From Thermochromatium tepidum ATCC 43061 (GTDB lineage Bacteria > Pseudomonadota > Gammaproteobacteria > Chromatiales > Chromatiaceae): a stretch of DNA of 64,000 nt. The stretch is taken from contig NZ_CP039268.1 in assembly GCF_009664085.1 (NCBI RefSeq), positions 1,349,501 to 1,413,500 on the forward strand, given 5' to 3'. The notes beneath the pieces are model-generated. The model worked only from the letters and a program-made list of their open reading frames with translations. It did not search any database and was not told the origin of the DNA. A program made the position numbers and the translations under genes. Shown one piece after another: positions 1-64,000 of this stretch. Numbering within the stretch: position 1 is the stretch's first letter; each line of letters begins with the position of its first letter.

Positions 1-522
1 CAGGGGGCCTATATCGCGCGCGCCCGCGTTGTACCTTTGCGCAACATGGGGGCGGCCATCTCGCCGTTCAACAGCTTCCTGATCCTGCAGGGCATCGAGA
101 CGCTGCCGGTGCGCATGGACCGGCATTGCGAAAATGCGCTTGCTGTCGCCAATTATCTCAAGGGGCATCCGCAGGTGGCCTGGGTGCGTTATGCGGGACT
201 GCCGGACAGTCCGGATTATCCGCTGATCCAGAGATACATGGATGGCGCAAAGGCAAGTTCCATTCTGTCGTTCGGCATCCAGGGCGGACGCGAGGCCGGT
301 GCACGTTTCATCGATGCGCTCAAGCTCGTCGTGAGACTAGTCAATATCGGCGATGCCAAGACATTGGCCTGTCATCCGGCGACGACCACGCATCGCCAGT
401 TGTCGCCCGATGAGCTGGCGCGCGCCGGCGTTTCGGAGGATCTCGTCAGACTCTCGATCGGTATCGAGCATGTCGACGACATCATTGCCGATTTGGATCA
501 GGCGCTCGCGACGGCGGGCTGA
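1..522 (+). CDS. metY: O-acetylhomoserine sulfhydrylase, C-terminal part (partial)
   Basis: C-terminal part of a PLP-dependent Cys/Met metabolism enzyme that makes homocysteine from O-acetylhomoserine and sulfide. The frame is open from base 1, so the start and the PLP lysine lie outside the window; 173 residues are visible. Late motifs typical of the MetY branch are present: NIGDAKTLACHPATTTH from about visible residue 115, and SIGIEHVDDI near the end. The early stretch GAAISPFNSFLILQGIETL also fits MetY. A cystathionine gamma-synthase-type enzyme is possible but less likely. Direct sulfide assimilation would suit a sulfide-using bacterium; that is inference. Confidence 0.88.
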   Translation, partial: QGAYIARARVVPLRNMGAAISPFNSFLILQGIETLPVRMDRHCENALAVANYLKGHPQVAWVRYAGLPDSPDYPLIQRYMDGAKASSILSFGIQGGREAGARFIDALKLVVRLVNIGDAKTLACHPATTTHRQLSPDELARAGVSEDLVRLSIGIEHVDDIIADLDQALATAG

Positions 523-755
523 GCCGCGTCGCGCTTTGGACATAGGAGAGGAGAGACGGGAATGGATTCCCGGAGATGCTTGGAGGCTAAGCTTAATTTA
601 CATAATATACATTATGCGAAATTTTTCATAATTATTCAGACGTTCCAAAACCCTGTAAGATCCAAGCTATCACCTTGAAACGCTCGCTCGTAATCGCGAG
701 CAATTCACCCAAAACCACCATAGATTCTGAGGATAGAACAAGAGAGGATGGAACA
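523..755. promoter_or_regulatory. AT-rich intergenic region ahead of phoU
   Basis: This 233-base gap is much more AT-rich around 590-640 than its surroundings. It contains the inverted repeat CATAAT-N4-ATTATG at 601-616, followed by another AT-rich stretch. This looks like a promoter/operator region for phoU, but no convincing paired -35/-10 or Pho box could be assigned. A purine-rich ribosome binding site (AGAGAGGA, 741-748) lies 7 bases before the phoU ATG. Confidence 0.35.
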
Positions 756-1418
756 ATGGGAAACTTGAACCTGGTTCAAAAGAGACGTTTGCACCTACAG
801 GAAGCCGTTGGCGATCTCGGCGCGGGTGTGGTCGAGGCCCTGTATCGATCGGTCGAGTGTCTGAAGACCCAAGACAAGGCGCTGGCCGCTGACATCATTG
901 CTGGTGACCGGATCATTAACCAACAGCGCCGCCTCCTTGAGCAAGAATGCCTTGTTACCCTGGCTGCCTACAAACCCGCTGGCACGGATCTGCGCGCCGT
1001 CGGCGCCTGCATGGAGCTGGCCTCCGAGTTGGAACGCATTGGTGATTATGCCGCCGATGTCGCCCGGATCATCGAGCGCGACGTCCAGGAACCTCTGCCT
1101 ACTGAACCTGTCACTGCCATCCTTGAGTTGGCCAAGGACGCCATCGACATGCTCGAACAAACCCTGGCCGCCTTCGTCGGCAACGGCAGCGAGGCCACAC
1201 TACGCGCGGCGGTCGAGAAGGAATCCCAGGTCGACCGCGAAGAAGATGAATTCATCGCCCAGGTGCTGGAACGCATGCGGGCCGACGCTGCGTTCGCCGC
1301 CACCGGCACCTATCTGCTGTGGATCGTGCACAACTACGAGCGCGTGGCCGATCGCGCGACCAATGTCGCCGAGCGTGCCATCTATGTCGTCTCAGGGTAT
1401 ACGCCTGATCTGGACTGA
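756..1418 (+). CDS. phoU: PhoU-family phosphate regulator
   Basis: A 220-residue all-helical PhoU-type protein, which modulates the PstSCAB phosphate transporter and PhoR/PhoB signalling at the inner membrane. Two PhoU repeats can be read: ACMELASELERIGDYAADVA at about residues 86-105 and VHNYERVADRATNVAERA near 190-207. These E/D-x-x-R-[IV]-[GA]-D metal-binding helices are the family hallmark. The open frame extends upstream to 675, but the ATG at 756 has the better ribosome binding site and matches the usual N terminus (xNLNL). No pst or pho genes are adjacent, so it may be a stand-alone PhoU. It converges on the ybeX gene. Confidence 0.85.
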   Translation: MGNLNLVQKRRLHLQEAVGDLGAGVVEALYRSVECLKTQDKALAADIIAGDRIINQQRRLLEQECLVTLAAYKPAGTDLRAVGACMELASELERIGDYAADVARIIERDVQEPLPTEPVTAILELAKDAIDMLEQTLAAFVGNGSEATLRAAVEKESQVDREEDEFIAQVLERMRADAAFAATGTYLLWIVHNYERVADRATNVAERAIYVVSGYTPDLD

Positions 1419-1476
1419 GTCTCAACCGCCCTCTCCCGCCCTGATCCCCCTTCTCACAGGGTAGCCAATGGCCCCG

Positions 1477-2361
1477 TCAGCCCCCATCGCTCGCGAGGTC
1501 GGGCGGGGACTGATCCGGTGGGTCGAGCAACTCGATATGGAGCAGATGCACGCGCCGGCTGTCGGCGCGCATCACGGTAAAACGGAAGCGTCCAAGTTCC
1601 ACCGACTCGCCGCGCTTGGGCAGATGCCCAAAGGCGTTGACCACCAGCCCGCCGATGGTGTCGAACTCTTCGTCTGAGAAATCCGTGCCGAAGTATTCGT
1701 TGAAATCCTCGATCGAAGTGCGCGCCTTGACGCTGAAATCGTTCTCACCGCGACGGAAGATGCCTGGACCTTCGTCATAGTCGTGCTCGTCGTCGATCTC
1801 GCCGACGATCTGTTCGAGCACATCCTCGATGGTCACCAGGCCCGAGGCTGTGCCGTACTCGTCGACCACGATCGCCATATGATTGCGGCTGGCACGAAAT
1901 TCCTTGAGCAGCACATTGAGCCGCTTACTCTCGGGCACGAAGAGCGCCGAGCGCAGAAGATCGCGGATATTGAAGGCGCGTCGCTCGGACCCGACGCAGA
2001 AGGAAAGCAGATCCTTTGCCAGCAGGATGCCAACCACCTCGCCCTTGTCTTCGCCGGTGACCGGAAAGCGTGAATGGGCCGACTTGACCGCGATCCGAAG
2101 GATCTTCTCCAGCGGATCGTCGCGGCGCAATGCGACCATCTCGGCGCGCGGGACCATGATGTCGCGCACCCGCAGGTCAGAGACCTGGAGCACGCCCTCG
2201 ATCATACTGAGGGCATCTGCGTCCAGCAGTTGCCGCTCTCGTGCATCCTTCAGCAGCTCGATGAGCTGCTCCCTGTCCTGTGGTTCGCCACCCAGCAGTT
2301 GGCCCAGACGTCCGAGCCAGTTGCGTGATCGCGAACCCTGGCTAGATCGATCACTCGCCAT
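1477..2361 (-). CDS. ybeX: CorC/YbeX-type CBS-domain protein
   Basis: A soluble 294-residue HlyC/CorC protein without the DUF21 membrane domain. It has a CBS pair at about residues 65-185 (DIMVPRAEM starts the first, VVDEYGTASGLVTIEDVLEQIVG ends the second) and a C-terminal CorC/HlyC domain at about 200-285. Family members are linked to Mg2+/Co2+ efflux and, with YbeY and YbeZ, to ribosome quality control. It is the last gene of the miaB-ybeZ-ybeY-ybeX cluster, 23 bases after ybeY. The apolipoprotein N-acyltransferase gene lnt, which often follows, is absent; phoU faces it instead. Confidence 0.9.
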   Translation of the reverse strand: MASDRSSQGSRSRNWLGRLGQLLGGEPQDREQLIELLKDARERQLLDADALSMIEGVLQVSDLRVRDIMVPRAEMVALRRDDPLEKILRIAVKSAHSRFPVTGEDKGEVVGILLAKDLLSFCVGSERRAFNIRDLLRSALFVPESKRLNVLLKEFRASRNHMAIVVDEYGTASGLVTIEDVLEQIVGEIDDEHDYDEGPGIFRRGENDFSVKARTSIEDFNEYFGTDFSDEEFDTIGGLVVNAFGHLPKRGESVELGRFRFTVMRADSRRVHLLHIELLDPPDQSPPDLASDGG

Positions 2362-2384
2362 GCGTTGTCTTTTGATCCTCCAGG

Positions 2385-2888
2385 TTAGCTGCGCAAGCCC
2401 TGGTCGTCATAGGGTGGGTCAAATCCTAACCCGCTCAGGATCGCCGTTTCTAGTGTTTCCATTACAGCGGCCTCGGCATCCGTAACATGATCGTAATCAA
2501 GCAAATGCAGAACGCCATGCACCACCATGTGCGCCCAGTGGGCTTCCAGCGTCTTACCCTGCTCCAGGGCCTCGCGCCGCACCACCTCGGTGCAGATCAC
2601 CAGGTCGCCGAGCAGGTCATGAATGGGGTTGTCCGGGTCCAGACCGGGCGGCGGCTCGAACGGAAAGGACAACACATTGGTTGGCCTGTCGCATCCGCGA
2701 TACTGGCGATTGAGCGCCTGGCCCTCCTCAGGGGCGACCAACCGGATGGTGAGCTCGGCGCGCGGGCGCGGCCAGGGCGGATCGGCCTGCTCTAGTGCCG
2801 CTCGCACCCAGTGCTCGAACTGGGACGATGATGGATGATCGGTATCCGCGGTGGCAATCTGTAGATCCAGCTCCAGCTCGAGGCTCAT
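2385..2888 (-). CDS. ybeY: Endoribonuclease YbeY (rRNA maturation)
   Basis: A single-strand-specific metallo-endoribonuclease needed for 16S rRNA 3' maturation and 70S quality control. The 167-residue product has the zinc site [11 protein letters not shown] at residues 124-134, with three histidines spaced as in the UPF0054 family (H-x3-H-x5-H). Other family motifs are [18 protein letters not shown] near residue 60 and LLGDLVIC near 92. Its start overlaps the ybeZ stop by 4 bases, so translational coupling is likely. Confidence 0.95.
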
Positions 2889-3856
2889 GGCGGATTCTCG
2901 AAGGCGTCATAGGCGTTGACGATACGCTGGACCAAGGCGTGACGCACCACGTCGCGGGCGTTGAAGAAGGTGAAGCTGATCCCCTGAACATCCTTGAGGA
3001 TCTCGATCGCCTGCCGCAGACCGGACGGCTGACCGCGCGGCAGATCGACCTGGGTGACATCGCCGGTGATGACGGCGGTCGAACCAAAGCCGATGCGGGT
3101 CAGGAACATCTTCATCTGTTCGGGCGTCGTGTTCTGTGCCTCATCCAGGATGATGAAGGACTCATTCAGGGTCCGACCGCGCATAAAGGCCAGGGGTGCG
3201 ACCTCGATCACATGGCGCTCGATGAGCTTATTGACCTTCTCGAATCCGAGCATCTCAAACAGTGCGTCATAGAGCGGACGCAGATAGGGGTCGATCTTCT
3301 GGGCCAGATCACCAGGCAAGAAACCAAGCCGCTCGCCCGCCTCGACCGCCGGTCGCACCAAGATCAGCCGGCGGACGCGCTCGGACTCCAGCGCCTCGAC
3401 CGCGCAGGCTACGGCCAGATAGGTCTTGCCGGTGCCTGCCGGCCCTACGCCGAAACTGATGTCGTGCTTGAGGATGGCGTGCAGATAGTTCTGCTGATTG
3501 GGTCCGCGCGCCCGGATCAAACCGCGCTTGGTTCTGATGACCACATCCGGCAACAGATCCTTGACCTGCTCCAGAATTGCGTCTGCACCGGATTCCTGGA
3601 GCGTGAGATGGAGGGTCTCGGGGGTCAGCACCGCCTCGGCAGTCTCGGCATAGAGCGCGCGCAGCACCTGTTCGCCGAGACGTATCGCATCGCCCTCGCC
3701 GATCAGACGGAAGCTCGCCCCACGATTGTTGATCTCGATCCCGAGGCGGCGTTCGAGTTGACGGAGATGTTGATCGCATTGGCCGCAGAGGTTGGCCAGG
3801 CGATTATTGTCCTCGGGCAGAAACTCGAGATCGATGGATTGGGGTTGGATGCTCAA
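2885..3856 (-). CDS. ybeZ: PhoH-like ATPase YbeZ
   Basis: A cytoplasmic PhoH-family P-loop NTPase (323 residues), a partner of YbeY in RNA metabolism. The Walker A motif GPAGTGKT is at residues 138-145 and the Walker B-like motif IILDEAQN at 235-242. The N-terminal KH-like extension typical of YbeZ occupies roughly residues 1-120, which separates it from short PhoH2 proteins. It overlaps miaB by 4 bases upstream and ybeY by 4 bases downstream, so the three form one transcription unit. Confidence 0.94.
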
Positions 3857-5187
3857 GCGTCTCGGTAGGCCAGTTGCCCACGCAGCGAATTGGGGAGTGC
3901 CTCGGTGATGGTCAGCGCGACGAACTGGCCGATGAGCTCATCCGGACCGTCGAAGTTGACCACGCGGTTGTTCTCGGTGCGACCGGCGAGCTGGGCCGAA
4001 TCCTTGCGCGACGGCCCCTCGACCAGCACCCGCTGCACCGTGCCGACCATGCGACGGCTGATGTGCTGGGCGTTGGTGTCGAGGCGCTGTTGCAGCCGCT
4101 CCAGACGTGCCTTCTTGACCGAAAGCGGTACTGCGTCCGGATAGTCGGCCGCAGGCGTACCTGGGCGACGGCTGTAGATGAAGCTGAAGCTGTGGTCGAA
4201 TCCGACCTGATCGATCAGCGCGAGGGTGGCGTTGAAGTCGGCGTCCGTCTCGTTTGGGAAGCCGACGATAAAGTCCGATGAGATACAGATGTCCGGGCGC
4301 ACCTCACGCAGACGCTGGACCTTGGCGAGATAGTCACGCGCGGTATGACCGCGCTTCATCGCCGCCAGGATGCGGTCGGAACCGGACTGCACTGGCAGAT
4401 GGACGAAGCTCGCCAGCTTGGGCACCTCAGCGAAGGTCTCGATCAGGTCATCGCCGAACTCGACCGGATGGCTGGTGGTGAAACGGATCCGCCCGATACC
4501 CTCGATCGCCGCCAGATAGCGGATCAGCAGCGCCAGACTCGCCGTGGAGCCGTCGGCCATCAGGCCGCGATAGGCATTGACGTTCTGGCCAAGCAGATGG
4601 ATCTCGCGTACCCCCTGATCGGCCAGGTCCGCGACCTCGGCGATCACGTCGTCGAAGGGACGGCTGACCTCTTCGCCCCGGGTGTAGGGCACCACGCAAT
4701 AGGTGCAGTATTTGGAGCAGCCTTCCATCACCGAGACGAAGGCGGTCGGCCCCTCGGCGTGCGGTGCAGGTAGGCAGTCGAACTTCTCGATCTCGGGAAA
4801 GGAGACATCAACCTGGGGCTGGCGGCTGGTCTCCAGATCCTTGAGCATCTGCGGCAGGCGGTGCAGGGTCTGGGGGCCGAACACCAGATCGACATAGGGC
4901 GCACGGGCGCGGATCGCCTCGCCCTCTTGGCTTGCGACACAGCCGCCGACCCCGATCACCAGCTCGGGCCGTGCCCTTTTCCAGGACTTCCAGCGCCCAA
5001 GCTGCGAAAAGACCTTCTCCTGCGCCTTCGCGCGGATCGAGCAGGTATTGAGCAGGAGGACGTCGGCCTCTTCAGGCCGATCGGTCAGTTCCAGACCTGA
5101 TTCGACATGCAGCGCCCTCGCCAGACGCGCTGAGTCGTAGGCGTTCATCTGGCAGCCGTAGGTTTGAATGAAAAGCTTACGCGACAT
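3853..5187 (-). CDS. miaB: tRNA-2-methylthio-N6-dimethylallyladenosine synthase
   Basis: A radical-SAM methylthiotransferase that converts i6A37 to ms2i6A37 in tRNAs. The N-terminal UPF0004 domain starts with [19 protein letters not shown] and has its first cluster cysteine at residue 12. The radical-SAM motif CSKYCTYC follows an EGC, and a TRAM-like RNA-binding domain ends the 444-residue protein. The frame extends to a TTG at 5229, but the ATG at 5187 fits the conserved family start exactly; neither has a strong ribosome binding site. It heads the ybeZ-ybeY-ybeX cluster. Confidence 0.95.
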
Positions 5188-5468
5188 GAGGATCTGATGG
5201 GCAGCAGGCAGCGTCGATTCGTGGGTCAAGGTAAAAGGATGGGCGCAATTTGCGGCTGGTCGTCGAACTGACGAAATAGCATGGGTATGCTGATCTCACA
5301 AATGGTCATAGTCTTGAATCGACCGAACTCTGTCAAGGTTGAGTATAGATTGGTCCAGCCGGACGGAGTGATCATCCGAGTCGCAACCAGACTCAGCGGC
5401 GACCTGGATGTGATCCGTGTGCACTCCAGGCCAATGGATCATCACCCAGGCTGAACTTAATCCAAGAA

Positions 5469-6029
5469 TTGGGGCTCTCATTCATCGCTGTACCGCTCGG
5501 AGATTTCAGACTCGATGTCACACGATCCAAACCGACAGTCGGCGCCGTCCTGTTGCGACTGGGGCTGTTTGCGGCCACCTGGCTGGTGACCGCCGGGACC
5601 GATCCGACCTCCTGGTTGATCGGAGCACCGGCCGTGATCGCGGCGACCTGGTCCAGTCTGCACCTGAGCCGGCGCGCCGGCGGATCGCCGCGCCCGCTCG
5701 CGGCCCTGGCCTTCGTGCCCTTCTTTCTCTGGCAGTCGCTCAGGGGCGCGTTCGACGTGGCCTGGCGCGTGATGTGGCCGCGGATGCACATCGCACCAGG
5801 CCTGCACAGCTATCGGCTCAGGCTGGCGAACGCCTCAGCGCGGGTGCTGCTGCTTGACACCCTCAGTCTGCTTCCGGGCACGCTGAGCGCGGATCTGCGT
5901 GGCGACATCCTGACCGTTCATGCGCTCGACGCCAGCGACGGCGCGCTGCTCGACGCCGACATCGCGCAACTAGAACAGCGGATCGGCGCGCTCTTTGGCG
6001 AACGGCTCGTGTCCGTCCTCGATCAGTGA
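5469..6029 (+). CDS. mnhE: Mrp-type antiporter subunit E
   Basis: A small membrane subunit of a multisubunit Mrp/Mnh cation:proton antiporter. Two hydrophobic segments (about residues 28-60 and 75-95) are followed by a cytoplasmic domain. The stretch FFLWQSLRGAFDVAWRVMWPRMHIAPG and the later LLLDTLSLLPGTLSADLRGD are hallmarks of MnhE. The start is uncertain: only a TTG at 5469 is available in frame before the first transmembrane segment, with no clear ribosome binding site. It is the first gene of an operon ordered E-F-G-B-C-D. The 105-base gap to mnhF is loose compared with the overlapping genes that follow. Confidence 0.87.
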   Translation: MGLSFIAVPLGDFRLDVTRSKPTVGAVLLRLGLFAATWLVTAGTDPTSWLIGAPAVIAATWSSLHLSRRAGGSPRPLAALAFVPFFLWQSLRGAFDVAWRVMWPRMHIAPGLHSYRLRLANASARVLLLDTLSLLPGTLSADLRGDILTVHALDASDGALLDADIAQLEQRIGALFGERLVSVLDQ

Positions 6030-6134
6030 GGCCGACCCTGAACAGACGGACATCCTAATCCTGCCGGGATGCTAAAGCCGCCCAGACGTGAACGCCATTT
6101 TCGGGACGAAACATGACGAATCGAGAACATCCGT

Positions 6135-6401
6135 ATGTCACTCTCTGACATCCATCTGGCCGTGGCACTGCTGCTGCTGTCGACCATGAGCATCGGGCTG
6201 ATCCGGGTCGCCATCGGCCCGACGCCGTCCGACCGCCTGATGGCGGCCCAACTGCTCGGAACCTCCGGGATCGGGCTGCTGCTGGTGTTGATCACGGTGA
6301 TCCGGGTGCCGGCGTTGATCGACGTGGCGCTGGTATTCTCGCTCCTGGCGGCGGTGGCCATCGTCGCCTTCACCCGCCGGCGCGTGGAGGAGGATACATG
6401 A
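6135..6401 (+). CDS. mnhF: Mrp-type antiporter subunit F
   Basis: An 88-residue protein with three predicted transmembrane helices. The family motif IRVAIGPTPSDRLMAAQLLG is at about residues 23-42 and DVALVFSLLAAVAIVAF lies in the third helix. It belongs to the MrpF/PhaF family of small antiporter subunits. The stop overlaps the mnhG start in an ATGA arrangement at 6398-6401, so the two are probably translationally coupled. Confidence 0.92.
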   Translation: MSLSDIHLAVALLLLSTMSIGLIRVAIGPTPSDRLMAAQLLGTSGIGLLLVLITVIRVPALIDVALVFSLLAAVAIVAFTRRRVEEDT

Positions 6402-6693
6402 CGCCGTTGTCCTGGCTGGCGATCGCCTGCATCTTGGCCGGAGTTTTTTCTTCATCGCCGGAACGGTCGGACTCATGCGTCTGCCGGATCGGCTCAGCCG
6501 ACTGCACGCCTTGACCAAGGCCGACAATGTCGGGCTGGGTCTGTTGGTGCTCGGTCTGCTGTTGGAGGGACCTGGGCTGTTGAATGGGATCAAGCTGGTG
6601 CTCATCTGGCTGTTTGTGCTGGCCGCGAGTGCCACCGGGGCGCATCTGATCGCCAAACGTGCGTTGCGTGGTGATGGGGAGGACGATCGATGA
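6398..6693 (+). pseudogene. mnhG: Mrp-type antiporter subunit G, frameshifted
   Basis: The ATG at 6398 opens a frame reading MTPLSWLAIACILAGVF. This passes a run of six T (6444-6449) and then goes out of frame. The conserved remainder FFIAGTVGLMRLPDRLSRLHALTKADN is found in the -1 frame from 6448 onward and ends at 6693. A -1 slip at the T run, or one missing T, restores a normal MnhG of about 98 residues with three transmembrane helices. Without this, only a truncated start at the ATG at 6475 would give the downstream 72 residues. A sequencing error in the homopolymer, a real mutation and slippage are all possible. Both neighbours overlap it by 4 bases. Confidence 0.8.
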
Positions 6694-6938
6694 ACCCACT
6701 GTTGCTCGGTTTCGACCTCCTGCTCTCGACCACGCTGTTGGGGTTGGCGCTCGCCGCGCTCACCAGCCGCGAACCCCGGCGCGGGGTCATCCTCTTCATT
6801 GCGTTCGGCCTGTTGCTGGCTCTGGTCTGGGCGCGACTGCGCGCACCCGATCTGGCGCTGGCCGAGGCGGCCATCGGTGCAGGTCTGACCGGAGCGCTGA
6901 TGCTGTCCGCCGCCCGACGCGCGGCCCGGAGACGATAG
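6690..6938 (+). CDS. MbhD/DUF4040-like antiporter subunit
   Basis: An 82-residue, three-helix membrane protein resembling the MbhD (DUF4040) module, which in classical Mrp complexes is part of the C-terminal region of MrpA. The recognisable core is FIAFGLLLALVWARLRAPDLALAEAAIGAGLTGAL at about residues 33-67, where the PDLALAEAAIG motif is typical. A separate MbhD gene is the organisation seen in membrane-bound hydrogenase-type modules, not in the standard MrpABCDEFG operon. It overlaps the mnhG stop by 4 bases and abuts the next gene directly. Confidence 0.83.
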   Translation: MNPLLLGFDLLLSTTLLGLALAALTSREPRRGVILFIAFGLLLALVWARLRAPDLALAEAAIGAGLTGALMLSAARRAARRR

Positions 6939-7619
6939 ATGTCATCCTCGAATCCCCAAACCCTCCTGATCCCGTTGCTGCTGGCGGCGATCGGGGCGCT
7001 ACTGTTCTGGGCCTTCTGGAGCGGTCTCACCGGCCATGAGGGCGAGCGGCTGGCGGCCCTGGCCCTGGAACGGGTGCCCGAGTCGGGCGCGAGCAATCCC
7101 GTGACCTCGGTGCTGCTCAATTTCCGCGCCTATGACACCCTGCTCGAACTGGCGGTGCTGCTGGCTGCGCTGCTCGGAATCTGGTCGCTCGGCCCGGCGG
7201 CGGCGCCCTATCAGCGGGCGTCGCTGCTGCTCGACAGCCTGGTCGGCTGGGTGGTGCCCATGCTGATCATCGCCGGCGGCTATCTGCTCTGGATCGGCGG
7301 GCAGGCACCGGGCGGGGCGTTTCAGGCCGGCGCCCTGCTCGGCGCGGCCGGTGTGACCCTGGCGCTCTCGGGACGACCGAACGCCGGTCTGCCGGGCGAG
7401 CCTTGGCTGCGCGTGCTGGCCGCGCTCGGCACTCTGGTGTTCGCGCTCGTCGGGCTGACGCTCATGGGTTGGGGGCTGGGCTTCCTGACCTATCCGCCCG
7501 CGCTGGCCAAATGGCTGATCCTGACCATCGAGACCGGCGCGACCCTGAGCATCGGCGCCACCCTGGCGGCGGCCTTCCTCGGCGGCCGGCCGCGCACCAC
7601 GAGGCCCGCCGAACCATGA
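6939..7619 (+). CDS. mnhB: Mrp-type antiporter subunit B (MnhB/MbhE-like)
   Basis: A 226-residue membrane protein that appears to join an N-terminal MbhE-like segment (about residues 1-95; PVTSVLLNFRAYDTLLELAVLLAALLG) to a C-terminal MnhB domain (from about 100; GGYLLWIGGQAPGGAFQAGALLGA). The motif G(H/Q)xxPGGxFQAG is the clearest MnhB signature. It starts immediately after the MbhD-like gene and overlaps mnhC by 4 bases. The order MbhD-MbhE/MnhB-MnhC matches the shared Mrp/Mbh ion-translocation module. Confidence 0.87.
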   Translation: MSSSNPQTLLIPLLLAAIGALLFWAFWSGLTGHEGERLAALALERVPESGASNPVTSVLLNFRAYDTLLELAVLLAALLGIWSLGPAAAPYQRASLLLDSLVGWVVPMLIIAGGYLLWIGGQAPGGAFQAGALLGAAGVTLALSGRPNAGLPGEPWLRVLAALGTLVFALVGLTLMGWGLGFLTYPPALAKWLILTIETGATLSIGATLAAAFLGGRPRTTRPAEP

Positions 7620-7963
7620 GCCACGAAATCCTGCTGACCCAACTGCTCTACGGTAGCGCCGGCCTCCTGTTCTTCCTGCTCGGTGCGTGGTCCTTCATCA
7701 GTCACGAACCCCTGTGGCGCAAACTGATCGCGCTCAACATCATGGGAGCCGGAGTGTTCCATGTCCTGGTCGCGGTCGTCTATCGCGGGCTGGACACGCC
7801 GCCCGATCCGGTACCGCACGCCCTGGTGCTGACCGGGATCGTGGTCGCGGTCAGCGCCACGGCGCTGGCGCTCGCCTTCGGCCGGCGTCTGGATCGCGAA
7901 GAACCCGAGCAAACGTCCGACGTTCAAGGAGTCGATGACCGGGAGGACGGAACCCATGCTTGA
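7616..7963 (+). CDS. mnhC: Mrp-type antiporter subunit C (NuoK-like)
   Basis: A 115-residue three-helix protein homologous to NuoK/MrpC. Helix 2 contains KLIALNIMGAGVFHVLVAV and helix 3 follows a PDPVPHALVLTGIVVAVSATALALA stretch; PxPxALVLTxIVV is the family signature. The ATG overlaps the mnhB stop. The C-terminal tail is charged (from about residue 88) and runs past the start of the next gene. Confidence 0.9.
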   Translation: MSHEILLTQLLYGSAGLLFFLLGAWSFISHEPLWRKLIALNIMGAGVFHVLVAVVYRGLDTPPDPVPHALVLTGIVVAVSATALALAFGRRLDREEPEQTSDVQGVDDREDGTHA

Positions 7964-10169
7964 TCCACTGGCGCTTGCGGTCGCCCTGCCGCTACTCGGG
8001 GCGCTGCTCGTCACCATGCTCCCCGGCTGGTCGCGCACGCTGGGGATGCTCGCGGCGCTGGCGACCACAGGCGTGGCGCTGTGGCTGACCGTCATAGTCT
8101 GGGGCGGCGAGGGACTGCGTTCGGATCTCGGCGGCTGGGGCGTGCCGCTCGGTATCGCTCTGCGCGCCGACGGTCTGGCGGCGGCGCTGGTGGCCATGGC
8201 CAATCTAGTCGCACTGGCCATCAGTATCAATGCCACCGGCTATTTCGGCGCGGCTGAATCAAGCCGGAAGTTCTGGCCGCTGTGGCTGCTGCTGTGGACG
8301 GCGCTCAACGGGCTATTCCTGGCCGCCGATCTGTTCAATCTCTATGTGATGCTGGAGCTGCTGGGACTCTCGGCCGCCGCGCTCGGCGCGCTCACCGGCA
8401 CCCGCGAGGCGGCCGAGGCCAATCTGCGCTATCTGCTGGTGGGCCTGCTCGGGTCCATGACCTATCTGCTCGGCGTGGCGCTGCTCTATACCGCGTATGG
8501 CGCCCTGGATCTGGAGTTGGTGGCTGAAGCATTGACGCCCGGCCCGGTGGCCTGGTCGGCACTGGCGCTCATGATCGGCGGGCTACTGCTCAAATCGGCG
8601 CTGTTTCCGCTGCACTTCTGGCTGCCGCCGGCCCATGCCAACGCACCGGCGCCGGTCAGCGCGGCGCTCTCGGCGCTGGTGGTCAAGGCGGCGGTCTATC
8701 TGGTGCTGCGGCTGTGGCTGGATCTGTTCGATGGGATAGCAACCCTGCCGGCGGCCATGCTGCTCGGACTGCTCGGGGCGGGTGCAGTGCTCTGGGGTTC
8801 CTGGCGCGCGCTGCGGGCCGAGCGGCTCAAGCTGCTGGCGGCCTATTCGACCGTGGCCCAGGTCGGCTATCTGTTCCTGTTCCTGCCGCTGCTGACGGCG
8901 ACTCCGGACGGGGCCGAGCGCGAACGGCTGCTCACGGCGCTGGTGCTGCTGGCGCTCACCCACGGCTTCGCCAAGGCCGGTTTCTTCCTCGCCGCCGGGC
9001 TGGTGCAGAAGAGCACCGGGCACGATCGCATCCGTGAACTCGGCGGCGCGGCCCAGAGTCTGCCGGCGGCGACCTTCACCATCGGTCTGGCGGGCGTGGC
9101 CCTGATCGGCCTGCCGCCGAGCGGTGCCTTCTTCGCCAAGTGGGTGCTGGTCGGACAGGCCATCGCGCTGGGGCAGTGGTGGTGGGCGCTGGTGGCGATG
9201 GCCGGTACCCTGCTGGCGGCGGCCTATGTGTTTCGGGTGCTGGCGCGCGCCTTCAACCGTGAACCGACACCCAAGTGCTTCCTGACCGACCCGCGCACCG
9301 AGATCCCGGCCCTGCTGCTGGCCGGGCTGGGCGTGAAGGCGGCGCTGGTGCCCCTGCATGGCTGGCTGCCGCAGGCGATGGTTGCGCCGGCGCCGGTCAG
9401 TGCGCTGCTGCACGCGGTCGCCGTGGTCAAGGCCGGCGCCTTCGGCATCGTGCGCGTGGTCTATGACGTCTATGGCGTCGAATTCGCCCATGATCTGGGG
9501 CTGCTGACCGTGCTCGGCGTGCTGGCGGCCACCACCATCATCTATGGCTCGATCAAGGCGCTGTCGCAGGACGGACTGAAGAAACGGCTGGCCTATTCGA
9601 CCGTCAGTCAGGTGTCCTATATCGCGCTCGGCGCCTCAGTGCTCGGCCCGATTGCGACCATCGGCGGTCTGGTGCATCTGGTGCACCAGGGCATCATGAA
9701 GATCACGCTGTTCTTCTGCGCCGGGAACTATGCCGAGACGCTCGGGGTGCACAGGGTCAGCGAGATGAACGGCGTCGGTCGGCGCATGCCCTGGACGACA
9801 CTGGCCTTCACAGTCGGGGCGCTCGGCATGATCGGCATTCCGCCGGTGGCCGGGTTCGTCACCAAGTGGTATCTGGGGCTGGGCGCGGCTTCGGCCGGGG
9901 CCTACTGGGTGATCGGCGTGCTGCTCGTCAGTAGCCTGCTCAATGCCGCCTATTTCCTGCCGATCCTCTATCGCGCCTGGTTCCGCCCGCCGCCGGAGCA
10001 CTGGCCGAAGGAGCCTGTGTTGTCGAAACGGCTGGAGACGGCCCCGGCACTCTTGTGGCCGCCGGTGGTGACGGCGCTACTGGCGGTGGTCGCGGGATTG
10101 CTGGCCGCCGCGCCCTTCAGTCCGCTCGAATGGGCGACCCTGATCGCTGAGCGGGAGTATGGGCGATGA
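7956..10169 (+). CDS. Fused/rearranged D-type antiporter subunit (two NuoM/MrpD halves)
   Basis: A 737-residue membrane protein of the proton-translocating NuoL/M/N-MrpA/D family that looks like two subunits joined. Residues 1 to about 450 form one subunit up to its penultimate helices, with the key lysine motif LLLKSALFPLHFWLPPAHA. A second copy of the same motif, GLGVKAALVPLHGWLPQAM, follows at about residue 456 and continues to a normal C terminus. The second half therefore lacks helices 1-6 of its own unit and the first lacks its last helix. The junction lies near 9310-9335 in an ALLLAGLG stretch. The ATG at 7956 has GGGAGG 9 bases upstream; an ATG at 7935 is an alternative. Confidence 0.82.
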   Translation: MLDPLALAVALPLLGALLVTMLPGWSRTLGMLAALATTGVALWLTVIVWGGEGLRSDLGGWGVPLGIALRADGLAAALVAMANLVALAISINATGYFGAAESSRKFWPLWLLLWTALNGLFLAADLFNLYVMLELLGLSAAALGALTGTREAAEANLRYLLVGLLGSMTYLLGVALLYTAYGALDLELVAEALTPGPVAWSALALMIGGLLLKSALFPLHFWLPPAHANAPAPVSAALSALVVKAAVYLVLRLWLDLFDGIATLPAAMLLGLLGAGAVLWGSWRALRAERLKLLAAYSTVAQVGYLFLFLPLLTATPDGAERERLLTALVLLALTHGFAKAGFFLAAGLVQKSTGHDRIRELGGAAQSLPAATFTIGLAGVALIGLPPSGAFFAKWVLVGQAIALGQWWWALVAMAGTLLAAAYVFRVLARAFNREPTPKCFLTDPRTEIPALLLAGLGVKAALVPLHGWLPQAMVAPAPVSALLHAVAVVKAGAFGIVRVVYDVYGVEFAHDLGLLTVLGVLAATTIIYGSIKALSQDGLKKRLAYSTVSQVSYIALGASVLGPIATIGGLVHLVHQGIMKITLFFCAGNYAETLGVHRVSEMNGVGRRMPWTTLAFTVGALGMIGIPPVAGFVTKWYLGLGAASAGAYWVIGVLLVSSLLNAAYFLPILYRAWFRPPPEHWPKEPVLSKRLETAPALLWPPVVTALLAVVAGLLAAAPFSPLEWATLIAEREYGR

Positions 10170-11671
10170 ATGGGCTGTTGTTGGCGGTGGTGCTGGTGCC
10201 GCTACTGCTCGCACCGCTCGCCGTGCATCCGGCGCGGCGCTGGCTGTTCCTGCTCGCGCTCGCCGGCAATCTGTGGCTGATCCTGGCGCGCGAGCCGGTC
10301 GGGTTCTATGTCGGCTTCGCCCTCATGGGGCTGGCCGCCTATGGGCTGATCCTGCATCCGGGCGGGCTGATGCGCCGACGGGCCGGGCGTGTCTATCTGG
10401 CCATGACCTTGATCGGCGAACTGGCACTGTTCGTGGCGCTGTTGCTGATGGCGCGGACTCAGGGCGTGACCTGGAGTCTGCCCGAAACGCCGGCGCCCGA
10501 TGGCGCGGTGATCACGCTGCTGCTGATCGGGTTCGGCATCAAGGCTGGACTCATGCCGCTGCATCCCTGGCTGCCGCTGGCCTATGGCGCCGCGCCCGCA
10601 CCGGCGGCGGCCGTACTGAGCGGGGCTATGAGCAAGGTCGCCCTGCTCGGCTGGCTGCGACTGTTGCCGCTGGGACAGGTCGCACTGCCCGAGTGGGGGA
10701 TGCTTTTCGTGTGGCTGGGGCTGGTCAGTCTGCTGGTGGCGCTGGGCGTGGGGCTGGTACAGACCGATCCGCGTCGAGTGCTGGCCTATTCGAGCATCAG
10801 CAAGGCGGGGCTGTTCGTGCTGTTGCTGGGGCTGCTGTTGCTCGAACCGGCCTTGACGCCGGTCGGGGTCGGGGCGCTCACGCTCTATGCCGCGCATCAT
10901 GCGCTGGTCAAGTCGGGGCTGTTTCTGGGGCTGGGATTGCGTGATCTGGACCCGGCGCGGCCCTTGGTGCGGGCGGGGCTGATCCTGCTGGCGCTGGCAT
11001 TGGCGGGAGCGCCGCTGACCAGTGGTGCGCTGGCCAAGTATGTCGCCAAGCCGGTGCTGCTCTCGCCGGGCTGGATCTGGCTCGATCTGGCGCTGATGCT
11101 GGCGACGGTGGCGACCGCGCTATTGATGGCGCGCTTCGTCTGGTTGATCTGGCCGGCGCCGGGCGTGGTCGAATCCGCACCGACAGTCAGTGACTCCCAA
11201 GAGCCTCAGACGTCGATCGGCCCCCTACCCGCTTTTCCGATCTGGAGTCTCGCGGCCTGGATCCTGCTGCTCGGACTGGTCGCGGGCTTTCCGTTCGTGC
11301 TCGGCGAGCCGTCGGCCTGGCCGACCAATGCCGGGGCCATGCTCATCGCCGCGCTGATCGCCGCACCGCTGGCGCTCGCCATCCGGCATCGGGCGCCCGG
11401 CTCGGGACGTCCCGCGCGGCGGCGCAGCCTAGGCGATCTGGCGGTGCTGGTCGAGCCGATCCTGACCGCCCAGCTCTGGGCGGGGCGCGCGCTGTTCGGA
11501 CGCTGGAACGCAACGGTCGAGGCGGCGCGCGCGCATCTCTATGGTCTGGGCGACCGATTCGGTCCGCCGCCACCCGATCCCGAGCGGACATTACGCGCCT
11601 GGCCCACCGCCGGCCGGCTGTGGCTGGGCGTGATCGTGCTTCTTCTGCTACTGGTCCTGATCACGCCATGA
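10166..11671 (+). CDS. MrpD/NuoM-like antiporter subunit (shorter paralogue)
   Basis: A 501-residue membrane protein of the NuoM/MrpD superfamily. The lysine-helix motif GFGIKAGLMPLHPWLPLAY is at about residues 127-145, and TDPRRVLAYSSISKAGLF follows with the conserved interface serines. It is a tandem paralogue of the next gene. Compared with that gene it lacks about 75 residues near the N terminus: RRWL at about residue 27 runs straight into FLLALAGNLWLI, which in the paralogue sits near residue 100. The C-terminal soluble segment of about 60 residues (ERTLRAWPTAGRLW and one last helix) is shared. It overlaps both neighbours by 4 bases. Confidence 0.82.
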   Translation: MNGLLLAVVLVPLLLAPLAVHPARRWLFLLALAGNLWLILAREPVGFYVGFALMGLAAYGLILHPGGLMRRRAGRVYLAMTLIGELALFVALLLMARTQGVTWSLPETPAPDGAVITLLLIGFGIKAGLMPLHPWLPLAYGAAPAPAAAVLSGAMSKVALLGWLRLLPLGQVALPEWGMLFVWLGLVSLLVALGVGLVQTDPRRVLAYSSISKAGLFVLLLGLLLLEPALTPVGVGALTLYAAHHALVKSGLFLGLGLRDLDPARPLVRAGLILLALALAGAPLTSGALAKYVAKPVLLSPGWIWLDLALMLATVATALLMARFVWLIWPAPGVVESAPTVSDSQEPQTSIGPLPAFPIWSLAAWILLLGLVAGFPFVLGEPSAWPTNAGAMLIAALIAAPLALAIRHRAPGSGRPARRRSLGDLAVLVEPILTAQLWAGRALFGRWNATVEAARAHLYGLGDRFGPPPPDPERTLRAWPTAGRLWLGVIVLLLLLVLITP

Positions 11672-13353
11672 CACTGCCGTTGATCCTGAGCTGGCTGTGG
11701 CCGTTGCTGCTCGCGCCGCTGGTGCTCCGGCCCCGGCGGCACTGGCTCGTCACTCTCGCGCCCCTGCCGGCGCTGGCGACAGCGCTGTGGATTCCGGCCG
11801 GCACCCGGATCGAGCTACCCTGGCTGCTGGTCGGCACCACCCTGGGTCTGGACACGCCGGGGCGGATCTTTCTCGGCTTCACGGCACTGCTGTGGCTGGT
11901 CGCCGCCGTCCATGCCATCCGCGCTCTGCGTGACTCGCCGCACGCCGCGCGTTTCCATCTGTTCTTCCTGCTCGCGATGGCGGGCAATCTGTGGCTGATC
12001 GTCGCGCTCGATCTGGCAAGCTTCTATACCGGCTTCGCGCTCATGGGGATCGCCTCCTATGGTCTGGTCATCCACGACGGACGGCGCGAGTCGCTACGCG
12101 CCGGCAAGGTCTATCTGATCCTGACCCTGCTCGGCGAGACCACGCTCTTCATGGCGCTGGTGCTGATCGCGCACCAGACCGGCTCGCTCGCGCCCTCGGC
12201 CAACGCACTGACGGCACTCGACGATCTGGCCATCGGGCTGCTGATCCTGGGGCTGGCGGTCAAGGCCGGTCTGATGCCGCTGCACGTCTGGCTGCCGCTG
12301 GCGCATCCGGCCGCGCCGGTACCGGCGAGCGCCGTCCTGAGCGGAACCATGATCAAGGCCGCCCTGCTCGGCTGGCTGCGCTTCCTGCCGCTCGGCGCCT
12401 TGGCGCTGCCGCACTGGGGGCTGCTGCTGGTGCTGGCCGGACTGATCACGGCGATCCTGGCCCCGCTGATCGGTCTGATCCAGACCAACCCCAAGGTGGT
12501 GCTGGCCTATTCGAGCGTGGCCAAGATGGGCGTCATGACCCTGACACTGGGACTGCTGCTGATCGAACCTCACTTGGCTCCGGTCGGCGTGCCGGCGCTT
12601 GCCCTCTATGCCGGACACCATGCCCTGACCAAGGGCGGACTCTTCCTCGGGGTTGGATTGCGTCACACGAGCAGACGCCAGCCGCTGATCTTCGCCGGAC
12701 TGAGCCTGCTGGTGCTGGTCATGGTCGGCGTGCCGCTCACCGGCGGGGCCATCGCCAAGGATGGGCTCAAGCCGGTGCTCTTGGTGCTCGACTGGCGCTG
12801 GCTCGGCGCGGGTCTGGGACTGACGACCTTGGTCACGGTGCTGCTCTTGGCGCGTTTTCTGTGGCTGATGTGGCGTACCGAGCCGCATCCGGAGCCAGGC
12901 TATCGATCGGCGGGGGCCGCCTGGGGGCTGCTGATCGCTCTGATCCTGATGCTGCCGCCGGCCATTGCACTCAGCGATGGGGCAAAGCTCGGCTGGACAA
13001 CCAACCTCGGCCTCATCGCCATCGCCCTGGCGCTCGGGTTGCCCGTGCTGCTGGCCGCGCTCCAGCGCCCGGGCATGCTCGACGGGATGCTCGACCGTAT
13101 CCCGCCCGGTGATCTGCTGGAGGCGCTGCGTCCGTTGCCGCCGCTGTGGCGCTGGAGTTGGCGTTGGACCAAACGCCGCTGGGCAGACCGGCGCGCGCGT
13201 CTGTTCGATCCCTGGTGCGATTGGATCGAGCGGCACTGGCACACGACCCGCACCGGCACGGACGAGCTTCGGCTGGCACGCTGGCCGGTCGCAGGGGGAC
13301 TCTGGATCGGGCTGTTGCTGCTGCTCATGGGCCTGGCCTGGGGTTGGCCATGA
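11668..13353 (+). CDS. MrpD/NuoM-like antiporter subunit
   Basis: A 561-residue paralogue of the preceding gene with the complete N-terminal helices. Key motifs are AVKAGLMPLHVWLPLAHPAAP with the helix-7 lysine, TNPKVVLAYSSVAKMGV, and LYAGHHALTKGGLFLGVGL. The last ~90 residues include a long amphipathic segment and a final helix (LRLARWPVAGGLWIGLLLLL), reminiscent of the lateral helix region of NuoL/HyfB-type subunits. The ATG at 11668 overlaps the upstream stop; the open frame extends to 11620 but that start would overlap by 52 bases. It is the last gene of the antiporter operon. What ion it moves cannot be read from the sequence. Confidence 0.84.
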   Translation: MTLPLILSWLWPLLLAPLVLRPRRHWLVTLAPLPALATALWIPAGTRIELPWLLVGTTLGLDTPGRIFLGFTALLWLVAAVHAIRALRDSPHAARFHLFFLLAMAGNLWLIVALDLASFYTGFALMGIASYGLVIHDGRRESLRAGKVYLILTLLGETTLFMALVLIAHQTGSLAPSANALTALDDLAIGLLILGLAVKAGLMPLHVWLPLAHPAAPVPASAVLSGTMIKAALLGWLRFLPLGALALPHWGLLLVLAGLITAILAPLIGLIQTNPKVVLAYSSVAKMGVMTLTLGLLLIEPHLAPVGVPALALYAGHHALTKGGLFLGVGLRHTSRRQPLIFAGLSLLVLVMVGVPLTGGAIAKDGLKPVLLVLDWRWLGAGLGLTTLVTVLLLARFLWLMWRTEPHPEPGYRSAGAAWGLLIALILMLPPAIALSDGAKLGWTTNLGLIAIALALGLPVLLAALQRPGMLDGMLDRIPPGDLLEALRPLPPLWRWSWRWTKRRWADRRARLFDPWCDWIERHWHTTRTGTDELRLARWPVAGGLWIGLLLLLMGLAWGWP

Positions 13354-13531
13354 TCGCGGCCGCCAGGCGTCCTGGAGGCTGGAAACAAGCCCCTCGATCG
13401 ATTTGGCATGGTGGTCGTGGTGCTGGTGCTGAGAGACCCTGCCTCAGGGCGCGGCTTTAGGACCGTGCATGTCGATGACCAAATGACCAAAGACTGAAGT
13501 CCGATCGGCCAACCACGCGAGGAACAGAACC

Positions 13532-14872
13532 ATGTCCAGACGACCCCGTGCCCCGCACCGCGAGATCCTCGGTTGGGCGATGTTCGACTTCGCCAACTCG
13601 GCCTATACGCTGCTGATCATCACGGTCGTCTTCGGTGATCTGTTCACGCGCGTCATCGTCGGCGATGCGCCTGACTACCGGCTCGGCAATCTGCTCTGGA
13701 GCCTGGCGCTCGCGGCGAGCTATCTCATGGTGGTGCTGGTCTCGCCAGTGGCGGGGGCCATCATGGATTACAGCGCGAGCAAGAAGCGCTTCTTGTTCGC
13801 GAGCTATCTGTTGACGGTCTCGACCACGGCCGCGCTCTACTGGGCGGCGCCCGGGCAGGTCTGGGTCGGGATGGTGTTTCTGATCCTGTCGAACTTTGGC
13901 TTTGCAATCGGCGAGTCCTTCATCGCCAGTTTTCTGCCGGACCTCGGCCCGCCCGAAGATCTGGGCAAGATCTCGGGCTTTGGCTGGGCGCTCGGCTATC
14001 TCGGCGGACTGGTCGCCGCCAGTTTTGTCCTGCTGGTCCTCGGTGAGGTCAGCGCCGAGAACTTCGAGCGTATCCGCTGGGTCGGTCCCTGGACGGCGCT
14101 GTTTTTCCTGGTCGCTGCGCTCCCGACCTTCCTGTGGCTCCGCGAGCGCGGCACCGCGCGTCCGCTGCCACCGGGACTGGGCTATCTGCGTCTGGGATTC
14201 AGTCGGGTTGGTCAGACGCTCGGCCATCTGCGCGATCACCGCGACCTGGTACTCTTGCTGATCGCCGTCTTCTTCTCGATGGGCGGTATCGCCATCATCA
14301 TCACCTATACCTTCATCTATGGCGCCCAGGTCATCCGCTGGGACGAAGGGATCCGGACCCTGATGTTCGTGGCCGTCCAGATCACGGCCGCAGCCGGGTC
14401 CTTTGTCTTCGGTCTGGTCCAGGACCGCGTAGGGGTCAAACGCACCTATGGCCTGACCCTGATCCTCTGGATCGTCGCCATCGTCCTGATCTACCTCACA
14501 CCCCAGATCGCCGACGGGGTGCGTCTCTGGTTCGGGCTCGACTGGCAGGCGCAGCACATCTTCCTGGTCGTCGGTTGTATCGCGGGGACGAGTCTCGGCG
14601 CCTGTCAGTCGAGCACCCGCGCCCTGGTCGGACTCTTCGCCCCGCGTTCGCGCTCGGCCGAGCTGTTTGGCTTCTGGGGCCTGGCGATGAAGCTGGCCAG
14701 CGTCTTCGGTCTGCTCGGGATCGGGCTGCTCCAGACCTGGTTCGGACTCCAGCAGGCGATGCTGTTCTGCGCCCTACTCTTCGCCTTGGCGTGGTTGGTC
14801 GCGCTCGGCATCGACGAGACTCGCGGACGCCGGATCGCCGAGGAACACGAGGCCGGACTTCGCGCCTGGTGA
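13532..14872 (+). CDS. UMF1/Atg22-type MFS transporter
   Basis: A 446-residue major facilitator of the UMF1 family (related to the yeast vacuolar effluxer Atg22). The diagnostic N terminus WAMFDFANSAYTLLIITVVF starts at about residue 15, and about 11-12 hydrophobic segments follow. YSASKKRFLFASYL matches the loop between helices 2 and 3. Substrates of bacterial members are largely unknown; amino acid efflux is a guess from the eukaryotic member. The gene stands alone, 178 bases after the antiporter operon and 120 bases before rnfA. Confidence 0.85.
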   Translation: MSRRPRAPHREILGWAMFDFANSAYTLLIITVVFGDLFTRVIVGDAPDYRLGNLLWSLALAASYLMVVLVSPVAGAIMDYSASKKRFLFASYLLTVSTTAALYWAAPGQVWVGMVFLILSNFGFAIGESFIASFLPDLGPPEDLGKISGFGWALGYLGGLVAASFVLLVLGEVSAENFERIRWVGPWTALFFLVAALPTFLWLRERGTARPLPPGLGYLRLGFSRVGQTLGHLRDHRDLVLLLIAVFFSMGGIAIIITYTFIYGAQVIRWDEGIRTLMFVAVQITAAAGSFVFGLVQDRVGVKRTYGLTLILWIVAIVLIYLTPQIADGVRLWFGLDWQAQHIFLVVGCIAGTSLGACQSSTRALVGLFAPRSRSAELFGFWGLAMKLASVFGLLGIGLLQTWFGLQQAMLFCALLFALAWLVALGIDETRGRRIAEEHEAGLRAW

Positions 14873-14992
14873 GGCCGGTGCTTGGCATAAACCACAACGA
14901 ATGTCGGTTGTAGCCAAACGACGAGCGGCGTATGCTTATCCGCCCATGTCCGGTCCGTCGACCTTCATCTGTTTCCCTCATTCCTCGCTCGC

Positions 14993-15574
14993 ATGACCGA
15001 ATATGCGCTCATCCTGGTCGGCACCGTGCTGGTCAACAACTTCGTGCTGGTCAAGTTCCTTGGACTCTGTCCCTTCATGGGCGTATCCAAGAAACTGGAG
15101 ACCGCGACCGGCATGGGGTTGGCAACCACCTTTGTCATGACACTGTCCTCGGTCATCACCTGGGTGGTCAACAAGTTCGTGCTCGTACCGCTCGAGATCG
15201 GCTATCTGCGCACCATCTCCTTCATCCTGGTGATCGCGTCCGTGGTGCAGTTCACCGAGACGGTGATGCGCAAGACCAGTCCCATGCTCTATCAGTTGCT
15301 GGGCATCTTCCTGCCGCTCATCACCACCAACTGTGCCGTGCTGGGCGTGTCCCTGCTCAATCAGCAGGCCGCGCACACCTTGGTCGAGTCCGCGCTCTAT
15401 GGGTTCGGTGCCGCCATCGGATTTTCATTGGTACTGACGCTCTTTGCCGCCATCCGCGAGCGGGTCGCCGTGGCCGATGTGCCCGAGCCGTTTCAGGGCA
15501 GTGCCATCGCGCTGGTGACAGCCGGACTGATGTCGCTGGCCTTCATGGGGTTTGCTGGTCTGGTCCCAAACTGA
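14993..15574 (+). CDS. rnfA: Rnf complex subunit A
   Basis: A 193-residue, six-helix inner-membrane subunit of the Rnf electron transport complex, which couples ferredoxin:NAD+ electron transfer to ion translocation. The two inverted RnfA/E signature stretches are clear: [20 protein letters not shown] near residue 15 and [21 protein letters not shown] near 103, each with the conserved cysteine. The ATG at 14993 matches the family start. rnfB follows after 64 bases. Confidence 0.96.
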
Positions 15575-15638
15575 GTCCGTGGGTATCAATGCCGCGTCTG
15601 TGTCTCTCCCATTGGCCGTCATTGAGTGATCCGTCGTC

Positions 15639-16208
15639 ATGTTAGCCGCCATCCTGGCCCTCTCCACCCTCGCCGTTTTCTTCGGTGTCCTGCTCGGTTA
15701 TTCGGCGCTCCGCTTTCGAGTCGAGGGGGATCCCATCGCCGACCAGATCGACGCCTTACTGCCACAGACACAATGCGGTCAGTGTGGCTTCCCGGGCTGC
15801 CGTCCCTATGCCGAGGCACTGGCCAAGGGCGAGGCCGAGATCAACCGATGTCTGCCGGGTGGCGAGGCCCTGGTACTCACGCTCGCCGATCTGCTCGGAC
15901 GTGAGCCAGTGGCCATGGACATCAAGAAAAAGGTGCCATCAGTCGCCTTCATCGACCCCGAGCTCTGCATCGGCTGCACGCGCTGCATCCAAGCCTGTCC
16001 AGTCGATGCCATCATCGGCGCGACCAAACAGTTGCACGCGGTCCTGAACAGCGAATGCACCGGCTGCGAGCTCTGTGTCGAGCCCTGCCCGGTCGACTGC
16101 ATCGAGATGCGCCCAATCCCCGAAGACATCCAACGCTGGCGCTGGCCCTATCCGGCCCATCAGCCGGTCGCGAGCGACAGTGTCGCGCCCCTCCGAGACG
16201 CCGCCTGA
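15639..16208 (+). CDS. rnfB: Rnf complex iron-sulfur subunit B
   Basis: A 189-residue membrane-anchored ferredoxin-like subunit. One N-terminal helix (about residues 3-25) is followed by the ASF domain CGQCGFPGC for one [4Fe-4S] cluster. Two ferredoxin motifs, [12 protein letters not shown] and [12 protein letters not shown], come next. The length is that of the short proteobacterial RnfB type. It passes electrons toward RnfC. rnfC starts 13 bases after its stop. Confidence 0.96.
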
Positions 16209-16221
16209 GGAACGCTGTCGC

Positions 16222-17808
16222 ATGGCCATTGCACTCAAGCCCAAATCCACCGGCCAGCGCCGTCTGTGGCGCTTCCACGGCGGCATCCACATCCCGGACG
16301 AGAAGGCGCTGTCGAACGAACGCACCATCGAGCGCGCGCCCCTGGCCGAGCGTCTCTGGGTGCCCCTGCAACAGCACATCGGCGCCTCGGGACGACCGCT
16401 GGTCGCTGTAGGCGACCACGTACTCAAGGGCCAGATGATCGCTGAACCGGACGGTTTCATCAGCGCCCCGGTCCATGCCCCGACCTCGGGCCGGGTGGTT
16501 GCGATCGAGCCGCATCCGGTGCCCCATCCATCCGGGCTATCGGCGCCCTGCGTGCTGATCGAACCGGATGGTCTGGACACCTGGGCCGAACTCCCGCCCG
16601 CGCTCGCCGACTATCCACAGCTCGACCCGGGGCTGATCCGTGAACGCATCCGCTGGGCCGGCGTGGTCGGCATGGGCGGCGCGGCCTTTCCGACCAGCGT
16701 CAAGCTTACGCCCGGCACGGATCGCGAGATCCAGACCCTCATCATCAACGGCGCCGAATGCGAGCCCTATATCACCTGCGATGATCGGCTGATGCGTGAA
16801 CGCGCGGCGCACATCCTCAAGGGCGTGCGCATCATGCATCATCTGCTGCGGGCGCGAACGGTGCTGATCGGGATCGAGGACAACAAACCCGAGGCGATCG
16901 CGGCCATGCAGCTGGCACTGGTCGCGACCGACATGGGCGACTATACCGAGATCGTCTCGATCCCGACGCTCTATCCGAGTGGCGGCGAGAAGCAGCTCAT
17001 CCGTATCCTCACCGGCAAGGAGGTGCCAACCAGCGGTATCCCGGCCCAGATCGGCATCGTGTGCCAGAACGTTGGCACCGCGGCGGCAGTCGCCGACGCC
17101 GTACTCGAGGGCAGGCCACTGATCGCGCGGGTCGTGACAGTCACGGGTCGCGCCATCGCCGAGCCGCGCAATCTGGAGGTCCCGATCGGCACCCCAATCT
17201 CCCACCTGATCGAGTACTGCGGCGGCTATCGCGAGACCCCGCGCAAACTCGTCTGCGGTGGACCGATGATGGGCTTCGAGCTCCATGAAACGACCACGCC
17301 CATCACCAAGGCGACCAACTGTGTGCTGGCGCTCACACCTGAGGAGGCTCCGGATCCAGGGCCGGCGCTGGCCTGTATCCGCTGTGGACGCTGCGCTGAG
17401 GTCTGTCCGGCCAATCTTTTGCCCCAGCAGCTGTATTGGAATGCGCGCGCCAAGGATTTCGACCGGGTCCAGGACTACAACCTGTTTGACTGCATCGAAT
17501 GCGGCTGCTGTGCCCAGGTCTGTCCCAGCCACATCCCGCTGGTGCAGTACTATCGCTATGCCAAGACCGAGATCTGGGCGCGCGAACAGGAGAGGCGCAA
17601 GGCCGAACAGGCACGCGCCCGTTATGCCGCCAAGCAGGCGCGACTGGAACGTCAGGAGCGAGAGAGGCGGGCGCGATTGCGCAAACATGAGGAGGCCTTA
17701 GGCGCACCTAAGGCCGAGATGGGCGACGAGGATCCCAGGCAGGCCCTGATTGCGGCGGCGCGTGAGCGTGCCGCCACGCGCCGGACGCTGGACACCGGCT
17801 CGGCTTGA
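16222..17808 (+). CDS. rnfC: Rnf complex NADH/FMN-binding subunit C
   Basis: A 528-residue peripheral subunit holding the NAD(H) site, FMN and two [4Fe-4S] clusters. The NuoF-like part includes GVVGMGGAAFPTSVKL and IINGAECEPYITCDD at about residues 150-185. The cluster motifs CIRCGRCAEVCP and CIECGCCAQVCP lie near 385 and 424. The C terminus from about residue 445 is a charged, Arg/Ala-rich coiled-coil-like tail, shorter than the long repeat tail of E. coli RsxC. The frame is open from 16075, but the ATG at 16222 begins the conserved region after the rnfB stop. rnfD, rnfG and rnfE do not follow. Confidence 0.95.
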   Translation: MAIALKPKSTGQRRLWRFHGGIHIPDEKALSNERTIERAPLAERLWVPLQQHIGASGRPLVAVGDHVLKGQMIAEPDGFISAPVHAPTSGRVVAIEPHPVPHPSGLSAPCVLIEPDGLDTWAELPPALADYPQLDPGLIRERIRWAGVVGMGGAAFPTSVKLTPGTDREIQTLIINGAECEPYITCDDRLMRERAAHILKGVRIMHHLLRARTVLIGIEDNKPEAIAAMQLALVATDMGDYTEIVSIPTLYPSGGEKQLIRILTGKEVPTSGIPAQIGIVCQNVGTAAAVADAVLEGRPLIARVVTVTGRAIAEPRNLEVPIGTPISHLIEYCGGYRETPRKLVCGGPMMGFELHETTTPITKATNCVLALTPEEAPDPGPALACIRCGRCAEVCPANLLPQQLYWNARAKDFDRVQDYNLFDCIECGCCAQVCPSHIPLVQYYRYAKTEIWAREQERRKAEQARARYAAKQARLERQERERRARLRKHEEALGAPKAEMGDEDPRQALIAAARERAATRRTLDTGSA

Positions 17809-17811
17809 GGA

Positions 17812-17876
17812 CTGGTGCTTGGTCTGTTGACATCCTCCCAGGCCTTCAGGCCGAGGCTTGTCGAGCACCAGGTCAA
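17812..17876. mobile_element. IS200/IS605-like terminal sequence between rnfC and rdgC
   Basis: A ~65-base palindromic element fills the gap between the rnfC stop (17808) and the rdgC stop (17873-17875). It has an outer inverted pair CTGGTGCT (17812-17819) / AGCACCAG (17864-17871) and an inner hairpin GGCC-TTCA-GGCC (17841-17852). TTGACATCCTCCC (17827-17839) resembles IS200/IS605 left ends. Bases 17841-17876 match 32 of 36 positions of the minus strand at 63884-63849, next to the transposase fragment at the window's end. No transposase is present here, so it is a solo end or a small non-autonomous copy. It could also act as a bidirectional terminator. Confidence 0.65.
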
Positions 17877-18820
17877 AAAGGGGTATCCCGCCAGGTTGCG
17901 GAGTCTGTGCCGGCGTCTAGGCTTTCTGGTGTCAGCCCGAACACTTCATCGAGCCGCGCGATCAGCTGACGCACCTGCAACGCCAGGATCACGAACTCTG
18001 CCTCCAGTCGCTGCACCGGATCCATATCGTCGTCGTCCAGTGTCTCCAGCACGGTCTCCGCAACCCGTAAGCGTCTGAGCGACAGATCCTCGGCCAGGGT
18101 AAAGCTCAGACGCCCGTCCCACTCCAGTGCCAGCTGGGTCACCTGCTTGCCCGCGCGCAGATGGTTGAGGATCTCGTCGCTGGTCAGATCCTGCCGGCGA
18201 CAGCGCACTACGCTCGCCTGTTCACCCGGGTCACGTAGCTCACAGGCGTCTCCCACCACAAAATCGCTCGGAACACGATCCTCCAGCAGCCAGTGTGTCA
18301 GCACACGAGACACCGGGCGCACCGGATTCGGCAGCCTGACCGGCAGCGAACCCAGCGTCTCGCGCAACAGCGACATCACGTCCTCGGCCTGCTTCTCGCT
18401 TGAGGCATCCACCACGAGCCAGCCGCTCTCGGTGTCGATAGAAAGCTGGGTGCGCCGCGAGCGGGTGAAGGCGCGCGGCAGCATCTCATTGATGATCTGC
18501 TCGCGCAACCGCCGCCGCTCGGAACGACCGACATCGCGCGCCTCGCCTGCCTCAAGCTCGCTCACCCGTTCGTCGAGCGCCTCGGCCACGGCGGATGAAG
18601 GCAACAGCCGCTCCTGCAGGCGGGCGCAAACCAGATGACAGCCGCTCACCGTCCATACCAGCGCCTCGGTCTCCTCAGCCAACGACGGCGTCCAACCCAG
18701 GGTCGCCGTCTCGATCGGACCACAGGGACGGAAACGCCGCCGACCCAGCGCCTCCTCCAGCTCAGTGTCCGAGAACTCAAACGGCTGATCCATCCGGAAG
18801 AAACGCGCATTCTTGAACAT
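17873..18820 (-). CDS. rdgC: Recombination-associated protein RdgC
   Basis: A 315-residue ring-forming DNA-binding protein that can restrain RecA. The family start MFKNARFFRMDQPF, the early CxxLxxxxRLLPSSAV-like stretch (LQERLLPSSAVAEAL) and RAFTRSRRTQLSID are recognisable. The frame reaches 18862, but the ATG at 18820 is preceded by AGGAGGG at a good distance and matches the family. The stop codon TGA (17875-17873) falls inside the conserved terminal bases of the IS-like element, so the last residues may have been set by that insertion. It converges on rnfC. Confidence 0.93.
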   Translation of the reverse strand: MFKNARFFRMDQPFEFSDTELEEALGRRRFRPCGPIETATLGWTPSLAEETEALVWTVSGCHLVCARLQERLLPSSAVAEALDERVSELEAGEARDVGRSERRRLREQIINEMLPRAFTRSRRTQLSIDTESGWLVVDASSEKQAEDVMSLLRETLGSLPVRLPNPVRPVSRVLTHWLLEDRVPSDFVVGDACELRDPGEQASVVRCRRQDLTSDEILNHLRAGKQVTQLALEWDGRLSFTLAEDLSLRRLRVAETVLETLDDDDMDPVQRLEAEFVILALQVRQLIARLDEVFGLTPESLDAGTDSATWRDTPF

Positions 18821-19038
18821 GACAAGCCCTCCTGGAAAAGGCGCGAAGTATGCCTGAGTCAAGACATGGCGGAAAACCGGAATCAGCGCGCGGGTGCGCG
18901 CCAGCGCGACTCGAGCAAGCCTGAATCCGCCTTCGGATTAGGGTTTGGACGATGTCGGCCTAAAACTTGGATCTGGGTTCGAATTTGCAGCTGATCAGGG
19001 TTTAGAATGGGTAGATCTTGGCTACCCAAGGGTTCCAT

Positions 19039-20313
19039 GTGAACGAACTCTCACTGCCCGGACTCTTCATCGCACTCCTCATCCTCATCGCGCTCTCGGC
19101 CTTTTTCTCCGGTTCGGAGACCGCGCTCCTGACCATGAACCGCTACCGGCTGAAACATCTCGCCGAGCGCGGACACAGGGGCGCGCGTCTCGCCCAGCGA
19201 CTGCTGGAGCGGCCCGACCGACTGATCGGACTGATCCTGCTCGGCAATAACTTCGTTAACATCATGGCCTCGTCGTTGGCGACCGTGATCGCGCTGCGTC
19301 TCGGCGGCGAAGCGGCCATCGGCTTCGCCGCCGGTCTGATGACGCTCGTCATCCTGATCTTTGCTGAGGTCGCGCCCAAGACCTACGCGACCCTACACCC
19401 CGAACGTCTGGCCTTTCCGTCCGCCCATGTCTACCGGCCCCTGCTGACGCTGCTCTATCCCATCGTCTGGTTCGTCAATCTCTTCACCAACGGCATCCTG
19501 AGACTGATCGGGATCGTCCCCGAGGGCGCGCCGCCGGCGGACCTGAGCCGCGAAGAACTGCGCACCGTGGTCAGCGAGGCCGGGGCCATGATCCCGGAAC
19601 GCAGTCGCACGATGCTGCTGGCGATCCTGGATCTGGAGAACGCCACGGTCGAGGACATCATGATCCCACGCAATGAGGTCGAGGGTATCGACCTCCAGGA
19701 CAGCGAGGACGAGATCCTCCAGACCATCCGCAACACCAGCTATACCCGGCTACCCCTCTACGACGGCAGTATCGACAACGTCGTCGGTGTGCTCCATGCA
19801 CGCAATGCCCTACATGCGATGCTGGAACACGGGCTGGACAAAACGTCGCTACGCGAGATCGCCCGCGAGCCCTATTTCGTTCCCGAAGGCACACCGCTCT
19901 ATCAACAGATGCTCAATTTCCAGCGTACCAAGCAGCAGGTTGGTCTGGTCGTCGACGAATATGGCGACTTTATGGGACTCATCACCATGACGGATCTCCT
20001 GGAGGAGATCGTTGGTGAATTCACCACCGACCCGTTCGATAGCCTGCCCGAGATCCATCGCGCCGAGGACGGTAGCCTGCTCGTCGACGGCTCGATTAGT
20101 CTGCGCGATCTCAACCGTGCCCTGCGCTGGGAACTTCCGACGGATGGGCCAAAGACGCTCAACGGGCTGATCCTGGAGTACATGGAGACCATCCCAGAGC
20201 CCGGAACCAGCCTCAAGCTCTCCGGTCATCCGCTGGAGATCATCCAGACAGCCGACAATGGCGTGCGGACGGTCAAGATCGTGCCGACACCACCCCGCAA
20301 GGGGTGGCGGTGA
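19039..20313 (+). CDS. CNNM/CorB-type transporter with CBS domains
   Basis: A 424-residue membrane protein of the HlyC/CorC (CNNM) family, probably an Mg2+ or divalent-cation transporter. It has a DUF21 transmembrane domain (residues ~1-175, with SAFFSGSETALLTMNRYRL and LGNNFVNIMASSLAT), a CBS pair (~185-315; DIMIPRNEVEGID, VVDEYGDFMGLITMTDLLEEIVGE) and a C-terminal CorC/HlyC domain. The GTG at 19039 has AAGGG 6 bases upstream; a TTG at 19018 is an alternative. E. coli YfjD/CorB is the nearest named relative. Unlike YbeX at 1477, it has its own membrane domain. Confidence 0.88.
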   Translation: MNELSLPGLFIALLILIALSAFFSGSETALLTMNRYRLKHLAERGHRGARLAQRLLERPDRLIGLILLGNNFVNIMASSLATVIALRLGGEAAIGFAAGLMTLVILIFAEVAPKTYATLHPERLAFPSAHVYRPLLTLLYPIVWFVNLFTNGILRLIGIVPEGAPPADLSREELRTVVSEAGAMIPERSRTMLLAILDLENATVEDIMIPRNEVEGIDLQDSEDEILQTIRNTSYTRLPLYDGSIDNVVGVLHARNALHAMLEHGLDKTSLREIAREPYFVPEGTPLYQQMLNFQRTKQQVGLVVDEYGDFMGLITMTDLLEEIVGEFTTDPFDSLPEIHRAEDGSLLVDGSISLRDLNRALRWELPTDGPKTLNGLILEYMETIPEPGTSLKLSGHPLEIIQTADNGVRTVKIVPTPPRKGWR

Positions 20314-20414
20314 CAGGATGCGTTGTGGTTTTATCGACTGGGGGGGCTTAGTGGGAGCGGCGCAGGGCCAGTTGATTGATCTATTTGATTTTCAAGAAAA
20401 TCTTGCATTTGGAA

Positions 20415-20505
20415 TGGCGGAGAGAGAGGGATTCGAACCCTCGATAGGGGTTTAGCCTATACTCCCTTAGCAGGGGAGCGCCTTCAGCCACTCGGCCATC
20501 TCTCC
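20415..20505 (-). tRNA. tRNA-Ser (GCT)
   Basis: A 91-base type II tRNA with CCA encoded. The acceptor stem GGAGAGA pairs with TCTCTCC, the anticodon loop reads CTGCTAA (anticodon GCT), the long variable arm is present and the T loop is GGTTCGAATCC. It lies downstream of csrA in the same direction, as in many gammaproteobacteria. Confidence 0.96.
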
Positions 20506-20647
20506 GTGGAAAACAGATCTATTTGGTGTCAAACTCGATGCTTGGTTAGGGTCAAGTTTGGATCGAGGTCTCGCCTCTTCGCTCACCAAATAGGGCGGGC
20601 ATGTTAACATACCCGTCCGAACTTGCAAGCAAACCTAATCAGTCATA

Positions 20648-20857
20648 CTAGACTCGCTGGCTCATTAAGGGGACATCCTGGGTGAGGCCGGCCTGTTCAC
20701 GCTTGATACGTTCATAGATCTCTTCGCGATGAACGGCCACATCCCGCGGAGCATTGACACCGATCCGAACTTGATTGCCCTTGACGCCGAGGACGGTTAC
20801 CGTGACTTCGTCGCCAATCATCAAAGTTTCGCCAACCCTGCGAGTCAAAATCAACAT
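20648..20857 (-). CDS. csrA: Carbon storage regulator CsrA
   Basis: A 69-residue RNA-binding post-transcriptional regulator. It starts [18 protein letters not shown] and includes [22 protein letters not shown], the conserved core, where the RNA-contacting L4 and R44 positions are kept. It has a short variable tail after residue 57. It sits between lysC and tRNA-Ser, the usual alaS-lysC-csrA-tRNA-Ser order. An intrinsic terminator lies between lysC and csrA, so csrA is probably transcribed from its own promoter in the 270-base gap. Confidence 0.97.
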
Positions 20858-21076
20858 TGTTTCGGTCTCCCTTTATGAGTCCCTAAATCCAAATTGCATG
20901 AATGATTCATCCGTTTTGGCAAACCCGACCGCGCTTGCACGGCCACCGCGCAAAAACTGGACCACGTCTGAACCACAAGCGATTGGAGCGAGGCTCCAAT
21001 GCTCGGCATTCTATCAACTCCAATGGGACCAACATAGGGCTTTATCCCATTGCAAGTGAAATTTGGCTTGATTCGC

Positions 21077-21104
21077 CAAAAACAAGCGGTTCAAGCCGCT
21101 GTTT
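21077..21104 (-). terminator. Intrinsic terminator after lysC
   Basis: Read on the minus strand, AACAGCGG-CTTGAA-CCGCTTGTT forms a stem (one bulged T) followed by a T run. It lies 25-52 bases beyond the lysC stop. Confidence 0.6.
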
Positions 21105-21128
21105 TCGACGAACGGTCCGTCACAACAG

Positions 21129-22355
21129 CTAGACCGCAACCCGGTCCAACCCAAAGGCCTCGTGGAGTGTGCGTACACCCAACTCTAGATACTTTTCGTC
21201 GACCACCACCGAGATCTTGATCTCCGAGGTCGAGATCATGCGGATATTGATCCCCTCCTTGGCCAGAGCGGCGAACATGCGGCTGGCGATCCCGGCATGG
21301 CTGCGCATCCCCACGCCGACAAGCGAGATCTTGACGATGGTGTCATCACCCGTCACCTGACGGGCGCCCAGGTCGTCGGCAGTGCGTTTCAGGATCTCGA
21401 GCGCCTGTGCATAGTCGTTGCGATGCACTGTGAAGGTGAAATCCGTCGTGGTACCGTCGGCGGCGACGTTTTGCACGATCATATCGACCTCGATGTTGGC
21501 CTCGGCGATTGGACCGAGGATGCGGTGCGCCACGCCCGGCTGGTCCGGCACGCCGAGCACAGTCAGCTTGGCCTCGTCGCGACTGAAGGCGATTCCGGAG
21601 ATCTTGGCGTCTTCCACGTCATTGTCCTCAAAACTGATCAGTGTGCCCTCACCTTCCTCGAAGCTTGAGAGCACGCGCAATGGAACCTGGTACTTGCCGG
21701 CGAATTCGACTGAGCGGATCTGGAGCACCTTGGAGCCGAGGCTGGCCATCTCTAGCATCTCCTCAAAGGTGATGCGATCAAGCTTGCGCGCCCTGGGCTC
21801 GATGCGCGGGTCGGTGGTGTAGACGCCGTCGACGTCGGTGTAGATCTGGCATTCGTCGGCCTTGAGTGCAGCGGCGATGGCCACCGCCGAGGTGTCTGAG
21901 CCGCCGCGTCCAAGTGTGGTGATGTCGCCCTTTTCATCGACACCCTGGAAGCCAGCAACGACGACCACGCGCCCGGCCTCGAGGTCGGCCCGCATACGGG
22001 CAGCATCGATGTCGCGGATACGGGCCTTGTTGTGGACGCTATCGGTCAGGATGTGAACCTGTGCGCCGGTATAGGAGCGCGCCGGGCAGCCCTGGGCGGC
22101 GAGCGCCATGCTCAGAAGCGCAATGGTCACCTGCTCACCGGTCGACAGCAGCACATCGAGTTCGCGCGGCTCGGGGCGCTCCTGGAGTTGTTTGGCGAGT
22201 TTGATCAGGCGGTCGGTCTCGCCGGACATGGCCGAGACCACGACCACCAGCTGGTTACCACGGTTGCGCCAGCGTTTGACGCGCTCGGCCACCGCCTGGA
22301 TGCGCTCGATGCTCCCGACCGAGGTTCCGCCGTATTTTTGAACGATCAGGGCCAT
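21129..22355 (-). CDS. lysC: Aspartate kinase
   Basis: A 408-residue cytoplasmic kinase that makes aspartyl phosphate, the first step toward lysine, threonine and methionine. The N-terminal kinase motif [15 protein letters not shown], the central [13 protein letters not shown] at about residues 162-174 and two C-terminal ACT domains (from about 265 and 345) for feedback control are visible. The frame extends to 22394, but the ATG at 22355 is the family start. The length matches the single-function LysC/Ask type rather than ThrA-like fusions. It lies downstream of alaS in the same direction. Confidence 0.96.
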
Positions 22356-22410
22356 CACTGATACCTGGATTGCACGTCTTGCATAGTCAATCAATCAGTA
22401 GATTACTGAG

Positions 22411-22440
22411 GGATTTTGCGCCGCGAAGACGCAAAGGGCA
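22411..22440. repeat. Short palindrome in the lysC-alaS spacer
   Basis: TTTGCG (22415-22420) and CGCAAA (22430-22435) flank CCGCGAAGA. The run resembles an interspersed sequence I associate with several proteobacterial genomes, but only one copy is visible here, so repeat status is unproven. It could be a processing or termination hairpin between alaS and lysC. Confidence 0.3.
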
Positions 22441-22466
22441 CAAAGTCCAAGATTTAAGGATCCAAA

Positions 22467-25073
22467 TCAACTCAGTCGCGCAGCGACCCAGTCGGGGACC
22501 AATTCCAGCGCGGCCGGCAGTCCGGACGGGTCGTTGCCGCCGGCCTGGGCCATGTCGGGACGTCCGCCACCCTTACCGCCGACCTTCTCGGCGACCTCGC
22601 GGATCAGATCGCCGGCCTTGAGCCGGTCGGTCAGGTCCTTGGTCACACCTGCCACCAGACTGACTTTACCATCGGACTCGGTCGCAAGTACCACGACCGC
22701 GCTGCCGAGTCTATCCTTGAGCTGATCGAGGGTGACGCGCAGGCTCTTGGGGTCGGCACCGTCCAGGCGTGCGGCTAGGGTCTTGACACCCTGGATATCG
22801 ATCGCCTGGGCGGCTAGATCCTGACCAGCAGCCCCTGCGACCTTGGCCTTGATCTGGTCAAGTTCTTTTTCCAATCGACGCGTGCGTTCGATGAGCTGGG
22901 TCACGCGCTCGTCGATGTCCTCACGTCCGCCCTTGAGCAAGGCGGCGATCCGCAGTAGGCGCTCCTCGTCGGTCTCGACCCACTCCAGCGCAGCGGCGCC
23001 GGTGAGGGCCTCGATACGGCGCACACCGGCGGCGATGCCGCTCTCGGAGATGATCTTGAACAGCCCGATATCACCGACCGACTTGACATGGGTGCCGCCA
23101 CAGAGCTCGGTCGAGAAGTCGCCCATACGCAACACCCGCACCTGATCGGCATATTTCTCACCAAAAAGCGCCATGGCACCGGAGGCCTTGGCATCCTCCA
23201 GGCTCATGATCCGGGTCTCGACCAGGTGGTTGGCGCGAATCTCACGGTTGACCAGCCGCTCGATGGTCAGAATCTGCTCGCGCGAGACCGGTTCGAAGTG
23301 CGAGAAGTCGAAGCGCAGACGTTCCGGACCGACCAGGGAGCCTTTCTGCTGAACGTGCGGACCGAGCACCTCACGCAGTGCGGCATGGAGCAGATGGGTC
23401 GCCGAGTGGTTGAGCGCGGTGGCGCGACGACGCTCGGCATCGACCTGGGCATCGACCCGATCGCCGACCGTCAATTGACCCTCCTCGACCCGACCGAGAT
23501 GGACCAGCACCCCATCGCCCTTCTTCTGGGTGTCCTGGACCTCGAAGCGTGCGGTCTCGGAGTTGATCCAACCACGATCGCCGACCTGACCGCCGGATTC
23601 GCCGTAGAAGGGTGAACGGTCGAGGATGACGATCCCCTCCTCGCCTGCCTCTAGCAGGTCGCAGGACTCGCCGCCGCGATAGAGGGCAACGATCGTGGCG
23701 TCTTCTTCCTGGAGCCGATCATAGCCGCAGAAGTCGGTTTCGCCCTGGATCTGGATATCGAGCGCATGACCGACCCCAAACTGACTGGCCGCGCGTGCCC
23801 GCTCCTTTTGACGTTCCATGGCTTGCTCGAACCCGTCCAGATCAAGCGTCAATCCACGCTCGCGCGCGATGTCGGCGGTGAGATCGAACGGGAAACCATA
23901 GGTGTCATAGAGCTTGAACACGGTCTCGCCTGGGATCCGATCGCCACTCAGTCCCGCGATGGCCTCGTCGAGCAGACGCATGCCATGCTCCAGGGTCTCG
24001 GCAAACCGCTCCTCCTCGAGCCTGATCAGGCGCTCGACGTGCGCCTGATTCGTACGTAGCTCGGGATAGGCATCGCCCATCTCACGCGCCAGCGGTTCGA
24101 CCAGGGTGTGGAAGAAGGGTGTTGAGCAACCGAGCCGATACCCGTGCCGGATGGCACGGCGCATGATGCGGCGCAGGACATAGCCGCGCCCTTCGTTGCC
24201 CGGTGTGACCCCATCGGCGATGAGAAAGGCCGTGGAACGGACGTGGTCGGCGATGACACGCAGCGACTTGTCGGCCAGATCCGTGCAGCCAGTGGCCTGG
24301 GCCGCGGCTTCGATCAGATGACGGAACAGGTCGATCTCATAGTTGCTGTGCACACCCTGCATCACGGCCGCGAGCCGCTCCAACCCCATCCCGGTGTCGA
24401 CCGAGGGACGCGGCAAGGGTGTCAGATGGCCCTCGGCATCGCGGTTGAACTGCATGAAGACCAGGTTCCAGATCTCAACATAGCGGTCGCCGTCCTGGTC
24501 GGGCGAGCCGGGTGGACCGCCGGGGATGCCAGGACCATGATCATAGAAGATCTCGGAACAGGGGCCACAGGGACCGGTGTCGCCCATCGACCAAAAATTG
24601 TCCTTGGCCCCGCAGCGCGAGAAACGCTGAGGATCGATGCCGATCTCCTTGAGCCAGATGTCGGCGGCTTCCTGGTCTTCGATGAAGACCGTCACCCATA
24701 GCCGTTCGGGCGGCAGCGCTAGCACCCGGGTCAAATAATCCCAGGCGTATTCGATCGCCTCACGCTTGAAGTAGTCGCCGAAGCTGAAGTTGCCCAGCAT
24801 CTCGAAGAAGGTGTGATGTCGCGCCGTGTAGCCGACGTTCTCTAGGTCGTTGTGCTTGCCGCCAGCACGCACACAGCGCTGCGCGCTGACCGCGCGGTTG
24901 TTGGCGCGACGCTCGCGTCCGAGGAAGGCATCCTTGAACTGGACCATGCCGGCGTTGGTAAACAGCAGGGTCGGATCATTGGCCGGGATCAGCGGGCTGG
25001 AAGGCACCCGCTCGTGTTGGTGTTGCTCGAAATAGTCGAGAAAACTCGCTCGCAGCTCTGCACTGGTGGTCAT
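22467..25073 (-). CDS. alaS: Alanyl-tRNA synthetase
   Basis: A full-length 868-residue class II synthetase. The catalytic domain includes [13 protein letters not shown] and [14 protein letters not shown]. The editing domain carries the zinc-binding HSATHLLH (about residue 560) and [13 protein letters not shown] (about 660) motifs. The C-terminal DHHA1 domain ends with [19 protein letters not shown], and a coiled coil lies near 730-760. It is separated from recX by a perfect hairpin. Confidence 0.97.
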
Positions 25074-25092
25074 TTGGCGATCTCGAATGAAC

Positions 25093-25112
25093 CCCTCGCC
25101 GCACGGCGAGGG
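25093..25112. other. Perfect hairpin between recX and alaS
   Basis: CCCTCGCCG-CA-CGGCGAGGG is a 9-base-pair perfect stem starting immediately after the recX stop and 20 bases before the alaS start on the minus strand. There is no T tract, so it is more likely a translational or RNA-processing element than a simple terminator. Confidence 0.55.
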
Positions 25113-25538
25113 TCAATCAGGAAGGTGGAGCAGGTGCCGGATCGAATCGGGCGTGAAACCACGCTGTTCGAGGAAGCGCGCGCGTCTGGCATAGTCGGAA
25201 CGGTCGCTGGGTTGTGACTGGCCGAAGCGGCGCACATGCGTGCGTTCCAGCACCTCGGGCCAGAGGTCGTTCATGGGTTGGAGATGGCGGTCGATCAGGC
25301 TGTCGGCAAGCCCCTTGGCGCGCAATTCGGCGCGGATGCGCAGCGGGCCGAAGCCCTTGGCGGCACGTTCGGCGACATAGTGTGCCGCCAACCGAGATTC
25401 GTCGAGTGCACCCGCATCGATCAACCGGTCGAGCGCGCCGGCGATGGCCTCGGGGGCCAGACCGCGCGCGCCGAGCTTGCGGGTCAGTTCCAGACACGAA
25501 TGTTCGCGCACCACCAAAAGACGCAGGGCCACACGCAC
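25113..25538 (-). CDS. recX: RecA regulator RecX
   Basis: A 141-residue, basic, three-helix-repeat protein that binds RecA filaments. RLLVVREHSCLELTRKLGARGL near the N terminus and AERAAKGFGPLRIRAELRAKGL near 57-78 are typical RecX repeats. The only start in frame between the recA stop and the first repeat is a GTG at 25538, without a clear ribosome binding site; the true start may be a rarer codon further up. It follows recA by 69 bases. Confidence 0.88.
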   Translation of the reverse strand: MRVALRLLVVREHSCLELTRKLGARGLAPEAIAGALDRLIDAGALDESRLAAHYVAERAAKGFGPLRIRAELRAKGLADSLIDRHLQPMNDLWPEVLERTHVRRFGQSQPSDRSDYARRARFLEQRGFTPDSIRHLLHLPD

Positions 25539-25607
25539 CGCCTCATCGATCCCCGCGTGCGCGCCGACCTGGTTCGTGGTCAGGGCCTGGGAGGGTTCGT
25601 TCAGAGG

Positions 25608-26660
25608 TCAATCCTCCAGTGGATCGAACGATTCGGGCACATCGGTCTCGGCAGCGGCACCAACCCCACACTTGGGCAGCAGCTTGTCGCGGATACGCGC
25701 CTCGATCGCTTGAGCGATCTCGGGATTTTCGCATAGGAAGTTGCGGGCATTGTCCTTGCCCTGACCGATGCGGTTGCCCTCATAGCTGTACCAAGCGCCC
25801 GATTTCTCGATGAAGCCCTCGGCCACACCCAGATCGATGATCTCGCCCTCGCGCGAGATACCCTGGCCATAGAGGATGTCGAAATCGGCCTGCCTGAAGG
25901 GGGGGGCGACCTTGTTCTTGACCACCTTGACCCGGGTCTCGTTGCCGATGACCTCCTCGCCTTTCTTGATGCTGCCGGTGCGGCGGATGTCGAGCCGGAC
26001 GGAGGCATAGAACTTGAGGGCGTTGCCGCCGGTCGTGGTCTCAGGCGAGCCGAAAAGCACCCCGATCTTCATGCGGATCTGATTGATGAAGATGACGCAA
26101 CAGTTGGAACGCTTGATGTTGCCGGTGAGCTTGCGCAGGGCCTGGGACATGAGGCGCGCCTGTAACCCGACGTGTGAGTCGCCCATCTCGCCCTCGATCT
26201 CGGCCTTGGGCGTGAGTGCGGCCACCGAGTCGACGACCACGACATCGACCGCGCCGGAGCGCACCAGCATGTCGGTGATCTCGAGCGCCTGCTCTCCAGT
26301 GTCGGGCTGGGAGACCAGCAGGTCGTTCACATTGACCCCAAGCTTTTCGGCATAGACAGGATCGAGCGCGTGCTCGGCGTCGACGAAGGCGGCCGTGCCG
26401 CCAAGCTTCTGCGACTCGGCGATGATGTGCAGTGTCAGCGTGGTCTTGCCTGAGGACTCGGGACCGTAAATCTCGATGACGCGCCCCTTGGGGACGCCGC
26501 CGATGCCAAGCGCCAGATCCAGCCCGAGCGAACCGGTCGAGATGACCTCGACGTTGCGCACGACACCCACATCGCCCAGGCGCATGACCGAGCCCTTGCC
26601 GAACTGTTTTTCGATCTGGGTCAGCGCGGCGGCCAACGCCCTCTTGCGGTTCTCATCCAT
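25608..26660 (-). CDS. recA: Recombinase RecA
   Basis: A 350-residue strand-exchange ATPase and SOS co-protease. Walker [10 protein letters not shown] is at about residues 65-73, [11 protein letters not shown] carries Walker B near 140, and the L2 region contains [19 protein letters not shown]. The acidic C-terminal tail ends at DPLED. The ribosome binding site GGAGA lies upstream of the ATG. No match to the enteric LexA box (CTGT-N8-ACAG) was seen in the 400-base upstream gap, so SOS control is not evident here. Confidence 0.98.
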
Positions 26661-27062
26661 TGCGGTCTCCGGTGCGCTCGACGATTAGCCAAAAATTATG
26701 ACATAAGCCTTGGGCAACTTCAGCTTACCGCAATGGTTGCGTTGCTTGAACGGATCGAGCCGCGCTGTATCAGCAGCGACATGGAGCCTCAACGCCTGAT
26801 CGATGCCCAGGTACCATCCTTCGGGTTACAGCACTCGCCTGTCCGATGGGGCTGGATCTCGACTGTCACCCCGGTAGCTAGCTGGGATCAGGGTCAGTTC
26901 GGGATGGGCGGTCTGGTGGCGTTAGCGGCGGGCGTCGAGCCGTCTGGCGATATTGACCAGCCTGTTGTCGGGCAGGATCGCGGTGTCGGAGCAGCCGCCT
27001 CCGTGTGTCGGTCGGCGTGTCTCCAAGCCTGGGCGTCCAGACGGTTCGCCGGGAGCCGGTGT
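26661..27062. other. recA-pncC intergenic region
   Basis: This 402-base gap has no gene I can support. The pncC frame stays open for 46 codons after its stop (to 26922), but the tail has no recognisable motif. An AT-rich patch near 26685-26705 upstream of recA may hold its promoter (CATAAT on the minus strand). I see no riboswitch or repeat. Confidence 0.4.
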
Positions 27063-27608
27063 TCAGCCTTCTGTCCGGTGAGTGTGTGGAAGATTCAGAT
27101 ATTCGAGCAGACCCAGCAACGCCGTGCGCACCGCCTGGGCGCGAACCGCCTCGCGATCGCCGGCAAAACACTCGCGCCGTGTCACGGATCCGCTGCCCGT
27201 CTGCCCCCAGGCGAACCAGACGGTTCCGACCGGCTTCTCGGGCGAGCCGCCACCCGGTCCGGCGATACCGCTGACGGCCAATGCGATCCCGGCGCGACTG
27301 TGCGCCAGTGCACCCGCGACCATGGCCAGTACCACGGGCGCACTCACCGCACCATGCACCTCGATCAACCCAGCGTCGACACCGAGCAGCTCCTGCTTGG
27401 ACGCATTGCTGTAGGTGACGAACCCGCGATCGAACCAATCGCTGCTGCCGGCAATGTCGGTAATCGTCTTGGCGACCCAGCCGCCGGTGCAGGATTCGGC
27501 AGTCGTCAACCGCCAGCCGCACGCCTTAAGACGTTCACCGGCGCGCGCCGCAAGCTGCACCAGTTCGTGGGATGAGACCAATTGGTGAGAGTGAGGATCC
27601 GTGGTCAT
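27063..27608 (-). CDS. pncC: Nicotinamide-nucleotide amidohydrolase (CinA C-terminal type)
   Basis: A 181-residue CinA_C-family enzyme that deamidates NMN to nicotinate mononucleotide, salvaging NAD breakdown products such as that released by NAD-dependent DNA ligase. Family motifs are TTAESCTGGWVAKTITDIAGSS at about residues 38-59, FVTYSNASKQELLGV near 68, and SGIAGPGGGSPEKPVGTVWFAW near 113-134. There is no N-terminal MoaB-like domain, so it is the stand-alone type. It lies upstream of recA, the normal order, though the 402-base gap is long. Confidence 0.94.
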   Translation of the reverse strand: MTTDPHSHQLVSSHELVQLAARAGERLKACGWRLTTAESCTGGWVAKTITDIAGSSDWFDRGFVTYSNASKQELLGVDAGLIEVHGAVSAPVVLAMVAGALAHSRAGIALAVSGIAGPGGGSPEKPVGTVWFAWGQTGSGSVTRRECFAGDREAVRAQAVRTALLGLLEYLNLPHTHRTEG

Positions 27609-27968
27609 GGGACGTGATCTTCACCGAAGACGGCGGATCGGACAAGCGCCGGTGTTGGCAAAAGGCCTCTGAAAACCGCACTATTAGGCTTCATATTCAA
27701 GCCCTGGCCCTGTCGAGGTGGATCTCGGCAAAGCAGGTCGGCGGGTTTTTTAGTGGCGCCGTAAGGCACGATCTTAGCCTCCCTTCCCGCCTCAACCGTC
27801 AAGATCGCGGCTCAAGCCGCTCCTACCGCCGCTTCGACGGGAGGCGTTGGCGGGCTAGCAGCACCTTTGAGCGCGATCCACGTCTTTATTGGGGCCGGGT
27901 TGATTAAGTGCGGCAGAGCCGCCGACACTTCAGAGCTTCAGACGATCCGATTCAACCCAACCGACGAG
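27609..27968. other. pncC-cupin intergenic region with REP-like palindrome
   Basis: This 360-base divergent gap has no gene I can support. It contains GCGGCTCAAGCCGC at 27807-27820 followed by TCCTACC. On the minus strand this reads GGTAGGAGCGGCTTGAGCCGC, close to the REP-type palindromes common in gammaproteobacteria. Promoters for pncC and the cupin gene should lie here, but none was assigned. Confidence 0.4.
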
Positions 27969-28256
27969 ATGACCATGAGCGACCTTGAGATCCTTTGCGA
28001 ACACAAGCCATCACCCGCCAAACTGGAGGTCATGGGCGTCGATGACTGGCCGATCTGGAAGAAGGAACCCTCGACCTTCCCTTGGCGCTATGACCAGACC
28101 GAGATCTGTTACATCCTGCGCGGACGTTTTCGCGTGACGCCCGAGGGCGGGGAGACACAGGAGTTCGGGCGCGGCGATCTCATCACCTTCCCGTCCGGTC
28201 TTTCCTGTACCTGGGAGATCATCGAGGCGGTCGAAAAGCACTATCACTTCGCGTAG
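27969..28256 (+). CDS. Small cupin-domain protein
   Basis: A 95-residue single-domain cupin. WRYDQTEICYILRGRFRVTPEGGE (about residues 42-65) and EFGRGDLITFPSGLSCTWEI (about 67-86) are the two cupin motifs of the Cupin_3 (DUF861) type. Metal-binding histidines of motif 1 are replaced by E/C/Y, so the active site, if any, is unusual. The ATG at 27969 (or 27975) precedes the conserved start; the frame is open from 27867. A DUF302 gene follows in the same direction after 64 bases. Function unknown. Confidence 0.8.
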   Translation: MTMSDLEILCEHKPSPAKLEVMGVDDWPIWKKEPSTFPWRYDQTEICYILRGRFRVTPEGGETQEFGRGDLITFPSGLSCTWEIIEAVEKHYHFA

Positions 28257-28320
28257 GCGTCCCCACTCCGCACTCCATACCGAAGAACGAGAACATCAAA
28301 GAGGAAACGAGGACCATCCC

Positions 28321-28815
28321 ATGCGAAAGATCCACTGGCTTGCCGTGTTTGCCGCCCTGCTCTGGCTGTTCGCCCCACTGACGCCGCATGCCGAGGGCAT
28401 GGGTCTTGCCAACACCGTGGTCAAGATGCCGCTGGCCGAGGGTGTCTCCATCGATGACGCGATCGATTCTATGCTGGTGCGCGCCAACGGGCTGAATTTC
28501 AAGCTGGTCGCGCGCCAGCCGCTCTATAAGGAGCTGGAGGCCATGGGCGTGGAGACCAGGCACGTCGAGATCTTCCAGTTCTGCGACGCCCGTATCGCGG
28601 CCCAGATGCTCAACCATGACATCGATTTCGCCGCCTATCTGCCCTGTCGCATCACCCTGATCGAGGACCGCGACGGCAAGGCCTGGCTGGTGACGCTGGA
28701 TCTGGACCAGGTGATGCAGATGGCCGATCTGCCGCCGGACCTCAAGGAACTGGCGATCAAGGTACGCGACACCATAAACGAGATCATGACGGCGGGCGCC
28801 AAGGGCGATCTGTAA
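28321..28815 (+). CDS. Exported DUF302 protein
   Basis: A 164-residue protein with a clear signal peptide (MRKIHWLAVFAALLWLFAPLTPHA, cleavage near residue 24) and a DUF302 domain. The domain begins VVKMPLAEGVSIDDAIDSML and contains VEIFQFCDARIAAQML, then YLPCRITLIEDRDGKAWL near residue 103. DUF302 proteins are small periplasmic or cytoplasmic proteins, abundant in sulfur oxidisers, with no settled function. It is downstream of the cupin gene and converges on the cysteine-rich gene. Confidence 0.85.
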   Translation: MRKIHWLAVFAALLWLFAPLTPHAEGMGLANTVVKMPLAEGVSIDDAIDSMLVRANGLNFKLVARQPLYKELEAMGVETRHVEIFQFCDARIAAQMLNHDIDFAAYLPCRITLIEDRDGKAWLVTLDLDQVMQMADLPPDLKELAIKVRDTINEIMTAGAKGDL

Positions 28816-28828
28816 TCCCCTGCCCGAC

Positions 28829-29155
28829 TCAACTGCCGCGCGCGGCCTGGCGCTCGCGCGCGTCCAACTCCATCCCACCCCAGGTCATGGGTCGCTCCAG
28901 CCATTTCTGGATGAAGGACCAGGACGCCCGATAGTCCTCATGCGGCAGCCGACACTCCGAACAATCCTTGCGCCTGAGTCCATGGGCGTCGGTATAGACC
29001 CGATAGGGTCCGGGACACTCGTAGGCGATGAGCGGACAGTAACAGAACAGACAGTTGAAGGCCCGTTTGACCCCGGTGTGGCAGGGATAGAACGGGCATT
29101 CATGGTTGGTGAAGCCCTGGTAGGCTTCGTTTGCCGTGGCGTCCCTGGTCTGCAT
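28829..29155 (-). CDS. Cysteine-rich small domain protein
   Basis: A 108-residue protein with ten cysteines, of which nine lie in the first 70 residues: ECPFYPCHTG, FNCLFCYCPL, YECPG and KDCSECRLPH. The pattern matches the cysteine-rich small domain family (often found near cobamide genes), likely binding zinc or an Fe-S cluster. The ATG overlaps the stop of the carboxyltransferase gene by one base (TGATG), so it is probably translated from the same transcript. A role in pyruvate carboxylase function is only a guess from the overlap. Confidence 0.78.
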   Translation of the reverse strand: MQTRDATANEAYQGFTNHECPFYPCHTGVKRAFNCLFCYCPLIAYECPGPYRVYTDAHGLRRKDCSECRLPHEDYRASWSFIQKWLERPMTWGGMELDARERQAARGS

Positions 29156-30984
29156 CAGGAGGTCGGCGAGATCTCGATCAGCACCTCGTCTGGGTTGACC
29201 GTATCGCCCTTGACGACATAAACGGCTGTGACTGTGCCAGTGATCGGGGCCTGGATCTCGGCCTCCATCTTCATCGCTTCGGTGACGATGACCGGCTGAC
29301 CGGCGATCACGGTATCGCCTTCCTTGACCAGCACCTCGACGATGTTGCCCGGCATCGAGGTCGCAACATGCCCCGGTCGGCTCGGCTTGGGACGCTTGCC
29401 GCTGATGGCGCGCGGGCCGGATGCCGCCCCGCCGCCGGTCAGGACCAGTTCGTCGAGCGTCTCGACCACGACCTCTTCCGGGATGTCATCGATGGTGAAA
29501 TAGAAATGACGCTCGGCCTGACCCTTGTGCCCGGCACCCGTGACCTTGATGTGATAGGTCTCGCCATGGACGTTGATATTGAACTCGGTCGGCGCCGCCT
29601 TGGGTGGCTCGCTCGGACGTGGTGGTGGCTCTAGCGGCTCGGGCACCAGGGTGCCAGAAGCGCGCTGTTCGAGGAAGGTGCGTCCGATCTCGGGGAACAT
29701 GGCATAGGTCAGGACATCGTCTTCGGACAGGGCCAAGGATCCGATCTCCTGGGTTAGACGGTTCAGTTCGGGTTTCAAGAGATCGGCAGGACGGCAGTCG
29801 ATCATCTCTTCGTTGCCGATCGCCTGCTGTTGCAGGAGCGGATTGACCGGGGCCGGGGGAGCACCATAACGGCCCTGAAGATAGAGCTTGACCTCATTGG
29901 TGATGGTCTGATAGCGCTTCCCGGTCAGCACATTGAACACCGCCTGGGTACCGACGATCTGCGAGGTCGGCGTAACCAGCGGCGGATAGCCGAGATCCTG
30001 GCGCACGCGCGGGATCTCCTCCAGCACGGTGCTCATACGGTCGAGCGCGTTCTGTTCTTTCAACTGATTGGCCAGGTTCGAGATCATGCCGCCTGGCACC
30101 TGATTGACCTGGACCCGGGTGTCGACGCCGGTGAACTTGCTCTCGAACTGATGGTACTTTTTGCGGACCTGGTAGAAGTACATCCCGATCTCCTGAATAG
30201 CCTCCAGATCCAGTCCGGTGTCGTACTCGGTGCCGCGCAGGGCCGCGACCAGGCTCTCGGTCGGTGGATGCGAGGTGCCGCCGGCCAGTGCCGAGATGGC
30301 GGTATCGATGGCGTCACAGCCGTTTTCGATCGCCTTGAGGTGACACATCTCGGCCAGACCCGAGGTGGCGTGCGAGTGCAGATGCAGCGGCAGATCGACG
30401 CTGTCCTTGAGCGCCTTGACGAGGTCGGCGGTGACGAAGGGCGTGAGCAGTCCAGCCATGTCCTTGATCGCAATCGAATCGCAGCCCATGGCTGCGAGCT
30501 CGCGACCCAACTTGACGAAACTGGGGATGTCATGGACCGGGCTGACCGTATAGCAGATGGTGCCCTGGGCGTGCTTGCCGGCGGCCTTGGTCGCCTCGAT
30601 CGCGGTCCTGAGGTTACGCAGATCGTTGAGCGCGTCGAAGATGCGGAAGACATCCATGCCGTTTTCGGCCGCACGCCCGACGAAGGCGCGCACCACGTCG
30701 TCGGAATAGTGCCGATAGCCGAGCAGGTTCTGACCACGCAACAGCATCTGCAGGCGGGTGTTGGGCAGCGCCTCGCGCAGTTTGCGCAGACGCTCCCAGG
30801 GATCTTCCTTCAGGAACCGCACACAGGCATCGAAGGTCGCCCCACCCCAGCACTCCAACGACCAGTAGCCGATGGCGTCGAGCTTAGGACAGATCGGCAG
30901 CATGTCCTCGGTGCGCATCCGGGTCGCGAGCAAGGATTGATGCGCGTCGCGTAGGATGACGTCGGTGATCTTGATCTTTGGCAT
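29155..30984 (-). CDS. pycB: Pyruvate carboxylase subunit B (carboxyltransferase + biotin carrier)
   Basis: A 609-residue OadA-type protein with an N-terminal HMGL-like carboxyltransferase (LRDAHQSLLATRMRTEDM at residues ~10-27; metal ligands in PLHLHSHATSGLAEM), a PYC/OADA domain and a C-terminal biotinyl domain with the biotin lysine in EAMKMEAEI near residue 575. With the adjacent biotin carboxylase it should make oxaloacetate from pyruvate and bicarbonate. No oadB or oadG is nearby, which argues against a Na+-pumping decarboxylase. The ATG at 30984 (MPKIKITDV) is preferred over a GTG at 30996. Confidence 0.9.
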   Translation of the reverse strand: MPKIKITDVILRDAHQSLLATRMRTEDMLPICPKLDAIGYWSLECWGGATFDACVRFLKEDPWERLRKLREALPNTRLQMLLRGQNLLGYRHYSDDVVRAFVGRAAENGMDVFRIFDALNDLRNLRTAIEATKAAGKHAQGTICYTVSPVHDIPSFVKLGRELAAMGCDSIAIKDMAGLLTPFVTADLVKALKDSVDLPLHLHSHATSGLAEMCHLKAIENGCDAIDTAISALAGGTSHPPTESLVAALRGTEYDTGLDLEAIQEIGMYFYQVRKKYHQFESKFTGVDTRVQVNQVPGGMISNLANQLKEQNALDRMSTVLEEIPRVRQDLGYPPLVTPTSQIVGTQAVFNVLTGKRYQTITNEVKLYLQGRYGAPPAPVNPLLQQQAIGNEEMIDCRPADLLKPELNRLTQEIGSLALSEDDVLTYAMFPEIGRTFLEQRASGTLVPEPLEPPPRPSEPPKAAPTEFNINVHGETYHIKVTGAGHKGQAERHFYFTIDDIPEEVVVETLDELVLTGGGAASGPRAISGKRPKPSRPGHVATSMPGNIVEVLVKEGDTVIAGQPVIVTEAMKMEAEIQAPITGTVTAVYVVKGDTVNPDEVLIEISPTS

Positions 30985-31014
30985 GGATGAACTCACTTGA
31001 GGCGGCCAGTGGTC

Positions 31015-32433
<1,419 letters not shown>

Positions 32434-32561
32434 GGGCGAGCCTCTGGAACGGCCGGACGTTGGCCGTACTGGGGTTTGAGATGAGCGAGGATCCAACTCA
32501 CCGAGTGGGCTTCTTGCGCTGGAACACTATAGCGAAGGTGCCTCGGTCTGCAAAGAACATG

Positions 32562-32587
32562 AAAAAGCCCTCGCGAAGAGGGCTTTT
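32562..32587. terminator. Bidirectional intrinsic terminator
   Basis: AAAAGCCCTC-GCGAA-GAGGGCTTTT: a 10-base-pair stem with A/T arms on both sides. It lies just downstream of tRNA-Gly (minus strand), ending the uvrC-pgsA-tRNA unit before pycA. Confidence 0.85.
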
Positions 32588-32596
32588 AAAGAAAGA

Positions 32597-32672
<76 letters not shown>

Positions 32673-32732
32673 TTGCAGTAGGTCGGGGATTATAGGCGCT
32701 TTTTTCAGTCCGTCAAGCTAAATTTTGACAAT

Positions 32733-33317
32733 TTAGTTTGGTTGACCTCTTCCTGAGGATTCAGTTCGACCCGAAAGACTGGGCCAAGCAATGGCTAGGT
32801 ATAGCACCATCGACCAAAGCGTGAGAAGGGCCGCGATATAGAGCAGTACTACCCCTACCCCATAGGTCCAGGGACCGAATACCGACTCGCGCAGGATCAG
32901 GATCACGATCGAGATCATCTGTGCCGTAGTCTTGATTTTACCAAGCGCGGAGACCGCCACCGCCGCGCGGGCACCGATCTCGGCCATCCACTCGCGCAGG
33001 GCCGAGACCGTGATCTCGCGCCCGATGATGACCATCACAGGCAATGCGATCAGCACCCGCGGATCGGCCTGCAACAACACCACCAGCGCCACGGCGACCA
33101 TCAGTTTATCGGCGACCGGATCGAGAAAGGACCCGAGCGGCGAGGTTTGGTCCCATTTTCGCGCCAGATAGCCGTCGAACCAATCGGTCAGGGCCGCTGC
33201 GCTAAAGATGGCCGCTGCCGCATAGGGGGCCCAGGGCGCATCGAGATAGAAGACGACGACGAATACCGGGATGAGCAGGATCCGCAACAACGTCAGGATG
33301 TTCGGCAGGTTCCACAT
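32733..33317 (-). CDS. pgsA: CDP-diacylglycerol-glycerol-3-phosphate 3-phosphatidyltransferase
   Basis: A 194-residue inner-membrane enzyme that makes phosphatidylglycerophosphate. The CDP-alcohol phosphotransferase signature DGYLARKWDQTSPLGSFLDP at residues ~56-75 (D-G-x2-A-R-x8-G-x3-D-x3-D) is complete. Hydrophobic segments follow at about 80-100, 130-150 and 155-175. The ATG at 33317 (MWNLPNILTLLRILLIP) is the family start although the frame is open further. It lies 4 bases after the uvrC stop. Confidence 0.96.
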   Translation of the reverse strand: MWNLPNILTLLRILLIPVFVVVFYLDAPWAPYAAAAIFSAAALTDWFDGYLARKWDQTSPLGSFLDPVADKLMVAVALVVLLQADPRVLIALPVMVIIGREITVSALREWMAEIGARAAVAVSALGKIKTTAQMISIVILILRESVFGPWTYGVGVVLLYIAALLTLWSMVLYLAIAWPSLSGRTESSGRGQPN

Positions 33318-33321
33318 GGTG

Positions 33322-35154
33322 TCAGGCTTGGTCGCGATGGAAGGCGGCGTGAATGCGCTGGGCCAGTGGATGGCCGATCCCCTCGACCCTAGCGATGTCC
33401 TCGACCCCAGCGTGCTCCAGGCCACGTAGTCCGCCGAAGTGTTTGAGCAGACGCTGACGCCGTTTGGGTCCGAGTCCGGGGATATCCTCCAACACCGAGG
33501 TCAGGCGCGCCTTGGCGCGGCGCCGACGGTGGCCGGTGATCGCGAAGCGATGGGCCTCGTCGCGGATCTGCTGGATCAGATGCATGGCTGGTGATTCGCT
33601 CGGCAGTATAACGGGCGCCTCTCGACCCAACAACCAAAGGCGCTCGCTGCCTGGGCGTCGATCCGGCCCCTTGGAAACGCCGACCAGGATCGGGCCATAC
33701 AGACCCAGTTCCTGGAGCGCCTCATCGACGGCGGCAAGCTGGCCGCGTCCGCCGTCGATCAGGATCAGGTTCGGGATCGGATACTCACCCTGCGCCACGC
33801 GCTTGTAACGGCGCGTCAGCGCCTGAGCGAGCGCCGCATAGTCATCACCTGGCGTGATGCCGGTGATGTTGAAACGCCGATAGTCGGACTTGCGCGCGCC
33901 CTCACCGTCGAAGACCACGCAGGAGGCGACCGTTTGCTCTCCCTGGGTGTGACTGATGTCGAAACACTCGATCCGCCTGGGGCATTCGGCCAGATCCAGA
34001 GCAGCGCGCAGCGACTCCAGCCGTTGGGTGTGGCCGGCCTGGCTACCGAGCCGCTGGTTGAGTGCGAAACGCGCATTGTCGCGCGCCATCTCCAGCCAAC
34101 GGGCGCGTTCACCGCGTACCTGGATCTGGAGCCGAACCGCTCGACCCGCCCGTTCGGCGAGCGCGGCGCCCAGGGTCTCGGCGTCCTCTGGCAGGGCGCT
34201 TAGGATCAGGGTCTCTGGGATCTCGTGGCTGGCATAGAACTGCGCCAGAAAACCGGCCAAGACCGCGCCCTCGTCCATGTCTGGCGGCACCTTAGGAAAG
34301 AAGGCGCTGTTGCCCAGATGCCGTCCGCGACGGACGACGAACACCTGGACGCACCAGACATCGTCCGCGCGCGCCGCGGCGATGAGGTCTAGATCGCCGT
34401 CCTCGCCGATCACCGCCTGGCGTTCCAAGATCCGACGCAAGGCCTGGATGCGGTCGCGATACTGGGCCGCGCGCTCGAATTCGAGCGCCGCGGCCGCCGC
34501 CTCCATGGCGCCGATCAATTCCTCGATCACCTCTGCGGCGCGCCCGTCGAGAAACTTGAGGGTACGCGCGACGTCCTCTGCATACTGCTCGGGCGTGACC
34601 AAGCCCACACAGGGCGCGCTGCAGCGCTCGATCTGATACTGGAGACAGGGACGCGAGCGATGGCGGAAGACGGCGTCTTCACACTGACGCACTGGAAACA
34701 ACTGTTGCAGGATCTGGAGGGTCTCGCGGACCGCCCAGGCGCTCGGATAGGGTCCAAACAGCCGCCCCGCGACCCGGCGCGGGCCGCGATAAAAGGCAAG
34801 ACGCGGATAGAGATCCTGGGTAGTGAGCCAGATATAGGGATAGCTTTTGTCGTCCCGGAGCAGGACATTGAAGCGCGGCTTGAGCGACTTGATGAGCTGG
34901 CTCTCCAGGAGCAGCGCCTCGCCCTCGCTGCGGGTGACGGTCACCTGGATGTCGGCGATCAGGCCGACCAGACGCGCATGCCGCGGTGTGAGCCGGCGCC
35001 CGAAATAGCTGGCGACCCGGCGTCTGAGGTTCTTGGCCTTGCCGACATAGAGCACGCCGCCCTCGGCATCCAAGAACCGATAGACCCCTGGACCCAAAGG
35101 TAGCTCCACGAGCCGGCGCCGCAAGTCGGCGTTGGTTTCAGTGCCCCCGGTCAT
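33322..35154 (-). CDS. uvrC: Excinuclease ABC subunit C
   Basis: A 610-residue nucleotide-excision repair nuclease. The N-terminal GIY-YIG domain is GVYRFLDAEGGVLYVGKAKNLRRR (residues 18-41), a UVR motif lies near 205-240, and the endonuclease V-like domain holds ECFDISHTQGEQTVASCVVF. Helix-hairpin-helix repeats end the protein (DIPGLGPKRRQRLLKHFGG). The start overlaps the HDOD gene by 17 bases. Confidence 0.97.
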   Translation of the reverse strand: MTGGTETNADLRRRLVELPLGPGVYRFLDAEGGVLYVGKAKNLRRRVASYFGRRLTPRHARLVGLIADIQVTVTRSEGEALLLESQLIKSLKPRFNVLLRDDKSYPYIWLTTQDLYPRLAFYRGPRRVAGRLFGPYPSAWAVRETLQILQQLFPVRQCEDAVFRHRSRPCLQYQIERCSAPCVGLVTPEQYAEDVARTLKFLDGRAAEVIEELIGAMEAAAAALEFERAAQYRDRIQALRRILERQAVIGEDGDLDLIAAARADDVWCVQVFVVRRGRHLGNSAFFPKVPPDMDEGAVLAGFLAQFYASHEIPETLILSALPEDAETLGAALAERAGRAVRLQIQVRGERARWLEMARDNARFALNQRLGSQAGHTQRLESLRAALDLAECPRRIECFDISHTQGEQTVASCVVFDGEGARKSDYRRFNITGITPGDDYAALAQALTRRYKRVAQGEYPIPNLILIDGGRGQLAAVDEALQELGLYGPILVGVSKGPDRRPGSERLWLLGREAPVILPSESPAMHLIQQIRDEAHRFAITGHRRRRAKARLTSVLEDIPGLGPKRRQRLLKHFGGLRGLEHAGVEDIARVEGIGHPLAQRIHAAFHRDQA

Positions 35155-36013
35155 CCGCCAAGAGAGAAGAGATCCGCTGCTCCCAGGCCGCGGGTGGCAT
35201 GGCGAGCTCAGCGAGCGCCCAGTCGCGCTGATCTAACAGATCCGGGTCATCCTCGATCCCCCGCCGTCGCGCCAACACCACCCGCGCCAGCCTGGCGACA
35301 GCGATCAACAGGCGCAACGATCCCTCAAACTGGGCAGGCGGTTCGAGGGCATACTGATGATAGATCGCCAAGACCACCGACTCGGGTAGATGCCAGGTTC
35401 CAGCCACCAGAAAGCCGACCGTGACGTGATCCGTACCCAGGATGCGACGTTCATACTCGATCAGGGTCTGAGGTGCGGTCAGGGCCCGGAGCGCCCACTC
35501 ATTGCCATAGTCAGGGACCAGGTCTGCGAAGATGAGACAGCCGACCCCTTGCATCAGCGCAAACAGGGAAGCCTCATCCGGTTTGAGTTCCGGGGTCAGC
35601 GTGGCTATGGCTGCAGCGACCTGGGTTTGTTCTTGGATGAAGTCGAGGATCAGACGCGCCCCGCCTTCGTACTCGTCAAGCAGGCGATTGAAGGCAGCGG
35701 CTGTGACCAAATTGGTGAGACGCCGTAATCCGATCAGGGCCGCGGCCTGATGGACGCTGCTGATCTTGGTGCCCCGGCCAAAAAGCGGCGAATTGATGGT
35801 CTTGAGCACCAGCCCGGTCAGGGCGGGGTCCATGGCGATGAGGTTGGACGCGCGCGTAAGGTCGGGTTCGGAACGCCTCAGCTCCTCATGTAGGTTATGG
35901 ACGATATCTGGAAGCTGGGGGAGTTTGGCGTGCCGCACAGACCGAAAGGCGGCTTCGAGATCGGTGCGGGGCGGATAGAGGGCGTGATACTGAGGGTTGG
36001 TTGGATGGATCAT
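35138..36013 (-). CDS. HDOD-domain protein
   Basis: A 291-residue protein with one HDOD domain at about residues 25-230: LPQLPDIVHNLHEELRRSEPDL, then NLIAMDPALTGLVLKTINSPLFG and SVHQAAALIGLRRLTNLV. This catalytically inactive relative of HD phosphohydrolases is linked to signalling, often with c-di-GMP or the cell cycle; no partner domain is present. It lies 1 base downstream of the alpha/beta hydrolase gene and overlaps uvrC, so the three probably form one transcript. Confidence 0.87.
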   Translation of the reverse strand: MIHPTNPQYHALYPPRTDLEAAFRSVRHAKLPQLPDIVHNLHEELRRSEPDLTRASNLIAMDPALTGLVLKTINSPLFGRGTKISSVHQAAALIGLRRLTNLVTAAAFNRLLDEYEGGARLILDFIQEQTQVAAAIATLTPELKPDEASLFALMQGVGCLIFADLVPDYGNEWALRALTAPQTLIEYERRILGTDHVTVGFLVAGTWHLPESVVLAIYHQYALEPPAQFEGSLRLLIAVARLARVVLARRRGIEDDPDLLDQRDWALAELAMPPAAWEQRISSLLADDRGH

Positions 36014-36014
36014 G

Positions 36015-36914
36015 TCAGCTCATCCCTTGGCGTGGTGGATGCGCCCAGAAGTCATCGAGTGCCGCGACCGTTTCGGCGAGCCTCTCCCAGTGCGGCAGTC
36101 CTCGGTGTGGCTCCAGGGTCACGCGATGCCAGGTCGGATGACGCACGATGAAGCTCGGCAGGCGTTCGAAACCGATGTAAGGATCCTGATCGGCGATCAC
36201 CAGAACCGGGAGCTCCGTGAGCCGGTCGTAGAGTAGATCGATGGCGTCCGGCGTGAACAGACGCATGGCCAAAAAGGCCAGCGGCGCATGCGGCGCCCCT
36301 GGCTGGTGTGCCGTGGCCCAGGCATGATCGATCATCGCCTGCGGCACCGGGCCAACGAAGGAGCGATTGAGAAAGTGACGAATGCTCGGACGCGAGGCGA
36401 CCAGGCCGTAGAACCATTGACCGAGTTTGGGCCATTGCATCAGGGTTCCGAGGGGGCTTGAATTCGGCAGCGGACGCCCCCCGAACCCGGTCGGCGAGAT
36501 GAAGACCAGTGAGTTCAGATGCTCTGGGACCAGACGCGCAGCGCGCGCGGCGAACTCAGCGCTCAAGGACAGGGCGATCAGATCGACTGGTTCTACGACG
36601 ACCTGGGTCAGCAGATCGGCGATGGCTCGGGCGTAGAGCTCAGGCGAATAGCCCCCGGTCCGGCGTTCTGAGTGTCCGAACCCGGGTAGATCCAGGCTAT
36701 AGACCGGGCGCGAGAGGCGGTAGTGCTCAAACAGGGGTCGCATCTCGAAGCTGCTGGAGGCGGCATTGATGCTATGGATCAGCACCAGCGGACGGCCTGG
36801 ATGGATCCGCTCGGCATAATAGGCCAGGCGCCAGCCATCGCGGGTGATAAAATCGCGGCGGGGGGCGGCGATGGCCTCTGGTAGCGTCCGCTGCCCTGGT
36901 GGGCGGAGACTCAT
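36015..36914 (-). CDS. Alpha/beta hydrolase
   Basis: A 299-residue alpha/beta-hydrolase fold protein. The oxyanion region is LVLIHSINAASSSFEM (about residues 44-59) and YSLDLPGFGHSERR follows. The nucleophile elbow reads ALSLSAE, a degenerate GxSxG, at about residue 117. The acid is probably in VLVIADQDPYIGFE and the histidine in the PHRGLPHWE segment near 276. The ATG at 36914 has a strong AAGGAGGT upstream; the open frame to 36995 is not needed. Substrate unknown. Confidence 0.82.
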   Translation of the reverse strand: MSLRPPGQRTLPEAIAAPRRDFITRDGWRLAYYAERIHPGRPLVLIHSINAASSSFEMRPLFEHYRLSRPVYSLDLPGFGHSERRTGGYSPELYARAIADLLTQVVVEPVDLIALSLSAEFAARAARLVPEHLNSLVFISPTGFGGRPLPNSSPLGTLMQWPKLGQWFYGLVASRPSIRHFLNRSFVGPVPQAMIDHAWATAHQPGAPHAPLAFLAMRLFTPDAIDLLYDRLTELPVLVIADQDPYIGFERLPSFIVRHPTWHRVTLEPHRGLPHWERLAETVAALDDFWAHPPRQGMS

Positions 36915-37190
36915 CTGTGGGTACCTCCTTATGGAATGGCCGGCGGCGCCCTGACACAAGGACGCTCGACCCTCTTTAAGGGCGGATCGAGACATTGATA
37001 CGGTTATTCTAACCGCGCCCTGATCGAGACGTCATGAAGTTGTATGGATGCAAAGTCCGGGTGGCGGATGCTCACCTTCGGAATCGTCGAATCTCCTACC
37101 TGGGGCGCTCGGTTTGCCCTTGTCGCCAAGGGTGCCTAACCTGCTAGGCGAGCACCCTGGCGTATCGCAGATCAGGATCCTCTCACATAT

Positions 37191-38765
37191 ATGGCTCAGC
37201 TCCACTCAGAAGCACCGAGCGATTGGCGCCGGACGCTCGCCGGGCTGCGCGACCGGCGCGTGCTGGTGATGTTTCTGCTCGGTTTCTCGGCCGGGATCCC
37301 TTTGCTCTTGATCTTCTCCTCGCTGTCACTCTGGCTGCGCGAGGCCGGGATCGAGCGCGAGACCGTCACCTTCTTCAGCTGGGCGGCGCTGGGTTACTCG
37401 TTCAAGTTCGTCTGGGCGCCGTTGATCGATACCCTGCCCCTGCCCTGGCTAACGCGCCGGCTGGGTCGGCGACGCGCCTGGCTGCTGGTCTCGCAACTGG
37501 CAATCATCACGGCCATTGTCCTCATGGCGCTGATCGATCCGGCACGCGGCGGCTCCAGCCTCATCCAGATGGCGTTCGCTGCGGTGCTGCTTGGCTTCTC
37601 CTCGGCGACCCAGGACATCGTGATCGATGCCTATCGTATCGAGTCTGCCCCGCCCCGGCTCCAGGCGCTGTTGTCCTCGACCTATATCGCCGGTTACCGC
37701 ATCGCCATGGTGGCCTCTGGGGCAGGCGCCTTGTTTTTGGCCTCGACCTTCGGGTCGGAGCCTGGACATTACAGCTACAGCGCCTGGAGCACGACCTATC
37801 TGATCATGGCCGGCGCGATGCTGATCGGGGTACTCACCACCCTCACCACCTCTGAGCCTGAGAGCGAGCGTCCCCAGAGGCTCGCCCATGCGGTACCGGA
37901 CTCGCTGCGCCTAGTGTTGGTGTTTGCCGGTATGGCCTGCGCCTTCGGCGGCGGGTTTTTCGTGAGCGGTCCAGTGCTCGCTGATCTCAAACACTGGCTC
38001 GCCGCCGGTGTACTCGGGACCTTCCTGCTGGAGGCCCTGCACCTCGGCCTGGCCTTGGTGGGTGCGGCAGGCGTCGGCTGGCTGCTGGTCCGGTTGGGTG
38101 CGATCGACCCGGCTCTGGCGCGTCGCGTCTGGATCGAGCCGGTGCTCGATTTCTTCAGTCGCTATGGGCTCAGGACAGCGCTGCTGCTGCTGGCGCTCAT
38201 CGGTCTATACCGAATCTCGGACATCGTGCTTGGGGTCATCGCCAATGTCTTCTATCAGGATCTGGGCTTCACCAAGCCGCAGATCGCTACCGCGGTCAAG
38301 ACCTTCGGGGTCGTGGTCGGCATCGCTGGCGGAGTGCTCGGTGGATTACTGGCGAACCGCTATGGGGTGCCGAGGATCCTGATGCTGGGCGCCGTCTTGT
38401 CGGCTGGGACCAACCTGATCTTCGTGTCCCTGGCCCAGGTCGGGGCGGACCTGGTCCTGCTCTATCTCGCCGTGGGTTCGGACAACCTGGCGGCTGGATT
38501 GGCCAGCGCGGCCTTCGTCGCCTTCATGTCGAGCCTGACCAATGTCTCCTTCACCGCCGTGCAGTACGCCATCTTCAGCTCGCTCATGACGCTCTTGCCC
38601 AAGGTGCTCGGCGGCTATTCGGGTAGCATCGTCGATGGCATCGGCTATCCGGGCTTCTTTGTCTTCACTACCCTGATCGGGATCCCAGTGATTGCGCTGG
38701 TCTGGATCGCCGGACGGCGGCTTGAGCTCGCGAGGGGCGCGATGCGCGATGCCAGATCCGGGTGA
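37191..38765 (+). CDS. ampG: AmpG-like MFS permease
   Basis: A 524-residue permease of the AmpG family, which imports anhydromuropeptides for cell-wall recycling. About 13-14 hydrophobic segments are seen. The family motifs include LLGFSAGIPLLLIFSSLSLWLREAGI (from about residue 26), WAALGYSFKFVWAPLIDTLPLP and SSATQDIVIDAYRIE. It stands alone on the plus strand, with icd 38 bases downstream. Substrate assignment rests on the family only. Confidence 0.85.
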   Translation: MAQLHSEAPSDWRRTLAGLRDRRVLVMFLLGFSAGIPLLLIFSSLSLWLREAGIERETVTFFSWAALGYSFKFVWAPLIDTLPLPWLTRRLGRRRAWLLVSQLAIITAIVLMALIDPARGGSSLIQMAFAAVLLGFSSATQDIVIDAYRIESAPPRLQALLSSTYIAGYRIAMVASGAGALFLASTFGSEPGHYSYSAWSTTYLIMAGAMLIGVLTTLTTSEPESERPQRLAHAVPDSLRLVLVFAGMACAFGGGFFVSGPVLADLKHWLAAGVLGTFLLEALHLGLALVGAAGVGWLLVRLGAIDPALARRVWIEPVLDFFSRYGLRTALLLLALIGLYRISDIVLGVIANVFYQDLGFTKPQIATAVKTFGVVVGIAGGVLGGLLANRYGVPRILMLGAVLSAGTNLIFVSLAQVGADLVLLYLAVGSDNLAAGLASAAFVAFMSSLTNVSFTAVQYAIFSSLMTLLPKVLGGYSGSIVDGIGYPGFFVFTTLIGIPVIALVWIAGRRLELARGAMRDARSG

Positions 38766-38803
38766 TACCATAGCGAGTTTGCTAGCCAGAGAGGATAGAC
38801 CCG

Positions 38804-40060
<1,257 letters not shown>

Positions 40061-40106
40061 GGCGGCGGTTTCTTAGAGGGATTTTGCCGAGATTTCAAAC
40101 ATTCAA

Positions 40107-40202
40107 AGGGACAGGATGAACAGGATTTCGCAGGAAGAACATGATTTAAGTCATTGTTTTTTAACATGTTAATCTTAAAAATGCTGTAAATCCTGTCCAT
40201 TT
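40107..40202. repeat. Inverted repeat with ACAGGAT units downstream of icd
   Basis: GACAGGATGAACAGGATTT at about 40110-40128 is answered by AAATCCTGTCC at 40188-40198, giving an inverted repeat ACAGGATTT / AAATCCTGT around a ~59-base AT-rich middle. ACAGGAT occurs twice in the left arm. The form resembles a palindromic interspersed repeat I associate with other proteobacteria; here only one copy is visible. It may also end icd or cspD transcription. Confidence 0.5.
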
Positions 40203-40246
40203 GGGGATTTTTTGCGGGGCAGATCGTTATTTTAGAGAATGGCTTC

Positions 40247-40453
40247 TTACATGATGCGATGCACGTTGGCCGCGTGCAGTCCCTTCGGCCCCTCGCTCAG
40301 CTCGAACTCGACCTTCTGGCCCTCACGCAGGGTTTTGTAGCCCTCCATGTCGATCGCCGAGAAATGGACGAAGACATCCTCCTTAAGTCCATCCGGTTGG
40401 ACGAATCCATAGCCCTTTGCGTTGTTGAACCATTTGACGACGCCGGTAATCAT
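40247..40453 (-). CDS. cspD: Cold-shock-like protein CspD
   Basis: A 68-residue single CSD protein. Both nucleic-acid motifs are present: KGYGFVQP (RNP1-like) and DVFVHFSAI (RNP2-like). The ATG at 40453 has AGAGGAG upstream; the frame extends to 40477. The position next to clpS/clpA, divergently transcribed, matches E. coli cspD, an inhibitor of replication induced in stationary phase, so I use that name; a general CspA role is possible. Confidence 0.9.
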
Positions 40454-40712
40454 CTTATTCTCCTCTCTGGACTCCACACTTTAGGGTAATGGTTGGATCT
40501 CTGGCCGCCTCGGAGCGGCTTTTCGTTAGTGGATGGGCACGAGGCTGAAGCTGTACCCGCTCGGGTGGCCCTCTCGCACCCTGGGCAGACCGACCCGTCG
40601 GCGCTTGAATCCGACGAACGGCGCCCTGATTCGGTAGTATAGTGACTTGATTTCCATGGTCAAATGTGCATTGTTTTCTCCATCCATCAGCAGATCGATC
40701 CACCAAAGACCC

Positions 40713-41036
40713 ATGACTCACCATCATCCAGGCGAGGAGCGTGAAGCGGACCTGAGCGTGCAAGAGGCCCGTCCCAAATTGCGCCGACCGCCTTTATATA
40801 AAGTTCTGTTGCTGAACGATGACTACACCCCGATGGATTTCGTGGTGTTGGTTCTGGAGACCTTTTTTGGTATGAACCGGGAAAAGGCGACCCAGGTCAT
40901 GCTGCATGTGCACACACGGGGCGTTGGAGTCTGCGGAATCTTTACCAAAGACATCGCCGAAACCAAGGTGGCGCAGGTCAACGACTATGCGCGCGGTAAT
41001 CAGCATCCGCTGCTATGCACCATGGAAGAGGCCTGA
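40713..41036 (+). CDS. clpS: Clp protease adaptor ClpS
   Basis: A 107-residue adaptor that delivers N-degron substrates to ClpAP. The core [26 protein letters not shown] (about residues 29-54) contains the NDDYTPM substrate-pocket motif. [20 protein letters not shown] follows with the conserved histidine region. The ATG at 40713 was chosen over an upstream start at 40647 because the family starts shortly before the disordered N-terminal stretch. clpA follows after 61 bases. Confidence 0.96.
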
Positions 41037-41097
41037 ACCGCCGCCTCCACGACTGAACAGATCGCTTTATCGTTGAACCAACCCTTGGTAGAGGCCG

Positions 41098-43368
41098 ATG
41101 CTAAGCAAAGAACTTGAATTCGCGCTAAACCGGGCCTTCAAGGAGGCACGGGCCAAGCACCACGAATACATGACCGTAGAGCACATGCTGCTGTTACTGC
41201 TCGACAACCCGAGCGCCGCCAAGGTGTTGCGGGCCTGCGGCGCGGATTCGGAGCGGTTGCGCCGCGAAATCTCGGCCTTCATCGACGAGACCACGCCCCG
41301 CATCCCGCCCAACGAGGACCGCGATACCCAGCCGACGCTTGGCTTCCAACGCGTGCTCCAGCGCGCCGTCTTCCATGTCCAGTCCGCGGGCAAGAAGGAA
41401 GTGACAGGTGCCAATGTGCTGGTGGCACTGTTCAGCGAGCAAGACTCCCAGGCCGTTTATCTACTCAATCAGCAGGATGTGACCCGACTCGACGTGGTCA
41501 ACTACATCTCCCATGGCATCTCCAAGGTACCGGGCGAAAACCGGAATGAGGATGCCCATAGCGGCGGCGCCGAGCACGAAGATGCGCGTAGCGAGGAGAA
41601 GGACGGCACCAGCCCACTCGAAAGCTTTACCACCAACCTCAACGAGCTGGCGCGCCAGGGCCGGATCGATCCGCTGATCGGGCGTGGACCAGAGCTCGAG
41701 CGCACCATCCAGATCCTGTGCCGGCGCCGCAAGAACAACCCGTTGTTCGTCGGCGAGGCCGGCGTGGGCAAGACGGCGATCGCCGAGGGCTTGGCCAAAA
41801 AGATCGTCGATGGCGAGGTCCCCGAGGTCCTGAAGGGTGCCGTGATCTATGCCCTGGATCTCGGCGGTCTGGTGGCCGGAACCAAGTATCGCGGCGACTT
41901 CGAGAAACGGCTCAAGTCGGTGCTTGCCCAGCTCAAGCGTCAGCCGCACGCCATCCTCTTTATCGACGAGATCCATACCATCATCGGTGCCGGCTCGGCC
42001 TCGGGTGGGGTGATGGATGCCTCCAACCTGATCAAGCCGATGCTGGCCTCGGGCGATCTACGCTGTATCGGCTCGACCACTTATCAGGAATATCGCGGCA
42101 TCTTCGAGAAGGATCGCGCCCTAGCGCGGCGTTTCCAGAAGATCGATATCGATGAACCCTCGGTCGAGGAGACCATCGAGATCCTCAAGGGTCTGAAATC
42201 GCGCTTTGAGGAACATCATCAGGTCAGCTACACCCAGCCGGCGTTGCGCGCGGCGGCCGAACTCTCGGCGCGTCACATCAACGACCGCCATCTGCCCGAC
42301 AAGGCGATCGACGTCATCGACGAGGCCGGCGCCCATGTGCAGCTCATGCACCCAGCCAAACGTAAGAAGCGTATCGATGTCGCTGACGTTGAGGCGATCG
42401 TGGCCAAGATCGCGCGGATCCCCCCCAAGCGGGTGTCGGCCTCGGATGCCGAGTCGCTCAAGAATCTCGACCGCGATCTCAAGATGGTGGTCTATGGCCA
42501 GGATGCGGCCATCGACGCCTTGACCTCGGCGATCCGTATGAACCGCTCAGGGCTCGGTCACCAAGAGAAACCGATCGGCTCCTTCTTGTTCGCCGGGCCT
42601 ACCGGTGTCGGCAAGACCGAGGTCACGCGCCAGCTCGCGCGCATCCTGGGCATGGAGCTGCTGCGCTTCGACATGTCGGAGTATATGGAGCGGCACACGG
42701 TCTCGCGCCTGATCGGCGCCCCACCCGGCTATGTCGGCTTCGATCAGGGCGGGCTCTTGACCGAGCAGATCAACAAGCATCCGCATGCGGTGCTCCTGCT
42801 CGACGAGATCGAGAAGGCGCATCCCGATGTTTTCAACCTGCTCCTACAGGTGATGGATCACGGCACCCTGACCGACAACAACGGACGCAAGGCCGATTTC
42901 CGCAACGTGGTGCTGGTGATGACGACCAATGCCGGCGCCGAGGAGACCTCGCGCCGTTCGATCGGATTCACCGAACAGGATCACTCGACCGACGGCCTGG
43001 AGGCGCTCAAGCGCTATTTCACGCCCGAGTTCCGTAACCGACTAGATGCCATCGTGCAATTCGCGCCATTGAGTGAGGAGACCATCCTCCATGTGGTCGA
43101 CAAGTTCATCTTCGAGCTGGAGCAGCAACTCGAAGAGAAGAAGGTCAGTCTGACCGTCGATCAAGAGGCGCGCCGCTGGCTGGCCGACACCGGCTATGAC
43201 CCCAAGATGGGGGCGCGACCCATGGCGCGGGTCATCCAGCAGCATATCAAGAAGCCTCTAGCCAATGAGCTGCTGTTCGGCGAGCTGGTGAGCGGCGGCT
43301 CGGTGCGGGTCTTCATCCGGGACGGGCAGGTCGCCTTCGAGATCAATGGCGAGGTGCGCGCACTTTGA
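41098..43368 (+). CDS. clpA: ATP-dependent Clp protease ATPase subunit ClpA
   Basis: A 756-residue AAA+ unfoldase with an N domain (residues 1-145, ELEFALNRAFKEAR and HEYMTVEHMLLLLL) and two ATPase modules. The first Walker A GEAGVGKTA is near residue 217 and the second GPTGVGKTE near 501. Walker B segments are AILFIDEIHTIIGAG and VLLLDEIEKAHPDV. The pore loop KYRGDFEKR lies in module 1. No ClpB-type middle domain is present. It is transcribed with clpS. Confidence 0.97.
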   Translation: MLSKELEFALNRAFKEARAKHHEYMTVEHMLLLLLDNPSAAKVLRACGADSERLRREISAFIDETTPRIPPNEDRDTQPTLGFQRVLQRAVFHVQSAGKKEVTGANVLVALFSEQDSQAVYLLNQQDVTRLDVVNYISHGISKVPGENRNEDAHSGGAEHEDARSEEKDGTSPLESFTTNLNELARQGRIDPLIGRGPELERTIQILCRRRKNNPLFVGEAGVGKTAIAEGLAKKIVDGEVPEVLKGAVIYALDLGGLVAGTKYRGDFEKRLKSVLAQLKRQPHAILFIDEIHTIIGAGSASGGVMDASNLIKPMLASGDLRCIGSTTYQEYRGIFEKDRALARRFQKIDIDEPSVEETIEILKGLKSRFEEHHQVSYTQPALRAAAELSARHINDRHLPDKAIDVIDEAGAHVQLMHPAKRKKRIDVADVEAIVAKIARIPPKRVSASDAESLKNLDRDLKMVVYGQDAAIDALTSAIRMNRSGLGHQEKPIGSFLFAGPTGVGKTEVTRQLARILGMELLRFDMSEYMERHTVSRLIGAPPGYVGFDQGGLLTEQINKHPHAVLLLDEIEKAHPDVFNLLLQVMDHGTLTDNNGRKADFRNVVLVMTTNAGAEETSRRSIGFTEQDHSTDGLEALKRYFTPEFRNRLDAIVQFAPLSEETILHVVDKFIFELEQQLEEKKVSLTVDQEARRWLADTGYDPKMGARPMARVIQQHIKKPLANELLFGELVSGGSVRVFIRDGQVAFEINGEVRAL

Positions 43369-43408
43369 GCCGCCTTGCATGCGCAAGGATCCAGGAGGCG
43401 CCCTGGGG

Positions 43409-45073
43409 TCAGTAGCCTAGCAGCGGCTCCTCGACCCCAGTCGGGGTATTCTGATCGACCCAGGGATGGACGTTGAAGCCGGCCGTCTCGATCATGGCAT
43501 CCCGGCCCTCGATGAAGCTCTGTTCCTGGACGATCACCCGATAGGCCTTGTTGAGCTGCATGGCGCGCCCGGGCGAGGCATAGAGCAGGACGCTGATGTC
43601 TTCACGCAACCGTTCGAGCATCTCGGGCCTGAGCTCGCCGTTGGCGTTGAAGAAACGCTCGCGCACCTCGCGGTTCTGGCGGAACTCGTCGCCCGCGCCA
43701 TTGGCCGCGAGATAGAAGGCATATTCCGGCTCACCATCGCGCCGCTGCGGCTCGGGCAGACCCTTAAGTCCCCTCTGGCTCCAGTGATGCCAGCCGCGCT
43801 GGAAGCCGTCGGCCCCAAGGCGGCGCGGAAAGGCGAAGCTCGAATCCGTGGTCGCACCCAGCCCGCCGTGGCAGCCGACACAGAAGGCCAGTTCCTCATA
43901 GCTCTGCGGGCGCAACTGCCCCTCGGCATCCTCGATCAGTCCCGAATAGACCCAGCCCTGGTCATTGCTGACCCCAGACTCGATGTTGCCCCGAAAGACC
44001 CGTACCCGATCGGGGAAGTCGTGCCTCTCCTTGAACTCGGCGGCCTGGCGGCTGTCGAGTTCGGCATAGCTCATCCAATAACGTTTCTTGGCATGGCGCA
44101 CCTCTTTCATGCGCGCGGCAAGCTGGTTGTCGCCTGAGTCATCGACATCGATATAGCGCACCGTATGCAGGAACTCGGTGCCCTCCGGATAGAGCCCGGC
44201 GGCCAGATGAACCCGCCCGGCGCGTTGTTCCGCAAGCGCCTGGCCGACGTACCACATCTGGCGTCCCTCGCGTGGCGCCCAGTCGTAGCGCACCCACTCG
44301 GCAGTGCCGAGGCGGCCATTGCGATCGAGATCGACCCCACCGAGCCTGATCTCGTCCACCGGCTCGATCGGGATGTCGCGCCGGCGGATCAGGGACTCGA
44401 TGATGGCCAGATTGGTCTTGTAGACAGTGCGGTCGAATTCACCGGCCAGATTGCGTCGGAAAGGCTCGTCCAATCGGATCAGCACATCATCGGTCGAACC
44501 ATTGGTCGGCCAGAAGGTGCCGACAAAGGGGTAATAGCCGAAGGCACGCCAGCCGGTCGGCCGACCCTCCGGATCGAGATCGAAGCCCTCGTCGTCGAAG
44601 CGGAAATAGGCATCTGGGATATAACCGTCCCAGCGGCCGTTGTCATCGTAGTCCCAGTCTTTCGGTAGTTCGGCCAGGCGCTGGGCGGGGATGATGCGGC
44701 CCTCGGCATCCAGATAGTTGCTCTGACGGATGTAGGCGCGCATCTCATCATCGCTGATCGCGGCCATCGCCGCACGCCGATCCTTGTAGAGATTCTTCCA
44801 GGGATTCTCTTCGGCCGGCGCCGGAAAGCTGAAGGTCAGTTGCAGGTCCTGGTCGTTGAGATAGTTGGGTGGCTGCGATTGGGTGTGACAGGCATAACAG
44901 GGATTGTGGACCCGACCCTGGCCGTCGATCGTCTTGGTGTAGCACTGGGAGACGATGTGGGGCGTTTCGTTCTTGAGGATCCGCTCATCGAGCCCGGCGC
45001 TCGGGGCGGAATCGGCCCAGGACAGACCGAGCAGGATGGACAGCATGGCGGGAAAGCAGGAGGGACATGACAT
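43409..45073 (-). CDS. Exported di-haem protein with EF-hand-like loops
   Basis: A 554-residue protein I cannot assign to a named enzyme. A hydrophobic N terminus ends near WADSAPSAG (residue ~26), suggesting export. Two c-type haem sites are visible: CYACH at 59-63 and CVGCH at 398-402. A perfect EF-hand loop lies at 248-259 (D248, D250, N252, G253, L255, E259), and imperfect D-x-D-x-[NS]-G loops at 141-152 and 309-315. The centre is rich in aromatic and acidic residues. The first in-frame start after a stop is the ATG at 45073, without a clear ribosome binding site; an ATG at 45046 is possible. It follows the PhoX-like gene after 137 bases. Confidence 0.8.
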   Translation of the reverse strand: MSCPSCFPAMLSILLGLSWADSAPSAGLDERILKNETPHIVSQCYTKTIDGQGRVHNPCYACHTQSQPPNYLNDQDLQLTFSFPAPAEENPWKNLYKDRRAAMAAISDDEMRAYIRQSNYLDAEGRIIPAQRLAELPKDWDYDDNGRWDGYIPDAYFRFDDEGFDLDPEGRPTGWRAFGYYPFVGTFWPTNGSTDDVLIRLDEPFRRNLAGEFDRTVYKTNLAIIESLIRRRDIPIEPVDEIRLGGVDLDRNGRLGTAEWVRYDWAPREGRQMWYVGQALAEQRAGRVHLAAGLYPEGTEFLHTVRYIDVDDSGDNQLAARMKEVRHAKKRYWMSYAELDSRQAAEFKERHDFPDRVRVFRGNIESGVSNDQGWVYSGLIEDAEGQLRPQSYEELAFCVGCHGGLGATTDSSFAFPRRLGADGFQRGWHHWSQRGLKGLPEPQRRDGEPEYAFYLAANGAGDEFRQNREVRERFFNANGELRPEMLERLREDISVLLYASPGRAMQLNKAYRVIVQEQSFIEGRDAMIETAGFNVHPWVDQNTPTGVEEPLLGY

Positions 45074-45139
45074 GGCAGAGGTACCGATTGACGCGAACGG
45101 CCTTCATCCATCGAGGCAGAGGGCGAAAGCCCCCCTCCT

Positions 45140-45172
45140 CGCCTCGGACCGGCACGCGACCGATCCGAGGCG
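45140..45172. other. Stem-loop between the PhoX-like and di-haem genes
   Basis: CGCCTCGGA (45140-45148) and TCCGAGGCG (45164-45172) form a perfect 9-base-pair stem around a 15-base loop that can pair further. There is no T tract, so RNA processing or differential expression of the two genes is as likely as termination. Confidence 0.55.
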
Positions 45173-45210
45173 ACCTGGGGAAGCCCCCCGACTTCAAATG
45201 CGAGCGGAGC

Positions 45211-47046
45211 TCACTTGTTCATGGCCGGGAAGACGAAGTAACCGGTGTAGCCCATGAGCTGCCCGGGTTCTTCGAGCTTGTCGGAATCCGACTCGCCATA
45301 GGGATGCTGGACGACCGACATCAGGTAGGCAAAGCCATTGATGTTGGGATAGAAGTAGGGTGAGGTGGTCTCAGAACCATAGGGTGTGGTCTGGATCCGG
45401 GTGAGCTGGCCTGAGGTCAGGTTGTACGCCCAGATCATGTCATTCTGATGGCCGGCCCCCGTGTCCTCGCCAATGAGGAGGGTATCATAGCCCGGCATAT
45501 AGGTGATGTTGTCCGGGTTGGCAATGCCATTGAGATCGCACTTGTTGACCCCGTCATAGTCGGGCGACTCGGCACTGGCGCCATAATCCATGGTCAGCGG
45601 TTTGCCAGCGACGACCTGGAACATGTCCACGGCGGTGAAGTTCCCATCCAAGTGCAGCCCATAGACCGCGCCGCAGACATTGGCCTGACTCAGCCGGATG
45701 TGGTTTGGGCCACCGAGGTCATACTTGTCATAGGTTCCTTGGGCTCGACCGGCGCGGCTGTAGTCGAGCATGCCGCGATCGACCTCGGACATCGCCAGAT
45801 AGAGTCGATTGCGATCCGGGTCATAGGTGATGCCCTCCATCTTGCGGAACTCGGTTGTGCCGCCCTGCATCGCCGCCCAACGGCGTGTCTCCAGGCGCGA
45901 GGCGATGTTTTCATCCATCCAGTTGATGTTGCCGTCCTGGTTGATGTCACGCAGCCTGAGACACTGATGACTACCGTCGTCATGCCCGGCGTTGATCGAG
46001 GTAAAGCCCTCAGGACAGCTCGGCTTGGCACCCTTGACCGCCGCGACCGGTTTGGCCTCGTCGAAGATGTCGGCGAAGCGATAGCGCTCGATCCAATCGC
46101 GGACCTCGTCGTTCGTGGTCCAACCGAGATAGACCCAGTTGAGCTTGGCCAGACCGGAACCTCGCGCATCCTTTTGATTCCACTGGGCGACCCAGAGCGC
46201 GCCCGCGCTCAGATCGCCTGGCCGGCTGGCGACGAAGCGGTAGAGACCGACGTTGGTCCCATCATCGGACAGATAGACGGTCTTGCCATCGGGCATCACA
46301 TAACCGAGCTCGAGCGCGATGCGGCCCATGGCATAGTGCTTCTCGACCCGGACCGAGTCGAAGTTGTCGACTCGGACCTCGATCGGCCAGCCATAGTTAT
46401 AGGGGTTCATCACCGCCCCAGCCTCCGCCGGCGTGGCATCAAAATAGGCCGCCATGGCGGCGTTGTAGTCGCTGATGGTGCCATCGCGCCACTGCTTGGC
46501 GTCCGGCTCATATTCTTCTGAACCCAGATGAGTGCCCCAGGGGGTGACGCTGCCGGCACAATGGACCCAGCCGCCCTTCAGAGACGAGAAATCGAGCGGG
46601 CGGGTGCGCAGCGCGGTCAGGTGTCCGTTGTTCGGATCCTGGGCAAGCTCGGTCAGATACATAGCACCCGGGCGCGACTCGAAGTGCGAGACCATGTAGA
46701 GCTTTCCATCGCTACCGTGCAGCAGCGAGGAGAAATCGTTGTCGTTGGAGATATAGGGCGAGCCGTCTTCGGCGAACAGCGGCTGGCCGTGGATGTCATA
46801 GAGCTGACCGAAACGGAATCCGTTCGGATCCAAGGCGCCGGTCTGGCCGGAACGCAGGATGAGGTTGTAGCCGAGATTGACCGTCACCCCATCGACGACC
46901 GCCTGGGGCGAGGTCAGGATCGCGCGCTTCTCGGCGTCCGTATGTGGGATCGGTGCCTCGCTAAAACTGATGGTGCCGGCAAAAGCCGATGCACCGCATC
47001 CAAACGCTAGAATCGTCGCTACCGTCTGTTTAACTAAAGACTCCAT
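45211..47046 (-). CDS. PhoX/DUF839-type exported protein with calcium loop
   Basis: A 611-residue DUF839 (PhoX-like) beta-propeller protein. A Sec-type signal peptide (MESLVKQTVATILAFGCGASAFAG) is seen without the twin arginines usual in PhoX. Family motifs are HCAGSVTPWGTHLGSEEYEPD (162-182), LSDDGTNVGLYRFVAS (259-274) and MEGITYDPDRNRLYLAMSEVD (403-423). An inserted EF-hand-like loop, D367-N369-D371-G372-I374-D378, lies in a segment with two cysteines. Alkaline phosphatase activity is plausible but not proven: the family also has non-phosphatase members. The ATG at 47046 has GGAG 6 bases upstream; a GTG at 47058 is the alternative. Confidence 0.82.
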   Translation of the reverse strand: MESLVKQTVATILAFGCGASAFAGTISFSEAPIPHTDAEKRAILTSPQAVVDGVTVNLGYNLILRSGQTGALDPNGFRFGQLYDIHGQPLFAEDGSPYISNDNDFSSLLHGSDGKLYMVSHFESRPGAMYLTELAQDPNNGHLTALRTRPLDFSSLKGGWVHCAGSVTPWGTHLGSEEYEPDAKQWRDGTISDYNAAMAAYFDATPAEAGAVMNPYNYGWPIEVRVDNFDSVRVEKHYAMGRIALELGYVMPDGKTVYLSDDGTNVGLYRFVASRPGDLSAGALWVAQWNQKDARGSGLAKLNWVYLGWTTNDEVRDWIERYRFADIFDEAKPVAAVKGAKPSCPEGFTSINAGHDDGSHQCLRLRDINQDGNINWMDENIASRLETRRWAAMQGGTTEFRKMEGITYDPDRNRLYLAMSEVDRGMLDYSRAGRAQGTYDKYDLGGPNHIRLSQANVCGAVYGLHLDGNFTAVDMFQVVAGKPLTMDYGASAESPDYDGVNKCDLNGIANPDNITYMPGYDTLLIGEDTGAGHQNDMIWAYNLTSGQLTRIQTTPYGSETTSPYFYPNINGFAYLMSVVQHPYGESDSDKLEEPGQLMGYTGYFVFPAMNK

Positions 47047-47247
47047 GTTGTGCTCCACGGGTTCGGAGTTGGGAAGGCTTGGACCTTATGAGCGCCAAAA
47101 GCATAGAGAGGTTTGATGACGCTTGGATGTCCATTGCGTGACGAATCCATGAGTCACCGGTCTAGACCCTTGGATCGAGCCTCCCATAAAGACCCACCAA
47201 TCACTGTATGCCCCTTGATCAGTCGAAAATTCTTTGGGAGACCCTCC

Positions 47248-47427
47248 ATGCCCATTGGCCACTTTAATCCTCCCGCTCGCACGCTCAAGGGGTCGGGGCC
47301 TGCCGATGTCCATCGGCGTGTGCGTTCTGCCCTGGCCTGCCCGACCATCGGTCATCTCGATCCGGCCTTTGTCGGAGGGATGGACGAGGTGGCGGCGGCG
47401 CGCGACTTGCCCGATCGTTCGGCTTGA
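47248..47427 (+). pseudogene. 5' remnant of an alanine/serine-glyoxylate-type aminotransferase
   Basis: A 59-codon open frame starts with [18 protein letters not shown] and continues through [22 protein letters not shown]. This matches the N terminus of class V aminotransferases of the alanine-glyoxylate/serine-glyoxylate type ([34 protein letters not shown]). After MDEVA the similarity stops and the frame ends 10 codons later. A GGGAG lies 9 bases upstream of the ATG, so the original start seems intact. The rest of the gene, with the PLP lysine, is missing; the SCO-like gene starts 12 bases after the stop. Confidence 0.7.
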
Positions 47428-47439
47428 GGGCTGCGCGGC

Positions 47440-48072
47440 GTGTTCGTGCGCAATCGCCATCATTTCGGCGTACGTCTGGTCTTGGCGATCGGGGCGATGG
47501 CGCTCTTCGTCCTTGGCTATCAGTGGGGCAATCAGTACAGATTCGGCTCCACCGCGCCCCCCGAGATCCGGGGCGTCCTGATCCAGCCGCCGGGCGAGAT
47601 CCCGGAGTTCGGCCTGCGCGACCCATTCGGGCGGTCGGTCGGACGCGCGGATCTGGTCGGCAGCTGGACCCTGCTGGCGTTTGGGGATCTCGCCGAGGCC
47701 ACGGGGCAGCGTGCCGCGCAACGCCTGATCGAGACCCGCAACCGGCTCTCTGATCGACCCGAGCTGATCGAGAGGCTCCAGTTGATACTGGTCCAGACCA
47801 GCGAGCGGTTGGAGCTGGCACGCGACTTCGCCCGTCTCTCGCCAGTGTTACGACCGCTTGCCGGGCCGCCCGAGTCGATCGCGCCACTGCATGAAGGACT
47901 GGGGTTGGTAAGCGGGGTTGGACCCATGCTGTTCGTGATCGGTCCCGACGCGCGGCTACGCGCCATCCTGCCCGAGACCGAGAGCGGCGCCGCCATGGCC
48001 GAAGATGTCAAGGCGTTGATGGCGAGTGATCGGATCAGCGTTTCAGCATCTCCATCACTACCGCGGCCATGA
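47440..48072 (+). CDS. SCO1/SenC-like membrane-anchored protein without CxxxC
   Basis: A 210-residue protein with one N-terminal transmembrane segment (LVLAIGAMALFVLGYQWG, ~residues 13-30) and a thioredoxin-like region. PEFGLRDPFGRSVGRADLVGSWTLLAFGDL (about 54-83) and GPMLFVIGPDARLRAILP near 163 resemble SCO1/SenC copper chaperones. The copper-binding CxxxC and the later histidine are missing; the product has no cysteine. It may be a degenerate or non-copper member. The start is a GTG at 47440 without a clear ribosome binding site. Confidence 0.65.
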   Translation: MFVRNRHHFGVRLVLAIGAMALFVLGYQWGNQYRFGSTAPPEIRGVLIQPPGEIPEFGLRDPFGRSVGRADLVGSWTLLAFGDLAEATGQRAAQRLIETRNRLSDRPELIERLQLILVQTSERLELARDFARLSPVLRPLAGPPESIAPLHEGLGLVSGVGPMLFVIGPDARLRAILPETESGAAMAEDVKALMASDRISVSASPSLPRP

Positions 48073-48218
48073 GCTTGGACTTTGCGAGGCTGAGTTTGAC
48101 CGGCGCTGGGGTCGAGCGCGGTTTGGCGGCTGGCGGGTGTTGACTTCAGGTGCTGAGTGGTGGGATGAGCAGCTGGGTTGGTCTTCGGCAGAGCACGTCC
48201 AGGATTTATGTCCGTCGG

Positions 48219-49343
48219 TCAGGTCAAGACCAGATTGTCGCGATGGATCAGTTCCTCGTCGTCGAGATAGCCGAGGATCTGTTCAAAATGGGCCGAGGGA
48301 TGACCAAGGATGCGCTTGGCCTCGTCGGCGTCATAGTTGACCAGTCCGCGCGCGATTTCGCGCCCGGCCTCGTCGATACAGATCACGACCTCGCCACGGT
48401 TGAAGCGCCCCTGTACCGCCTTCACGCCCACCGCCAACAGACTGGTGCCCTTCTCGCGCAGCGCCCGTACAGCGCCCTCGTCCAGTACCAGCCGACCACG
48501 TGCCTGGAGATGACCGGCCAGCCACTGCTTGCGTGCTGCCTGTGCCTCTTGGTCGGGGATCAGCAGCGTGCCGACAGATTCACCTGCACCGATACGGTTC
48601 AAGACCTGCTCGCTTCGCCCAGGCGCGATGATGGTCGGCGTCCCCGAGCGCGCCGCTAGACGGGCGGCGCGTACCTTGGTGACCATGCCGCCGGTGCCGA
48701 GCCCGGTGACGCTGCCGCCGGCGACCTGATCGAGCAGCGGATCACTGACCCAGGTCTCTGAGATCAGCTTGGCGTTGGGATTGTGGCGCGGATCCTGGTC
48801 GAAAAGCCCGTCCTGATCGGTGAGCAGGATCAGTAGATCGGCCTCGATCAGATTGGCGACCAGTGCGGCCAGGGTGTCGTTGTCGCCGAAGCGCAGTTCG
48901 TCGGTCGCGACTGTGTCGTTTTCGTTGATGACCGGGATCACACCGAGCTTGAGCAGCGTGCGCAATGTGCTCCGGGCATTGAGATAGCGCGAGCGATTGG
49001 ATAGATCATCGCGCGTCAGCAGGACCTGGGCGGTGTGGAGCCCGCGTGCCTGAAAGCAATCCTCATAGGCCCGCACCAGACCCATCTGACCGATGGCCGC
49101 GGCCGCTTGCAGCTCGTGCAGGGCCTTGGGCCGCTGGCGCCAACCCAAGCGGGCCATCCCCTCGGCCACGGCGCCGGAGGAGACCAGCACGATCTCGTGG
49201 CCGGCCTGGCGGCGTGTGCTCATCTGCTCGACCCAGGGGGCCAGCCTGGCGCGTTCCAGGCCCTGGCCGTCGCGCGTCAGAAGCGCGCTGCCGATCTTGA
49301 CCACCCAACGCCGCGTCTCTGGAATCCTGTCTCGCGAGATCAT
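48219..49343 (-). CDS. proB: Glutamate 5-kinase
   Basis: A 374-residue enzyme catalysing the first step of proline synthesis. The amino-acid kinase domain includes [10 protein letters not shown] (from residue 14), [14 protein letters not shown] near 54, [25 protein letters not shown] near 139-163 and [15 protein letters not shown] near 216. A PUA domain occupies about residues 280-365. It lies downstream of obgE in the same direction, 40 bases after it. Confidence 0.96.
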
Positions 49344-49383
49344 GCTGCACCGCGTTCAGCCTTTGAAGTTGTCATATTGGGTT

Positions 49384-50748
<1,365 letters not shown>

Positions 50749-50764
50749 TTTACCGTGTTGATCT

Positions 50765-50800
50765 CGAAAAAGAAAAAGCCTCGCCCATGGGACGAGGCTT
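50765..50800 (-). terminator. Intrinsic terminator after rpmA
   Basis: On the minus strand, AAGCCTCGTC-CCAT-GGGCGAGGCTT is followed by TTTCTTTTT. It lies about 90 bases past the rpmA stop and should end the rplU-rpmA transcript before obgE. Confidence 0.8.
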
Positions 50801-50888
50801 CGCAAGCGGCGCGCACAGCCCGATCGAGACAGGCCGCAAGGGCCCTTAAAGGGCTGTTGCGGCAGGCCGCGCACCGATGCGAGTGCGC

Positions 50889-51146
50889 TCAGGCGTTCTC
50901 AACGATGACGAACTTGCGGTTCTTCGGACCCTTGGTCACGAATTTCACCACACCGTCGGTTAGCGCAAACAGGGTATGATCCCTACCGCAACCGACATTG
51001 ACGCCGTTGTGGAAGCGGGTGCCGCGCTGACGCACGATGATGCCGCCTGCACGGATCCGTTGGCCGCCGAAGACCTTGACGCCCAGTCGCTTGGATTCGG
51101 AATCGCGGCCGTTGCGCGAACTGCCGCCTGCCTTTTTGTGTGCCAT
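50889..51146 (-). CDS. rpmA: Ribosomal protein bL27
   Basis: An 85-residue large-subunit protein near the peptidyl transferase centre. [20 protein letters not shown] is the typical start and [20 protein letters not shown] follows. rplU lies 13 bases upstream in the same direction. Confidence 0.98.
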
Positions 51147-51159
51147 GGATGCTGACTCC

Positions 51160-51474
51160 TCAGCCGGCGTTGATACCGGTGATCTTGACCGCCGTAAACC
51201 ACTGACGATGGCCTTGGCGCTTCATATAATGCTTGCGACGACGGAACTTGATAATCCTGACCTTTTTGGCGCGACCGTGCGACTCGACGGTCGCCGTCAC
51301 CTTGACGCCGGCCAGATAGGGCTTGCCGACCTTGACATCCTCGCCATCGGCCACCATCAAGACCTGTTCGAAATCGATACTGTCGCCGGCCTCGGCGGTC
51401 AGTTTTTCGATCTTGACCGTGTCACCTTCGGAAACCCGGTATTGTTTGCCACCGGTTTGAATGACCGCGTACAT
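51160..51474 (-). CDS. rplU: Ribosomal protein bL21
   Basis: A 104-residue large-subunit protein. It begins [18 protein letters not shown] and ends with the L21 signature [21 protein letters not shown]. The ATG at 51474 is the family start; the open frame continues to 51546 through the leader. ispB is divergent, with a 260-base promoter region between. Confidence 0.98.
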
Positions 51475-51734
51475 CTTTTGAAGATCCCCAGCTGTTCGGA
51501 TAGGGCCGACCCTAGACGTCGGAACCAAAGTGCCCAATCTAATCAAAAAATTCCCCTTTGGTCAACGCCGGAATCGGATCATGGTCTGCAACTGTCTAAA
51601 TGTCGGCCGGCCATCGACCGGAGTCGCCAAATTGCGTACCCTTCACCAAGCTGACGGGTGGGATGCCTGGCTTGACAGTCCTTCATCCGCGCCCCTAGCA
51701 TCCGCCGCCATTCCACGATAGATCCTAGACACGC

Positions 51735-52703
51735 ATGGACCTTTCCAGGATTCGACAACCCGTCGCCGAGGACGCCAAGGCCGTCGACGCCTTGATCCTG
51801 CGTCGACTCCAATCCGACGTGGTGCTGATCAATCAGATCGGGCATTACATCGTCAACAGCGGCGGCAAGCGGCTGCGTCCGCTCTCGGTGCTACTCGCCG
51901 CACGCGCCTGCGGCTATACCGGTGAGCGCCATATCGATCTCGCAGCCATCGTGGAGTTCATCCACACCTCGACCCTGCTGCACGACGACGTGGTCGACGG
52001 CTCACAACTGCGGCGTAATCGCGAGACCGCCAACGTGGTCTGGGGCAACGACGCCAGCGTCCTGGTCGGCGATTTCCTCTACTCGCGCTCGTTCGAGATG
52101 ATGGTCGAGGTTGGCAGCATGCGGGTGATGGAAGTGCTGGCGCACGCGACCAACCGCATCGCCGAGGGTGAGGTCTTGCAATTGCTCAACGAACGCGATC
52201 CGGACACGGACGAGGCGCGCTACATGGAGGTCATCCGCCGCAAGACCGCAACCCTGTTCGAGGCCGGCACCCGGCTCGGTGCCGTGCTTGCCGAGTCGCC
52301 GCCCGAGATCGAGGACGCCATCGGCGAATACGGACTCTGTCTCGGCATCGCCTTCCAGCTTGTAGACGACGCGCTCGACTACAGCCTTGACAATGCCGAG
52401 CTGGGCAAGAACGTCGGCGACGACCTCGATGAGGGCAAGCCGACCCTGCCGATCATCCGCGCCATGCAGGTTGGGGCTCCCGAGCAGCGCGCCCTGCTGC
52501 GCGAGGCCATCGTGCATGGTGGACGCGATCGCATCGAGTCCGTCACGGCGGCGATTGCGTCCACCGACGCAATCGACTACACTATTCAGCTTGCACAGTC
52601 ATACGCGGCACGGGCCAAGCAGGCACTCAAACCCCTAACGGCCTCGCCCGCGTGCGACGCACTCATCATGCTGGCGGATTTTGCCGTCGCACGCACGTAT
52701 TGA
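51735..52703 (+). CDS. ispB: Octaprenyl (polyprenyl) diphosphate synthase
   Basis: A 322-residue trans-polyprenyl synthase for the quinone side chain. The first aspartate-rich motif reads LLHDDVVDGSQLRR (about residues 82-95), a DDxxD variant as in E. coli IspB, and the second QLVDDALDYS is near 212. GGKRLRPLSVLLAARA marks the IPP-binding region. Divergent from rplU-rpmA as in E. coli. A tRNA-Pro follows. Confidence 0.95.
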   Translation: MDLSRIRQPVAEDAKAVDALILRRLQSDVVLINQIGHYIVNSGGKRLRPLSVLLAARACGYTGERHIDLAAIVEFIHTSTLLHDDVVDGSQLRRNRETANVVWGNDASVLVGDFLYSRSFEMMVEVGSMRVMEVLAHATNRIAEGEVLQLLNERDPDTDEARYMEVIRRKTATLFEAGTRLGAVLAESPPEIEDAIGEYGLCLGIAFQLVDDALDYSLDNAELGKNVGDDLDEGKPTLPIIRAMQVGAPEQRALLREAIVHGGRDRIESVTAAIASTDAIDYTIQLAQSYAARAKQALKPLTASPACDALIMLADFAVARTY

Positions 52704-52716
52704 TGGCGTCAATCAT

Positions 52717-52796
<80 letters not shown>

Positions 52797-52816
52797 AATT
52801 TCCTAAAGATACAATC

Positions 52817-52839
52817 AACCGGCCTTGGCCGGTTTTTTT
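52817..52839 (+). terminator. Intrinsic terminator after tRNA-Pro
   Basis: AACCGGCC-TT-GGCCGGTT followed by TTTTT, 21 bases after the tRNA. Confidence 0.88.
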
Positions 52840-52896
52840 ATTTGTGTCTTCGTCAATAACGCCTTCCATCGTATCTCGGTCGTCGAGGAGAGCCTG

Positions 52897-53985
52897 ATGC
52901 GCTTTCATCATCCACCCCGTCGGAACCCCGACCCAGGGCTTGGGCTTGCCGCCCAGGCGGCATTGGGCATCATCTGGCTGGTCGCCCTGAGCGGTTGTGC
53001 CGAACGCGCTGATCCCATGATCGATCTATCCGGCCCGACCATGGGTACCTATTACTCGGTCAAGATTGCCCGCCCACCAGTCGGGTTGAGTGCCGAGACC
53101 CTGGAGCCTGAGTTGACCCGAATACTCGCTGAAGTCAGCGCCGAGATCTCAACCTATGATCCGAACTCAGAACTGTCACGCCTCAACGCCAATCCCAGCA
53201 CCGACTGGATCCCGGTCTCCGAGCATCTGCTTACCGTCATGGCCGAGGGTCAACGCCTCGCGGATCTGACCAATGGGGTCTATGACGTGACCATCGGTCC
53301 GCTAGTCAATCTCTGGGGCTTCGGTCCCGAGCCTCGCTCCGACCACCTGCCTACCGAGGCTGAGATCCAGGCCGCGCGCGAACGGATCGGCTATCAAAAG
53401 CTCGAGCTGCGCGATGCGCCGCCTGCCGTGCGCAAGGCACGCGGCGATCTCTACATCGACCTCTCCTCACTCGGCGAGGGCTATGGCGTTGACCGAATCG
53501 CCGAGTGGCTGGAGTCGCGCGGCGTCACGGATTACATGGTCGCCATCGCCGGCACAATCCGCGCCAAGGGATTTAACGCCAAGGGCCAACCCTGGGCCAT
53601 CGCCATTGAACAACCCCTGCCCGAACGCCGTGCCGTGCATCGTGTCATCGCGGTTTCGGACCGCGCGATCTCGACCTCGGGCGACTATCGCAACTTCTTC
53701 GAGAAGGACGGTAAGCGCTACTCGCACGAAATCGACCCCATGACCGGCACCCCGGTCGATCGCCAACTCGGCTCGGTCACCGTGATCGGCGATGTCGGAA
53801 TGATCGTGGATGGCCTGGCCACAGCGCTCATGGTTCTGGGTGAGAAACGCGGCCCGGCGCTGGCCGAGATCCAGGGAATCGCGGCCTATTTCATCCTGCG
53901 CGAGGGCGAGACGTTCCGGGGGATCGCGTCGAGCGCGTTCCAGACCTATCTGGACGCCGCCGCTGCAACGCCTACCGAGCATTGA
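52897..53985 (+). CDS. apbE: FAD:protein FMN transferase (ApbE), lipoprotein
   Basis: A 362-residue periplasmic flavinyltransferase that attaches FMN to threonines of RnfG/RnfD or NqrB/NqrC. A lipobox LSGC at about residues 32-35 gives membrane anchoring. Family motifs are GPTMGTYYSVKIA, STYDPNSELSRLN, DLYIDLSSLGEGYGVDRIA and SHEIDPMTGTPV. The usual GG(D/E) of the flavin loop reads AGTIRAKG here. The ATG at 52897 has GAGGAG 6 bases upstream; the open frame from 52825 runs through the terminator. Its target may be the Rnf complex. Confidence 0.94.
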   Translation: MRFHHPPRRNPDPGLGLAAQAALGIIWLVALSGCAERADPMIDLSGPTMGTYYSVKIARPPVGLSAETLEPELTRILAEVSAEISTYDPNSELSRLNANPSTDWIPVSEHLLTVMAEGQRLADLTNGVYDVTIGPLVNLWGFGPEPRSDHLPTEAEIQAARERIGYQKLELRDAPPAVRKARGDLYIDLSSLGEGYGVDRIAEWLESRGVTDYMVAIAGTIRAKGFNAKGQPWAIAIEQPLPERRAVHRVIAVSDRAISTSGDYRNFFEKDGKRYSHEIDPMTGTPVDRQLGSVTVIGDVGMIVDGLATALMVLGEKRGPALAEIQGIAAYFILREGETFRGIASSAFQTYLDAAAATPTEH

Positions 53986-54165
53986 CAAAATAAAGACGAG
54001 CCTAGACACCGCCCGAGCGGAACAGGGCAAATTCTTTGTGTTAAAGTTCCGTGCCGTTTTTTGGCGGCATATCGGTTCGTCCGCTGCCTTATTTCAGACG
54101 TTGCGATTGCCGCCACCCTTGATCGGCCCACTCCAACGCTATAACCCATAAACGGGGGGATACGT

Positions 54166-56205
54166 ATGTCGACAGACTTTGTTCTTTGGCTCGCCATCGG
54201 CTCTGGGGGCCTGGCCATCGCCTTCGGCCTTGCGGTCGTGGCCTGGATCACATCCCAGTCCGCCGGTTCCGAACGGATGCAGGAAATCGCCGCTGCCGTC
54301 CAGACCGGCGCGCGCGCCTATCTCAATCGTCAGTACACCACCATCGGTCTAGTAGGAGCAGGACTCTTCATCGTGCTCTGGCTGCTCCTTGGTCTGGCTA
54401 CGGCGGGTGGGTTCGCCATCGGTGCCATCCTCTCGGGCCTGGCCGGCTATATCGGCATGAACGTATCGGTGCGCGCCAATGTCCGGACCGCCCAAGCCGC
54501 CACCAATGGCCTCGAATCGGCCTTGGCCATCGCCTTCCGTGGCGGTGCCGTGACAGGGATGCTGGTAGTTGGTCTAGGGCTACTGGGTGTCGCCGGCTAC
54601 TTCCTATATCTGGGCGCCGATGAGTCTGCGCTGCATGCCCTGGTGGGACTGGCATTCGGCGGTTCCTTGATCTCTATCTTCGCCCGCCTCGGCGGCGGTA
54701 TCTTTACCAAGGGTGCGGACGTCGGCGCCGACCTAGTCGGCAAGGTCGAGGCCGGCATCCCGGAGGACGATCCACGCAACCCGGCAGTGATCGCCGATAA
54801 CGTCGGCGACAACGTCGGCGACTGCGCCGGCATGGCCGCCGACCTATTCGAGACCTATGCGGTCACCATCATCGCGACCATGGTCTTGGGGGGACTGATG
54901 TTCAAGGGGGCCGATGGCAGCCTGGCCATGAACTATGTCACCTATCCCCTGGCACTGGGTGCCGCCTCCATCATCGCCTCACTGATCGGGGCCTTCTTCG
55001 TCAAGGCCAACGAGGGCGGCAAGATCATGCATGCACTCTATCGCGGTATGGCGGTCGCCGGGGGGCTGGCCTTCATCTTCTTCGCCATCATCACCGCCCT
55101 GGTCATGGGCTGGTCGCAGTTCCTGCCGCTGTTATTCTGCGCCCTGATCGGCCTGGGTCTGACGGCCGCGCTCATGTTCATCACCGAGTACTACACGGCG
55201 ACCGAATACCCGCCGGTCCAGTCGGTGGCCGCCGCCTCGCAGACAGGACATGCCACCAACATCATCGCTGGCCTTGCGGTCTCGATGAAGTCCACCGCCC
55301 TGCCGGTGCTTGCGGTCTGTACCGCCATCTGGGCCGCGTATCTGGCCGCCGGACTCTATGGCATCGCCATCGCTGCCACCGCCATGCTGTCGATGGCCGG
55401 GATGGTGGTCGCACTCGACGCCTATGGTCCGATCACTGACAACGCCGGCGGCATCGCCGAGATGTCGGGCCTGCCCAGCGAGGTGCGCAAGATCACCGAT
55501 GCACTGGATGCGGTCGGCAACACCACCAAGGCCGTGACCAAGGGCTATGCTATCGGTTCAGCGGGTCTGGCGGCCCTGGTACTCTTCGCCGACTACACCC
55601 ATAACCTGGAGGTCGCCGGCAAGATCCAGCAGTTCGCGCTCGCGGATCCGGCGGTCATCATCGGACTCTTCATCGGCGGTCTGGTACCCTATCTGTTCGG
55701 CGCCATGGCGATGGAGGCGGTCGGGCGCGCCGCAGGTTCAGTGGTCATCGAGGTGCGTCGCCAGTTCAGCGAGATCAAGGGCCTCATGGAGGGTACGGCC
55801 AAGCCGGACTATTCGCGCGCCGTGGATCTGCTGACCCGGGCGGCGATCAAGGAGATGGTCGTGCCCTCGCTCTTGCCGATCCTGGTACCGATCGCCGTCG
55901 CTATCGGTATCAACATCCTGATGGGCGATGGCGCCGGGATCCGCGCGCTCGGTGGGATGCTGATCGGGACCATCGTCACCGGTCTGTTCGTCGCCATCTC
56001 GATGTGCACCGGCGGCGGGGCCTGGGACAACGCCAAGAAGTACATCGAAGAGGGCAACTTTGGCGGCAAGGGCTCTGAGCCCCACAAGGCCGCAGTCACG
56101 GGCGACACCGTCGGCGACCCTTACAAGGACACCGCCGGCCCGGCCATCAACCCGCTGATCAAGATCATCAACATCGTGGCGCTGCTCCTGGTGCCCCTGC
56201 TCTGA
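54166..56205 (+). CDS. hppA: K+-independent H+-translocating membrane pyrophosphatase
   Basis: A 679-residue, ~16-helix pump that couples PPi hydrolysis to proton transport and is common in purple bacteria. The catalytic loop is [39 protein letters not shown] in pieces from about residue 181. [10 protein letters not shown] near residue 451 carries the lysine and threonine that mark K+-independent H+-pumps (K+-dependent forms have alanines). [11 protein letters not shown] and [16 protein letters not shown] are also present. The gene stands alone. Confidence 0.96.
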
Positions 56206-56324
56206 TCGCAACCCAGCCCCTGTAAAACGAGGCGCGGCCTGGGCCGCGCCCCGACCTTGGGCCTCTAGTGTGGCTTTGGAGGCAAGTATCCGGAAATGCA
56301 CCGGATCGAGTGATTTTGAGGCAT

Positions 56325-56359
56325 AAAAAATCCCCGCATCTTTTGGATACGGGGATTTT
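56325..56359. terminator. Bidirectional intrinsic terminator between hppA and tRNA-Asn
   Basis: AAAATCCCCG (56328-56337) pairs with CGGGGATTTT (56350-56359). The six-A run on its left gives a T tract on the minus strand, so it should end the aspC/tRNA-Asn side; the TTTT arm also serves hppA. Confidence 0.85.
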
Positions 56360-56372
56360 CAATGCTTATGTT

Positions 56373-56448
56373 TGGCTCCCTGGGACGGGCTCGAACCGCC
56401 GACCTAGTGATTAACAGTCACCCGCTCTACCGACTGAGCTACCAGGGA
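56373..56448 (-). tRNA. tRNA-Asn (GTT)
   Basis: 76 bases with CCA encoded. The acceptor TCCCTGG pairs with CCAGGGA, the anticodon loop is CTGTTAA (anticodon GTT) and the T arm contains GCGGTTCGAGCCCGT. It lies 41 bases after aspC in the same direction. Confidence 0.97.
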
Positions 56449-56489
56449 ATGGTATGAGCTCTTTATAGTGCGGTACATACCGACCGGCG

Positions 56490-57680
56490 TCAAGCGTTTT
56501 TTACCGCCTGCTCGATTCGATCCAGCGCCCGCTCCAGGACCTCGCGGCTGGTGGCGATCGACAGCCGCAGATATCCACCCAACCCGAACGCCGAACCGGG
56601 CACCACAGCAACGCCCGCCTTCTCGATCAGAAACTCGGCGAGTTCCAGATCGTTGTGAACCCCCTCCAGACGCTCGATCAACGCTTGCACCTTCGGGAAC
56701 ACATAGAAAGTTCCATCGGTCGGCAGACACTCGATGCCCGGGATCCTGTTGAGCCGATCGACCACCAAGTCATGCCGTTCCATGAACGCCTTGACCATCA
56801 TCCCGATACAGTCCTGCGGGCCTTCCAGCGCAGCCTGGGCCGCCACCTGGGAGATCGAGGTCGGGTTGGAGGTGCTCTGCGACTGGACCTTGGACATCGC
56901 CTTGATGATGGGCGCCGGTCCGCCTGCATAGCCGATCCGCCAGCCCGTCATCGCATAGGCCTTGGATACGCCGTTGAGTACCAGGGTCCGCGGCACCAGA
57001 TCCGGGCAGGCATTGAGGATGTTGACGAAGGGCGCCGAACTCCAACGGATATGCTCATACATGTCGTCGGTCGCGATGATCACCTTTGGGAAATCACGCA
57101 ACACCTCACCCAGCGCCTCCAGCTCTTCACGGCTATACATCATCCCGGTCGGATTGGATGGGCTATTGATGACCACCAGCCGGGTCTTGTCGTTCATCGA
57201 CCCCTTGAGCTGGGCCGGTGTGATCTTGAACGACTGCGCCGCACCCGCCTGGATGAACACAGGCGCGCCACCAGCCAGCAACACCATGTCTGGATAAGAC
57301 ACCCAATAGGGTGCCGGGATCACGACCTCGTCACCCGGATCGAGCAGTGCCTGGGCTAGATTGAAGAAACTCTGCTTGCCGCCACAGGAGACCAGGATCT
57401 GCTCCGGTGTGTAGTCCAAACCATTCTCGCGCTTGAATTTGGCGACGATGGCACGCTTGAGCTCTGGCGTACCATCGACGGCGGTGTATTTGGTAAAACC
57501 GGACTCGATGGCGTGGACGGCTGCGGCCTTGATGTGCTCGGGGGTATCAAAGTCCGGCTCCCCGACCCCGAGCCCGATCACATCGCGACCCTCGGCACGC
57601 AGTGCGGCGGCGCGGGCAGTGATGGCAAGGGTCGGAGAGGGTTTGACGGATTGGACACGGGCAGCGAGCTTGATGGTCAT
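56490..57680 (-). CDS. aspC: Aspartate aminotransferase (class I, Ib type)
   Basis: A 396-residue PLP enzyme interconverting aspartate/2-oxoglutarate and oxaloacetate/glutamate. The N terminus reads MTIKLAARVQSVKPSPTLAI. GLGVGEPDFDTPEHIKAAA, NSPSNPTGMMYSREELEA and NGVSKAYAMTGWRIGY (PLP lysine near residue 238) mark the Ib subgroup. The frame is open to 57809, but the ATG at 57680 is the conserved start. Head-to-head with uvrB. Confidence 0.93.
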   Translation of the reverse strand: MTIKLAARVQSVKPSPTLAITARAAALRAEGRDVIGLGVGEPDFDTPEHIKAAAVHAIESGFTKYTAVDGTPELKRAIVAKFKRENGLDYTPEQILVSCGGKQSFFNLAQALLDPGDEVVIPAPYWVSYPDMVLLAGGAPVFIQAGAAQSFKITPAQLKGSMNDKTRLVVINSPSNPTGMMYSREELEALGEVLRDFPKVIIATDDMYEHIRWSSAPFVNILNACPDLVPRTLVLNGVSKAYAMTGWRIGYAGGPAPIIKAMSKVQSQSTSNPTSISQVAAQAALEGPQDCIGMMVKAFMERHDLVVDRLNRIPGIECLPTDGTFYVFPKVQALIERLEGVHNDLELAEFLIEKAGVAVVPGSAFGLGGYLRLSIATSREVLERALDRIEQAVKNA

Positions 57681-57801
57681 GGAGCAGAATACCTGGATGG
57701 CGCTGATGGCTGGATTCGTGATTGAGGACTCACAATAATAACGAATCCCAGGCTGTCCGACACGCGAATCGAGCGCCGCACCCGCCCCGAGGTTTCCCGG
57801 C

Positions 57802-59820
57802 ATGTCCAATCCGTCCAGTCTCGCCTTCGAACTCGTCAGTCCCTTTGCCCCGGCCGGCGATCAGCCCGAAGCCATCCGCCGTCTGATCGAGGGCCTAAAC
57901 GACGGCGAGGCTGGTCTAACACTGCTCGGCGTGACCGGTTCGGGCAAGACCTTCACCATCGCCAATGTCATCGCCCAGGTGCAGCGCCCGGCGCTCATCC
58001 TCGCGCCCAACAAGACGCTCGCCGCCCAGCTCTATGGCGAGATGCGCGAGTTCTTCCCGCGCAACGCGGTGGAGTATTTCGTCTCCTATTACGACTACTA
58101 CCAGCCCGAGGCCTATGTCCCGGCGACCGACACCTATATCGAGAAGGACGCGTCGATCAACGAGCATATCGAGCAGATGCGCCTGTCGGCGACCAAGGCG
58201 CTGCTCGAGCGGCGCGACGTCATCATTGTCGCCACCGTTTCCTCTATCTATGGTCTGGGCGATCCCGAGGCCTATCTGAAGATGGTGTTGATCCTCAAGC
58301 GCGGCGAGCGCATCGACCAGCGCGCCATCCTGCGCCGACTCGCCGAGCTGCAATACACCCGCAACGAGATCGAACTGGCGCGCGGCACCTATCGCGTGCG
58401 CGGCGATGTGATCGACATCCACCCGGCCGAGTCCGACAATGAGGCGCTGCGGATCACCCTGTTCGATGACGAGATCGAGACTTTGTCGCTGTTCGATCCC
58501 CTGACCGGCGAGGCACGGCGTCAGGTCTCGCGCTACACCGTGTTTCCCAAGACACACTATGCCACGCCACGCGAGACCATCCTCAAGGCCGTCGATCTCA
58601 TCAAGTCGGAACTCAAGGAACGGCTTGAGTGGTTGCGCGCCAACGGCAAGCTGGTCGAGGCCCAGCGGCTCGAGCAACGCACCCTGTTCGATCTGGAGAT
58701 GATGCTGGAGGTCGGCTACTGCCAGGGGATCGAGAACTACAGCCGCTATCTCTCTGGGCGCCAGCCGGGCGAGCCGCCACCGACCCTCTATGACTATCTG
58801 CCGCCCGATGCGATCCTGATCATCGATGAGAGCCATGTCACCGTACCCCAGCTCGGCGGCATGTATCGGGGCGATCGCTCGCGCAAGGAGACCCTGGTCG
58901 AATATGGCTTTCGTCTGCCCTCGGCGCTCGACAACCGTCCGCTCCGCTTCGAGGAGTTCCGGGCACGTCAACCGCAGACCATCTATGTCTCGGCGACCCC
59001 GCGCGCCTTTGAGATCGAGCACTCGGGTGCGGTGATTGAACAGCTGGTGCGCCCGACTGGTCTGGTCGATCCTGAACTCGAGGTGCGCCCGGCGTCGACT
59101 CAGGTCGAGGATCTGCTGTCCGAGATCGGTCCGCGCCTGGCCGTCGGTGAACGGGTGCTGGTGACGACGCTCACCAAGCGCATGGCCGAAGATCTCACTC
59201 AGTATCTCGACGCGCACGGCGTCCGGGTCCGCTATCTGCACTCAGACATCGACACCGTCGAGCGGGTCGAGATCATCCGCGATCTACGACTCGGGGTCTT
59301 CGATGTGCTGGTCGGGATCAATCTGCTGCGCGAAGGTCTGGACATGCCCGAGGTGTCTTTGGTCGCGATCCTGGATGCCGACAAGGAGGGCTTTCTGCGT
59401 TCGACCGATTCGCTGATCCAGACCATCGGGCGGGCGGCGCGCAATGCCAACGGCAAGGCGATCCTCTATGCCGACCGCGTCACCGAGTCGATGCGACGCG
59501 CCATCGTGGAGAGCGAGCGCCGCCGCGCCAAGCAGATCGGGGCGAATAGGGCCCGGGGCATCACGCCCCAGACCATCCGCAAGGCGGTCGCCGATATCCT
59601 GGAGGCCCATACCCCTGGCGCGCCGCTGCCGGCGCGTGAATATGCCAAGGTCGCCGAGCAGATGGCCGAATATGGTCGCCTCACGCCCCAACAGTTGGCC
59701 AAGCGCATCAAGGCGCTGGAGAAACAGATGTACCAGCACGCCAAGGATCTGGAGTTCGAGCAGGCCGCCGCCATCCGCGACCAGATCCGCGCCTTGCAGA
59801 GACAGGGGTTGGCGGCATGA
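57802..59820 (+). CDS. uvrB: Excinuclease ABC subunit B
   Basis: A 672-residue damage-verifying helicase of nucleotide excision repair. Walker A GVTGSGKT is at residues 43-50. The beta-hairpin [12 protein letters not shown] follows near 96. Helicase motifs include [10 protein letters not shown] and [20 protein letters not shown]-terminal UVR domain ([20 protein letters not shown]) contacts UvrC. The glutaminyl cyclase gene overlaps the stop by 4 bases. Confidence 0.98.
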
Positions 59821-60575
59821 AGCCTAGACCCAGTCTGGCCGTAGCGATGATGCTGGGATGGGGTCTCTGTCTGGCAGAACCACCCGTCGTACTCGGTTAT
59901 CGGGTGGTGGCGAGCTATCCGCATGACCCGACGGCCTTCACTCAGGGCTTGGTCTTCAGCGATGGCTGGCTCTATGAGAGCACCGGCCAGTATGGTCGCT
60001 CGGCCCTACGGCGAATCGATCTCGACACCGGGCGCATAGAGCAGGAGTTCCGGCTCGCCGACGATCTCTTTGGCGAGGGGCTTAGTGTCTGGCAAGGGCG
60101 CCTGGTTCAGCTCACCTGGCGCGAGCGGTTGGGGATCGTCTATGACGCCCGGACCTTCGAGCGACTGGAGACCTTCAGCTACCAGGGTGAGGGCTGGGGT
60201 CTGACCCAAGATGGTCGCCACTGGATCATGAGCGACGGCACGGACGAGCTGCGCTTTCTCGATCCCGAGACCCGGCAGGTCATACGCCGGCTGAAGGTCA
60301 GGCTCGGTGCGCGTCCAGTGTATCGGCTCAACGAGCTCGAATACATCGAGGCCAGACTCTGGTCCAACGTCTGGGGCAGCGATCATCTGGTGCAGATCGC
60401 ACCCGAGACCGGACAGGTGACCGCCACACTCGACCTGAGCAGGCTCTATCCACCCGATGAGCGATCAAGCCCAGAAGCGGTCCTAAACGGCATCGCCTAT
60501 GACCCAAGCACCGGGCACCTGTTCGTCACTGGCAAATACTGGCCCCGACTCTACGAGATCCTCATCAAGGAATGA
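59817..60575 (+). CDS. Glutaminyl-peptide cyclotransferase (plant-type glutamine cyclase)
   Basis: A 252-residue exported beta-propeller enzyme that forms N-terminal pyroglutamate. A signal peptide occupies about residues 1-21. Family motifs are [29 protein letters not shown] (from about 34), [41 protein letters not shown] and [21 protein letters not shown], ending [22 protein letters not shown]. It overlaps uvrB by ATGA; the two are functionally unrelated. A strong terminator follows. Confidence 0.93.
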
Positions 60576-60619
60576 GCTCCTGAAATCGGGATAAGAGTGC
60601 GCCCGTGCCGGGCGTACAG

Positions 60620-60650
60620 AAAAAGGCCAGGCATTATGCCTGGCCTTTTT
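60620..60650. terminator. Bidirectional intrinsic terminator
   Basis: AAAAAGGCCAGGC-ATTAT-GCCTGGCCTTTTT is a near-perfect stem with A and T arms. It separates the convergent glutaminyl cyclase and sulfur globule-like genes. Confidence 0.92.
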
Positions 60651-60670
60651 CATCGAGCTTGGTGTCGGGC

Positions 60671-61030
60671 TTACTTGGACTCGGACTGAGCCGGAGCCGC
60701 CGGAGCAACGGGTGCACCGTAGGGAGCGGCATAAGGGAAGGCGTAAGGATAGCCGGCGCCATAGTAGGGATAGCCGCCCCAACCATAGGGATAGCCCCAC
60801 CAGGGACCATAGTAGTCATAGTAACGGTTCCAACCGCGACCGTAACCACGACCGCCGCCGCTCATGCTCAGGTTGAAGTCGCCGTAACCATCACCGAAGA
60901 AGTCATCCATCCAATCACCCCAGCTATTACCCCAGCCCGGTCCGCCCCAGCGCGGACCCCACCAGGCAGAGGCAGTAGCGGAAACGCCCAACAGGGCGGC
61001 GACGGCAGCAGCAGTAGCAAGCTTTTTCAT
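60671..61030 (-). CDS. Sulfur globule protein-like, Gly/Tyr/Trp-rich exported protein
   Basis: A 119-residue protein with a signal peptide ([22 protein letters not shown]). The rest is rich in Gly, Tyr, Trp and Pro, with repeats such as [40 protein letters not shown] and a PYGAP run. The central [14 protein letters not shown] resembles the SgpA/SgpB envelope proteins of purple sulfur bacteria, which coat periplasmic sulfur globules. GGAGA lies upstream of the ATG. A ~200-base AT-rich leader (61031-61140) precedes it. Another low-complexity exported protein is possible, but the fit is good. Confidence 0.8.
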
Positions 61031-61245
61031 CTGTTATCTCCGATCATTTTGTCGTTGGCAGCAAGCGTGGCCAGAACTGCATCGACCACGGGTAAAGTCT
61101 ATATTAGAAAATGATTAAATAAGAAATTTTATTTAACGATCGAATTGATAAAAATCATAGATGATGATGATCGAAATGTCTAGCCTGGTTCTGGCTGGTC
61201 TTGTTTGAAGACTGGCCAAGCCAGTCAAGACACGCCCGTCGCCGC
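61031..61245. promoter_or_regulatory. AT-rich upstream region of the sulfur globule-like gene
   Basis: The segment 61095-61170 is strikingly AT-rich for this genome (TATTAGAAAATGATTAAAT and neighbours). It probably carries the promoter and long leader of a highly expressed gene. TAATAT on the minus strand at about 61102-61107 is a -10 candidate, but no good -35 was found. Confidence 0.4.
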
Positions 61246-61962
61246 TCAGCAAGGCCACAGCCACCGCCGGACCTCTGTTAGATCGTCCCAGACCCTGGCC
61301 TTTTGCTCGGGTGAGCGCAGCAGATAGGCCGGGTGATAGGTCACGCGCACCGGGATGTGCGTCGGACCATGCTCGAACCAGCGACCACGCAGTCGACCGA
61401 CCGGGGTGTCGGTCTTGAGCAGATACTGGGCTGAGACCCGCCCTACGGAGAGGATGACCCTGGGTTCGATCAATGCCACCTGACGCTGCAAATAGGCTTG
61501 ACAGGCCAGCACCTCGTCCGGCCTGGGATCGCGATTGCCGGGCGGACGGCACTTGAGCACATTGGCGATATAGACCTGCTCGCGGCTGAAGCCGATCGCC
61601 GCCAGCATCCTGTTTAGTAGTTGCCCCGCCCGCCCAACGAAGGGTTCGCCCTGGCTGTCCTCATCTGCCCCTGGCGCCTCACCGATGACCATCAGATCCG
61701 CGTGCCGATCGCCGACACCAAAGACGGTCTTGGTGCGTGTCTCCCAGAGTCGGCAGGCATGACAGTCACGCACGGCGGCCTCGAGGGCGTCCCAGTCCAT
61801 ACGCTCGATCGGGTCCACCGTCTCGGTGTGCGCGATCAAAACCGGTTTGGCTTCGATCGCCTTAGGGCTGGCGAACGAGGGCGCACGACGTTCCCAGAGG
61901 CTCACGCCCATGGCCTCCAAATAGGCGCGGCGACGCCATTCCTCCAGTGGTCGCTTAGACAT
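61246..61962 (-). CDS. Family 4 (Fe-S) uracil-DNA glycosylase
   Basis: A 238-residue uracil-DNA glycosylase of the iron-sulfur type. The four cluster cysteines are C67, C70, C138 and C154. Active-site motifs are GEAPGADED (94-102) and TYHPAYLLR (208-216), and [16 protein letters not shown] is also typical. About 60 extra N-terminal residues ([19 protein letters not shown]) precede the domain. The ATG at 61962 overlaps the leuA stop by 8 bases. Confidence 0.93.
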
Positions 61963-63505
61963 CGGACGCCTGCGGATGGGCGCGCTTCGCCGGATGGAGG
62001 ATCTTGTTGCAGGCGTTGATATAGGCCTTGGCCGAGGCGACCAGGATGTCGGTATCCGCGCCCTGGCCATTGACGATGCGACCGCCCTTTTCTAGCCGCA
62101 CCGTGACCTCGCCCTGGGCATCGGTCCCGCTGGTGATGGCGTTGACCGAGTAGAGCTTGAGCGTCGAACCGCTCTGGACGATCCCCTCGATCGCCTTGAA
62201 GGTCGCATCGACCGGGCCACTGCCGGCGGACGTACCCGAACGTTCCTCGCCATCGAGCGCGAGCACCAGGGATGCGCTCGGGGTCTCGCCCGTTTCGGAA
62301 CAGACGCGCATCGAGATCAGCTTGACGCGCTCGTTGGCCGTCTCTAGCGTGGCCTCGGTCACCAGGGCCTGGAGATCCTCGTCAAAGATCTCGTGCTTCT
62401 TGTCGGCCAGCTCCTTGAAGCGGGCGAAGGCGGCGTTCAGCTCTTCCTCGGAACTCAGCACCACGCCCAGCTCCTGCAGACGCGCGCGGAAGGCATTGCG
62501 GCCCGAGTGTTTGCCGAGCACCATACGGTTCTCGCTCCAACCCACGTCCTGGGCGCGCATGATTTCATAGGTTTCGCGATGCTTGAGGACACCATCCTGA
62601 TGGATGCCGGACTCATGTGCGAAGGCATTGGCGCCGACCACGGCCTTGTTTGGCTGGACCGCGAATCCGGTGATGCCAGAGACCAGGCGCGAGCAGTTCA
62701 TGATTTGGGTGGTGTCGAGCCGGGTGTCGCAGTCGAACAGATCCCGACGGGTACGGACTGCCATCACGATCTCTTCCAGCGCCGCGTTGCCGGCACGCTC
62801 ACCCAGCCCGTTGATGGTGCACTCGACCTGGCGCGCCCCGTTGCGCACGGCAGCGAGCGAATTGGCCGTCGCCAGCCCCAGATCGTTGTGACAGTGGACC
62901 GAGAAGATCGCCTTGTCGGCATTCGGGATCCGCGCACGCAGGGTGGCGATCAACGCGCCGAATTGATCCGGGATGTTGTAGCCAACGGTGTCGGGGATAT
63001 TGACCGTGCGCGCGCCGGCGTCGATCACCGCCTCCAGCACCCGGCACAGGAAGTCGATCTCGGAGCGTCCCGCATCCTCGGGCGAGAACTCGACGTCGTC
63101 GATCAGGTTGCGCGCGCGCTTGACGGCGTAGACGGCCCGTTCCAGTACCTGATCCGGGGTCATCCGCAGTTTCTTCTCCATGTGGATGGGCGAGGTGGCG
63201 ATGAAGGTATGGATGCGTCCGGCATTGGCGTGTCTGAGCGCCTCGCCAGCACGATCGATGTCGGCGTCGAGCGCCCGCGCCAGGCCGCAGACCCGGCTAT
63301 CCTTGATCGTCTCGGCTACGGCCTTGACCGCCTCGAAGTCGCCCGGACTGGCGATCGGGAAGCCAGCCTCGATGACATCGACCCTGAGCTTTTCGAGCGC
63401 CTTGGCGATGCGTACCTTCTCGTCGCGCGTCATCGAGGCGCCTGGGCTCTGTTCGCCGTCGCGCAGCGTGGTATCGAAGATGATTAGATGGTCTTTGGCG
63501 CTCAT
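61955..63505 (-). CDS. leuA: 2-isopropylmalate synthase
   Basis: A 516-residue enzyme that starts leucine synthesis. The HMGL-like domain begins [31 protein letters not shown] holds the metal histidines near residue 201, and [16 protein letters not shown] and [13 protein letters not shown] follow. A C-terminal LeuA_dimer regulatory domain binds leucine (about 390-500). The frame is open to 63844, but the ATG at 63505 is the conserved start. No leader peptide with leucine runs was found in the 340 bases upstream. Confidence 0.96.
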
Positions 63506-63848
63506 GATGGGGTCTCTGTGATCCGTGATCAGCGTTGGTGTGAATCTGTGGGTTATTCTGGCGATCGGCAAGTGCCGGTGCTTGAGTTCGGCCCGGTTTG
63601 CTGCTAATCCTGCCGCATTCGCCGCCGGGGGCCAACTCCAATGACGCCCGATTGGCATGATCGCGCACGGCTCCGCTTCGACACGCCCATCGTCCTGATC
63701 GGATCGTATCGAGGAACCGCGGGTGGTCTCGGTGCGTTTCGCCGACAGCATAAGCGAAGGCCGGCGCGCCTGGGCGCAGGGACGGACGGTACCTGCGCAT
63801 GAACCGGTAAGATCCATCGCGGGCTTGATCAACCGCACTGCCAAACTG
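63506..63848. other. leuA upstream region
   Basis: This 343-base stretch lies between the leuA start and the IS200/IS605-like end. I find no gene or RNA I can support. An open frame continuous with leuA has no family similarity and is read as chance. Confidence 0.4.
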
Positions 63849-63884
63849 TTGACCTGGTGCGCGACACGCCTCGGCCTTCAGGCC
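63849..63884 (-). repeat. IS200/IS605-type right end
   Basis: On the minus strand, GGCC-TGAA-GGCC begins a hairpin and the sequence continues to GCACCAGGTCAA. It follows, and overlaps by 7 bases, the end of the tnpA reading frame. It matches 32 of 36 bases of 17841-17876. Confidence 0.7.
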
Positions 63885-64000
63885 GTTGAAGGATCGCACG
63901 GGCACCGTAGGCGTCCCTTGGACGATCGATGTGGTGTCTGCTGCTGTTCGATATACTGGCGCACGATGGAGATCGGCGCACCACCACAGGATGAGGCGAA
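63878..64000 (-). CDS. tnpA: IS200/IS605 transposase TnpA, C-terminal end (partial)
   Basis: The frame enters from beyond base 64000 and reads FASSCGGAPISIVRQYIEQQ before a basic tail ending PCDPSTA. The GGAP..VxxYIxxQ pattern is the end of Y1 HUH transposases of the IS200/IS605 type; the tyrosine at visible residue 16 should be the catalytic one. Forty codons are visible. The stop codon lies inside the right-end hairpin. Whether tnpB accompanies it cannot be seen. Confidence 0.8.
   Translation of the reverse strand, partial: FASSCGGAPISIVRQYIEQQQTPHRSSKGRLRCPCDPSTA

Follow-up and report, generated by a model that had tools for sequence, protein, structure and literature searches.

A conserved gene pair for a PhoX-like protein and a dihaem protein in Thermochromatium tepidum and other bacteria, with a possible role in phosphate starvation

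In the 64,000-nucleotide stretch of Thermochromatium tepidum DNA which we analysed (the window), a gene for an exported protein with two haem sites lies beside a gene for a PhoX-like protein. Do the two form a functional unit, and what would a haem protein do for a phosphatase? An earlier note, made from the sequence alone, described two adjacent minus-strand genes, one for a protein with a perfect EF-hand loop and the other for a protein with an EF-hand-like insertion, regarded the pairing of PhoX with a c-type cytochrome as non-standard, and proposed a periplasmic redox or phosphoester system using calcium in both parts. The gene arrangement is as described there, and the dihaem protein contains exactly two CXXCH sites (Table 1).

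Table 1. Features of the dihaem/PhoX-like gene pair, in window coordinates.
Feature	Position	Strand	Remarks
Dihaem protein gene	43409..45073	-	554 aa; Sec-type signal peptide; two CXXCH
Haem site 1, CYACH, residues 59-63	44885..44899	-	Invariant in the alignment
Haem site 2, CVGCH, residues 398-402	43868..43882	-	Invariant; aligns with the cytochrome P460 haem site
Predicted P460/c'-beta-like fold, approximately residues 130-420, with a long insertion; H303 at the cross-link lysine position	43814..44686	-	Structure model, VIA-align, hhalign, Pfam-passing homologue
EF-hand-like loop DLDRNGRLGTAE, residues 248-259	44297..44332	-	DxDxDG core kept; position 12 variable
Second DxDxDG-type loop, DYDDNG, residues 141-146	44636..44653	-	
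PhoX-like (DUF839) gene	45211..47058	-	615 aa from GTG; start of the earlier note is the ATG at 47046; Sec-type signal peptide
PhoX metal-site motif CAGSVTPWGTHLGSEEY, residues 167-183	46510..46560	-	C167 aligned with PhoX C179, E182 with E194
EF-hand/dockerin-like insertion DINQDGNINWMD, residues 371-382	45913..45948	-	Missing in many homologues
Pho-box-like site, three half-sites with 11-bp spacing, TCGTCAC-GCAA-TGGACAT-CCAA-GCGTCAT	47116..47144	-	Upstream of the PhoX-like gene; half-sites kept in related genomes
Candidate -10 element, TATGCT	47100..47105	-	10 bases past the last half-site; kept among near relatives

We used the dihaem protein alone as a query to gather 79 named genome contigs. 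A PhoX-like gene adjoins the dihaem gene in 77 of them, and the remaining two are both cut at a contig end. At 72 loci the genes lie on the same strand with PhoX upstream of the dihaem gene, and at five they are divergent. Across 195 order-level genomes, a PhoX-like gene is present in 54 of the 55 with a dihaem gene and in 28 of the 140 others (Fisher p 5e-26). The pair is found in at least seven bacterial phyla. The pairwise identities of the two proteins are also correlated (r 0.68; the best of 1000 permutations gives 0.11). Chance neighbourhood was rejected, since the pairing is kept while the flanking genes are not conserved across loci. Nor does the operon extend to a third gene that is always present, a reading which was likewise rejected: the next commonest neighbour family is found at 18 of the 79 loci and consists of mixed signalling proteins. 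The pair is a genuine module, and a widely conserved one.

The earlier identification of the upstream product as a DUF839/PhoX protein stands. It matches the Pfam PhoX model (PF05787) at E 5e-22 (79.2 bits; cut-off 24), and its best fold match is P. fluorescens PhoX 4a9v (E 3.6e-17). Residues C167, E182, E250, D266, K406, E408 and D516 align with PhoX C179, E194, E273, D292, R385, E387 and D479, respectively, and all seven are invariant in 18 homologues. All seven are residues of the PhoX iron/calcium site. The roles of R385 and D292 in PhoX have been described, and a Lys at the R385 position is also found in the active phosphatase Psip1 (PMC11098088). In the structural alignment with PhoX only 17% of the residues are identical, and a serine occupies the position of the basic K171; both would suit a protein which is not a phosphatase and has kept the propeller and the metals for another reaction needed under phosphate starvation. 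However, the seven checked residues are kept or conservatively replaced in every homologue, and a distant lipoprotein PhoX gives measurable phosphatase activity in its Flavobacterium host (PMC8812569). We consider loss of the phosphatase function very unlikely.

Concerning export, the signal is of the Sec type rather than twin-arginine, as had been proposed: the N-terminus of the window PhoX-like protein has no twin-arginine motif. A lipobox is found in 36 of the 87 N-termini compared; there are four RR matches, all located before the start methionine. It has been argued that PhoX and PhoD go through Tat because they receive their iron in the cytoplasm (PMC4223295). Closely related Sec-exported PhoX-like proteins are also found in six genomes which lack the dihaem gene and have no haem protein adjacent (identities of 70% and 66% in two of them), so the partner is not always needed. 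Another haem neighbour was looked for beside these orphan PhoX genes, and in most cases there was none.

The dihaem protein of the window matches no Pfam or NCBIfam model above cut-off and belongs to no named family. Together with the co-occurrence of the two genes, this disposes of both objections which the earlier note had named against its own proposal. Membership of the MauG/CCP family was rejected, as no MauG/CCP Pfam match is found in the window protein or the homologues scanned, and none in NCBIfam for the window protein. One homologue passes Pfam PF16694 (28.1 bits; cut-off 27), the window protein being below the cut-off. VIA-align of the structure model gives Z 5.9 and rmsd 3.5 over 135 residues to 9hrk, and lists nothing but P460 or c'-beta proteins in its first 17 rows; hhalign gives P 7.7e-5. 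Foldseek alone matches P460 at only E 0.024, and two sequence profiles (A1 and A4) have no match in the PDB up to E 10. Because four methods agree, we place the second haem in a cytochrome P460/c'-beta fold without the cross-link lysine, a position (H303) which is His or Gln in all 46 homologues aligned. The N-terminal 96 residues of the model, including the first haem, are of low confidence. A lipobox is found in 34 of 107 members of the family, and some members contain extra propeller domains and a third haem (a third CXXCH).

The fold and the missing lysine, a trait shared with cytochrome c'-beta, would also fit a second haem which binds gas, sensing or scavenging nitric oxide or another ligand and thereby shielding the phosphatase iron site. 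Against this, c'-beta proteins are listed with Met or Phe at the position of His/Gln 303 (PMC11928373), the strand RMKE.R is invariantly charged in the dihaem family, and strict Pho control together with linkage to PhoX is not expected of a general gas trap. We regard a gas-binding role as distinctly unlikely.

Each window protein has one PROSITE EF-hand match (residues 367-378 of the PhoX-like protein when counted from the ATG), whereas residue-shuffled versions give 0.008 and 0.012 matches per protein. The EF-hands are therefore real in both; they are also largely lineage-specific, because the full pattern is found in 7 of 46 dihaem relatives and 9 of 18 PhoX relatives, the insertion being missing from the rest. 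A DxDxDG-type loop is kept in 45 of the 46 dihaem proteins, mostly without an acidic residue at position 12, and both proteins have single loops rather than the paired helix-loop-helix with conserved acidic position 12 of EF-hand proteins. A calcium-coupled pair, in which calcium bound by the EF-hands on either side would connect the phosphatase with the redox activity, would draw on the excess of matches over shuffled sequences and on the DxDxDG loop of the dihaem family; with the PhoX loop absent from half of the aligned homologues and the acid at position 12 absent from most dihaem proteins, it is scarcely credible, and EF-hand coupling was rejected as the core of the system on the same grounds. 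If the PhoX-like protein holds calcium, the expected place is the PhoX catalytic site and not the EF loop. Of the proposal in the earlier note, a system made up of the two genes is supported by their adjacency and co-occurrence, and its concern with phosphoesters by the evidence on Pho control given below; calcium use through EF-hands in both parts is not supported.

PhoB-type boxes upstream of the PhoX gene exceed those of control promoters at the family level (p 5e-11, from 90 promoter sequences, some of which come from related genomes and are hence not independent). The matrix follows the published consensus rather than a curated set, and finds the triple boxes which precede phoB and pstS of T. 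tepidum itself, whose genome encodes PhoB and PstB. Thirty of the 31 sites scoring at least 10 point forward, and most lie at a distance of 66-155 bases from the start. The window box is weak: its two-unit score of 8.3 is matched by 21% of controls and its three-unit score by 3%. Its triple half-site is conserved in the genus. Some dihaem copies are unlinked to phoX, and 6 of 11 such copies have box scores of 11.4-18.8, the lower value being reached by 6% of controls. Also, the pair is adjoined by pstABC at four loci, and its neighbours include phoBR at one locus, phoB at another and PhoA-like genes at three. Since PhoB-type boxes precede both the operons and several dihaem copies away from phoX, and several pairs adjoin pst, phoBR or phoA, the dihaem protein seems to be a member of the Pho regulon itself. 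Judging from these promoters and neighbours, the two-gene unit is apparently switched on when phosphate runs out.

The strong boxes on unlinked copies would also agree with a dihaem protein which serves independently as a redox enzyme under phosphate starvation, oxidising or reducing a substrate that contains phosphorus (a reduced phosphorus compound, a protected ester or a surface ferric phosphate mineral), with PhoX finishing the release of phosphate. Many members carry a lipobox and could sit at the surface, catalysis is known from other proteins with the P460 fold, and the fusions to propeller domains bearing a third CXXCH point to catalysis or electron relay. However, a shared regulon would not require the dihaem gene to be paired with PhoX almost without exception, and the replacement of the cross-link lysine by His or Gln argues against P460-type oxidation chemistry. 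An independent enzyme of this kind seems to us rather unlikely.

The explanation which we prefer, tentatively and with somewhat less than even confidence, is a PhoB-controlled phosphate-starvation operon for an exported PhoX-type phosphatase and a dihaem redox partner which matures or re-activates it. The first gene would provide the phosphatase, with a ferric iron/calcium site, which frees phosphate from organic phosphoesters. Classical PhoX leaves the cytoplasm via Tat, folded and already metallated; the PhoX-like protein would leave via Sec, often as a lipoprotein, and would have to gain its iron outside the cytoplasm because it is exported unfolded. The product of the second gene, with its second haem in the predicted P460/c'-beta fold, would then oxidise incoming Fe(II) or keep the site ferric. 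Of all this, the pairing, the joint inheritance of the genes, their Pho boxes, the conserved PhoX site residues and the P460-type fold are observed, while the phosphatase activity, metallation tied to Sec export and the maturing role of the haem protein are inferred. Against the explanation stand the Sec-exported PhoX-like relatives without a dihaem gene, the unlinked dihaem copies, the propeller domains and third haem, which a simple iron-oxidising role leaves unexplained, the weak Pho box in the window and the low confidence of the model around the first haem.

By analogy, the closest precedent is the MauG-like/PhoX operon of Flavobacterium. In F. johnsoniae, the lipoprotein PhoX is inactive when expressed alone in P. 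putida, its gene is co-operonic with that of a phosphate-induced MauG-like cytochrome (fjoh_2478 and fjoh_2477), and a cofactor-forming role has been suggested for this partner (PMC8812569). A literature search on PhoX, DUF839 or the Pho box with dihaem or c-type cytochromes gave nothing beyond this remark, which is the one published precedent for such a pairing. It is possible, if doubtful, that the previously undescribed P460-fold dihaem family is a dedicated periplasmic or surface factor which installs the iron/calcium cofactor of Sec-exported PhoX or keeps it ferric, having arisen independently of the Flavobacterium MauG-like partner as a substitute for loading the metals before export by Tat.

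The pair occurs in at least seven bacterial phyla, and a haem protein may therefore be a frequent participant in phosphate scavenging. PhoX-type phosphatases have an important place in the phosphorus cycle of the sea and of fresh water, and the iron which they require is considered a limit on phosphate scavenging; if our explanation is correct, haem synthesis and export would add to this iron cost. A conserved Pho-controlled haem partner would also change how PhoX-type enzymes are annotated, expressed and assayed, as they may look inactive alone. Such a partner would also give a new function to the P460/c'-beta fold, whose known chemistry has so far been that of hydroxylamine and nitric oxide.

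Compared with known systems, the PhoX-like protein shares with PhoX alkaline phosphatase (PF05787; PDB 4a9v/3zwu) the Pfam family, the best fold match, the iron/calcium-site residues and Pho control; it differs in its export by Sec or as a lipoprotein rather than by Tat, in the Lys for Arg385, in the local EF-hand-like insertion and in its dihaem partner. The iron/calcium site of Psip1, from marine picocyanobacteria, likewise resembles that of PhoX and has Lys in place of Arg385, but Psip1 is described as a separate family whose sequence homology to PhoX is very low (PMC11098088). The dihaem protein resembles cytochrome P460/c'-beta (PF16694) in its predicted fold, with the PEGT, GW(Y/F), CXXCH and DxxF motifs in the same order. 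It differs from those proteins in its much larger size, in a long insertion, in the additional haem which precedes the domain on the N-terminal side, in its pairing with PhoX and in its apparent Pho regulation; the family also lacks the cross-link lysine of cytochrome P460 proper (Lys78 in M. capsulatus P460). The Flavobacterium operon is likewise induced by phosphate starvation and combines a lipoprotein PhoX with a c-type haem protein, but this partner is set apart by its published description as a MauG-like c-type cytochrome peroxidase (PMC8812569), whereas the partner here is a different protein with a P460/c'-beta fold.

The PhoX-like gene and its neighbour are a widespread, Pho-regulated PhoX module with a P460-fold dihaem partner from an unnamed family. 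The genome of T. tepidum (2.96 Mb, single contig) carries the pair, and the dihaem proteins of the closest named relatives, Allochromatium palmeri and A. humboldtianum, are 91% identical to that of the window. The earlier note had described a protein with two CXXCH sites and a PhoX/DUF839 protein with a Sec-type signal, each with an EF-hand-like loop, and this account of both products is accurate.

Features of the pair and its surroundings (window positions)
Feature	Position	Strand	Remarks
PhoX-like gene	45211-47058	-	ORF; GTG start, alternative ATG at 47046
Dihaem gene	43409-45073	-	ORF; 137 bases 3' of PhoX-like gene
ClpA-like gene		+	3' of the pair, in convergent orientation
Pho-box-like site TCGTCACGCAATGGACATCCAAGCGTCAT	47144-47116	-	Three half-sites, 11-base spacing
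TATGCT		-	10 bases past the last half-site
Redoxin-like exported ORF	47440-48072	+	Small; upstream of PhoX-like gene; no Pfam match
Pho-box-like match	15132-15160	+	Score 17.1; within ORF 14993-15574, then ferredoxin-type ORFs resembling an rnf cluster; probably chance

Each protein was searched in 195 genomes of the order; the dihaem protein is found in 55 and PhoX-like relatives in 82. A PhoX-like gene is present in 54 of the 55 dihaem genomes vs 28 of the 140 others (Fisher p 5e-26), and in 49 of 63 dihaem places it immediately precedes the dihaem gene in the same orientation (gap 98-441 bases). A wider scan with one genome per species gave 79 contigs with a dihaem gene, from Chromatiaceae, Methylococcales, Thiotrichales, Thiomicrorhabdus, Alcanivorax, Thalassolituus, Microbulbifer, Catenovulum, Campylobacterota, Desulfobacterota, Deferribacterota and Myxococcota, and from MAGs of Calditrichota and Planctomycetota. 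The PhoX-like gene adjoins it in 77 (72 in the same order, five divergent); in the other two the dihaem gene begins at the contig edge. No third gene family is constant beside the pair in these contigs. The two proteins diverge in step (r 0.68 vs a permutation maximum of 0.11), and the genes are almost certainly linked in function. The dihaem family is patchy (8/398 genomes across the phylum) and phylum labels are intermixed on the tree, which suggests spread by transfer. At Thiomicrorhabdus loci (L107, L122 and L124) two tandem PhoX-like genes precede one dihaem gene; at L067 one PhoX gene is followed by two dihaem genes. For a Pseudoalteromonas replicon, PLSDB names the pair 'alkaline phosphatase PhoX' and 'hypothetical protein'.

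The dihaem protein belongs to no Pfam or NCBIfam family. Across 46 homologues, the most distant at 38% identity, the two CXXCH motifs never vary, and neither does another cysteine, C44. Residues about 130-420 are predicted to adopt the cytochrome P460/c'-beta fold: the top 17 structural matches of the model all belong to this superfamily, with Z reaching 5.9 against 2.3 for the first unrelated structure, and in a profile comparison with P460 the motifs PEGT, GW(Y/F), CXXCH and DxxF line up in the same order (P 7.7e-5). Pfam P460 is matched at 1e-3 to 1e-5 by several homologues, one of them above the cut-off. The haem cross-link lysine of P460, Lys78 (PMC11928373), corresponds to H303 and is His or Gln in all homologues; chemistry of the P460 type is therefore not expected. 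A propeller is fused to the C-terminus of some members (seven ORFs), either PD40, which brings a third CXXCH (Geobacter, Desulfocapsa and Planctomycetota bins) or Cytochrom_D1-like (Sulfurovum, Sulfurimonas).

Concerning the PhoX-like protein, it matches Pfam PhoX at 79 bits and PhoX structures at 2e-10 (profile), with 4a9v as closest fold match. Seven site residues align (classical numbering C179, E194, E273, D292, R385, E387 and D479; R385 is Lys here) and are invariant in 18 homologues; the active phosphatase Psip1 shares the R385K change (PMC11098088). The catalytic site is therefore very likely intact, and the protein is probably a phosphatase. A credible twin-arginine signal is missing from all 87 homologues, 36 of which have a lipobox. 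Tat export of PhoX and PhoD has been explained by cytoplasmic iron insertion (PMC4223295); this subfamily must therefore take up iron outside the cytoplasm. In a Hydrogenimonas bin the PhoX-like protein (L126:6757-9894) carries a fused phytase-like domain (PF13449); its gene comes right after a pst operon.

EF-hand matches in both window proteins exceed the residue-shuffled expectation (0.008 and 0.012 per protein). The dihaem loop conserves DxDxDG and lacks the usual acidic residue 12. The module put forward in the earlier note is real, but the EF-hands are not its significance; its merit exceeds what could then be known, on other grounds.

Promoters were scanned with a PhoB-box consensus matrix, with 663 other promoters of the same contigs as controls. 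PhoX-like promoters score higher (p 5e-11): a score of 10 is reached by 34% of them, by 9% of controls and by 6% of shuffled sequences. Of the 31 sites scoring at least 10, 30 are forward-oriented, mostly 66-155 bases ahead of the start. Among eleven dihaem genes with no PhoX gene beside them, six have boxes scoring 11.4-18.8, which ties the dihaem protein to phosphate in its own right; the genomes of these six have a PhoX-like gene elsewhere. PhoX-like genes from genomes without a dihaem gene score at most 6.6 in six of eight checked, a small sample; for one of the six (G140) the match began inside the gene, so that its score is not that of its promoter. The window site is modest (its three-unit score is reached by 3% of controls); near relatives keep the half-sites and TATGCT while flanking bases vary. 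T. tepidum encodes PhoB and PstB, and its own phoB and pstS promoters show clear triple boxes under the same scan. In relatives, pstABC (four loci), phoBR (one) or phoB (one) lies near the pair, and PhoA-like genes adjoin it in Microbulbifer. The pair is very probably under Pho control.

In the proposed mechanism, phosphate starvation sensed via PhoR/PhoB would induce the pair, both proteins would be exported by Sec, the c-type maturation system would supply the haems, and the phosphatase would receive its metals in the periplasm or at the surface. This last step would suit a haem protein that oxidises Fe(II) or holds iron ferric, and we tentatively suggest that the dihaem protein might be a maturation or redox partner. 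Some related Sec-exported PhoX-like proteins occur alone, which argues against a strict need for it. The closest precedent is in Flavobacterium johnsoniae, whose phosphate-induced lipoprotein PhoX was without activity when produced on its own in P. putida and shares an operon with a MauG-like cytochrome; the authors of that study proposed a cofactor role (PMC8812569).
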